A stretch of DNA of 42,736 nt from Candidatus Magasanikiibacteriota bacterium (lineage in GTDB: Bacteria; Patescibacteriota; Patescibacteriia; Magasanikbacterales; JACTTX01): contig JACTTX010000010.1 of the NCBI GenBank assembly GCA_015661005.1, forward strand, positions 1 through 42,736. The letters are read 5' to 3'. The notes below the pieces were generated by a model. The model saw only the letters and a list, made by a program, of their open reading frames with translations. It did no database searches and was not told the origin of the DNA. This document shows positions 1-42,736 of this stretch, in pieces; position 1 is the first letter of the stretch; every line of letters begins with the position of its first letter. The translations under genes were made by a program, and so were the position numbers.

Positions 1-193
1 CCGGCGGGATCTCACCGACGTACATGCCGGTAAAACCTTCCATCCCTTTCAAGTCGATATAGGCCCCCTTGCCGCCGGTGCGCTGCCAAGCTTTAAGTGG
101 CAACTCAGTGACATCCTCGACACCGTAGCCTTCGATGACCGGAATCCCCTCTTCCTTGAGCCAAATTTCGTAACTGGTTTCTCGCTTCGCCAC
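1..193 (-). CDS. Partial ORF, possibly cupin-like; continues off the left edge
   Basis: Minus-strand reading from GTG at 193: VAKRETSYEIWLKEEGIPVIEGYGVEDVTELPLKAWQRTGGKGAYIDLKGMEGFTGMYVGEIPP, open to position 1. Family assignment is weak. Confidence 0.5.
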   Translation of the reverse strand, partial: MAKRETSYEIWLKEEGIPVIEGYGVEDVTELPLKAWQRTGGKGAYIDLKGMEGFTGMYVGEIPP

Positions 194-195
194 GC

Positions 196-298
196 TCAGT
201 GTCCTTTCACTTCTTTGTGTTGAAAATATTCGCCCTGCACTACTTTCTCCGCCAGCCGGTCATCCTCGTCATCCCAAAGACCTAATGGATAACCGTAC
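196..298 (-). CDS. C-terminal tail of an unrelated ORF abutting truncated gltX
   Basis: Reads WYGYPLGLWDDEDDRLAEKVVQGEYFQHKEVKGH* in a frame different from gltX; not GltX sequence. Confidence 0.4.
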
Positions 299-859
299 CA
301 GGGCGTTTTCAAATTCAATTTTTCCGCGAATCAGATCCGTGAAGCCGGTTTTACCGGTTGAGGGCACGTCCAAACGAATGACATGCGGTTCTTTATTGGC
401 CAAACGCCGTTCCACCGCTACCGGGGTCAATTTTTTGCAAAGCTCGTCATATTTCATGGGAACTTTAGCGGTCTGTTGTTCGCTCCGTAATTTATCCAGC
501 CGTTCAGCCCCGCAAAAACAATAATACGCTCTCCCCTTTTCCACCAGCTCGGCGGCGTATCGCGAATAAATTTTGAGGCGTTCTGACTGGACGTAAGGAC
601 CAAACTTGCCGGACTGCGTAACTTCATCTTCGTCATTGATGGAAAGCCCCTCATCCGCGTCCAGTCCCATCTGATGCAATGTTTTGAGAAGATTCAAGAC
701 CGCGCCTTCCACGTATCGCTCACGATCCGTGTCTTCAATGCGCAAAATAAAATCGCCGCCGTGCTTTCCGGCATACAAAAAATTATAAAGCGCGGTCCGT
801 AAACCGCCAACATGGAGAAAACCGGTTGGCGATGGCGCAAAACGAACGCGGGGTTTCAT
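290..859 (-). pseudogene. gltX: Glutamyl-tRNA synthetase, N-terminal fragment (truncated at a junction)
   Basis: MKPRVRFAPSPTGFLHVGGLRTALYNFLYA...RIEDTDRERYVEGA...GKIEFENALV is class I GluRS; homology stops abruptly near 295. ATGA overlap with the upstream gene. Confidence 0.85.
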
Positions 860-2040
860 ATTTGCAGAATTACTTTGGCGCCAACATTGTGACGGCGCGG
901 ATGAAGCGTGGTCATCAGTTCATCCTTTGCGACCCAGCGGAATCCTTGGATCTCATCAGTTGCCGTCAGCTCCTTGGCCGCGCCAATAAATTTCACCAGA
1001 AAAATTTTCTGCCGCTTGGCGCGATGACGATGAACGAGCGGCAGTTCATAATAATCTTCAAACGGCAACTGTCGCAAAATCATGTACGAATTACTCCCGG
1101 TTTCTTCTTCTAACTCGCGGTAAAGCGCGGCTTCGGGCGTCTCTCCCCGTTCCATTCCGCCTTGCACAAATTCCCAATGCGGCTTGCCCTCCAATTTATG
1201 AAAGCGCCGATTGTCCGCCAGCAGATACTTCCCTTCTTGGTTGGTGATTACCGCCAGCACATTCTGGCGCACCGGTTTGTAAAGATGAATGCGCCAAAGA
1301 ATGACATACCAAAGGAACACAATTACCGCGTTCCAAATACGCGGCAGACGGGCCGGTTCATGAATGAGCCGCCATATCCATTCTAACCCGAATCGGCGCA
1401 TGATGGTAGGCACGGCGCGGGCGCCGCCCGAAAGATAATCAAGGGCGCCGCCAACGCCAATCGCGATTTGTACGCTCGGCAATTCCCGCAAAAATTCCTT
1501 AATCCATTTTTCCTGCTTGCCCTGTCCAAAAGCGACAACTAAAATTTCCGGTTCTGCTTGTTTAATTTTTTCCAAAACTCCGGTAAATTGTCCACGATCA
1601 AATTGCGCCGCCGGTTCCGTGAATGTCGGGCCGTGCTCGGCGCCGACAATCGGCAAATTTTTGTAACGCTTTTGCAACGCATCGGCGGCGCGCTCCACCG
1701 AGGATTGATTTTTTCCGCCAAGAAAAAAAACTTTGCGTTTTTGCGCCGCGGCCAATTCGCAAAGATCTTCCAGAAGATCCGTGCCGCGGATACGCTCCGG
1801 CAAAGAGCGGCCAAGGATCCAAGAAGCAATGATAACGCCAACGCCGTCGGCGACAGAGAGATCAGCGCTGTCCAAAATTCCGTGGAACCAAAAATCTTTC
1901 TGCGCTTTAACGAGCATCTCGGGATTGGGTGTGACAATATAATGCTGGCGGCCGTCCGACAAAAATTCCTGCAAACGAACGCGTGCCTGCGCACGGGTCA
2001 TCCTATTAAATTGGACACCGAGAATCAAAATCGTTGTCAT
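856..2040 (-). CDS. WecG/TagA/CpsF family glycosyltransferase fused to a C-terminal NUDIX hydrolase domain
   Basis: N-term: TPNPEMLVKAQ, DGVGVIIASWILGRSLPERIRGTDL, VAFGQGKQEKWI, GVGGALDYLSGGARAVPTIMRRFGLEWIWRL. C-term Nudix box GGMERGETPEAALYRELEEETG. Confidence 0.9.
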   Translation of the reverse strand: MTTILILGVQFNRMTRAQARVRLQEFLSDGRQHYIVTPNPEMLVKAQKDFWFHGILDSADLSVADGVGVIIASWILGRSLPERIRGTDLLEDLCELAAAQKRKVFFLGGKNQSSVERAADALQKRYKNLPIVGAEHGPTFTEPAAQFDRGQFTGVLEKIKQAEPEILVVAFGQGKQEKWIKEFLRELPSVQIAIGVGGALDYLSGGARAVPTIMRRFGLEWIWRLIHEPARLPRIWNAVIVFLWYVILWRIHLYKPVRQNVLAVITNQEGKYLLADNRRFHKLEGKPHWEFVQGGMERGETPEAALYRELEEETGSNSYMILRQLPFEDYYELPLVHRHRAKRQKIFLVKFIGAAKELTATDEIQGFRWVAKDELMTTLHPRRHNVGAKVILQI

Positions 2041-2127
2041 GTTGCACCATTAACCAACGTGAACTTCCCTAATAATAGCGCGATATTGACAAAATGTCCA
2101 CTAAAATATCGTGTTTTTCAGCACTTC

Positions 2128-2156
2128 TTGACAATATCCGGCCATTTTTATATGCT
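2128..2156 (+). promoter_or_regulatory. Sigma70-like promoter of clpB (TTGACA-N17-TATGCT)
   Basis: TTGACA at 2128-2133 and TATGCT at 2151-2156, just upstream of the CIRCE element. Confidence 0.65.
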
Positions 2157-2157
2157 A

Positions 2158-2184
2158 TTAGCACTCTCTAACCATGAGTGCTAA
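2158..2184 (+). promoter_or_regulatory. CIRCE operator (HrcA-binding site)
   Basis: TTAGCACTC-TCTAACCAT-GAGTGCTAA: perfect 9-bp inverted repeat with 9-nt spacer, upstream of clpB. Confidence 0.95.
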
Positions 2185-2229
2185 CAGGAACCAGCCGTCT
2201 ATTTTCTTTCTGTTATCTGTTCTCTGCCT

Positions 2230-4863
2230 ATGAACCCCCAAAATTTCACCCACAAATCCCAAGAAGCAATCCAAAACGCCAACAACCTTGCCAACATTAA
2301 CGGCCAGCCGCAAATTGAGCCGTGCCATTTATTTTTTGCGCTCGTGGAACAAGAAGAGGGCGTCGTCGGCGCGATTCTCAAAAAACTGAACCTGAACGAA
2401 GTCCAGCTCAAGACCAAACTGCAAGAACAAATTGATCGCGTTCCCAAACAACAGGGCTATAACGTCGGCGGCATCGGGCAGATTTTTATGTCGCAGGAAA
2501 CGATGATGATTTTGAACGCGGCTTTTCAGGAAACGCAAAAACTGCACGATGATTTCATTTCCACCGAACATATCCTTCTTGGTTTCCTGAATTCTAAAAA
2601 TTCCCTCTCTCCCCTTTTGACCGACACCGGATTAAATTATGATCATGTTTTGAAAACGCTCGTCGCCATTCGCGGTTCGCAAAAAGTTGACTCATTGGAA
2701 CCGGAACAAAAATATCAAGCCCTCCAAAAATACGGAAAAAATTTTACGGAACTGGCCCGCAAAGAAAAACTGGATCCGGTCATCGGCCGCGATGAAGAAA
2801 TTCGCCGCGTCATGCAGGTGCTATCAAGACGCACCAAAAATAATCCGGTTTTGATTGGCGAGCCCGGGGTCGGAAAAACCGCTGTTGTTGAAGGGTTGGC
2901 CCAACGCATTGTCGCCACTGACGTGCCGGAGTCCCTTAAAGACAAAGAAATCGTCGGACTGGATATTGGTGCGCTGGTGGCCGGAACAAAATTCCGCGGT
3001 GAATTTGAGGATCGTTTAAAAGCGGTTTTGCGGGAAGTTACGGAAGCCGCGGGTAGAATCGTGCTTTTTATTGACGAATTGCATACCATTGTCGGCGCCG
3101 GTGGGAGCGAAGGCGCGGTTGACGCCTCCAATATGCTGAAACCCGCGCTCGCTCGCGGCGAACTGCATTGTATTGGCGCCACCACTTTGAAAGAGTATCA
3201 AAAATACATTGAGAAGGATATGGCTTTTGAACGTCGTTTCCAGCCAGTGCTTGTGGCCGAACCGTCAGTTGAAGATACCATTGCCATCTTGCGCGGCATC
3301 AAAGAAAAATATGAAGTGCATCACGGTGTGCGCATCACCGATCCCTCGCTCGTTGCCGCCGCCGAACTTTCCAATCGTTATATCACGGAGCGTCATCTGC
3401 CGGACAAGGCGATTGATCTGATTGATGAAGCGGCCTCGGCTTTGCGCATGGAAGTTGATTCCATGCCCGCAGATCTAGATCACATGAAACGGCAAATAAT
3501 GAAATTGGAAATTGAAAAACGCGCCCTCTCCAAAGAAGAAGACGCAGAGTCAAAAGAACGTTTGGAAGAAATTGAAAAAGAACTGGCCAACCTTAAAGAA
3601 AAATCCAGTCAGTTGGAATTACATTGGAAAGCGGAAAAAGACATTATCACCAAAATTCGCGATTACAAAAAGCAGGTGGAAAAAATGAAAGCCGAATCCG
3701 ACATTGCCGAACGCACCGGCGATTTGCAAAAAGTCGCCGAGATCCGTTACGGAAAAATTCCGATGATTGAACAGGCCGTGCGCACGGAGGAAAAACGTTT
3801 GACCGAGGCCCAGCAAAACCGACGCATTTTGAAAGAAGAAGTCAATGCGGAAGATATTGCCGCCGTCGTGGCGCGCTGGACGCATATTCCGGTAACTAGA
3901 ATGTTGGAAGATGAAATCGTGAAATTAGCGCGATTGGAAGAAGAATTGCAGAAACGCGTTGTCGGACAAAAAGAGGCGCTCGCCGCCGTATCTAACGCCA
4001 TTCGCCGCTCCCGCGTCGGCATTGCCGAAGAAAACCGGCCAATCGGATCATTTATTTTCTTGGGACCAACCGGAGTTGGCAAAACGGAATTGGCCAAAGC
4101 GCTCGCCGAATTTTTATTCAATGATGAGAACTCGCTGGTACGCGTGGACATGAGCGAGTACATGGAAAAACATTCGGTCTCCAAAATGATCGGCTCGCCG
4201 CCGGGTTATGTTGGTTATGAAGAAGGTGGACAGATGACAGAAATAATTCGCCGCCGCCCGTACAGCGTCATTCTTTTTGACGAAATTGAAAAGGCGCATC
4301 CGGATGTTTTCAATATGCTTCTTCAAATTCTGGAGGACGGACGTTTGACGGACGCCAAGGGTCGCGTTGTTTCTTTCAAGAACGCGGTGATTGTTATGAC
4401 TTCCAATTTGGGATCGGACGCCATCCTTGATCTGGCGCATTCGGAGCAACTGGGATTTTCCGCTGATCGTCCGGAAGGCGCCGCTCATGACGAAGCGCGG
4501 ATGGGTGACAAAGTGCGGGAGGCCTTGCGCGATCGGTTCAAGCCGGAATTTTTGAATCGTGTTGATGAAATAATTATTTTTCATCCTCTGCGCGAAGCGG
4601 AAATTGAAAAAATTGTGGAACTGCAAATTGAACGCGTCAAAACGCGGCTCAATGAGAAAAAAATTTCCATTGATGTCACACCAGCGGCGCGCGCCTACCT
4701 TGCCAAGAAAGGTTTTGATCCGGTTTATGGCGCGCGGCCTTTGAAACGGGTTATTCAAAGCGAACTTTTGGATCCGCTGGCTTTAAAAATTATTGAGGGA
4801 AAAGTGCCGGAAGGGAAAAAAGTTAAAGTTGACGTGAAGAACGAGAAGCTTTTGATTGGGTGA
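2230..4863 (+). CDS. clpB: ATP-dependent chaperone ClpB
   Basis: N-terminal Clp repeats, two AAA+ modules ([37 protein letters not shown]), coiled-coil middle domain, [12 protein letters not shown]. Confidence 0.97.
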
Positions 4864-4911
4864 GATTGTGGATAAAATCACTTTTAAACCTTGTGCTATA
4901 CTTTTGGCACT

Positions 4912-5373
4912 ATGAAAAAACTCTTTTTTATTTTTAGCGCGCTCTTGCTTATTGGAGCCGGATGCGGCAAAGGATCACAGCCTGCGGCCGCTCCTTCCGC
5001 ACCGACCGCCAAACCATCCGCCCCTTCAGAAAAACCGTCGGCGGCCGCCAATGTCCCATCCTTAAAACTGGATGAATTACAGGACTACGCCGGTAATTAT
5101 GGCGTCAAAGTCACAAGCGCTTTCCTTGATAAGCCGGGTTTTATTGCGGCTTTCAGCAATCAAGGCGGGGACGTTGGAGAAAATATCGGGAGCTCGGTTC
5201 TTTACAGCGGATTGATGTCTGAAGGAACAATCCTGCTTAACGTTTATCCGGCCGACGGTGTCTTTGTGGCCCTTTACCATGATGACGGTGATGGCAACTT
5301 TTCTGCTCTCAAGGATCAACTGGTGACCGTAAATACTTTACCTTTGCGCACACTCGTCAAGCTCAAAAAATAA
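4912..5373 (+). CDS. Putative lipoprotein with a DUF7282-like domain
   Basis: MKKLFFIFSALLLIGAGCGKG lipobox, A/P/S-rich linker, small globular domain (FLDKPGFIAAFSNQGGDVGENIGSS...). Start moved to ATG 4912. Confidence 0.65.
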   Translation: MKKLFFIFSALLLIGAGCGKGSQPAAAPSAPTAKPSAPSEKPSAAANVPSLKLDELQDYAGNYGVKVTSAFLDKPGFIAAFSNQGGDVGENIGSSVLYSGLMSEGTILLNVYPADGVFVALYHDDGDGNFSALKDQLVTVNTLPLRTLVKLKK

Positions 5374-5410
5374 TCGTGACAAAAGTGGTTTGTTCGTGTA
5401 TATTAAGTAT

Positions 5411-6823
5411 ATGAAACGGCAAACCGCTATTGTTTTTATCACGATTTTAAGCGCGGCCGCGATTTTAAGCGCACTTTTGACGCCTGTCTTGGTGCAAGCG
5501 CAGACGCTGGAGTTCAACCCCAATCAAATTCTCTCTGATGAGGAACTTCAAGATTATCAAACACTTACGCAAAAAGAAATTGAAATATTCTTGAAAGCCA
5601 AGGGCAGTGGACTGGCCGGACGAATTTTGCCGGATATAACGGACGCCGCAAAACTCGCTTCGCAGATTATTTTTGACGCCGCCCAAACTTACCGCATTAA
5701 TCCTCGTTACATTTTAACGCTCATCCAAAAAGAACAATCACTTGCGGAAGATCCGACGCCAAGTCAACGCCAATTGGACTGGGCAACTGGGTACGGCGTC
5801 TGTGACGGTTGCAGTATGAATGATCCGGCCATCCAAAAATACAAAGGGTTCGCCAAGCAAATTGATTATGGCGCTGGTAGCGCGCGCTTTTATCTGGACA
5901 ACCCAACACACCCGTCCTTAAAGCGCGTGAACAGCACGGTGATGATTGACGCTACTCCAGTTGTGCCTTTGAATATCGCCACCGCTTATTTTTACACTTA
6001 CACGCCGCACTTGCATGGCAATTTAGTTTTGTGGAACGTCTGGAATCGCTGGTTCACAAAAATTTATCCGAACGGCACGGTCATGCAGGCCAATGGCGAC
6101 AAGGACGTTTGGCTCATTCAAAATGGACTGCGCCGCAAATTTGTGAACAAAGCCGCTTTGGTTTCCAGATTTGATCCCAAAGCGATTGTCACAGTCAGCG
6201 CTTCCGATCTCTTACGTTTTCCGGAAGGAGCGCCGATTAAATTCATGAACTATTCGCTTCTGCGCGCCCCGAATGGTGTAATCTTCCTCTTGACGGATGA
6301 AGTGATCAATCCCTTCGTGTCGGAAAAAGTTGTCCGAAAATTCGGTTATCAGCCTGATGAAATAATTGATGTTGAGGAAGCGGATATCGCCGGTTTTGAA
6401 AAAGGCAACTTTATCACTTCAGCTTCAATTTTTCCTTTGGGCGCCCTTCTTCAGGACAAAAAATCCAAAACTATTTACTGGGTAAAAAATGGAACACGAC
6501 GCGTTGTCGGGTCACCGTTCATTGCCAAGTTAACTTTCCCAAAATCAAAAATCCGCGTTTCTTCAATGAAAGAGCTGTCCGAATATCCGCTGGAAATCAA
6601 TCCTGTTCGCTTACCGGAGGGAATGCTGGTGGCTGTAAAAAATACCAAACAGGTGTACGTAATTTCGGATGGCAAGCGCCGTTATATCCCGAGTGAAACG
6701 ATAATGAAAGGTTTGGGTTATAACGCAAAAAATATTAAATACGTTGATGAAGCAACGCTCACTATGCATAATGAAGGAGAACCGGTATATTTAAACATTG
6801 ACCAACTGGCCTCGGCGCGTTAA
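5411..6823 (+). CDS. Secreted protein with lysozyme-like N-terminal region and ~70-aa C-terminal repeats
   Basis: Signal peptide; NPRYILTLIQKEQSL, ATGYGVCDG; repeats such as DVWLIQNGLRRKFVNKAAL..., IYWVKNGTRRVVGSPFIAK..., VYVISDGKRRYIPSETIMK. Confidence 0.65.
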   Translation: MKRQTAIVFITILSAAAILSALLTPVLVQAQTLEFNPNQILSDEELQDYQTLTQKEIEIFLKAKGSGLAGRILPDITDAAKLASQIIFDAAQTYRINPRYILTLIQKEQSLAEDPTPSQRQLDWATGYGVCDGCSMNDPAIQKYKGFAKQIDYGAGSARFYLDNPTHPSLKRVNSTVMIDATPVVPLNIATAYFYTYTPHLHGNLVLWNVWNRWFTKIYPNGTVMQANGDKDVWLIQNGLRRKFVNKAALVSRFDPKAIVTVSASDLLRFPEGAPIKFMNYSLLRAPNGVIFLLTDEVINPFVSEKVVRKFGYQPDEIIDVEEADIAGFEKGNFITSASIFPLGALLQDKKSKTIYWVKNGTRRVVGSPFIAKLTFPKSKIRVSSMKELSEYPLEINPVRLPEGMLVAVKNTKQVYVISDGKRRYIPSETIMKGLGYNAKNIKYVDEATLTMHNEGEPVYLNIDQLASAR

Positions 6824-6857
6824 AATTCCCTCGCGCTTAAAGCGTGGCGCATTTCCT

Positions 6858-7652
6858 ATGTCCTTGGTTTTTGCCGCGATTACTCCTCATCCGCCTTTTT
6901 TGGCGCCTAACGCTCCCGCCGAACAAAAAAAGAAACTTAAAAAAACGGCCTCGGCTTTCACGATTCTTGAGCGTGAACTTTACGGTTCATACCCTGATAC
7001 TATCCTAATTGTAACAGGACATGTCACGGCCATGGCGCATGCTTTTGTTCTAAATGCCAGTCCAAAAATGCAACCGAATTTTTCTGAAACCGGCGATTTC
7101 AAAAAATATCCGAACTTCCAAGCTGATACCCGCCTCGCCGCGAATATTAAGGAGGCGACGCACCGGGCGCATTTGCCGCTACAACTCCACCATTCCACCA
7201 AACTGGATCACGGTTCGTCTCTGCCGCTTTTTTATTTGGCGGCGCATCTGCCAAAAGTAAAAGTTATCACGATTGGCTATTCCCTGCTCCCCCCAAAAGA
7301 TCATTTTGATTTCGGATATATTTTAAAAGATGCGCTTCTGCACACCACCGCGCGCTGTGCTTTAATTGCGAGCGGCGACCTCTCACACTGTTTGACTTCG
7401 GACGCGCCCGGCGGATTTTCACCGGCCGGAAAAAAATTTGATGAAAAAATTTTGGAAATGATCCAAAGCGGCAACGCCACGGGTTTAATGGGTCTTGATA
7501 CCAAGATGGTTAAGGGGGCGGAGGAATGCGCGCTCAATTCCCTTTTGATTTTCTTTGGCGCCCTGCAACGAATAAAATATATACCGCGCGTGCTGGCCTA
7601 TGAACATCCCTTTGGCGTCGGATATTTGACGGCGGAAATGGAATTACAGTAG
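6858..7652 (+). CDS. LigB/MEMO-like (class III extradiol dioxygenase superfamily) protein
   Basis: FAAITPHPPFL...; LDHGSSLPLFYL; CALIASGDLSHCLTSDAPGGFSPAGKKFDEKI; YEHPFGVGYLTAEME. Confidence 0.75.
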   Translation: MSLVFAAITPHPPFLAPNAPAEQKKKLKKTASAFTILERELYGSYPDTILIVTGHVTAMAHAFVLNASPKMQPNFSETGDFKKYPNFQADTRLAANIKEATHRAHLPLQLHHSTKLDHGSSLPLFYLAAHLPKVKVITIGYSLLPPKDHFDFGYILKDALLHTTARCALIASGDLSHCLTSDAPGGFSPAGKKFDEKILEMIQSGNATGLMGLDTKMVKGAEECALNSLLIFFGALQRIKYIPRVLAYEHPFGVGYLTAEMELQ

Positions 7653-7689
7653 TAGCGAAGGGGGGCTACGCCACCGCTTTAATACTGAT

Positions 7690-9435
7690 ATGAAGGTCTC
7701 CGTTATTCCTTTGCGACGCTTACCGACGCATTTTTTTACTTTGGATTATGACACCGCTGATCTTTTGATTGTGCCCGGGATGTTAGTGGAGATTCCCTTT
7801 CGCTCTAAAAAAATCTTGGGCGTTGTTTATGAAATTTCCGTAGAATCTCCGACCAGCACAACGCCGCCCCTCAAAAAAATTCTACAAATTCTTAATGAAA
7901 CACCACTACTGAATGCCACCACTCTCAAATTATTCCGTGATTTTCATGAACTCCATGGCGGGCCGAGTAGCGTTAATTTGGAATTATTTCTCCCGCCACT
8001 CTTAAAACGCCGCCTAAGAAAACTTCACCTTCCAGCAATGACGGGTCAAAGCAATCTACTACCCGGAAATATCACGGTCTTTCGTTATCACGCGGAAGAA
8101 GAACGACAACAATTTTTAAAAGATCAAACCCGCGGGGCTAAACGTCGCGATCAAATTCTGCTGGTTGTACCGCAAATTATAGAGACAAAAAAACTGGCTA
8201 AAAATCTTGACGCGCTTCCCTATCACAGCCAAATGACCTCTGCCGAACGCTTTGAGGTCTGGGAAAAGGCGGCCAATGGCGCGCCATTAATTGTCGGCAC
8301 GCGAATCGCGCTTTTTTTGCCGTGGCAAAAACTCAAAACCATTATCGTTGATAAGGAGCAAGACGAATCTCACGATAATTGGGATCAACACCCGCGTTAT
8401 CGCGGACGGGAAGTGGCCTTGCTTCTCTCTAAACATCTGGGTAGCCGCGTGATTTTCAGTTCCTATTCCCTTGCGGTGGAAACGGCGCTTTTTGCGGAGA
8501 AGAAAAAATGGCGTTCGGAGATCGCTATTTTTCCGCCGCCGCTTCCCGCCACCATCATCAATATGCGTGATGATCGAGATCGGAAAAACTTTTCACCGCT
8601 CTCGCTAACGGCGGAAAATGAAATTCGTAATGCCAACGGTGTTTTTATTTTGGCCAGTCGCACCGGCCTCTTTCATCATGTCTCTTGCCGCGATTGCGCA
8701 GCGGCGCTTCAATGTGAATCGTGCGGCCAGATGCTCACTTTGTATCGTGATCGTAACCTGATCTGTCACGCTTGTTCCCGCGTCAAATCAATGCCCGCCG
8801 TTTGTGCCAATTGTCAGGGCGCAAACTTCCGCCAGTACGGCGCCGGTCTTGAAGCCATCCAAGATCAACTCGCCAAAAAATTTCCCGAGCGCCATAATAT
8901 TTTTGTTGGTACGACCGTTGCGTCTCCGGAAATTGAATGGATGCTAATTGAAAAAATCATCATTGCCGACCCTGATATTTTTTTTCATCTGCCGGACTAC
9001 CGCGGGTTGGAACGGCTCTGGCATAAAATTCAGGAGTTGCGTTTTCTGGCGCCGTCCGCCGCCATCCACATCCAAACTGATCATCCGGACCATCCTTTTT
9101 GGCGCGCCTTAACAACCGCACCCGCAAATTTTTATAATCGCGAATGGCGCGCGCGGCAAAATTTTCTCTATCCGCCGTTTTCGCTTTTATTGGAGCTCTT
9201 TACTGCCACAGCTTCACAATCTGAAGGGCTGAAAGAAGCCCAACACGTCCGAAAAATGGCCACTAATCATGCCGACAGCAAAAATGTTTCTGATCCGCAA
9301 ATTTTACCAACCAGCCGCAAGGAACGCGCGGTTAAAATTCAAATCACCGTGAAGCTTGTTGGGAAAAATCGCGCCGAAGCCCGGCGCCGGATTATTGATG
9401 AATTGCCGGAAAAATGGTACGCTCTAAGCAGATAA
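7690..9435 (+). CDS. priA: PriA-like primosomal protein N', apparently catalytically degenerate
   Basis: PriA layout with 8-Cys zinc region (CRDC..CESC..CHAC..CANC) and HSQMTSAERFEVWEKAANGAPLIVGTRIALFLPW; Walker A, DEEH and QVxGRAGR motifs not recognisable. Confidence 0.8.
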   Translation: MKVSVIPLRRLPTHFFTLDYDTADLLIVPGMLVEIPFRSKKILGVVYEISVESPTSTTPPLKKILQILNETPLLNATTLKLFRDFHELHGGPSSVNLELFLPPLLKRRLRKLHLPAMTGQSNLLPGNITVFRYHAEEERQQFLKDQTRGAKRRDQILLVVPQIIETKKLAKNLDALPYHSQMTSAERFEVWEKAANGAPLIVGTRIALFLPWQKLKTIIVDKEQDESHDNWDQHPRYRGREVALLLSKHLGSRVIFSSYSLAVETALFAEKKKWRSEIAIFPPPLPATIINMRDDRDRKNFSPLSLTAENEIRNANGVFILASRTGLFHHVSCRDCAAALQCESCGQMLTLYRDRNLICHACSRVKSMPAVCANCQGANFRQYGAGLEAIQDQLAKKFPERHNIFVGTTVASPEIEWMLIEKIIIADPDIFFHLPDYRGLERLWHKIQELRFLAPSAAIHIQTDHPDHPFWRALTTAPANFYNREWRARQNFLYPPFSLLLELFTATASQSEGLKEAQHVRKMATNHADSKNVSDPQILPTSRKERAVKIQITVKLVGKNRAEARRRIIDELPEKWYALSR

Positions 9436-9457
9436 CAACCAACAGATAACATAAAAC

Positions 9458-9988
9458 ATGGGAAATAAACTTTCTATTATCACACATCCGAATTCTGCTC
9501 TGCGTGAAATGGCGCGGGAGATTTTGGCGTCGTCAATTATTTCTCCGGATGTTCAAAATCTGATTGCCGCTATGCTGGTCACGATGTACGGCGATGATGG
9601 AATTGGTCTGGCCGCGCCGCAAGTTGGGCGCTCGGTGCGAATAATTTGCGTCGGCAAACAGGCCTTGAGCATGACCAAAAATCCGGAAGATTTTGCGCAC
9701 GGACAAGATCTGGTACTAATTAATCCGCAAATTACCAAAAAATCTCTGCGGAAAGAGTGGGGTATGGAAGGATGCTTGTCCGTGCCCGGCGTTTTTGGCG
9801 AAGTCAAGCGTTATGTGACTGTGGGGGTGACGGCGCTCTCCCCAACCGGCGCCGCTCTGGCTTTTGATGCCTCTGATTTTTTGGCCCGCGTCATTCAGCA
9901 TGAAATTGATCATCTGGACGGGGCGCTTTTTATTGACAAAGCCCGTGATCTAGTTCGCGCCAAACGGACGAGCCGGACGGAACTTTAA
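9458..9988 (+). CDS. def: Peptide deformylase
   Basis: GIGLAAPQVG, EGCLSVPG, QHEIDHLDG motifs. Confidence 0.97.
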   Translation: MGNKLSIITHPNSALREMAREILASSIISPDVQNLIAAMLVTMYGDDGIGLAAPQVGRSVRIICVGKQALSMTKNPEDFAHGQDLVLINPQITKKSLRKEWGMEGCLSVPGVFGEVKRYVTVGVTALSPTGAALAFDASDFLARVIQHEIDHLDGALFIDKARDLVRAKRTSRTEL

Positions 9989-10026
9989 AATTTTTTATGG
10001 CGCCGCGTTTTTTTAACCCCTCACCC

Positions 10027-10968
10027 ATGATCCGCATTATTTTTTTTGGAACGGAAAACTTTGCAGTGCCAATTCTGAACGCGCTCCTTTCTGATCCACG
10101 ATTTTCCGTGGCCGCGGTTGTTACCAAACCGGACCAACCGGCTGGCCGCGGACGCGCCGTGACCGCTCCGCCAATCAAAAAAGAAGCAACCGCTGTCGGC
10201 ATACCGATATTCCAACCGGAAAAACTTTCCGACCCGAAATTTGTCTCCGCGCTTTCGGCGCAAAAGGCGGACGTGGCCGTGGTTGTGCAATATGGCAAAA
10301 TTATTCCCACTGCGGTACTGTCACTATTTCCCCGCGGCGCGGTCAACGTGCACGGTTCTCTGCTCCCTAAATATCGCGGTCCGTCACCAATTCAAACAGG
10401 GCTTTTGAACGGTGAAAAAGAAACGGGGGTTACAATAATGCTGATTGATGAAGAAATGGATCATGGACCGATTCTCTCACAAGAACGCCTTGCCATCACC
10501 GCACACGACACCAGTGAAACGCTTTTTACCAAACTTGCCGAAATTAGCGCTCGTCTTTTACCGGAAACGATCATAAAATTTCTCGATGGCGCCTTAACGC
10601 CACAACCGCAAAATCACCGTCTGGCAACGTACACTAAAATCATTGAACGCGAAGACGGACGTGTTCGCGGTGACGAAACACCGGATGATCTGGAACGAAA
10701 ACTCCGCGCCTTCACTCCATGGCCGGGAGTTTTTGCTGACCTGCAAGGGAAGCGCATAAAAATTTTGGCGCTCTCTCCCCTGCTCAAAGAAAAGGATGAA
10801 AAATTTTCTGAACATCAGAATGTTCTAAGGTGGTGGAAAACACCTGCGGGTCAACCGGCTCTCACTGTTCACAAGGGATCGATTATTTTACATCGCGTTC
10901 AGCTTGAAGGAGGTAAGGCAATGGACGGCACAGATTTTGCCCATGGGTATCAACGATTTTTTAAATAG
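10027..10968 (+). CDS. fmt: Methionyl-tRNA formyltransferase
   Basis: MIRIIFFGTENFAVPIL..., NVHGSLLPKYRGPSPIQTGLLNGEKETGVTIM; adjacent to def. Confidence 0.96.
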   Translation: MIRIIFFGTENFAVPILNALLSDPRFSVAAVVTKPDQPAGRGRAVTAPPIKKEATAVGIPIFQPEKLSDPKFVSALSAQKADVAVVVQYGKIIPTAVLSLFPRGAVNVHGSLLPKYRGPSPIQTGLLNGEKETGVTIMLIDEEMDHGPILSQERLAITAHDTSETLFTKLAEISARLLPETIIKFLDGALTPQPQNHRLATYTKIIEREDGRVRGDETPDDLERKLRAFTPWPGVFADLQGKRIKILALSPLLKEKDEKFSEHQNVLRWWKTPAGQPALTVHKGSIILHRVQLEGGKAMDGTDFAHGYQRFFK

Positions 10969-10988
10969 GAAACATAACTTATCCACAG

Positions 10989-11017
10989 TTGCTTGGTGAA
11001 CGAACGTTCACTATACT
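10989..11017 (+). promoter_or_regulatory. lexA promoter with LexA-box-like site in the spacer
   Basis: TTGCTT (10989-10994)-N17-TATACT (11012-11017); spacer contains TGAACgaacGTTCA (10997-11010), matching the GAAC-N4-GTTC core. Confidence 0.7.
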
Positions 11018-11022
11018 GGTTG

Positions 11023-11622
11023 ATGACCTCTTCCTGTATGAAACCTGTGGATAAGAAGCGGGTGGAAGCGCTCACACGTTTTTGGCAGGCCCATAAACGC
11101 CTGCCAAGCTATCGTGAAATGCTTCAGCTTTTTAGCTGGAGCTCCAAGGGAGCCGTTCATCACTTTGTTGAGCGGCTGATTAGAATTGGCTTGATCCGGA
11201 GAGATGCTGAACACAAGTTATCCCCAACGTCTCGCCTTTTGCACATTCCTATCCTCGGCACTGTTGAGGCCGGCTGGCCGTCACCGGCGGAGGAGGAATT
11301 GGTGGATAACATCTCTCTTGATGAATATCTGATTCCCCGCCGTGAAAGCACTTTTTTACTCAAGGTCTCCGGCGATTCTATGATTAACGCCGGCATCAAT
11401 CCTGGTGACTTGGTGCTTTTAGAACGTGGACGTGATCCCAAACATGGAGACATCGTCGTTGCGGAAGTTGATCACGATTGGACCATGAAATATTTTGACC
11501 AGCCAGAAAAATTTTCGCCAGTGCGTTTACGAGCCGCCAATCCTAAATATCCGGTGATCACAGCGGATGAAGAAATAAAAATCGCCGGCGTGGTGGTGGG
11601 AGTGGTAAGAAAATACCATTAA
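11023..11622 (+). CDS. lexA: LexA family SOS repressor
   Basis: N-terminal wHTH, cleavage motif GTVEAGWPSPAEEE, catalytic Ser VSGDSMINAGI and Lys WTMKYF. Start uncertain (11023 or 11038). Confidence 0.9.
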   Translation: MTSSCMKPVDKKRVEALTRFWQAHKRLPSYREMLQLFSWSSKGAVHHFVERLIRIGLIRRDAEHKLSPTSRLLHIPILGTVEAGWPSPAEEELVDNISLDEYLIPRRESTFLLKVSGDSMINAGINPGDLVLLERGRDPKHGDIVVAEVDHDWTMKYFDQPEKFSPVRLRAANPKYPVITADEEIKIAGVVVGVVRKYH

Positions 11623-11760
11623 GCGAACGACGAGCCCGGCGAGGACAAAACAAGCGAGTAGCGCACTCCGCGTTGCGAAAGGTTGGGAAACCGCCGGTTT
11701 TCCGCTGGAGGCGCGCGAAGCGGTGTCGAACTGCGGGTCTTGGCATCCAACACACAAAAT

Positions 11761-13074
11761 ATGCACACTCCTTTCATCCTCTCTTCCTTTCCTCGTGCCA
11801 TTCTCCACGTTGACGGCGACGCTTTTTTTGCTTCCTGCGAACAAGCCGTGCATCCGGAATATAAAGGTCTGCCCGTGATCACCGGAAAAGAACGCGGCAT
11901 TGTTTCCGCGGCGAGCTATGAAGCCAAAGCGTACGGCGTCTCTCGCGGTGTGCCCCTATCAGAGGTCAAAAAACTTTGCCCGAACGCCATTATCCTTCCG
12001 TCTGATTATGAAACCTATTCCCTTTTTTCATTGCGTCTCTACGCCATCATCAGACGTTTTACTTCACAGGTTGAAGAATATTCCATTGATGAAGCGTTTG
12101 CGGACTTAACTGGACTGCGGAGAACTTTACGCGCTTCTTATGAAGATATGGCCGGACAAATCCAAAAAAGAATCCATAAAGAACTTGGGATTACCGTTTC
12201 GGTTGGTTTGGCGCCGAGCAAAGTTTTGGCCAAAGTAGCTTCCAAATGGAAAAAACCCGCCGGTTTGACGGTGATCCGCGGGCGCAATATTCACGATTAT
12301 CTAGAAAAATATCCAGTGGAAAAAATCTGGGGCATTGGTTCGCAGACAACCACCTTCCTCAACAAATACGGCATTAAAACGGCTTTACAATACGCAGAAC
12401 AATCCGAAGAATGGATCAGCGCGCAACTCTCCAAACCTTTTCAAGAAATCTGGCGAGAACTGCGCGGCGAATCAATCCTTCCGGTTACCACCGAACCGAA
12501 AGACACTTACGCTTCTATCGGCAAAAGCAAAACATTTACCCCGTCTTCCAGCAACAAAAATTATGTCTTTGCCCAGTTGGCCAAAAATATTGAAAACGCC
12601 AGCATCAAAGCGCGCCGCTACGGCCTCTTGGCCAAACGTCTCATCATTTATTTGCGCACCCAAGATTTTCGGCACACCGGAGTGGAAGCACAACTCTCCC
12701 GCGCCAGCGCCTTTCCAAATGAACTGCTCGTCGCCGCACAAAATCTCTTTGGCCAAATCTTTAATGAGCATGAACAATATCGCGCCACTGGTGTCGTGCT
12801 GATGGATTTTGTTTCCCAGGATTCTTTACAACTTTCACTGTTTGAACGGCCGCTAACCGTTAACAATCTACGGGCGCTTTATGAAGCCATTGATTCTCTT
12901 GACGCCCGTTTTGGCAAGCATACGGTTTTTGCTGGCGCCGCTTTCCCTGCTTATCAGACACCAACGTATGTCGGAGACCGTGCAGAATTAGCCGGACGCA
13001 AAAAACACAGGATTAAAGGAGAAACTAACCGTCAACGTTTAAGCGTACCGATGATAATGAAGGAAGTGCGATAA
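11761..13074 (+). CDS. dinB: DNA polymerase IV (Y-family)
   Basis: AILHVDGDAFFASCEQAVHPEYKGLPVITG, YSIDEAFADLTG, GLAPSKVLAKVASKWKKPAG. Confidence 0.96.
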   Translation: MHTPFILSSFPRAILHVDGDAFFASCEQAVHPEYKGLPVITGKERGIVSAASYEAKAYGVSRGVPLSEVKKLCPNAIILPSDYETYSLFSLRLYAIIRRFTSQVEEYSIDEAFADLTGLRRTLRASYEDMAGQIQKRIHKELGITVSVGLAPSKVLAKVASKWKKPAGLTVIRGRNIHDYLEKYPVEKIWGIGSQTTTFLNKYGIKTALQYAEQSEEWISAQLSKPFQEIWRELRGESILPVTTEPKDTYASIGKSKTFTPSSSNKNYVFAQLAKNIENASIKARRYGLLAKRLIIYLRTQDFRHTGVEAQLSRASAFPNELLVAAQNLFGQIFNEHEQYRATGVVLMDFVSQDSLQLSLFERPLTVNNLRALYEAIDSLDARFGKHTVFAGAAFPAYQTPTYVGDRAELAGRKKHRIKGETNRQRLSVPMIMKEVR

Positions 13075-13093
13075 CAATGGACAGAGAGCATAG

Positions 13094-13157
13094 TGAAGAG
13101 TGAACGGCAAATGACGTTCTTGTTCTAAGCAACACGGCATTTGCCGTTCACTCTTCA
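13094..13157. repeat. CAAATG-type hairpin repeat, 20-bp arms
   Basis: TGAAGAGTGAACGGCAAATG (13094-13113) / CATTTGCCGTTCACTCTTCA (13138-13157); loop ACGTTCTTGTTCTAAGCAACACGG. Lies between convergent dinB and A2M gene ends. Confidence 0.9.
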
Positions 13158-13163
13158 ACACGA

Positions 13164-16100
13164 TTATCGCGCATTCACCTTGAACACTTTTCCTTCATTG
13201 TGGCCGTTCGCTGACGGATTATAGAACTCGTAAGCGCGAGTCGGCGGCACACGGAACTCGCCGGGTGTTACGGCTTGCGCTAAAAATTCATATTCATAAA
13301 CGCCGGGCCGCAAATTTTCGGCAAACAAGAAGACGCGATCATCACGCAACTCCGTGTGCGACCAGACATTTTCCCACCACCAATCATATTCCCAATCAGC
13401 CAGACAATATGATTCCCCTGACCAATCCGGAAAACACTGTTGCGTTTTATCCGCCAACTGTTGGGGACTGGTCTTCAAAGTAAAATCAATAGGTTCTAAT
13501 CCGGCCGGCAGATGATCTTCAAAGGCCACAAAACGATGCGCTTTGGTGGAGACCAGCCGCATCCGTACCCGCACCGTTTCTCCTTGACGCGCTGAACTCA
13601 AAGGATGCAAACGCTTAGCGTCTTTCAAAGAATACACCTCTGACGTCACGCTAAAGCCATTTTCAAACGACGCAATTTTCTCAATTTCACGATAAACGCG
13701 CATCGTCACGTCATAGAAATAATGCGTATCAGAATCTTTCTTCACAGAAACTTCATGGTCAGCGCCTTTGGCGAGCAGGGTAGAAATTGGAAACTCCACT
13801 TGCCGCTCGCCTGAGAGATCGCCCTTCTCAAACGGTAAGGTCTCTGCCAAGGCCGAATCCAGATACACCTGCACCACGGACGCTTTCTCGGAAATTGGAT
13901 GCTTCGTCACATAATCCGCCAAGCCAATCAAAGTCATAGCCGTACTTTGCGTGCTCATCCAATAACCATTCAATCTTTGCGTCGTGAGCCAACGAATTAA
14001 CCGATCATTCATCTCATCTTTTGGCGTAATCCGCAAAAGAGCTTGCAAATAAATGCTCGTTGAACGGACGTCGCTGTTCATGAAGTAGTCGTTGTAGCCG
14101 GTATCTTCCGTGATGTACGCGGTGGAGGAATTCAGGAAAACAACTTTGGCGCTGATCTCCCCCAGCACGCTCTTAGCCCGTGCGTCACTCCCGTCAATTT
14201 TCTGAAGCGCCATTGCTAAATACGCTTTACCAAAAACCGCCAACTCATCGCGCGCCTCATAGACCGATTGCGCATAACCGCCCAAATTTCCGGCATCATA
14301 GTCCGCCACCATTGCTAAAACCTGCGCCCGCTCGTTCAGATAATATCGCGCTTGTTCTGAAAACGGCCGGGCCAGATATTCCCGCAAATAATTTTGCGCG
14401 CGATTCAACACTTCCCGGTCAACATCATATCCGGCCGCCTGCGCCCGCGACAATCCCCAAAAAACGTAAGCCGTCAGATGCGGATATGTTTGCGTACTCT
14501 CTGACCAGAAACCAAAACCGCCGTCACTCCTCTGCATCGGAATTAAACGCTTGATTGCTTCCCCCACTTTAGCGTGGGCCTTTTTGAGTAGAGCTTCGTC
14601 ACCGACCGCTAATTTTTTGGCAACCAACTCCTCATAGAGCAAGGCGGCAATGAGCGCGCTCGTTGTTTGTTCTGAACAACCGTATTCAAAATCCACCAAA
14701 TACTTAACGCTGTCACCAAGTCCACTTCCAACGTTGGTGGTAACGGCCACTTTCACTTCACCAGCGCCCGGAATAATCTGATCCGGGATCTGAATTTTTT
14801 CTGTGGCGGTACGACCAAAGATGTTTGAAGCCGTCGTAGCTTCCGGCACCGAGTACGGAAGAATGGGGATGGAGACCTCAAACCCGTCTTCCAATCCATT
14901 TCCTTTAACTTGAACGCGAAACTTTGCTTGCATTGACGTGATTGACGCCTTGACTACCCAATAAATCGGGCTACGCGATTTTGCGCCAAGCGTGACAGTT
15001 CGCAACGATTCCCCGGAAACGCCAACGCCTTCAGCAGTTATTTCTACACTGGCAGTCATCGCGCGATCAGTATTATTGAAAACTGTGGCGCCAACAACGG
15101 CCGTATCATCATGACGCATTAAACGCGGCAGGAGCGGCTCAACCATCAAATCACGGCGGGTAATAATTTTAGCTTCAGTGGCGCCGACAATGGTATCTTT
15201 TGTTGCCCCGATCGCCAAAATCTGCCAGCTCGTCAGATTGTCCGGCAGTTTGAAATTCACCGTGGCTCGGCCATCACCGTCCGTGATCACATCCGCTTTC
15301 CAAAAAGCCGTGTCCAAGAAATTACCGCGCACCGCCGGCGACTCCTCACCCTTACCGCCACCCATCCCGTCTCCCTGGGTTTCCACAAACACTTTTTTAA
15401 TGAGTTGCGTTAATGTGTTGGCGGTGGTTACGCCAATTGATCGAGTGAACCAAAACCGACCAAGTATATTTTTGTCAATTGCGCCCAAAAGCGCAACGAC
15501 CCGTTCATCAACAACGCCAATGGAGACCTCGGCCGACACCCCTGTCCCGTCACTCCGACGCGTCCGAACATCCAAGGTTACGTTATTGCCCGGCCGATAC
15601 ACCGCTTTATCCGGTGTAACTTTCAGATCCAAAACCTTTCCGGCGGTATTCACCATCAGATTGGCATACCCAACTCTTAACTCCGGCGCGCCATCACCGC
15701 CGCCTTTAACCGTCACCACGGAAACATAAATGTTCGGCACGGAGCTTCCCGTAATGGGAATTTGAATGGTGCGGTGGTTCGTGTCCAAATCAATTACCCG
15801 ATACTCCCGAATCGTTTCCCGTTCTATTGTGACCAAGGCCTTGGCTTTGGCAAACGGTGTTTGGACCAAAAGTTCCGCCGTCTCGCCAACTTGGTAATCA
15901 GCTTTGGTCTGGATGATTTTCATTGTCTGATCATCGGAAATGCGGATCGTTCCCTCTTCACCTTTATACACATACCGCGATACGGACGCGGCAATTCTCC
16001 GGCCGTGATCATCCGTGGTTTCTGCAACGGCCACAAATTCACCGCCTTCGTCCGGCGTGAAAGAAACATTTGCCTTGCCGTCAAGACCAATGATGAACGG

Positions 16101-19100
16101 TTTGCTTTCAAGAAGAGTATCGGTGTTCACCCAGTCATAAAACGTGTCGCCATTAACACCTTCTTTTTTGACGTTGGACCAAGTGCGTTTATAAAATTTC
16201 ACGGTTCCGGACAGGTTGGGGTGAATCGTGCCTTCAGGATTAACGGCCACGAGATCAAATGCCGCCTTCGGCCCACTCCAACCCTCTGAATAATCCGAGC
16301 GGATGCCAAGGTAGAAATCACCTTTATGCACATTCACCTCGGAATTAGCGGACACTTGACGCTTGTTCACATCCGTTACCGTTACGTTCACCTGATATGT
16401 GGCGCTCGTTTTATAATCCGTTAGACCGGACGGCAAATTCAAATTAAAGTTCCCGTTGCTGTCCAGCACGGCTGTCCCGGTTTTAATGTTCTCAAAATCA
16501 TTGTCGGAACGGCAATACCAATAACAATAGGAGTCCTCGCGCTCACTGTAACTGTACCATTCACCTTGAAGCGGTTGAAAATAAAGAGCGCGACGGGAAA
16601 CGGTGTACTCAACGCTGGCGCCGGAAAGCGGGGCGCCATAATAATATTCGCTATGCACGGGGATATTTATGGCCTTGCCGCTGGTTAATATGTCCGTTGG
16701 CGTCCCCACGGTTACTTTAAAATCCGGCCGCCGAAATTCGCGAACGTCAAAGTAGCCGCTCACCTGTTCACCTTCCAAAGAAACGTAAAAGGTATGAGTC
16801 CCCAATTGCATACTTGGATTCAGCTGGAACTCACCGTGGAACGTCCCGTACTCGGAAACCGGCGCTTTGATCGTACCAACATTATTTCCACTTTCATCAG
16901 TGAAAACAACATCCACTTCTTTGGCGTCAGGCAGTTGTAATTGCGCATCAATGTCCCGTCTGATCACGCCTTTAAAATAAACCAGTTGATCCGGCCGATA
17001 GATGCGGCGATCAGTATAAAGATAACCAATCTGGCGCCGCAAAAGATTTTTATAGGAATAATCCAAACTGAAATTCCACGGACTGATCCCGTCATCCCAG
17101 CCGGTAGTATTCACGCCAAAATGACCGTTGCCATCAGCCAGAACCGCCAGCGTCCTGTCATTATTTTTTTCCGGTGCGGCCAAAAGCGCGGCGCCATTTT
17201 GATCGGTTTGGCCCTTAATAATCCGTTCAAATTTTCGATCATTGCCGTAGGTCTGATAAGTAAACACTTCCAAAGGCAGATTTCCCACCGGCTCGCCGGT
17301 TTTCATGTCCGTTGCCCAAATTAAAAGTTTGCCGCCGTGATCAACTTTTGTTGTCAAAACCGTATCCGCCACAGCCAATAATCGCGATTCCGTATCCGAA
17401 CTCCCGCGACGGCTGTGAGTGTCAGGCATGGCGATGTTTAAACGATAAAAACCGCCCGGCGCCCGTTTACCGGCAATTTCATCAAGATCCAAATTTAAAA
17501 TCTTGTAACTATTGAGCTCCGCGGCCGTGTCATATTGTTTGACGCCGATCTGGTCGCATGAATTTTGATTGAGAAAAAAATCTTCACTGGGAACTTTACA
17601 AAGAGTAGCTGTCACCGGCTTGGTCATGTTCATGGTCCGCACTTGATAAACACGCGGCAAATGCGCGGCTAAAACTCCGGTCTGGCTATACCCCTGAAGC
17701 CAAGCGTCGGAATCATAAGGATCCGTGTCAAAAGTCAGGGTATAGGGCTCGGCCAGATGTTGTCCATAGGCGTCAGTCAAATCCTTGCTAACAGCAATTG
17801 TATATTGCGTTGACGCCTGCCAGCGACCGTAAATGAATAGACCACTCTCAAATGAGCCGAAGCTTACATTCAAGTTTTTCAATTCCGGGGTCACCGTCAC
17901 AAATTTCTTAAGATCTTCATCATCAATTCTATTATTAAAATATATCACTGCGCGATCACGCACCGCTTTGGTTTTACCGCTTACCGGCTGTGTAGCCACA
18001 ACACGCAATCCTAAATTTCCGGTAATCACCGCGTTACTCCATGCCGCTTGAAGCCCATTTGGCCCAACGCCACCGGTGAAACCCTGCGGCAGGATGAACT
18101 CATATTGTTTGCCTAATTCATATCCGTCCCGCTTCTTAATTTGCACAATTTTTTTCCCGCCTTCATTAACCTTCGCATTCGTAAAATCAAACTGCGAATT
18201 GGAAAGTTTTACCGGTTCACTGCCGACTACCGCTTGACCTTTCTCATCAATGGCGCGGGCATAGATGGTTATAGAATTGCGAACCGACAACGGATTCACC
18301 GGGTAATTAAAAAAAAGCAAGGCCGCATCTTTTTGACGAATTGGTTCGTCAGTTGCCATCCGCACGCTGACATTTGGAGTGTGAAAAGTTGTTATGTAAT
18401 CTTCACCCAACGCCGAACCGTCATTGAACTTGACGCCTTTGGCAAGGATCACTATGTATGTGGTGGCCGGCGCCCAGCCGGTTGTCGGGACAAACTCATA
18501 GCCGCTGGTGCCCAGCCAATTATAAGTTCCTTTCACCACCGGAGTAATCTTCAATTGCGGCGGCACGATCAGAGAATTGGTGAGCGTCCGCATGGGCCGA
18601 TCAAAAAGCACGGTCAAGATTTGCGCCGGTCGGACTTCCGCATTATTTGGCGGCGTGAAAACCGTAACTTCCGGATAATTTAAAACAGAAAATTTTTGGG
18701 TGAAAGCCGCTTTGAGACCCTTGCCAAACCAGGCGCGGGCGTCGCGTGTAACCGTCATTTCATAAACTGTTCCTTTTTCCAAATTGTAGGCCGGATCAAA
18801 AGTAACATTATTGCCTTCCCACTTATAACTTCCGGCAATAGACGGTATGAACTTAATGCTTCGTTCCACGCTGGCGCGATTCATCTTTTGGCTAAAATGA
18901 AACGTGAAGGATACGTCTTTTTTAATATCAATTTTTTCTCCGTTAAAATTTGTCTTGATCGTTGGTGATGGCGCCACCACAAAAGCAATCGCGCCCATGG
19001 CAATGACCACGCCAAAAGTAATTAAAATTTGTTTTAATTGCGTTCTAAAAAAATTACCGACTGACTTAAAAAAGACAATAACACGAGCGCTGAAACCGTT

Positions 19101-19124
19101 TAATAAATTTTTCGGATTCCACAT
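13164..19124 (-). CDS. Bacterial alpha-2-macroglobulin family protein, N-terminal membrane anchor
   Basis: MG-type domains, bait-like region, thioester motif YGCSEQ, terpenoid-cyclase-like repeats; adjacent to PBP1C, as in the yfhM-pbpC pair. Confidence 0.93.
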   Translation of the reverse strand: MWNPKNLLNGFSARVIVFFKSVGNFFRTQLKQILITFGVVIAMGAIAFVVAPSPTIKTNFNGEKIDIKKDVSFTFHFSQKMNRASVERSIKFIPSIAGSYKWEGNNVTFDPAYNLEKGTVYEMTVTRDARAWFGKGLKAAFTQKFSVLNYPEVTVFTPPNNAEVRPAQILTVLFDRPMRTLTNSLIVPPQLKITPVVKGTYNWLGTSGYEFVPTTGWAPATTYIVILAKGVKFNDGSALGEDYITTFHTPNVSVRMATDEPIRQKDAALLFFNYPVNPLSVRNSITIYARAIDEKGQAVVGSEPVKLSNSQFDFTNAKVNEGGKKIVQIKKRDGYELGKQYEFILPQGFTGGVGPNGLQAAWSNAVITGNLGLRVVATQPVSGKTKAVRDRAVIYFNNRIDDEDLKKFVTVTPELKNLNVSFGSFESGLFIYGRWQASTQYTIAVSKDLTDAYGQHLAEPYTLTFDTDPYDSDAWLQGYSQTGVLAAHLPRVYQVRTMNMTKPVTATLCKVPSEDFFLNQNSCDQIGVKQYDTAAELNSYKILNLDLDEIAGKRAPGGFYRLNIAMPDTHSRRGSSDTESRLLAVADTVLTTKVDHGGKLLIWATDMKTGEPVGNLPLEVFTYQTYGNDRKFERIIKGQTDQNGAALLAAPEKNNDRTLAVLADGNGHFGVNTTGWDDGISPWNFSLDYSYKNLLRRQIGYLYTDRRIYRPDQLVYFKGVIRRDIDAQLQLPDAKEVDVVFTDESGNNVGTIKAPVSEYGTFHGEFQLNPSMQLGTHTFYVSLEGEQVSGYFDVREFRRPDFKVTVGTPTDILTSGKAINIPVHSEYYYGAPLSGASVEYTVSRRALYFQPLQGEWYSYSEREDSYCYWYCRSDNDFENIKTGTAVLDSNGNFNLNLPSGLTDYKTSATYQVNVTVTDVNKRQVSANSEVNVHKGDFYLGIRSDYSEGWSGPKAAFDLVAVNPEGTIHPNLSGTVKFYKRTWSNVKKEGVNGDTFYDWVNTDTLLESKPFIIGLDGKANVSFTPDEGGEFVAVAETTDDHGRRIAASVSRYVYKGEEGTIRISDDQTMKIIQTKADYQVGETAELLVQTPFAKAKALVTIERETIREYRVIDLDTNHRTIQIPITGSSVPNIYVSVVTVKGGGDGAPELRVGYANLMVNTAGKVLDLKVTPDKAVYRPGNNVTLDVRTRRSDGTGVSAEVSIGVVDERVVALLGAIDKNILGRFWFTRSIGVTTANTLTQLIKKVFVETQGDGMGGGKGEESPAVRGNFLDTAFWKADVITDGDGRATVNFKLPDNLTSWQILAIGATKDTIVGATEAKIITRRDLMVEPLLPRLMRHDDTAVVGATVFNNTDRAMTASVEITAEGVGVSGESLRTVTLGAKSRSPIYWVVKASITSMQAKFRVQVKGNGLEDGFEVSIPILPYSVPEATTASNIFGRTATEKIQIPDQIIPGAGEVKVAVTTNVGSGLGDSVKYLVDFEYGCSEQTTSALIAALLYEELVAKKLAVGDEALLKKAHAKVGEAIKRLIPMQRSDGGFGFWSESTQTYPHLTAYVFWGLSRAQAAGYDVDREVLNRAQNYLREYLARPFSEQARYYLNERAQVLAMVADYDAGNLGGYAQSVYEARDELAVFGKAYLAMALQKIDGSDARAKSVLGEISAKVVFLNSSTAYITEDTGYNDYFMNSDVRSTSIYLQALLRITPKDEMNDRLIRWLTTQRLNGYWMSTQSTAMTLIGLADYVTKHPISEKASVVQVYLDSALAETLPFEKGDLSGERQVEFPISTLLAKGADHEVSVKKDSDTHYFYDVTMRVYREIEKIASFENGFSVTSEVYSLKDAKRLHPLSSARQGETVRVRMRLVSTKAHRFVAFEDHLPAGLEPIDFTLKTSPQQLADKTQQCFPDWSGESYCLADWEYDWWWENVWSHTELRDDRVFLFAENLRPGVYEYEFLAQAVTPGEFRVPPTRAYEFYNPSANGHNEGKVFKVNAR

Positions 19125-19159
19125 ATTTTAACGGCGATACTACGCGCCTAATGATTGAA

Positions 19160-20167
19160 TTATTTCACAATAAAAGCCACTTGTCCACTCGCGCCTTCTA
19201 AGGTGAGCGTGTATGAGCCGGGCCGAGGCGACCAGAGAAAAATGGGCTGGCTGACGGTGAATTGTTGCCGGTTCAACGTCCAGACATAATTCTTTCCGCC
19301 AATCCCGCCGGCAATGAAGGGAATTTTTTGTAAAGCCGCATCAATGTTCGGATCAATTTGAATTGTATCGCCGTCTAATGGCGCGATAATGACGGGCGCT
19401 GTGACCGCATCCTTTAAATATGCGGCCCGATGGCCTTCGCAGTCCTGAAACGGCGGTTGTTCAAAACCAGCGGCCAAGAGCCAACCATAATATTCCGGCG
19501 GCGGAATAAGATAGATTTTCTTAAGTGTCTTGGCGGCACATGACGATTCGGCCAACAGTTTAGTTTTTGTATCAATCGTCAGCTCTTGATACCAATTATC
19601 GTCGGACACCGGTTCGGTGCCGCTAATGAATTTTTCGGTGCGGGTCTTTGGGCAAACGGGCGTCGTCAACAAACCGGAAGTGGAGCAAATATCCTTGGTG
19701 ATAATGCCAATGGGAATCGGAATTGGAGGCGGATCATTATGCCGATAATAATAACTCATCACGTCATGCCAGATTGGCACAGCGCCGGCCACACCGGAGA
19801 CGCCGTGCATTGGCGAGTTGTCAGCATTGCCGGTCCAAACGCCCACAACAAATTCCGGCGTGAATCCAAAGGCCCAGTTGTCACGAAAGTCAGCGGTCGT
19901 GCCAGTTTTGGCGGGTACGCGTTTTCCAATATCCATGAGCGAGGTTTCGCCAAACGCTTTGCCGCGAGCCGTGCGGTCAGAAAGAATATCCGTCACCAAA
20001 TATCCGGCCTGACGGCCACGTTCGCGTTCAGCAAAATCAAAAATTTGAATCGGCGTTGGCGCCTCATATTTCCAAATAATTTTTCCGCCACTGTCTTTGA
20101 CCTCACTGACAAAATTCAGTGGCACGATTTTATTCCCGTTCGCCAGCGCCGCGTAAGCGCCGGTCAC
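19160..20167 (-). pseudogene. pbpC: Penicillin-binding protein 1C, C-terminal part (frameshifted from upstream ORF)
   Basis: TGAYAALANGNKIVPL..., PAKTGTTADFRDNWAFGFTPEFVVGVWTGN (KTGT motif); frame differs from 20173..21489. Confidence 0.85.
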
Positions 20168-20172
20168 CGCTT

Positions 20173-21489
20173 CTAAGGTAACTTCCCCGCCACCCCGAAT
20201 CGCGCCAGTGTATTGGCAAAACCGCTGATGCCAATCTCATTCAAAATTTTTACCGCCGGAATATTCAGTGAACTTCCCAGCGCCTCCCGAACCGTCACCG
20301 GGCCGTAATATTTAAAATTGTAATTACGCGGATAATAGGAGCCCCTCTCGGTTTCAAAGCGCACCGGCAAGTCGGCAATGACCGTGGCCGGAGTAAAATT
20401 TTTCATCAACGCCAGTTCATACAAAAACGGTTTGAGCGCCGAACCGGGCTGACGCGCCACCTTGGCCATATTTATTTTCCCGCTTTCACCATCCCGCCAA
20501 TTCAGGCCGCCGATATAAGCCAAAACATTTCCGGTTTGCGGTTCTACGGCAATGAGAGCGGCATCAGTAACATTGCTCTCGGCCAATTTATAAAGCCGCC
20601 GTTCTACGGAGGCCGCGGCCTGCATCTCTAAATCAGAGTCAAGGGTAGTCGTAATAGTGTAGCCACCGCTCCAAACATCAGGAATTTTTTCTTGCAGTTC
20701 ATCAAGGACGCGAAAAACAAAATGCGGGGCTCGGATATTATCTTGCGGGGGAAAAATTGAGAGGGCAACGTTGGCCGCGGCGCCTTCGGCATCAGCCACA
20801 TCAATTCCCATTGTCTTCATTCGCTCAAAAACATATTTTTGCCGCGCTTTGGCGGCGGACAAATGCGTCAACGGATCATAACGCGATGGCGCGCCGATCA
20901 TTCCGGCCAGTAACGTCGCTTCGGACAAGGAAAGATCGCCGACGTCTTTATGAAAATATTCACGCGCCGCCGCCGGAGCGCCAAAAACGTTGTTGCCAAG
21001 ATAAACGGTATTCAAATATATTTCCAAGGTTTCATCTTTCGTTTGCGTTAAAGACCACCAACGGGCGGCGATAAGCTCACGGGCTTTCTGAATAAAACTA
21101 CGTCGCCGATCGCGAAAATAAAAATTTTTTACGAGCTGTTGTTCAATGGTACTGGCGCCGCCGACCACCCGGCGACGCAATAAATTGTCTCGCGTTGCAC
21201 GGATAAGCGCGCGCCAGTCAATGCCGTGGTGCCGATAAAAACGGCTGTCTTCGGCGGCGAGAACTGCGCTCACAAATAACGGGGGAAATTTATCAAGCGT
21301 AACCGGCTGGGTGGTGCGGCCATCATACGCGCTTACTTCATACAATAATGTGCCGTCCGCCGCTAAAATTCTGGTTGACGAAAATACCGGTGGCGTTTCT
21401 GTAACCGGAATAATGCTCCAAAGCATAAAACTAAAAAACGATATGAGACATATCGTCACGATGATCAACAATTTTTTTCTTGTGCTCAT
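20173..21489 (-). pseudogene. pbpC: Penicillin-binding protein 1C, N-terminal part (transglycosylase plus start of transpeptidase)
   Basis: AAEDSRFYRHHGIDW, GGASTIEQQLVKN, PGSALKPF (SxxK). Stops right before the region equivalent to GLSLALGGGEVT. Confidence 0.88.
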
Positions 21490-21529
21490 GATCTGGATAC
21501 TGGAGCAACACACCTACGGCGTGTCGCAA

Positions 21530-21553
21530 TTCTCTGGCTCCGGGACCTGGATT
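21530..21553. repeat. 24-bp direct repeat of the tRNA-Gln 3' end
   Basis: TTCTCTGGCTCCGGGACCTGGATT at 21530-21553 and again at 21648-21671, overlapping the tRNA T-arm/acceptor 3' end. Confidence 0.9.
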
Positions 21554-21655
21554 GAACGCGCTCGTCTGCGACTCGCTTCGGAGAGGGGCTTCCGCCCCTC
21601 TCCGACTCTCCCCCGGAATAAGTGGGGAACTCCCGTTCCCCAAACCCTTCTCTGG

Positions 21656-21726
21656 CTCCGGGACCTGGATTCGAACCAGGATAGCCGCCTTCAAAGGGCG
21701 GAGTCCTACCGTTAGACGATCCCGGA
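21656..21726 (-). tRNA. tRNA-Gln(TTG)
   Basis: Reverse complement TCCGGGATCGTCTAACGGTAGGACTCCGCCCTTTGAAGGCGGCTATCCTGGTTCGAATCCAGGTCCCGGAG; anticodon loop CTTTGAA. Confidence 0.95.
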
Positions 21727-21805
21727 TTGTACTACTATGTAGCATCGCCCCCCGCACCCCTTTCTTAGGGAACCGGCGGTTCCCTAACCCTCCGCCACGC
21801 GGGGG

Positions 21806-21873
21806 GCGTTTATGTGATCGCAGAGGGCGCGTTAATGTGATCGCAGGGGACGCGTTAATATGACCGGAGATGG
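21806..21873. repeat. Imperfect 23-bp tandem repeat, about 3 copies
   Basis: GCGTTTATGTGATCGCAGAGGGC / GCGTTAATGTGATCGCAGGGGAC / GCGTTAATATGACCGGAGATG, starting at 21806, 21829, 21852. Confidence 0.8.
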
Positions 21874-21962
21874 TGACACTTGGTCATCGCCCCCGCACCA
21901 AAACTATCACGCCAACGTTTAAAAAACAAGATCACACCTTGACAGTCACACCTTGCTACAGA

Positions 21963-22901
21963 TCACACTTTCAAATATCTCCTCACCGCCGCGTAACTGG
22001 AAAAAACCGTCAGCAAAAAAACGGCTAGCGCTTCGGTTCCGAACACTCGCCAACCGCGCCGGACAAAATAATCGTGTAGAAGGGCGCCGCCATTTGTGAA
22101 AAGCGGACCGAGATAGGGATCAATCAAACGCGCCGCCCAAACCGTCAACCCCACGACAATCGCCACGGCAATAATCGTGTACAGAAGAGCTTCCAACAAA
22201 AACGGCCCGCGCACAAACCAATTGGTGGCGCCAACCAATTTTTTAATCTGGATTTCCTCGCGCTGGGTGTAAATGGCCACGCGAATGGTGTTGAAAATTA
22301 TCAAAAACGCGATGAAAACAAAAAGCAAGGTCAAAATAAATCCAAACTTTTCAATGCGCTGGGTGATCAAATTGATCCGTTCAATGGCCTTGGAGTGATC
22401 AGTGAAGGTCTTATTTTCTATAATCGCGTCATACTCCGGAATGGCCAGCGCCTTAAAAACTTTTTGATATTCGGCCGCGCCCTCGGTGGTAAAAACCAAG
22501 GTGGCTCCAAGCGGATTCTGATTAAGCTCGGTCACAGCTGAAAGTAATTCCGGCTCGCCTTTGTGCCTTTCTTTAAATTCCGCCAGCACTTGATCAGTAG
22601 TTTTAAAAATTATGCTTTTCACTTCCGGAAATGACTTCACAAATGACTGCACTTCCTCCAAACGTTTCTCCGACGCATCCACTTTGAAAAAAATGGTCAC
22701 GTCAATTTGTTCCTGCACGGCTTTGACACCGGCCGTCGTCACAATATTCACGAGCAAAAGGACATTGACCGAAAGCATTGTTACTACCAAAATAGAGATG
22801 GTGATGGCCGACAGACCAAAATTACGCCAAAAATTTTTGAGGGCGTAGGAGACGACGCGGCCTAAGGAGATTAGGGGACTGGCTTTGTGGTGCGTGGACA
22901 T
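21963..22901 (-). CDS. ftsX: Cell division protein FtsX
   Basis: FtsX topology and sequence; downstream of ftsE on the same strand. Confidence 0.95.
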   Translation of the reverse strand: MSTHHKASPLISLGRVVSYALKNFWRNFGLSAITISILVVTMLSVNVLLLVNIVTTAGVKAVQEQIDVTIFFKVDASEKRLEEVQSFVKSFPEVKSIIFKTTDQVLAEFKERHKGEPELLSAVTELNQNPLGATLVFTTEGAAEYQKVFKALAIPEYDAIIENKTFTDHSKAIERINLITQRIEKFGFILTLLFVFIAFLIIFNTIRVAIYTQREEIQIKKLVGATNWFVRGPFLLEALLYTIIAVAIVVGLTVWAARLIDPYLGPLFTNGGALLHDYFVRRGWRVFGTEALAVFLLTVFSSYAAVRRYLKV

Positions 22902-22904
22902 AAA

Positions 22905-23585
22905 TTAAATGACGTATTTCCCCGATTCTTGATCATTGACAATCGTGCCGCCGTCAATGGTAATGACACGGCGGCGCAAAGAGTTCACGACTTCGCGATT
23001 ATGCGTCACCAGCACGATGGTTGTTCCGAACTCATTGATCTTTTTCAAAATGGAAATAATTTCTTGCGTATTCAAAGTATCCAGATTACCGGTTGGTTCA
23101 TCTGCCACCAAGATTTTTGGCCGGTGCGCCAGCGCGCGCGCAATTACCACCCGCTGTTGTTCGCCGCCGGAGATTTGTCTGGGATATCTCTCCTCCTTGC
23201 CCTCCAACCCGACCAGTTTCAAAACCTGTGGCACCACATGATGGATGCGTTCATTGCTGGCGCCGGAAACGTGCAAAGCAAATGCGACATTTTCAAAAAC
23301 CGTTTTCTGCGGCAAAAGCTTAAAGTCCTGAAAAATAACGCCAATTTGCCGACGCAAAAGCGGAACGTGCGAATCCCTGATATTGGAAATGTCCCAGCCG
23401 CCAATCGTGATTTGTCCGGTGTCCGGTTTTTCCTCCGCAATCAGGAGTTTGACGAGTGTCGTCTTACCCGTGCCGCTTTGTCCGACAATGGAGACAAATT
23501 CTCCGGGATTAATTTGGAGATAAAGATCGCGCACCCCGACAATATTCGGTGGATAAATTTTATTAACGCCACGTAGAAGAATCAT
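22905..23585 (-). CDS. ftsE: Cell division ATP-binding protein FtsE
   Basis: VGQSGTGKTTLVKLL Walker A, ISGGEQQRVVIARAL signature, LVADEPTGNLD. Confidence 0.96.
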   Translation of the reverse strand: MILLRGVNKIYPPNIVGVRDLYLQINPGEFVSIVGQSGTGKTTLVKLLIAEEKPDTGQITIGGWDISNIRDSHVPLLRRQIGVIFQDFKLLPQKTVFENVAFALHVSGASNERIHHVVPQVLKLVGLEGKEERYPRQISGGEQQRVVIARALAHRPKILVADEPTGNLDTLNTQEIISILKKINEFGTTIVLVTHNREVVNSLRRRVITIDGGTIVNDQESGKYVI

Positions 23586-23673
23586 GACGTACAGTATAGC
23601 AGTTCGCGATTAACAAAAAAAGCCGCGCTGTGGAGGCACGCTTTTTCGGCCGTCGCGATCAGGGATATTTATC

Positions 23674-23747
23674 TGGAGCCGATGGGCAGAATCGGACTGC
23701 CGTCCATGGTTTACGAAACCATTGCTTTGCCACTAAGCTACATCGGC
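23674..23747 (-). tRNA. tRNA-Thr(CGT), CCA encoded
   Basis: GCCGATGTAGCTTAGTGGCAAAGCAATGGTTTCGTAAACCATGGACGGCAGTCCGATTCTGCCCATCGGCTCCA; anticodon loop TTCGTAA. Confidence 0.94.
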
Positions 23748-23813
23748 GAGTGAGCGAAAAGCAAAAACCTGTTTTGCTTTTTTCCGAGCCCCGTTCTCTT
23801 CACCCTTTTCACT

Positions 23814-23852
23814 TCCAAATGTTTGTCGCCAAAATGGCGACAAACATTTGGA
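23814..23852. repeat. Perfect 18-bp-arm hairpin abutting the tRNA-Gly 3' end
   Basis: TCCAAATGTTTGTCGCCA-AAA-TGGCGACAAACATTTGGA. Confidence 0.9.
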
Positions 23853-23922
23853 GCGAGAGAGGGGAATCGAACCCCCGTCTCAAGCTTGGGAAGCTTGCAT
23901 ACTACCATTGTACGACTCTCGC
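23852..23922 (-). tRNA. tRNA-Gly(CCC)
   Basis: GCGAGAGTCGTACAATGGTAGTATGCAAGCTTCCCAAGCTTGAGACGGGGGTTCGATTCCCCTCTCTCGC; anticodon loop TTCCCAA. Confidence 0.94.
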
Positions 23923-23958
23923 CCGCAAAACCCATCCTAACGCGCGTCCGACATCGCG

Positions 23959-24918
23959 CTACAACCTTACATACCGTACAATTTTGGCGCTGTCAACAAG
24001 CGGTTTCAAAAACGCGTCCAAGTCAGCGTTCCCAATCAAGATATGACGGGCGCGGACTTCCGTCACTTTGGCGTCAGCCCCCTTCCCTTCCGTTTTCACT
24101 TCATCAACACGGATGATGTGATAGCCAAATTGTGATTCCACGATTCCCGAAACCTCACCTTTTTTTAAGGCAAAAGCCGCATTTTCAAATTCCGGCACCA
24201 TCATCCCTTCGCTAAAAAATCCCAGATCACCGCCTTTGGCGGCACTGCCCGGGTCTTGACTGTATTTTTTGGCCAACTCCTCAAAAGACGTCTTCCCTTC
24301 TTTAACCTCTTTCAGAACTTCCTCGGCTTTGGCCAAGGCTGTTTTGTTCAAATCATTTTGCAATTTTTCTTCGTAGACGAACGGGATGACCACATGGGTG
24401 CGGAACTGATCGCGATTCCAATTAAACCGTTCCTTCAATTCATTATCAAGGTCCGTGGCCGTGGCCGTCATGGTGCTGAAACCTTTTTCAAAATCATCCG
24501 GCGTCACCGTGATCCCGCGGCGCGCCAATTCCTGTTTTTCAATATTGGTGCGCACCCAACGCGCCCAAACTATTTCCCGCATCTGCGCTTCATCCGGTTT
24601 TTTTTCCACGTCTTTGAGCGCCTGCGCATTCACAAATTTAATGGTGGCGACGCCGTCCAGATAATCTTTAAGTGAAACCGCGTCCCCGTTCACCGTGCCC
24701 GCCGACAAATTCAGCGTTCGCACCATGACCCGCGTGAAATTATTATCCCAATTTTTTTTGTACACAGCCCAAACCGAGCCACCTAAACCAACGCCAGCCA
24801 AGACCAAAACCACCACCACGATTATCAAGATTCTCCGGCCGCGCCGCGATTTTGGGGTGGTGGGCGCATTTTGAATTGGTTCCACTGGTTGACTGCCTCC
24901 AAGAACATTATCCAGCAT
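23959..24918 (-). CDS. Membrane-anchored parvulin-type peptidyl-prolyl isomerase (PrsA/SurA-like)
   Basis: N-terminal TM, then FEELAKKYSQDPGSAAKGGDLGFFSEGMMVPEFENAAFALKKGEVSGIVESQFGYHIIRVDE. Confidence 0.92.
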   Translation of the reverse strand: MLDNVLGGSQPVEPIQNAPTTPKSRRGRRILIIVVVVLVLAGVGLGGSVWAVYKKNWDNNFTRVMVRTLNLSAGTVNGDAVSLKDYLDGVATIKFVNAQALKDVEKKPDEAQMREIVWARWVRTNIEKQELARRGITVTPDDFEKGFSTMTATATDLDNELKERFNWNRDQFRTHVVIPFVYEEKLQNDLNKTALAKAEEVLKEVKEGKTSFEELAKKYSQDPGSAAKGGDLGFFSEGMMVPEFENAAFALKKGEVSGIVESQFGYHIIRVDEVKTEGKGADAKVTEVRARHILIGNADLDAFLKPLVDSAKIVRYVRL

Positions 24919-24925
24919 ATTTTGG

Positions 24926-25342
24926 TTATTCGCCGGTTAGGGCTGATTTATGAAAGAAATAGTACCACCATTTTTTGGGAATGGATAGGTGTGACCCGTT
25001 CGGGCTGGCCGCACCGCTCTCCCCACTCATCTCTCCAATGCCGATAGCCGTTCCGGTTACTACAGCCACATGCTCACCGGGTTTTTTAAGATTGAAAGTC
25101 AGCCGCGCCGCTTCTTCCACAAACTGCGGGCTTTTTATCTGACTCAAAAGTTCCAGTGATTGAAATTTTTTTGACTCCAAGGCCTGCACTTGTTGTTCCA
25201 AGCGGGAAATTTCCTTGCGGATGGCCAGATCGCGATAATAAGCGCGACCCAAACCAATGGCAAAGAGCGCGACCAAAATCAGCGCGGTCACTAAAAATCC
25301 TCTTGAGAGAAAAAATTTTTTCCAAGCCGCGGACTTTCCCAT
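24926..25342 (-). CDS. Septum formation initiator (DivIC/FtsB-like)
   Basis: Short cytoplasmic N-term, one TM, coiled coil (RKEISRLEQQVQALESKK), LTFNLKKPGEHV. Start set to ATG 25342. Confidence 0.75.
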   Translation of the reverse strand: MGKSAAWKKFFLSRGFLVTALILVALFAIGLGRAYYRDLAIRKEISRLEQQVQALESKKFQSLELLSQIKSPQFVEEAARLTFNLKKPGEHVAVVTGTAIGIGEMSGESGAASPNGSHLSIPKKWWYYFFHKSALTGE

Positions 25343-25431
25343 AAACGTTCGGATAGTAATCTGTGAATGTCGTGCGATAGCGCAGAGAGAAGCGCAAATG
25401 TCGTGTTGCTTAGAACAAGAACTCTGCGGCG

Positions 25432-25504
25432 ACTGGCGAATGCAACGGAGCAAATATCGTGTTCTTCAATCAAGAACGATATTTGCCCCCTTCCATTCGC
25501 CAGT
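25432..25504. repeat. CAAATG/CAAATA-type nested hairpin repeat
   Basis: Outer arms ACTGGCGAATG / CATTCGCCAGT; inner arms GCAAATATCGT (25450-25460) / ACGATATTTGC (25476-25486). A further GCGCAAATGTCGTGTTGCTTAGAACAAGAAC module lies at 25392-25421. Confidence 0.85.
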
Positions 25505-25572
25505 ATCCAGCTTCCATCTTCTATCTTCCATCTTCCATCTTCTGATCTCCATCTTCCATCTCCATCCGCTCT
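25505..25572. repeat. Polypyrimidine (CTTCCATCT)n-like low-complexity repeat
   Basis: ATCCAGCTTCCATCTTCTATCTTCCATCTTCCATCTTCTGATCTCCATCTTCCATCTCC; runs into the 3' end of the bPH2 gene. Confidence 0.85.
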
Positions 25573-26165
25573 TCCAGAACATTTTTTAATGCTTCGCGTT
25601 CCGTTACTTTTAATTTCTCCAACTGCTGAACCATACTTACCAATGTTTGACGGCTCTCGCCACTGGCCGGATCTGCCATAAATTGTTTGCACAAATCAAG
25701 GACAAGACGCTGGACGCGTTCTGGGCGGCGGACGCAAGGGATTTTCAAATTCACCGAACCCCACGCCGTCTGCACATTGACATCCCCGTAATGCAATGAT
25801 GTTTGCCAAAATCCATGGAAGTGAAAAGACACATCCTGAATTTTTTCCAAAGTGGACTCGGAAACAACACGTTCAAAAAATCCGCGCTGATCAAAATCAA
25901 TGATACGCTCATTGGTGATGGCAAAGGCGTTGCGATACCAAAGAAAAAAACGGCGGCCAATCAAGATTAGACCAAGGATGATGAGGGCAATAAATATCGC
26001 GATGCCAATACCGCCCAAAATAAAAAGCGGAAAAAGTAAAAAGAAGGCCGCAAGGATTAAAAGTCCGCCCATAAAATAGGCGCCCCAATCCACCAACGGA
26101 AACCGCCGCACGATCAGGAAGACGCGCTCGTCGGGTTTTAGATTCAGATGACGATGGAAGGACAT
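25521..26165 (-). CDS. Bacterial PH domain (bPH2/YdbS-like) membrane protein
   Basis: Two TM segments then NAFAITNERIIDFDQRGFFERVVSESTLEKIQDVSF. C-term tail ERMEMEDGDQKMEDGR is encoded by the low-complexity repeat. Confidence 0.8.
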   Translation of the reverse strand: MSFHRHLNLKPDERVFLIVRRFPLVDWGAYFMGGLLILAAFFLLFPLFILGGIGIAIFIALIILGLILIGRRFFLWYRNAFAITNERIIDFDQRGFFERVVSESTLEKIQDVSFHFHGFWQTSLHYGDVNVQTAWGSVNLKIPCVRRPERVQRLVLDLCKQFMADPASGESRQTLVSMVQQLEKLKVTEREALKNVLEERMEMEDGDQKMEDGR

Positions 26166-26211
26166 ATGAAAGCTGGAGAGTGGAAGCTGGAGGAGAATGA
26201 AGCGCAAATGT

Positions 26212-26345
26212 CGTTCTTGTCTTGTGCTGAATAGTTATCGGCAAATGTCGTGTTGCTTAGACCAAAAACGCCATAGTGACCGGTGAATGGAGGGGCGCAA
26301 ATATCGTTCTTGATTGGAGAACACGATATTTGCGCCCTTCCATTC
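26212..26345. repeat. CAAATG-type compound hairpin repeat cluster
   Basis: GCGCAAATGTCGTTCTTGTCTTGTG..., CGGCAAATGTCGTGTTGCTTAGACC..., and GGGCGCAAATATCGT (26293-26307) / ACGATATTTGCGCCC (26323-26337) within GAATGG...CCATTC. Confidence 0.85.
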
Positions 26346-26374
26346 TTCGGTCTCCGGCTTCCGGTCTCCGGCTT

Positions 26375-27769
26375 TTAGCTTCTATCTTCCAGCTTCCGGT
26401 CTCCGATACATTCTCGCACGACCGCGCGATCATCCCACGGAATTAACTTTCCGCCGATGTCGGCGATGGCCTGCTCGGCGCCTTTGCCGGTGATCAAAAT
26501 CAGAGGTGGCGGCGCGGCGCCATCTGATTGTCCAAACTCGCTGGCCATCGCGATGGCTTTTTGAATGGCTTCGCGGCGGTCAAGTACGCGAAAAATCCCC
26601 TCACCTTCCATTTTACCACTTTGCGTGGCGCCGGCATACACATCATCAATGATTTTTTGCGGATCGTCGTCATACGGATCTTCGTTGGTGATAATCGTGA
26701 TATCCGCGTTTTGCGCGGAAATCATCCCCATCTTTGGACGGCGAGAAACATCCCGCCCGCCGCCGGCCGAGCCAACAACATGGATAATTTTCCCGTGCGG
26801 CATCTGTTTCACGATTTCCATTGTTTGCGCCAATGCCACCGGCTCAAACGCATAATCAACAATTACGGTGAAGGGTTGACCCTCATTGATAAACTCCATT
26901 CTGCCGGGCACGCCGGAAATTTTTTGCAAACCTTGACGCGATGTTTCAAGCGGCACGCCGAAAGCATAACAAATTGTTGCGGCCATGGCGGCGTTATAAA
27001 TGTTATAAGTTCCGAAAAGTTGAAGATTAAAATTGACGTCATTGATTTTAAAGTGCACGCCACTACCATCAGCGAGCGGTTCTTCGGCCTTAATGAAGGT
27101 GCAGGTGGATTCAGAAATCTGCGTCATCGCGCCTTCAATATGCAGACATAACGGGGACAGTTCTAAAGGGGACAGTTCTAAATTATGATGCGACTTAAAT
27201 GTGTCCCCTTTAGAACTGTCCCCAACGGTCATCAGAAAATCTGACGCGTGCTCATTGTCAGCGTTCACAACTTGAATTGCGCCGACGGCCTGGCTAAACA
27301 ATTTAATTTTTGCGGCTTTGTATTTTTCAAAACTGCCGTGGGCTTCAATATGTTCCGGATAAAGATTGGTCAAGGCGACGAGATCATATTTGATGCCGAT
27401 ATGGCGAAACTGTTCAATGCCTTGTGAAGTGGTTTCAATAATCGCGTGCGTACATCCGGCGTTCACCATCTGCCGCAAAAGTTTTTGCGTTTGAAAACGA
27501 CCGAGCATGGTCATCTTACGGTCGTTCAGCCATTCCTTGTCCGCGATTTTGAAAAGCATGGTTGAGGTAACGCCAACTTTGAAACCGGCGGCTTCAAGAA
27601 TTTTGGCCGTTAAAAAAACGGTGGTGGATTTTCCGCTGGTGCCGGTGATGCCAATAACCTTTAGTTGACGCGATGGATTCCCGTACCAAGTAGCCGCTAG
27701 TTTGGCGAGGGAAAAGTGATATAGCGCCAGAAGTGGTTTGGGGACTAGTTTGCGTAAAAAACGGTTCAT
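26375..27769 (-). CDS. Mur ligase family protein (MurE-like)
   Basis: GITGTSGKSTTVFLTAKIL P-loop, TTSQGIEQFR, LTNLYPEHIEAHGSFEKYKAAK, NIYNAAMAATICYAFGVPLE, VDYAFEPVALAQTMEIV, NEDPYDDDP. Start set to ATG 27769. Confidence 0.9.
   Translation of the reverse strand: MNRFLRKLVPKPLLALYHFSLAKLAATWYGNPSRQLKVIGITGTSGKSTTVFLTAKILEAAGFKVGVTSTMLFKIADKEWLNDRKMTMLGRFQTQKLLRQMVNAGCTHAIIETTSQGIEQFRHIGIKYDLVALTNLYPEHIEAHGSFEKYKAAKIKLFSQAVGAIQVVNADNEHASDFLMTVGDSSKGDTFKSHHNLELSPLELSPLCLHIEGAMTQISESTCTFIKAEEPLADGSGVHFKINDVNFNLQLFGTYNIYNAAMAATICYAFGVPLETSRQGLQKISGVPGRMEFINEGQPFTVIVDYAFEPVALAQTMEIVKQMPHGKIIHVVGSAGGGRDVSRRPKMGMISAQNADITIITNEDPYDDDPQKIIDDVYAGATQSGKMEGEGIFRVLDRREAIQKAIAMASEFGQSDGAAPPPLILITGKGAEQAIADIGGKLIPWDDRAVVRECIGDRKLEDRS
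27153..27223. repeat. 71-bp palindromic element inside the Mur ligase CDS
   Basis: GGGGACAGTTCTAAAGGGGACAGTTCTAAATTATGATGCGACTTAAATGTGTCCCCTTTAGAACTGTCCCC; 22-bp perfect terminal arms; second copy at 33820-33888. Confidence 0.93.
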
Positions 27770-27793
27770 AACTTGCCTAAATATAGCGAGTTC

Positions 27794-27822
27794 TTGACAT
27801 TTTGGCAAGTTTTTGGTATTGT
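27794..27822 (+). promoter_or_regulatory. Sigma70-like promoter TTGACA-N17-TATTGT
   Basis: TTGACA 27794-27799, TATTGT 27817-27822, upstream of an isolated plus-strand ORF. Confidence 0.75.
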
Positions 27823-27866
27823 AAAGCGTAACAAGACATGACCACTCAAACGCAAAGGAGAACGAA

Positions 27867-28160
27867 ATGAAACTTTGGTTGCAGGTTGGTGCGGACAAGT
27901 TTGAGGAAACTACGCTCCAGGTCGGCGATACGATCCTCGTCCGACTGCGCAATGGCTCGGTTAGCATGAATCGCGGCAGTAGCAAGTTGTGGTTCGGACG
28001 ACGCGAAAACAGGCAAGAGAAGTGGTGCGTAAAGGATAATGCGTCCGCAGTCACGTACGACTATGCGCTCAAGGTCGCCCTCTTCATCGCCGACCTCGCC
28101 CAGCTCATCTGCATGAAAGAACGCGTGGATGAAGAGCACGCACTCTTCATCCTCCGCTAA
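27867..28160 (+). CDS. Hypothetical 97-aa protein
   Basis: AAAGGAG RBS then ATG; MKLWLQVGADKFEETTLQVGDTILVRLRNGSVSMNRGSSKLWFG...; own promoter and downstream hairpin. Confidence 0.75.
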   Translation: MKLWLQVGADKFEETTLQVGDTILVRLRNGSVSMNRGSSKLWFGRRENRQEKWCVKDNASAVTYDYALKVALFIADLAQLICMKERVDEEHALFILR

Positions 28161-28171
28161 CACCAGACGCG

Positions 28172-28201
28172 CGAGCCGTCCGAGAAACTTCGGACGGCTC
28201 A
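28172..28201 (+). terminator. Rho-independent-like hairpin (weak T-tract)
   Basis: GAGCCGTCCGA-GAAAC-TTCGGACGGCTC downstream of the 97-aa ORF. Confidence 0.65.
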
Positions 28202-28224
28202 ATCATTTTCCACGGAAGTTTTTT

Positions 28225-28881
28225 TCAAACGGTTTTTTTGAATCGCGCGGAAAAATTTTTCCAAACGGTTTTTATCATCACCGCTGTTTGCGCCCGATGT
28301 TCTGGATTTTTTAAAATGTGAATCACGCTCGGCGCAATGGAAAGAAGAATGATCAAAATAATTATCGGCGCCAGATATTTATCAATCCCGGGCACGACAC
28401 TCCCCAAAAAATATCCAAGCAAAGTAATGCCAATGGCCCAAAGGCCGCCGCCAATCACGTTATAGGTTAAGAAAGCGGCGTAACGCATTCGTCCGACGCC
28501 GGCAATGACCGGCGCGAAGGTGCGCACAATCGGCATAAATCGCGCCAAGATGATGGTCTTGCCGCCGTGACGCTCATAAAATTTTTGCGCTCGCGCCAAA
28601 TGATCCTTATGAAAAAATAATGAGTCCTCGCGCTTGAAAAGCGCCGGACCGAGCCGCCGACCGATTGAATAACCGACACTGTCACCGGCAACGGCGCAAA
28701 TAAACGCGCCAATGACGGTTACCCAGATATTCAAAACATTTTGCGAGGCCAAAAAACCGGCGGTGAAAAGCAGAGAGTCGCCGGGTAAAAAAAATCCAAT
28801 CAGCAAACCGGACTCGGCAAAGACAATACCAAAAATTCCTAGATAGCCGACGGTCTTTATGAGATTAACAAGATCAAACAC
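28225..28881 (-). CDS. DedA family membrane protein
   Basis: FAESGLLIGFFLPGDSLLFTAGFLAS, ARFMPIVRTFAPVIAGVGRM. Confidence 0.95.
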   Translation of the reverse strand: MFDLVNLIKTVGYLGIFGIVFAESGLLIGFFLPGDSLLFTAGFLASQNVLNIWVTVIGAFICAVAGDSVGYSIGRRLGPALFKREDSLFFHKDHLARAQKFYERHGGKTIILARFMPIVRTFAPVIAGVGRMRYAAFLTYNVIGGGLWAIGITLLGYFLGSVVPGIDKYLAPIIILIILLSIAPSVIHILKNPEHRAQTAVMIKTVWKNFSARFKKTV

Positions 28882-28891
28882 GTGTTGATAT

Positions 28892-28967
28892 TGGTGGGTC
28901 GGGTGGGAATCGAACCCACGACCATCAGCTTAAAAGGCTGTTGCTCTACCGACTGAGCTACCGACCC
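28892..28967 (-). tRNA. tRNA-Lys(TTT), CCA encoded
   Basis: GGGTCGGTAGCTCAGTCGGTAGAGCAACAGCCTTTTAAGCTGATGGTCGTGGGTTCGATTCCCACCCGACCCACCA; anticodon loop CTTTTAA. Confidence 0.95.
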
Positions 28968-29131
28968 AACGAGAGAGTGAAAAGCGAAATCTTGTTTTCG
29001 CTTTTCCGAACGAGTTGGGTCGGCAAGATTTCGCGAAGCGAAAAATTTACAAGACCCAAGTGAGTGAAATGAAAATGCTGGCACTTTTTCTTCCGAGCGA
29101 CGATGATATTTTTCTAACCCACAAAATCTTA

Positions 29132-30262
29132 TCATTTCCCGCCGTCATTGGCAATGCCGCTTTTCCATGCCAAAAACAACATCAGCGGCGCCAAGATTAT
29201 CGGCGCCAGCAATGCGGCCTTAAGTCCTATCGTGAAGGCAAGCAAAAGAACCGCCAAGGCGCCAATTCCGGCCACAATCTCCATCAATCCGGCGGCATGA
29301 TAAATATCGTGTCCCCGAAAAGAAGAATAGAGCCGTGTTTCCAGCGGCACAAGCGCCAATAAAAATCCAACGGATGCCGCAAAATTGGTGAGCGTCAAGA
29401 AAGAACCGGCAAAAAAACGCCAAACGGAAACTAAAATTATGATCAGGGCGCCGACGGCGACAGCCAGCCGCCACCAAAATGGTTTTATAATTATTCGTTT
29501 TAATCCGCTGACCACCAGAATCGTGGCGGCGGCCGTTGAAACCGGAATCAAACTGATGAAGGCGAGCGACAGCCCGTCCAGATAAACGTAAATCGCCCAG
29601 ATCCAAAAGAGATTTATTTCTAACGCGCGCAAAAAACCGTAAGCCAGGAGCGATCTCATCACCGTCTTGATTGCGATTTTCGGATGGGTGTCAATGTCCA
29701 GCGGACGATTGACGATTGAAACGAGTGGCCACAAAGAAACTAAAATAAACAGCGCCGCGGTCAAAAGAAGGAACGGCTTACCGGCGGTTAAAAGCAGGGC
29801 GCCAACGAAGGGCGCCAAGAGTGAGGCAAACTGCGCGGCAATAGCCAGATTGCCCATGTTCGTTACCACATGAGCGGCCGAAGTGTTGTGAATCATGATA
29901 CTGCGGTAGGCCACGTAATAAAAAGCGTAGTAGAGGCCTTCGCAAATAAACAGCGCGATAAAAACCAGCGGTTGCGGACTGTTGACGCTAAAAAAAATAA
30001 TCAAACCGAGTTCAGCCAGAGTGGCGAGAACGTTGAAATAAAAAATTTTCTTGAAGCGTACGAGACGCGTGTTCGCGACGGTAGTTGTCAGCATTACGAC
30101 AAACACGCTGATCAAAAAAAGAAACGCATACGTCAGTGAATATCCGTTTTTGAGGACAAGAATCGGAACAAAGATACTGTAAAGACCGCGACCGAGAAAA
30201 TGCAAAAAAGCATGGAGATCAAAGCGCCGGAAAATTCGCGTTTCGTTGGTGATGATGCTCAT
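29132..30262 (-). CDS. MFS-type multi-spanning transporter
   Basis: About 11-12 predicted TM segments, MFS-like sequence (ANTRLVRFKKIF loop). Confidence 0.7.
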   Translation of the reverse strand: MSIITNETRIFRRFDLHAFLHFLGRGLYSIFVPILVLKNGYSLTYAFLFLISVFVVMLTTTVANTRLVRFKKIFYFNVLATLAELGLIIFFSVNSPQPLVFIALFICEGLYYAFYYVAYRSIMIHNTSAAHVVTNMGNLAIAAQFASLLAPFVGALLLTAGKPFLLLTAALFILVSLWPLVSIVNRPLDIDTHPKIAIKTVMRSLLAYGFLRALEINLFWIWAIYVYLDGLSLAFISLIPVSTAAATILVVSGLKRIIIKPFWWRLAVAVGALIIILVSVWRFFAGSFLTLTNFAASVGFLLALVPLETRLYSSFRGHDIYHAAGLMEIVAGIGALAVLLLAFTIGLKAALLAPIILAPLMLFLAWKSGIANDGGK

Positions 30263-31620
30263 AATTTGGAATCTTCAGAGAGACGCGAACCGATGAACCG
30301 ACGGACGAGGCCGCTGATACCGGCCGACGCCAACAAAAATAAAAATGGTTCCGCCGGCAAACGATAACGGCTGTAGGAAACCGGTCCGGTAAGCAGGGCA
30401 AAATAAATTATCATGATCCAAAAAAGAAAAAACCAACGGCGTTCCTTAAAACTGCGCCAAGAAAAAATTGCCGCTATCCAAACCGCTAACCAAAATAATC
30501 TTTCCAGAGCAACGAGCGGATCAGCGATAAAACGTTCCCACAGCACGCTCAATTTTCCGGACAAAAGAAGATTGGACGCCTCGACGGTAATTTTTGGATT
30601 GGTGACATTGCGAATCAGCGCAATGCTACTGCCAATAAAAAACGGAACAGTGCGGACTAAGTGATACTTGGCGTAGCCCGCCGGATCTGCCGATAAATAA
30701 TGGAAGACGGTTTTCATGGCCGCTCTTTGCGCGGCGGCCGTGCGCAAATAATCAAGCGACGTTAATGCTGATTCCTTCAGAAGCCCGGTTATAACTTCGT
30801 CGTTCGGCCGACCGGTTTTGAAACTCAAAAATCCGCCGATGTTGTAAACAAACGCATTGTAAGCCGTGATTGATGAAATCTGCGGACTTCCGGTTATCCG
30901 ATAATTGCGGACTATCCACGGCGCCAAGGGAATGACAACTGCCAAAATAAAAACGATCACCGTCAGAAACACTTTTTTTGAAAAAATGCGCCGTCGTTCG
31001 TTCAAAAAATAAAACATCAAAAAAAATAATGGCAAAAATGTCGCGATTGGCCGAACGAGAATGGCGGCGCCGAGTGACAGACCGGCCGCGGCCATTAGCC
31101 GCCAATAATCAGCGCGGATAAAAAAATAAATCACCAACGTTATCAAAAAAACAAAAAGCGTGTCGCTCATTATGGTAATGGTGTGGAAAATCACGCCGGG
31201 TTCCAAAAGATATAATACCGCGGCCGTGAGCCCGACGCCGCGCGTTACCACTCTCTCCCCTATTTTGAAAATAATCCAAGCGGTGAGCGCGGCCAAAATA
31301 ATTTGCGCCGCCACAACGCCGGTGAAACTTCCAAATAACCATTTTATTCCGGCGGCAAAAAGCGGATAACCAATGGTGCGGAAAATTTCCGGATCAAATG
31401 ACGGCGCGGCGCTTAAAGAAAATACGCCGCGCGTCAGTAAATTGTCAGCCAGCCGGGCGTAGTCCGCGGAATCGTGGCCAAAAACCGGAAACGAGTAAGC
31501 CGGATATTTGTCCAAGTCACCGTGAACGCGTTCATAATGCGCAAACCAAATCAGCGCCGGAACATATATGATCGCCACGATCAAACCAAAAAAGAGCGCC
31601 AGGCGGCGATCACTTTTCAT
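30259..31620 (-). CDS. GT39-like (ArnT/PMT family) membrane glycosyltransferase
   Basis: Multi-TM; GHDSADYARLADNLLTRGVFS..., RTIGYPLFAAGIKWLFG, GLSLGAAILVRPIATFLPLFF. Confidence 0.8.
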   Translation of the reverse strand: MKSDRRLALFFGLIVAIIYVPALIWFAHYERVHGDLDKYPAYSFPVFGHDSADYARLADNLLTRGVFSLSAAPSFDPEIFRTIGYPLFAAGIKWLFGSFTGVVAAQIILAALTAWIIFKIGERVVTRGVGLTAAVLYLLEPGVIFHTITIMSDTLFVFLITLVIYFFIRADYWRLMAAAGLSLGAAILVRPIATFLPLFFLMFYFLNERRRIFSKKVFLTVIVFILAVVIPLAPWIVRNYRITGSPQISSITAYNAFVYNIGGFLSFKTGRPNDEVITGLLKESALTSLDYLRTAAAQRAAMKTVFHYLSADPAGYAKYHLVRTVPFFIGSSIALIRNVTNPKITVEASNLLLSGKLSVLWERFIADPLVALERLFWLAVWIAAIFSWRSFKERRWFFLFWIMIIYFALLTGPVSYSRYRLPAEPFLFLLASAGISGLVRRFIGSRLSEDSKL

Positions 31621-32665
31621 AAATGCCCAAAATTATTTCCGCCAATCTTTCGGCGGCATCGGATGGAAAAACTTTTTTTATATTCTCACCGAGCAACCGC
31701 GCTTTTTCCGGTTCTAACAATAAATCGCGAACAACTCTCGCCAAATGCGGCAGGTCACGCACAACAACCGCCGCGTCAGCATCTTCAAGCGCCGCCGCGT
31801 TTTCCTCCTGCGGCGAGTCCGTTAATGGCACGAGTACCGCCGCTTTGCCAAGCGCCGCCACCTCCGCAATTGTGCCCATACCGGCGCGAGCTATCACCAA
31901 ATCCGCGCTGGCATAAAGATCGCCCATCTCCGCGTCAAACTCCGCCGGATGATACTGATCGGTCTCCTTGAAGTTCCAAAGTTTGCCGATGCCGCAAAGA
32001 TGTATCAGCTCAACATTATTCGGTAAATTTTTGCTCATCTCATTCACGGTAAAGTTGAGCGAAGTTGCTCCCGTGCCGCCGCCAAAGGCCAAAACCACTC
32101 GGCTTTCCGGCCGCACCTTATATTTTGTCCGCGCTCGTTCCGCCGCGCCGTGAAAAATTTCTCGTCTGACCGGATTGCCAATCCAAATTGCCCGCGGAAA
32201 TTTTTCTTTTAATTTTTCCCAAGCAACCGTTATCTGATTGGCCAGCGGCGCCAAAACACGATTGGTAATCCCGCCGGTTAAATCTTGCTGATGAATGACA
32301 CCGCGCACGCCAAGAATTTTTCCGGCCAAATGCACTGGCACGGCCGTGTAACCGCCGGCCGAGACCAAGACGTCCGGTTTGAATTGCAAAATCAAGGAAA
32401 ATGATTTGACTAAAGCGCCAAAAATCGCGACGGGTAAAAATAAATTGCGCCAAGAAAAAAAACGGTCAACTTTGGCCGCAGGAATGGACGTAAATTTAAT
32501 TCCGGCGGCTTTAACCAGCGCTCTCTCCGGCCCGTTTTTGGTGCCGATCCATAAAAATTCCGCCGTTTGCCCGCGCCTTGACGCCATCTCGGTTAAGAAC
32601 TCGGCCACGGCCAGTAGCGGCGTCACTGGTCCAAGAGTTCCGCCGCCGGTGAAGAGGATTTTCAT
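31610..32665 (-). CDS. murG: MurG (UDP-GlcNAc:lipid I GlcNAc transferase)
   Basis: MKILFTGGGTLGPVTPLLAVAEFL, VSAGGYTAVPVHLAG, VIHQQD, VIARAGMGTIAEVAALGKAAVLVPL. Confidence 0.93.
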   Translation of the reverse strand: MKILFTGGGTLGPVTPLLAVAEFLTEMASRRGQTAEFLWIGTKNGPERALVKAAGIKFTSIPAAKVDRFFSWRNLFLPVAIFGALVKSFSLILQFKPDVLVSAGGYTAVPVHLAGKILGVRGVIHQQDLTGGITNRVLAPLANQITVAWEKLKEKFPRAIWIGNPVRREIFHGAAERARTKYKVRPESRVVLAFGGGTGATSLNFTVNEMSKNLPNNVELIHLCGIGKLWNFKETDQYHPAEFDAEMGDLYASADLVIARAGMGTIAEVAALGKAAVLVPLTDSPQEENAAALEDADAAVVVRDLPHLARVVRDLLLEPEKARLLGENIKKVFPSDAAERLAEIILGIYEK

Positions 32666-32707
32666 AGGGAAGAATGCAGAATATTTACGGGTGTGCATAT
32701 CTAGCTT

Positions 32708-33805
32708 CTAAACCCTTGTCTGTCTGGAAACATTCACCACCATCCCGGCGGCTGCCAAAACCGCAACCAGCGCCGTTCCGCCGGCCGAGACAAACGGCAG
32801 GGGCACACCGGTTAACGGCAAGAGTCCGACCATCGCGGCAATATTTACAAACGACTGTACCGTAATCCAGACAATAATTCCAATCACCAAGTAACGTCCG
32901 AACGCATCCGGCGCAATTTTAGCAATTTTTATGCCGCGCGCCAACAAAATAAAAAGAAAAATTACGAACGCGGCGGCAAAAATAAATCCCAACTCCTCGC
33001 CAATCACGGCAAAAATAGAATCGGCGTTCACTTCCGGCAAGTACTGATATTTTTGGCGCGAGTGCCCGTAACCCAAACCAAAAATTCCGCCCGAGCCAAT
33101 CGCGAGCAGCGCCTGATTAATATGATAACCAATCCCCTGCGGATCAAGTTCCGGATGCAGAAACGTCATAAAACGCCGCGCGCGATAAGGCGCGCTCACA
33201 ATCGCCACCGCTAAACCGCCGAGACCAAGCGCCAAAAGCGTCAACAAATATTTCCATGGAATGTTGGCAACAAAAAGCAGGGCCAAAGTGATGGCGCCAA
33301 AAATAGTGAGCGTTCCGATGTCCGGCTGAAGAATCAAGAGGACGGCCACGACCGCCGGAAAAGCTAAATACTTTATCACGCCGAGCCAATTATTCAAATC
33401 ATCGCGATGGTCGGCGAGCCAGTGAGCGGTGATCATGATAAACGCCAGCTTCATTATTTCCGCGGGCTGAAAAGAAAATAAACTTCCGACTTGCACCCAA
33501 CTGCGCGTTTTGCCGAAACTGGCGCCCACTCCCGGAATAAAAACGGCAACCAATAAAAGCGCCGCTAAAATAAAAATCGGCCAAGCCAGTTTAGCAAATT
33601 TATGATAATCAATTTTAGCGGTTATCAAAAATGCCGCCAGGCCAATGGCGCCGTAAATTAATTGCCGCTTCAAAAAATAAAATGATGATCCGAATTTTTG
33701 AAAGCCCAGCGGCCCGGTGGCCGAAGCGAGCATGATCAAACCAAAGACGACAAACGCCGCAATTAAAATAATGAAAATGAAATCGGGTTTGTGGAATCGC
33801 GGCAT
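32708..33805 (-). CDS. ftsW: FtsW/RodA family SEDS glycosyltransferase
   Basis: SEDS protein: LQPDIGTLTIFGAI, GIGYHINQALLAIGSGGIFGLGYGHSRQKYQYLPEVNADSIFAVIGEELGF; dcw context. Confidence 0.94.
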   Translation of the reverse strand: MPRFHKPDFIFIILIAAFVVFGLIMLASATGPLGFQKFGSSFYFLKRQLIYGAIGLAAFLITAKIDYHKFAKLAWPIFILAALLLVAVFIPGVGASFGKTRSWVQVGSLFSFQPAEIMKLAFIMITAHWLADHRDDLNNWLGVIKYLAFPAVVAVLLILQPDIGTLTIFGAITLALLFVANIPWKYLLTLLALGLGGLAVAIVSAPYRARRFMTFLHPELDPQGIGYHINQALLAIGSGGIFGLGYGHSRQKYQYLPEVNADSIFAVIGEELGFIFAAAFVIFLFILLARGIKIAKIAPDAFGRYLVIGIIVWITVQSFVNIAAMVGLLPLTGVPLPFVSAGGTALVAVLAAAGMVVNVSRQTRV

Positions 33806-33819
33806 AAGGACATCGTGTT

Positions 33820-33888
33820 GGGGACAGTTCTAAAGGGGACACTTCTAAATGCAAAGCGTTTAGAAGTGTCCCCTTTAGAACTGTCCCC
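33820..33888. repeat. 69-bp near-perfect palindromic element (30-bp arms, 9-nt loop)
   Basis: GGGGACAGTTCTAAAGGGGACACTTCTAAA-TGCAAAGCG-TTTAGAAGTGTCCCCTTTAGAACTGTCCCC, between mraY and ftsW. Confidence 0.95.
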
Positions 33889-33894
33889 ACGTGG

Positions 33895-34965
33895 TTATCT
33901 CTTTTCCAGAAGAACAACAACAAAAGCCAGGACATTGGTGATGGCGGTGATGAGCCAGAAGCGCATGGTCACCTGCGGCGCCGTCCAGCCCTTGGCTTCA
34001 AAGTGATGATGCAGAGGCGCCACCAAAAAAATTTTCTTGCCATGGCGCAGACGTTTTGACGCCAACTGCAAAGCCACGGATCCGGCTTCAATAATTAACG
34101 TGAAACCAATGAGCGGCAAAAGCAAAACCGAATCCGTAAGAAAAGCCACGACGCTCAAAGTGGTGGTCAGCCCCATAATTCCCGTTTCACCCATATAAAA
34201 TTTGGCCGGCGGAATGTTGTACCAAAGAAAAGCCATTAAGGTTCCGGCTATTACGGCGCAGAAAGCGGCCAGTTCATATTGATGTCGCGTGAAAGCAATC
34301 GCGCCGAAAGTGGCAAAGTCAATGGCAAAAATTCCGCCCGCCAAGCCGTCAAGACCGTCAACAACGCTTGAAGAAAAAAATCCGAGGGTGACGGCAATAA
34401 AAAGCGGCACATACCAAAAGCCCAATGTATATTCGCCGTCAAAAAGAAGGTGAATGGCGTCCCAACCAAGTTTATAATGAAACCACCAGGCGCCAATGAG
34501 CGCGATGGCGAACACCACCAAAACACGATGCCGGAATTTGATGCCGCCGCCTTTGTGCGCCTCGCCGCGATGAGCGACCACAAGCAAATCATCAAGGAGA
34601 CCCAAGATGGAGGCAGTGACCAACGTAAAAAGCGGAATCCACGTTTCACCGCGCGAGAGAAAATTTAAATTTTTGAGAAACGGCCAATTGGTGCGCGGAG
34701 CAATAAACGCAAAAATCAGCGCGAGCGTAAAAGTTGTGACCCAAATCAAAACGCCGGCCATGCGCGGCGTGGAAACCTCGCGCTCTTTATGCAGAGCGCT
34801 AAAAATTGGCGTGGGCGACCCGTCCGGCGCCACGGTGCGCACTTGTTTTTTCCAGCACTTATGTTTTTGCAAAAGACGCAGGAGCCCGGGCGCCCAGGCA
34901 AAACCAACCAGAGCGGCCAAAGCGCCCAAGAGAAGCATGGAAATAATCGCGTCATTGGGAGTCAT
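33895..34965 (-). CDS. mraY: Phospho-N-acetylmuramoyl-pentapeptide transferase
   Basis: VDGLDGLAGG, MGETGIMGLTTTLSVVAFL, APLHHHFEAKGW. Confidence 0.95.
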   Translation of the reverse strand: MTPNDAIISMLLLGALAALVGFAWAPGLLRLLQKHKCWKKQVRTVAPDGSPTPIFSALHKEREVSTPRMAGVLIWVTTFTLALIFAFIAPRTNWPFLKNLNFLSRGETWIPLFTLVTASILGLLDDLLVVAHRGEAHKGGGIKFRHRVLVVFAIALIGAWWFHYKLGWDAIHLLFDGEYTLGFWYVPLFIAVTLGFFSSSVVDGLDGLAGGIFAIDFATFGAIAFTRHQYELAAFCAVIAGTLMAFLWYNIPPAKFYMGETGIMGLTTTLSVVAFLTDSVLLLPLIGFTLIIEAGSVALQLASKRLRHGKKIFLVAPLHHHFEAKGWTAPQVTMRFWLITAITNVLAFVVVLLEKR

Positions 34966-34973
34966 AAAAAAGG

Positions 34974-35321
34974 TTAGATGTTCAGTAGAATTACCAAGAT
35001 AGCGGCCAGAACAAGGAGGAGATGAAGGAAGATGTTGGTAACGGCCAAGGCGTAACCGATAATTTTTTCTTTAAGAAAAAGGAGATCGGCAATGATGAGA
35101 TTGGCCAGCAGGGCCGTGAGTCCAAGAACGGGCATAGCGAGTACCAGCCACCACGGGCCAACATAATCAACGCCAATGAAAACAGTGTAATGCAAAAAAA
35201 CCGTGTTCGGTTGGCGCAAGTATAACGGCAAAACTATCCATAGGCCGATATTCAAAACGATGGCGCCAGCCGTTGTCCAAAGTATCAGTGGATTTTTAAA
35301 AAAAAGCTTAAGGGGATACAT
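34974..35321 (-). CDS. Hypothetical small membrane protein (about 3 TM)
   Basis: Hydrophobic 115-aa ORF directly upstream of mraY on the same strand. Confidence 0.6.
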   Translation of the reverse strand: MYPLKLFFKNPLILWTTAGAIVLNIGLWIVLPLYLRQPNTVFLHYTVFIGVDYVGPWWLVLAMPVLGLTALLANLIIADLLFLKEKIIGYALAVTNIFLHLLLVLAAILVILLNI

Positions 35322-35357
35322 GGTATTATTGTCGGCCCGTCAGGCCCGCGGTCGGTT

Positions 35358-35651
35358 TTATTCCTCACCATCAACGCCGAGCATTTCATCTTCATCAACG
35401 CCTTCGGCCACCACTTCGTTCACTTCCGGAAACTTTTCCAAAATTTCGGACTCAACTCCGGCTTTGAGCGTCAGCGCGGACATCGGACAACCGACACAGG
35501 TTCCGGCAAAACGCACCGTGAGCACACCGCTTTCCGATTCAAACGAAACAACCTCAACATTGCCGGAATGCGTTTTGATGGCCGGACGAACGCGCAAATC
35601 AAGCGCCTTGTCAATTTTTTCCAGTAATTCCTTATTATCCATATCGGGCAA
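35358..35651 (-). CDS. NifU C-terminal-domain Fe-S scaffold-like protein
   Basis: LRPAIKTHSGNVEVVSFESESGVLTVRFAGTCVGCPMSALTLKAGVE; CxxC. RVRPAIK variant. Start may be ATG 35642. Confidence 0.9.
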   Translation of the reverse strand: MPDMDNKELLEKIDKALDLRVRPAIKTHSGNVEVVSFESESGVLTVRFAGTCVGCPMSALTLKAGVESEILEKFPEVNEVVAEGVDEDEMLGVDGEE

Positions 35652-35693
35652 TTATACACAATTCGGCATAAAAAACCAGCGATTGTCAAGCGG

Positions 35694-35722
35694 TTGACAA
35701 GAAAAAACAATGCTTGTAGAAT
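35694..35722 (+). promoter_or_regulatory. rpmA promoter TTGACA-N17-TAGAAT
   Basis: TTGACA 35694-35699, TAGAAT 35717-35722. Confidence 0.75.
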
Positions 35723-35761
35723 ATGGGATATCCAAAGTAAAATCCTTACAAACATTCCTAT

Positions 35762-36034
35762 ATGGCCCACAAAAAACAAGGCGGTTCAACAGCGCTTGGC
35801 CGGGATTCACAGTCCAAACGGTTAGGCGTCAAATTGCACGATGGTCAGAAGGCGCAGGCCGGGATGATTATTGTGCGTCAGCGCGGCACGCCAATTCATG
35901 CCGGCAAAAACGTAATGCGCGGCCGTGATGACACTTTGCTTGCCACTGCTGCCGGTAAAGTAAAATTCACCTCCTCCAAAGTCCGTCGTTTTGACGGACA
36001 TCTGGCCAGCCGCAAGTTTGCGAACGTGGTTTAA
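35762..36034 (+). CDS. rpmA: 50S ribosomal protein L27
   Basis: [51 protein letters not shown]. Confidence 0.97.
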
Positions 36035-36051
36035 ATTAAATCGTTCAAAAC

Positions 36052-36079
36052 AAACGCCCGCGATTTTGCGGGCGTTTTT
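36052..36079 (+). terminator. Rho-independent terminator of rpmA
   Basis: AAACGCCCGC-GATTTT-GCGGGCGTTTTT. Confidence 0.9.
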
Positions 36080-36086
36080 ACTTTAG

Positions 36087-36153
36087 TCAGAATAGTTTCC
36101 TGTGAATGTCGTGTTCTTCAATCAAGAACGCCATTCACAGGATACTATTCTGA
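36087..36153. repeat. CAAATG-type hairpin repeat (GAATG variant), 22-bp arms with one mismatch
   Basis: TCAGAATAGTTTCCTGTGAATG / CATTCACAGGATACTATTCTGA, loop TCGTGTTCTTCAATCAAGAACGC. Confidence 0.9.
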
Positions 36154-36213
36154 TCAGCTTATATTATTCATAAAACAGCTGACATGTTCGCTTGCGACAA
36201 ATAGCGAGTTTAA

Positions 36214-36347
36214 TCAAAGAGTGAGGCGCAAATGGCGTGTATTGTTCAATAGTTACCGGCAAATGGCGTTCTTGTTCTAAGCAACACGACATTTGCCGGT
36301 AACTATTGAACACAAGACAAGAACGCCATTTGCGCCTCACTCTTTGA
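36214..36347. repeat. CAAATG-type nested double hairpin repeat
   Basis: Outer 25-bp perfect arms TCAAAGAGTGAGGCGCAAATGGCGT (36214-36238/36323-36347); inner 22-bp perfect arms GTTCAATAGTTACCGGCAAATG (36244-36265/36290-36311). Confidence 0.95.
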
Positions 36348-36369
36348 CTACATCCACCAACCACAAAAA

Positions 36370-37992
36370 CTATTTACGCCGAATACAAGCCCCCACAAAA
36401 TCGCGGAAAAGCGGATGCGGAGAAAGCGGCCTTGATTGAAACTCCGGATGAAACTGCACGCCGACAAACCACGGATGATCTTTGAGTTCAATAATCTCCA
36501 CCAAATTTCTCTGCGGATTGACGCCGGAGATGATCATTCCTTTTTCTTCCAGTTGATCGCGATAATCATTGTTCAATTCATAACGATGACGATGGCGCTC
36601 CTTGATGATATTTTTTCCATACGCCTTCTGCGCTTTGGTGCCGCGAACCAATTTACAATCGTATGAACCCAAACGCATTGTGCCGCCATATTTTTTGGCG
36701 GCCAAATTTTCCGCTTGTTCCGGAATGATGTGAATGACCGGATTGCTGGTGTGCGGATTTATTTCCGCGGTGTTGGCGCCTTTCAAACCGCAAAGATGGC
36801 GGCTGAATTCCACCACCGCCATCTGCATGCCGTAACACAAGCCAAAATAAGGAATTTTGTGTTCGCGGCAATATTGAATGACTTTGATTTTTCCTTCCAC
36901 CCCGCGGCTTCCGAAGCCGCCCGGAATCAAAACCCCGTCAAATTCATCCAGCATAATCAGACGTTTGGGATCGTTTTCAAACTCTTCCGAGTTCAACCAA
37001 TGCAACTCCGGTTTGCGTTTGTGAAACCAAGCCGCGTGCTTCAACGATTCAATCACGGAAATGTAAGCGTCCGTTAAAATAAAATTGCCGGTAGAAAAAT
37101 ATTTTCCGACAACGGCAATCCGCACCGGCTGGTGCGCCGTTTTTATGGTGCGAACAAGTTTCTGCCAGTCCTTAAGATCGCGCTTTTTACTTTTGAGCCC
37201 GAACTTTTGCAAGATATGATCCCCGATTTTTTCTTTTTCAAAAATGAGCGGCACCTCATAAATACTCCCGACATTCGGCGCGGCGATGATATCCTGCTCC
37301 TGCACACTGCAATGCACCGCCAACTTCCGCTTGCGCGGGCCATCAATGGGTTCCTCCGAGCGGCAAATGATAAAATCCGGCTGAATACCGGCCGAGTTCA
37401 AACTTCTGACCGCGTACTGCGTTGGTTTGGTTTTCATCTCCCCGATGCTTGGCGGCACCGGCAAATACGAGACCAAAACAAAAAGAACATCCTTGGGCGC
37501 CGCCAAACGCATCATCCTCGCCGCTTCTAAAAATAAAACGTTTTGATATTCGCCAACCGTTCCGCCAATTTCAATCAAACAAAAATCGGCCTTGACGGTC
37601 TTGGCCGCCCGCTTAATTCTTCTGATCACTTCTTCCGGCACGTGCGGCACCACTTCCACGCACTTGCCGCCATATTCCAAATTTCGTTCGCGATTAATTA
37701 CGGACTGATAAACGCGGCCGGTCGTCATGTAATTCACGGACGTGATGTCCATGTTTAAAAAGCGTTCGTAGTTGCCGATGTCCTGATCCGTTTCATCGCC
37801 GTCCGTCGTCACAAAAACCTCGCCGTGTTCCACCGGATTCATGGTGCCGGCGTCCACATTTATATAAGGATCAATTTTGACGGCCGTGACGCGGAAACCT
37901 TTGGACTGCAAAATTTTTCCGATGCTCGCCGTGGCCGTTCCCTTCCCCACGCCGGACATGACGCCGCCAATCACAAAAATATATTTCGCCAT
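36370..37992 (-). CDS. pyrG: CTP synthase
   Basis: MAKYIFVIGGVMSGVGKGTATASIGKILQSKGF, DPYINVDAGTMNPVEHGEVFVTTDGDETDQDIGNYERF, GFGSRGVEGKI, FGLCYGMQ, QFHPEF. Confidence 0.97.
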   Translation of the reverse strand: MAKYIFVIGGVMSGVGKGTATASIGKILQSKGFRVTAVKIDPYINVDAGTMNPVEHGEVFVTTDGDETDQDIGNYERFLNMDITSVNYMTTGRVYQSVINRERNLEYGGKCVEVVPHVPEEVIRRIKRAAKTVKADFCLIEIGGTVGEYQNVLFLEAARMMRLAAPKDVLFVLVSYLPVPPSIGEMKTKPTQYAVRSLNSAGIQPDFIICRSEEPIDGPRKRKLAVHCSVQEQDIIAAPNVGSIYEVPLIFEKEKIGDHILQKFGLKSKKRDLKDWQKLVRTIKTAHQPVRIAVVGKYFSTGNFILTDAYISVIESLKHAAWFHKRKPELHWLNSEEFENDPKRLIMLDEFDGVLIPGGFGSRGVEGKIKVIQYCREHKIPYFGLCYGMQMAVVEFSRHLCGLKGANTAEINPHTSNPVIHIIPEQAENLAAKKYGGTMRLGSYDCKLVRGTKAQKAYGKNIIKERHRHRYELNNDYRDQLEEKGMIISGVNPQRNLVEIIELKDHPWFVGVQFHPEFQSRPLSPHPLFRDFVGACIRRK

Positions 37993-38065
37993 AGGAGTTT
38001 ACCGCGGCCAGTATAGCACAATTGACAAACAACCAAAAACCGTGTGTAATTCACATATTCACCCT

Positions 38066-38908
38066 ATGAAATCCGGTTTCGTTGTCCTGGTCGGCCGCTC
38101 CAATGTGGGCAAATCAACTTTACTGAATACCTTGGTCGGCACCAAAATCGCCATCGTCACCAACAAACCACAAACCACGCGCCAAGCCATCCAAGGCGTT
38201 CTTCACGATGCCCGCGGCCAAGCGGTTTTTGTGGACACGCCGGGGGTGCTTAAAGAATCGCGCTCCGCCATCACCGGGAAACTTCTTCAGGCCGTCAAAA
38301 ATGCGCTGACGGACATTGAAGTTATTTTATACGTCGTTGATCCGACGCGGGAGATTGGCGAGGAAGAACGTTACACCTTGTCCTTAATCCGCCATATTGA
38401 GAAACCAAAAATTCTCGTCATCAATAAAATTGACGCGCCACGAAAATTATTTTTGGAGGATTACCGCGCGTTGGCGCCGGATTTTGATGCCGTGCATGAA
38501 CTGTCGGCCTTGCGGGCCAGTCATATTGAGCCGCTCAAGGATCGCGTCTTTGAACTTTTGCCGGAAGGCGAGGCGCTTTATCCGCCCGAGCAATGGACCA
38601 ACGTCAATTCCAAATTTTGGGTGGCGGAAATAATCCGTGAAAAAATTTTTAACACGACGGAAAAAGAAGTTCCCTACTCCTGCGCCGTGGAAGTTGATGA
38701 AATTGAAGAAAAACCGGAAATGTTTGTGATCACGGCAAGGATTTTGGTTGGGGATGAACGCTACAAAAAAATCGTCATCGGCAAAGGGGCTTCAAAATTA
38801 AAAGAGATCGGTTCCACGGCGCGCCGGGAACTGGAAGCGGCCCTCAACAAAAAAGTTTTTTTGGATCTGCAGGTGGAAACGGATGAGCATTGGGAAAGAA
38901 TGCTGTAA
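38066..38908 (+). CDS. era: GTPase Era
   Basis: GRSNVGKSTLLNTLVGTKIAIVTNKPQTTRQ, VDTPGV, NKID, KH domain IVIGKGASKLKEIGSTARRELE. Confidence 0.96.
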   Translation: MKSGFVVLVGRSNVGKSTLLNTLVGTKIAIVTNKPQTTRQAIQGVLHDARGQAVFVDTPGVLKESRSAITGKLLQAVKNALTDIEVILYVVDPTREIGEEERYTLSLIRHIEKPKILVINKIDAPRKLFLEDYRALAPDFDAVHELSALRASHIEPLKDRVFELLPEGEALYPPEQWTNVNSKFWVAEIIREKIFNTTEKEVPYSCAVEVDEIEEKPEMFVITARILVGDERYKKIVIGKGASKLKEIGSTARRELEAALNKKVFLDLQVETDEHWERML

Positions 38909-38956
38909 ACGATACCAATATACGAATGGGTGCTAATAATACGAATAATTAGCGGC

Positions 38957-39708
38957 TCAACGCTTCCAATATTTTTTTAAATCGTAATACTCTTCCCACT
39001 CCGCTATAGCTTTCTCATATTCTTCGGGCAATCCAATGTCTTTAAAAGAGGCATCTTTCAAAGTCTGACGATAACCTCCGTTTGTTCTATATAGTTTTTA
39101 CTTGTGCTATCCGGCAACAAATCTTTTGAAACCAACGCCCAACCCGAACGGGGTGCGATTTTAGCAAAGTCATCCACACCGATCATTTCTTCTCTCCATC
39201 CCCCTACCATATCAAGCAGTCTTCCTTTCTCTTCTTTCTCCCAGCGTTCTGTCAGCAACGTGTTCATGGCTTCCAATGACATGGGTGTGCCGTCAGCGGT
39301 CTTATCCACTCGCAAGACAAGCATTTGTCCAAGCTTCTCAGCTCTTTCAAGTTCTTTAACAGAAAACGGAATACCCGGGACTTCCGCTAGATGAACACCA
39401 AAAGTTTTCTCTACTTCTTTAGGTCCGAAAACGTTTTCTTTGCCGAGCTTTTCAATTGCCGCTTCAATCTGCTCTGCGACAGCTCCCACAAGTTTTGTTT
39501 CCGGTGTTGCCACTCGTTTTGCCGTTTCCGTGGTTCCAGCTTTTTCTTCTCGTTCCAGTCCCTTGCGCTTAGATTCAGTGGTCTTTGGTTTAAATTCCAC
39601 CAATGTTGTCGAATGACCGCCTTGTCCCCCTCTTTGCTCTATTGGCATAGTAGTTGTCAACTTAAGTGAGTAAACAAAACTATGAGAATAGTACTTTAAC
39701 CATTCCAT
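38957..39708 (-). CDS. Hypothetical protein with an apparent C-terminal frameshift
   Basis: ORF 39058..39708 (PFSVKELERAEKLGQMLVLRVDK...WALVSKDLLPDSTSKNYIEQTEVIVRL*); coding-like continuation in another frame: GYRQTLKDASFKDIGLPEEYEKAIAEWEEYYDLKKYWKR*, ending at 38957. Confidence 0.65.
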
Positions 39709-39761
39709 ACTACGTATCGTTATCTAACAATTACTCTTTTCATTTTCACTGCCCGAGCCAA

Positions 39762-42736
39762 TTATTCTTTTCTCTCCAACCTCACATAATGAATCTCCTC
39801 ACCCATTTCTTCAACTTTTTCATCTGCTGTAATTTTAAAACCAAGCCTTTCTGCATACTTTTGAATAATAGCATAAGAGCCGGCCCGCATTCTTGTCTCA
39901 ATGGGAAGTTTTAAAAGCTTGGGATCATCATTAATTCTTTCTACTGCTTTTTGAATAAGCTCCATGCCTACTCCTTTCTTTTGCCACTCTGGCAAAACTG
40001 CAATGTCATGAACATAAACAACTTTTTCCCTTTCTTTTTCTGCTGGATAAGCGAGCAAATAGCCGCGCAGAACTCCTTTTTTATCAAACCAGCCCAGATT
40101 TAAAGGGGTGATTTTTTCTTTTTCGCAGGCAATGGAAGACGCGCAGAGAAGATTTTGGATTTCCGGCAAACCTTCAAAATGGCCTGTTGCTCCATAGGTT
40201 TTTTCTTCAATATAGGCAACCGGCAAAGTCAGGGAAAAATCAATTTCTTCTACCCCGGTTTTTGGTTCAGGAAGCTTTTCTGGTTTTGATTCAAGGAAAA
40301 GAGAAAAAACCTCGTCTGCTTTTTTATCAGTGTAAGAAACAAGACTGGCAGGAAGATAGCGGTTTTCAGCGGTTGGAAGGCCGGTCAGATAATCGCTATA
40401 GCCAGTGCCAATAACAACTGGTGAATTTTCAAATTTAGGATTGGTTTTTTTGTAGGCTTCAAAGAATTCTTTGTAAATGCGGGAAATGATTGTTTCATTA
40501 TTGACAATCAATCTTTTGATAAAATTCTTCTGTCCTTCAACATTGTCGCAGGCAATAACTGGAATTTGGTTTTCTTTGAAAAAACGCTCTAAAAAATCAG
40601 GACCAAAAATTTCAGTTAAAGAAACCTTGCCTTTTTCTGCCTGACTATATAAAGCGGCAAGCTCTTTTGGCTCATATCGCCAATCTTGGGTTAAGATGCT
40701 TTGAGCAATGACTCTTTTTTTAATCTCGCCTGTTTCTGGATCAGGGCTTTCCAAAGATATAGACATAATCCCGCAGTTGGGATTCCAAAGATATTCATTA
40801 TGCTTGCCTGAACCCCAAGGCATACAGCAGACTGTGTCGTCGCCAACCGTGGCTGCGGCCGGATGGCTTTTTTGTAAAATTTCTGCTGTTAAAGTTACTT
40901 TATCTGCCTTAAATGCCTTGCCGTAAACTTCTGTTTGCAGATAACTGCTAAAGGATGAAAAAACTTCATTGCCTGGATTTATAATTTTCCGCAAATCAGG
41001 TTCGGATTGGATCCTCTTGAACACTTCTTTTAACGAAAGGCCGGAGAAATCACCAACTTTAAATTTGGTTTCTGGAATTGGTAATTCTTTGAAACGAGAA
41101 GCAAGATAACCTAAATTGTAATGGATCTTTTGTTCGGCAAAAAAATTTAAAAGCTTTTCTAATTTGTAGTTTTCAAAATTCTCTTTAGTTCGGTTTTGAG
41201 TAAAATGAATTCTGGCTTCGTCGCCTGACTCATAATCCTGGAGGGCAAGCAACCGCTCAATTTGACTTTGAGGCTCTTCCTTGCCTTTTAATGCTCTGGC
41301 CTTAATTTGTTCTTTGTTTTCCTCAAAATATTTTAAAAGCGGCTCTTTTAAAAAAGAAAGGATTAGAAACTGATTAAGCAGGCTGGCAAACGTTTTATCT
41401 TGGCTTTTTTCTCTGCTCTCTGTTTCATGAGCTAAAAACTCCAAAAGGTTGGTTTTGATTGCCTCCTGCTTTCCTTCCTGCTCGCGCATCTTTCTTCGGG
41501 TTACTTCGTCAGTTAGGTTTACTTCAAACTCTTGGCGATAGGCAAGAAAAGGGCAAAGCCGGTCTAAAATTCCTTTTGGTAAAGCATCGCGCAGTTCTTG
41601 CGGCAAAAGATCAATCCCAATCCTATCTCGTTCTTCACCAATTTCTAAATAGCGGGCTGGGGTCAAGGCCTGATGCAGCTCTTCTGGCGCATGCTGGTCA
41701 GAACGGTTTAAAAACTCTTTAGGATTCTGCCAATATTCTTTAACTGCTTCAGTAGAAACCGTGGGATGAGAAAAAAGAGATTCTAAGTAACTCGCTAAAA
41801 CAGGATTTTCTTCTTTTAAAGCTTCAAGCTGGTTTTTATCCTCAACTGAAAGAGCCCGACGCAGTTCAACTCCTTTGACAAAAGCTCGAAAAGAAGCAAA
41901 ACGATTCTCTTTTTGAAATTCTTCAGCCCAGTATGGCTGGTAATTTTGAATAACTTGGCCTAAAACCTGATAAGCGTCACGGCCGTGCCAGTCAACAGTA
42001 GTATCATAAGGAACTTGAGTCAAAATTTTCTGCAAGATATCTTTGGACAGTTTGGCTACTGCTCCATGAATAAAGAAAAGAGCGTCATGGCGGTTGTAAT
42101 CGCGAAGATATTCCCAGGAAACTCTGGAACCCAAAACTTTTTCCAAATCGCCAAACCATTTGACGGTCTCTTCTGACCAGATTTCCCTTTCCTTTAACAA
42201 AGAATGAAGATTTTCTGTCTCTTTATAATTAACTGTTACTTTTTCTAATTCCTCTTTTAACCCGCCGTCTAAAATCTTAGCCGTCTCTTGACCGTCTAAA
42301 TAACCGGACATTTTGCTTTGCAAAACAGGGCTTATCTTTTCCCAGTCAATTTTTTCCATCCTCTGTTCTTTGCTTTGAGCTTTCAGGTAATCAATAAGTT
42401 TTCCCCAAGATCTTACACCCCATGACTTTTTCTTTTCCAAAAAACCCTGCAAATTTGGATATTCTTTTTCTTTATGAACAATCTGTTCTTCAATTTTCAA
42501 ATCAGATTCAAAATAAATTAAAAACTTTTCAAACTGATCAAAAGTCTCCTCAACCATTTTTATTCCGCCAAATTTTTCAAGGTTATAAGCCACTGCATCT
42601 CCACTCCCTGCTTCAAGCAGTTTTAAGGCAATTTCTTTGTGGTCAAGGCCTTGGAATTTTTCAAGGTTATAAGCCACTGCATCTCCACTCCCTGCTTCAA
42701 GCAGTTTTAAGGCAATTTCTTTGTGGTCAAGGCCTT
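39762..42736 (-). CDS. Large protein: 28-aa N-terminal repeats, uncharacterised middle, C-terminal GNAT acetyltransferase; 5' end beyond the window
   Basis: Repeats YNLEKFQGLDHKEIALKLLEAGSGDAVA; middle GDDTVCCMPWGSGKHNEYLWNPNCGIMSISLE...; C-term YVHDIAVLPEWQKKGVGMELIQKAVERI. Frame open to 42736. Confidence 0.85.
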   Translation of the reverse strand, partial: GLDHKEIALKLLEAGSGDAVAYNLEKFQGLDHKEIALKLLEAGSGDAVAYNLEKFGGIKMVEETFDQFEKFLIYFESDLKIEEQIVHKEKEYPNLQGFLEKKKSWGVRSWGKLIDYLKAQSKEQRMEKIDWEKISPVLQSKMSGYLDGQETAKILDGGLKEELEKVTVNYKETENLHSLLKEREIWSEETVKWFGDLEKVLGSRVSWEYLRDYNRHDALFFIHGAVAKLSKDILQKILTQVPYDTTVDWHGRDAYQVLGQVIQNYQPYWAEEFQKENRFASFRAFVKGVELRRALSVEDKNQLEALKEENPVLASYLESLFSHPTVSTEAVKEYWQNPKEFLNRSDQHAPEELHQALTPARYLEIGEERDRIGIDLLPQELRDALPKGILDRLCPFLAYRQEFEVNLTDEVTRRKMREQEGKQEAIKTNLLEFLAHETESREKSQDKTFASLLNQFLILSFLKEPLLKYFEENKEQIKARALKGKEEPQSQIERLLALQDYESGDEARIHFTQNRTKENFENYKLEKLLNFFAEQKIHYNLGYLASRFKELPIPETKFKVGDFSGLSLKEVFKRIQSEPDLRKIINPGNEVFSSFSSYLQTEVYGKAFKADKVTLTAEILQKSHPAAATVGDDTVCCMPWGSGKHNEYLWNPNCGIMSISLESPDPETGEIKKRVIAQSILTQDWRYEPKELAALYSQAEKGKVSLTEIFGPDFLERFFKENQIPVIACDNVEGQKNFIKRLIVNNETIISRIYKEFFEAYKKTNPKFENSPVVIGTGYSDYLTGLPTAENRYLPASLVSYTDKKADEVFSLFLESKPEKLPEPKTGVEEIDFSLTLPVAYIEEKTYGATGHFEGLPEIQNLLCASSIACEKEKITPLNLGWFDKKGVLRGYLLAYPAEKEREKVVYVHDIAVLPEWQKKGVGMELIQKAVERINDDPKLLKLPIETRMRAGSYAIIQKYAERLGFKITADEKVEEMGEEIHYVRLERKE
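42571..42736. repeat. Identical 84-bp coding tandem repeat truncated by the window end
   Basis: 42571-42654 and 42655-42736 are identical over all 82 comparable bases; 84 bp = 28 codons. Confidence 0.97.

What the first reader, a model, noticed from the sequence alone, without database searches (positions are those of the whole stretch)
39762..42736. Giant protein: identical 28-aa solenoid-like repeats + uncharacterised core + GNAT
The N-terminal region has 28-aa repeats (YNLEKFQGLDHKEIALKLLEAGSGDAVA), identical at DNA level, followed by ~600 aa without recognised domains. A distinctive middle reads GDDTVCCMPWGSGKHNEYLWNPNCG...AQSILTQDW...VIACDNVEGQKN...VIGTGYSDYLTG, and a GNAT domain ends the protein. 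Repeat array as variable recognition arm plus acetyltransferase effector is a plausible interaction or toxin-like system; no signal peptide can be judged because the start is missing.
Basis: partly seen in the sequence, partly recalled or inferred. Interest (0 to 1): 0.65.

Follow-up and report, generated by a model that had tools for sequence, protein, structure and literature searches.

The report
Helical-repeat protein with double acetyltransferase module
The truncated gene at the window's edge encodes a large, apparently cytoplasmic protein of tiny symbiont-like bacteria (Patescibacteria) in which a helical-repeat arm is joined to two acetyltransferase-type (GNAT) domains, one so divergent that no family library recognises it; it is a new variant of a known enzyme kind, not a demonstrated toxin.

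Summary
ORF 39762..42734(-), 990 aa, runs off the contig end inside an 84-bp/28-aa repeat (two exact copies). The only other copy of this array in the genome lies at the end of contig C4, beside the probable gene start. Low-GC DNA on both contig ends supports one gene split by assembly.

The 'uncharacterised middle' is not domain-less. AlphaFold models residues 610-990 well, with GNAT topology twice. Foldseek of the motif domain alone returns mostly GNAT folds, but with weak E-values (best 5.6e-3). The C-terminal module is therefore most likely a double GNAT: a divergent first domain with 16 invariant residues, then a second with the acetyl-CoA P-loop QKKGVG in the window protein.

About 30 relatives (24-45% identity) occur across Patescibacteria, sparsely and with mixed phylogeny. 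Nothing was found in phage, plasmid or viral collections. Complete relatives lack a signal peptide or transmembrane segment and carry different helical N-terminal arms.

Best reading: a solenoid-guided cytoplasmic acetyltransferase whose substrate sits between the two GNAT domains, as in MshD and Eis. The toxin idea has no positive support. Function, substrate and activity are untested. On contig C4 the presumed frame has a TAA at codon 11, so gene integrity is unresolved.

The parts
39762..42734 (-). Truncated open reading frame (990 aa seen, 5' end beyond the contig): helical repeats + helical core + double-GNAT module
   Evidence: Open frame to the contig end; relatives encode the same architecture in frames of up to 1809 aa
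42564..42736 (-). 28-aa (84-bp) repeat array, two exact DNA copies at the contig end; unit GLDHKEIALKLLEAGSGDAVAYNLEKFQ; residues 1-57
   Evidence: TRF; two helices per unit in the model, H4-13/H17-22 and H32-41/H45-50; array continues on contig C4
41520..42182 (-). Conserved, mostly helical core domain, residues 185-405 (..NRHDALFF..; LPQELRDAL..LCPF)
   Evidence: pLDDT mostly 80-97; aligned in relatives; function unknown
40290..40907 (-). Divergent first GNAT-like domain, residues 610-815
   Evidence: Strand/helix order of a GNAT; Foldseek hits mostly GNAT folds; no Pfam, NCBIfam or PDB sequence match
40779..40880 (-). Signature motif I..KSxP....G.DT.CCMP(F/W)GSGK.N.Y.(F/W)NP, residues 619-652
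   Evidence: S623, P625, G631, C637, M638, G641 and Y648 invariant in 24 aligned sequences
40698..40706 (-). AQS motif, residues 677-679
   Evidence: Q678 and S679 invariant
40536..40547 (-). DNVE motif, residues 730-733, after strand E726-729
   Evidence: D730, N731 and E733 invariant
39765..40259 (-). Second GNAT domain, residues 826-990
   Evidence: PF00583 2.1e-7; Foldseek of the whole model: Naa10, PaiA, Naa50 and other GNATs, E to 3e-5
39966..39983 (-). Acetyl-CoA pyrophosphate (P-loop) motif Q918-K-K-G-V-G923
   Evidence: Matches the Gln/Arg-x-x-Gly-x-Gly/Ala consensus (PMC4964394); found in the C-half of the window clade only, 3 of 28 rows

Best explanation
The gene encodes a large cytoplasmic acyltransferase of Patescibacteria. 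An N-terminal alpha-solenoid of 28-aa helical repeats and a helical core hold a partner molecule and present it to a C-terminal double-GNAT module. In that module the second GNAT domain binds acetyl-CoA through the QKKGVG loop. The first GNAT domain has lost the P-loop and supplies the wall of the substrate pocket with its invariant Cys/Tyr/Gln/Asp-Asn-Glu residues, so that an amine of the substrate is acetylated in the cleft between the two domains. The arm evolves quickly by repeat duplication and replacement, while the module stays. Shown by computation: the repeats, the family, the conserved residues, the P-loop, the predicted folds and the lack of an export signal in complete relatives. 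Inferred: that it is an active acetyltransferase, that the cleft is the active site, that the arm recruits the substrate, and that the substrate is an amine.
For: GNAT signal and P-loop. The model of 610-990 is mostly at pLDDT 80-97 with two successive GNAT-type strand/helix orders. The first domain folded alone has pLDDT 85 and pTM 0.81, and its PDB neighbours are mostly GNATs: KacT, TmcA, AtaT, malonyl-CoA decarboxylase, NAA60, GNA1, SSAT. The viral library also gives weak two-domain matches to N-myristoyltransferase. Nineteen residues are invariant over 24 relatives. Arms differ in period: 28, 35, 37 or 39 aa. No hydrophobic export signal. Precedent: in MshD and Eis the substrate sits between an active and a non-catalytic GNAT domain (PMC4964394), and double-GNAT proteins with one active domain are a known class (PMC12219266).
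Against: The best Foldseek E-value for the first domain is only 5.6e-3 and TM-scores are low (0.32-0.48). No profile similarity was found between the two halves (hhalign probability 6% over an 18-column end overlap). Outside the window clade the second domain lacks the P-loop consensus in all 25 other rows, so catalysis by that domain may not be ancestral. The strongest conservation is in the first domain, which fits equally well with that domain being the catalyst. The reading frame on contig C4 has an early TAA.
Confidence: 0.5

Rival explanations
1. The first, divergent domain is the real catalyst: a GNAT-derived transferase using the invariant Cys637 and the Gln/Asp-Asn-Glu set (for example through a cysteine acyl intermediate, or with a donor other than acetyl-CoA). 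The second GNAT domain is a regulatory or structural partner that keeps a working acetyl-CoA site only in the window's clade.
For: 16 of the 19 invariant residues of the family lie in the first domain; the P-loop of the second domain is consensus only in the window clade; a relative next to the window's closest homologue keeps the motif domain but has lost the P-loop region of the second.
Against: The window protein itself has a canonical P-loop and a significant GNAT match in the second domain. Atypical P-loops still bind acetyl-CoA in some GNATs (PMC4964394). Cys637 as a nucleophile is only a conservation argument.
Confidence: 0.25
2. An effector or toxin delivered into a host or competitor cell, the repeat array serving as the target-recognition arm.
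For: Low-GC, patchily distributed, apparently horizontally moving gene; rapidly evolving arm; double-GNAT effectors exist (VipF is listed as a double-GNAT protein in PMC12219266); GNAT toxins KacT and AtaT are among the structural neighbours of the first domain.
Against: No signal peptide or transmembrane segment in complete relatives; no conserved partner gene; no secretion context seen; neighbours in the first six loci are unrelated genes. Resemblance to KacT/AtaT is at the level of the GNAT fold and equally includes housekeeping enzymes.
Confidence: 0.12
3. A decaying or broken gene in this genome: the early TAA on contig C4 means that the full protein is not made.
For: ATG (C4:337) lies 3 nt after the upstream stop codon, but codon 11 is TAA (C4:305-307), and no ATG/GTG/TTG follows in frame before the array.
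Against: The remaining 990 codons are open and keep all invariant residues; a single base error at the end of a short-read contig is plausible; the link C4-C26 is itself inferred.
Confidence: 0.13

Closest known systems
Double-GNAT acetyltransferases MshD (mycothiol synthase) and Eis
   Same: Two GNAT folds in one chain, one with a consensus acetyl-CoA P-loop and one without or inactive; substrate pocket between the domains in MshD and Eis (PMC4964394)
   Different: No sequence match to any of their families; the first domain has a unique CCMPFGSGK/AQS/DNVE signature; fused to about 600 aa or more of helical arm
N-myristoyltransferase (NMT)
   Same: Tandem GNAT layout; weak two-domain Foldseek matches to viral NMTs (prob 0.41-0.63, about 400 columns)
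   Different: No Pfam NMT match; the relative orientation does not superpose (rmsd 20-22 A)
NatA complex (Naa10 GNAT with the Naa15 alpha-solenoid)
   Same: A helical-repeat solenoid positions a GNAT enzyme; Naa10 is the top structural hit of the whole model (3e-5); the solenoid comparison rests on general knowledge
   Different: Here both parts are in one chain, the repeats are a 28-aa unit of no Pfam family, and there is a second GNAT; the Naa10 hit reflects the common GNAT fold only
GNAT toxins KacT / AtaT (toxin-antitoxin)
   Same: Structural neighbours of the divergent first domain (E 0.006-0.02)
   Different: No antitoxin gene, no sequence match, very different size

Membership tests
GNAT superfamily (second domain) | Significant match to a curated GNAT profile | tested here: met
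   PF00583 2.1e-7, 31.6 bits against a cut-off of 20.7
GNAT superfamily (second domain) | P-loop Gln/Arg-x-x-Gly-x-Gly/Ala between strand 4 and helix 3 | tested here: met
   Q918KKGVG923, after strand 903-913 and before helix 922-936
GNAT superfamily (first domain) | GNAT topology | tested here: met
   Strand/helix order in two models; GNAT folds dominate the Foldseek list, but with weak scores
GNAT superfamily (first domain) | P-loop consensus | tested here: not met
   No consensus match in any of 28 rows; the domain is called GNAT-like by fold only
MshD / Eis / NMT / FemX families | Sequence match to the family profile | tested here: not met
   None of 24 family members matches such a family in Pfam or NCBIfam at E 0.01
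Double-GNAT class (structural) | Two GNAT folds packed with a shared cleft | tested here: inconclusive
Known helical repeat families (HEAT, TPR, ANK, PPR) | Pfam match of the repeat region | tested here: not met
   No such match for the window or for ten repeat/family proteins
Secreted toxin / effector | N-terminal export signal or transmembrane helix | tested here: not met
   Complete relatives have hydrophilic N-termini; no 19-residue hydropathy peak above 1.7 (crude test); the window's own start is missing
GNAT toxin-antitoxin (KacT/AtaT type) | Adjacent antitoxin gene | tested here: inconclusive
   Neighbours are a glutaredoxin-like gene on C4 and a 216-aa gene of a Patescibacteria domain family; no known antitoxin matched, but a new one cannot be excluded
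Acetyltransferase activity | Acyl-CoA binding and transfer | not testable with these tools
   Needs protein

The most novel reading that the evidence does not exclude
A previously undescribed, horizontally moving enzyme family of Patescibacteria in which the divergent GNAT-like domain with invariant Cys637, Tyr648, Gln678-Ser679 and Asp730-Asn731-Glu733 is a new catalytic centre, and in which repeat gain and loss in the helical arm retargets it to different partners.
Probability: 0.15. Interest if true: 0.7.

Novelty: new variant of a known kind. Interest (0 to 1): 0.42.

Why it matters
Patescibacteria have very small genomes, so a gene family spending 3-5 kb on one accessory protein that recurs across many lineages must do something useful. 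The double-GNAT assignment turns an uncharacterised giant protein into a testable enzyme with named residues, and the invariant residues mark a divergent GNAT-like domain that no library describes. The exact DNA repeats show that helical arms in these bacteria still change by duplication.

Tried and rejected
Assembly duplication as the source of the repeats: rejected, see contig C4 and relatives. A phage or plasmid gene: no relative in the viral, phage or plasmid collections (the viral scan used one short pattern only). Defence system: no PADLOC hit for the window protein; single-member hits DpdF and LeoBC in the family, not followed. Homology of the two halves by profile: not detected. Idea that another C-terminal domain found on 28-aa repeat proteins (GxCxA...NP...NR type, G012/L105) or the TGWCTAG domain of L115 is a distant cousin of the motif domain: profile comparison gave no support (under 1%), so it was dropped. 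Solved-structure search by sequence: nothing. Literature searches found no description of this family in the open-access library held. Weak Pfam matches of the repeat proteins (ACCA, GIPC1_GH2 and others) look spurious.

Full report
Observation. The frame 39762..42734 on the minus strand is open for 990 codons to the contig end. Its first 166 bases are two exact copies of an 84-bp unit. The window is contig C26 of an 870-kb, 44-contig genome. The same array occurs at one other place in that genome, the start of contig C4, at 96% identity. There the frame holds a helical cap and diverged units (RGYAVA, SGYAVA) before it runs off that contig. The two contig ends share a low-GC stretch: 36-43% over most of window 39000-42736 and 36% over C4 1-600, against about 45-55% elsewhere. 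I conclude that one gene was cut by the assembler inside its array. Array breakage recurs: the relative L044 begins in the middle of such a unit, as do other loci. On C4 the ATG at position 337 follows the stop of a glutaredoxin-like gene by 3 nt, but codon 11 is TAA (C4:305-307). Whether that is an error or a broken gene cannot be told here.

Family. A protein search of 95 genomes found the module in 8, including the window's own. A profile search over 380 genomes of the phylum found it in 7, again including its own. A scan of the species-level genome collection gave 31 loci (24-45% identity), nearly all in Patescibacteria lineages (Parcubacteria, Magasanik-, Buchanan-, Nomura-, Wolfe-, Uhr-, Kerfeld-, Berkel-, Collierbacteria, Gracilibacteria/SR1). 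The three loci labelled Cyanobacteria, Obscuribacterales and Bdellovibrionales are on contigs of 3.5-7 kb and may be mis-binned (not tested). Nothing was found in viral contigs, phages or plasmids. In a tree of the C-terminal module the window groups with a Parcubacteria and a Buchananbacteria sequence (100/100). The same-order Magasanikbacteria sequences fall elsewhere. With the low GC and the patchy occurrence this suggests horizontal transfer; gene loss and paralogy are not excluded.

Domains. Sequence libraries recognise only the C-terminal GNAT. AlphaFold with 24 sequences gives confident models for the repeats (about 85), the core 190-400 (about 80-97) and most of 610-990, with poor linkers at 58-172 and 437-609. 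Residues 610-815 show the order strand, helices, strand, strand, helices, strand, helix, strand expected of a GNAT. Modelled alone, this domain reaches pLDDT 85. Its PDB neighbours are mostly GNAT-fold proteins, although the best E-value is only 5.6e-3 and TM-scores are 0.3-0.5. I therefore call it GNAT-like by fold, with fair but not complete confidence; profile comparison of the two halves found no sequence relation. The whole model hits GNATs at up to 3e-5, which could come from the second domain alone.

Conservation. Over 24 sequences the invariant residues are S623, P625, G631, C637, M638, G641, Y648, Q678, S679, D730, N731, E733, G776, P795, Y801, D803, E843, K845 and Y892; 16 of the 19 lie in the first domain. 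The second of the two adjacent cysteines (637) is invariant; the first (636) is not. The acetyl-CoA P-loop consensus (Gln/Arg-x-x-Gly-x-Gly/Ala; PMC4964394) is met in the second domain of the window clade (QKKGVG, QKTGVG, QKSGIG) and in none of the 25 other rows, most of which have a glycine-rich but atypical loop. More distant relatives (L134, L135) keep both domains behind a different N-terminus.

Arm. The 28-aa unit GLDHxEIAxKLIxxGxGxxVAxNLxKF forms two short helices. It is found in 30 of 381 genomes of the class, on proteins with various C-termini. Across 76 units the most variable positions are 18, 16, 22, 28, 19 and 14, around the turn and the second helix; this is compatible with a binding surface but is not a recognition code. 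Other family members use repeats of about 35-39 aa or no clear repeat. Near-identical neighbouring units at the DNA level occur in several arrays (0.87-0.94), so recent duplication is usual.

Mechanism. Double-GNAT enzymes are known, usually with one active domain (PMC12219266). In MshD and Eis the substrate lies between the domains and the inactive domain helps to form the site (PMC4964394). The same reading fits here: second domain for acetyl-CoA, first domain for the substrate wall, arm for recruitment. Fold, family and residues are computed; activity, substrate and recruitment are inference. The main rival makes the first domain the catalyst, because conservation is strongest there. The toxin reading lacks an export signal, partner gene or mobile-element association.

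Verdict. Interest is moderate.

Noticed in passing
window 39000-42736 and L034 (contig C4) 1-600: Low-GC stretch on both contig ends: glutaredoxin-like 84-aa gene, the giant gene and the 216-aa gene form one compositional island.
   Followed up: partly
window 39058-39708 (-): 216-aa gene downstream; its C-terminal 130 aa is a domain found in larger Patescibacteria proteins, with two paralogues in the same genome (C44:52187-52588 and C44:55045-55449), one on a 950-aa frame with an ATPase P-loop-like GESGTGKT.
   Followed up: partly
L034 (contig C4) 305-307: TAA at codon 11 of the presumed reading frame of the giant gene; sequencing error or broken gene.
   Followed up: partly
L041 7159-10164, L105 3984-6380, L138-L150: Another C-terminal domain (conserved GxCxA, FNP and TNR motifs) on large Patescibacteria proteins, some with the 28-aa repeat; 11 of 286 genomes; no library match for the two examples scanned, and no profile relation to the motif domain.
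   Followed up: partly
L115 1-1992: 28-aa repeats fused behind a domain with GTGWCTAG...AAIRM...IAEVRGIAENQN, reminiscent of PcfJ-like proteins (resemblance from memory, untested).
   Followed up: no
L043 9133-13209: Tandem paralogue beside the window's closest homologue: 28-aa-type repeats and the motif domain, but the P-loop region of the second GNAT is lost.
   Followed up: partly
L036 and L037 (G076:C24, both ends): The same gene stands in inverted orientation at both ends of one 58.6-kb contig: probably an assembly artefact.
   Followed up: no
L134, L135, L136: Divergent subfamily (GNYTDCCMPFG) with the double-GNAT module behind an unrelated N-terminus.
   Followed up: partly
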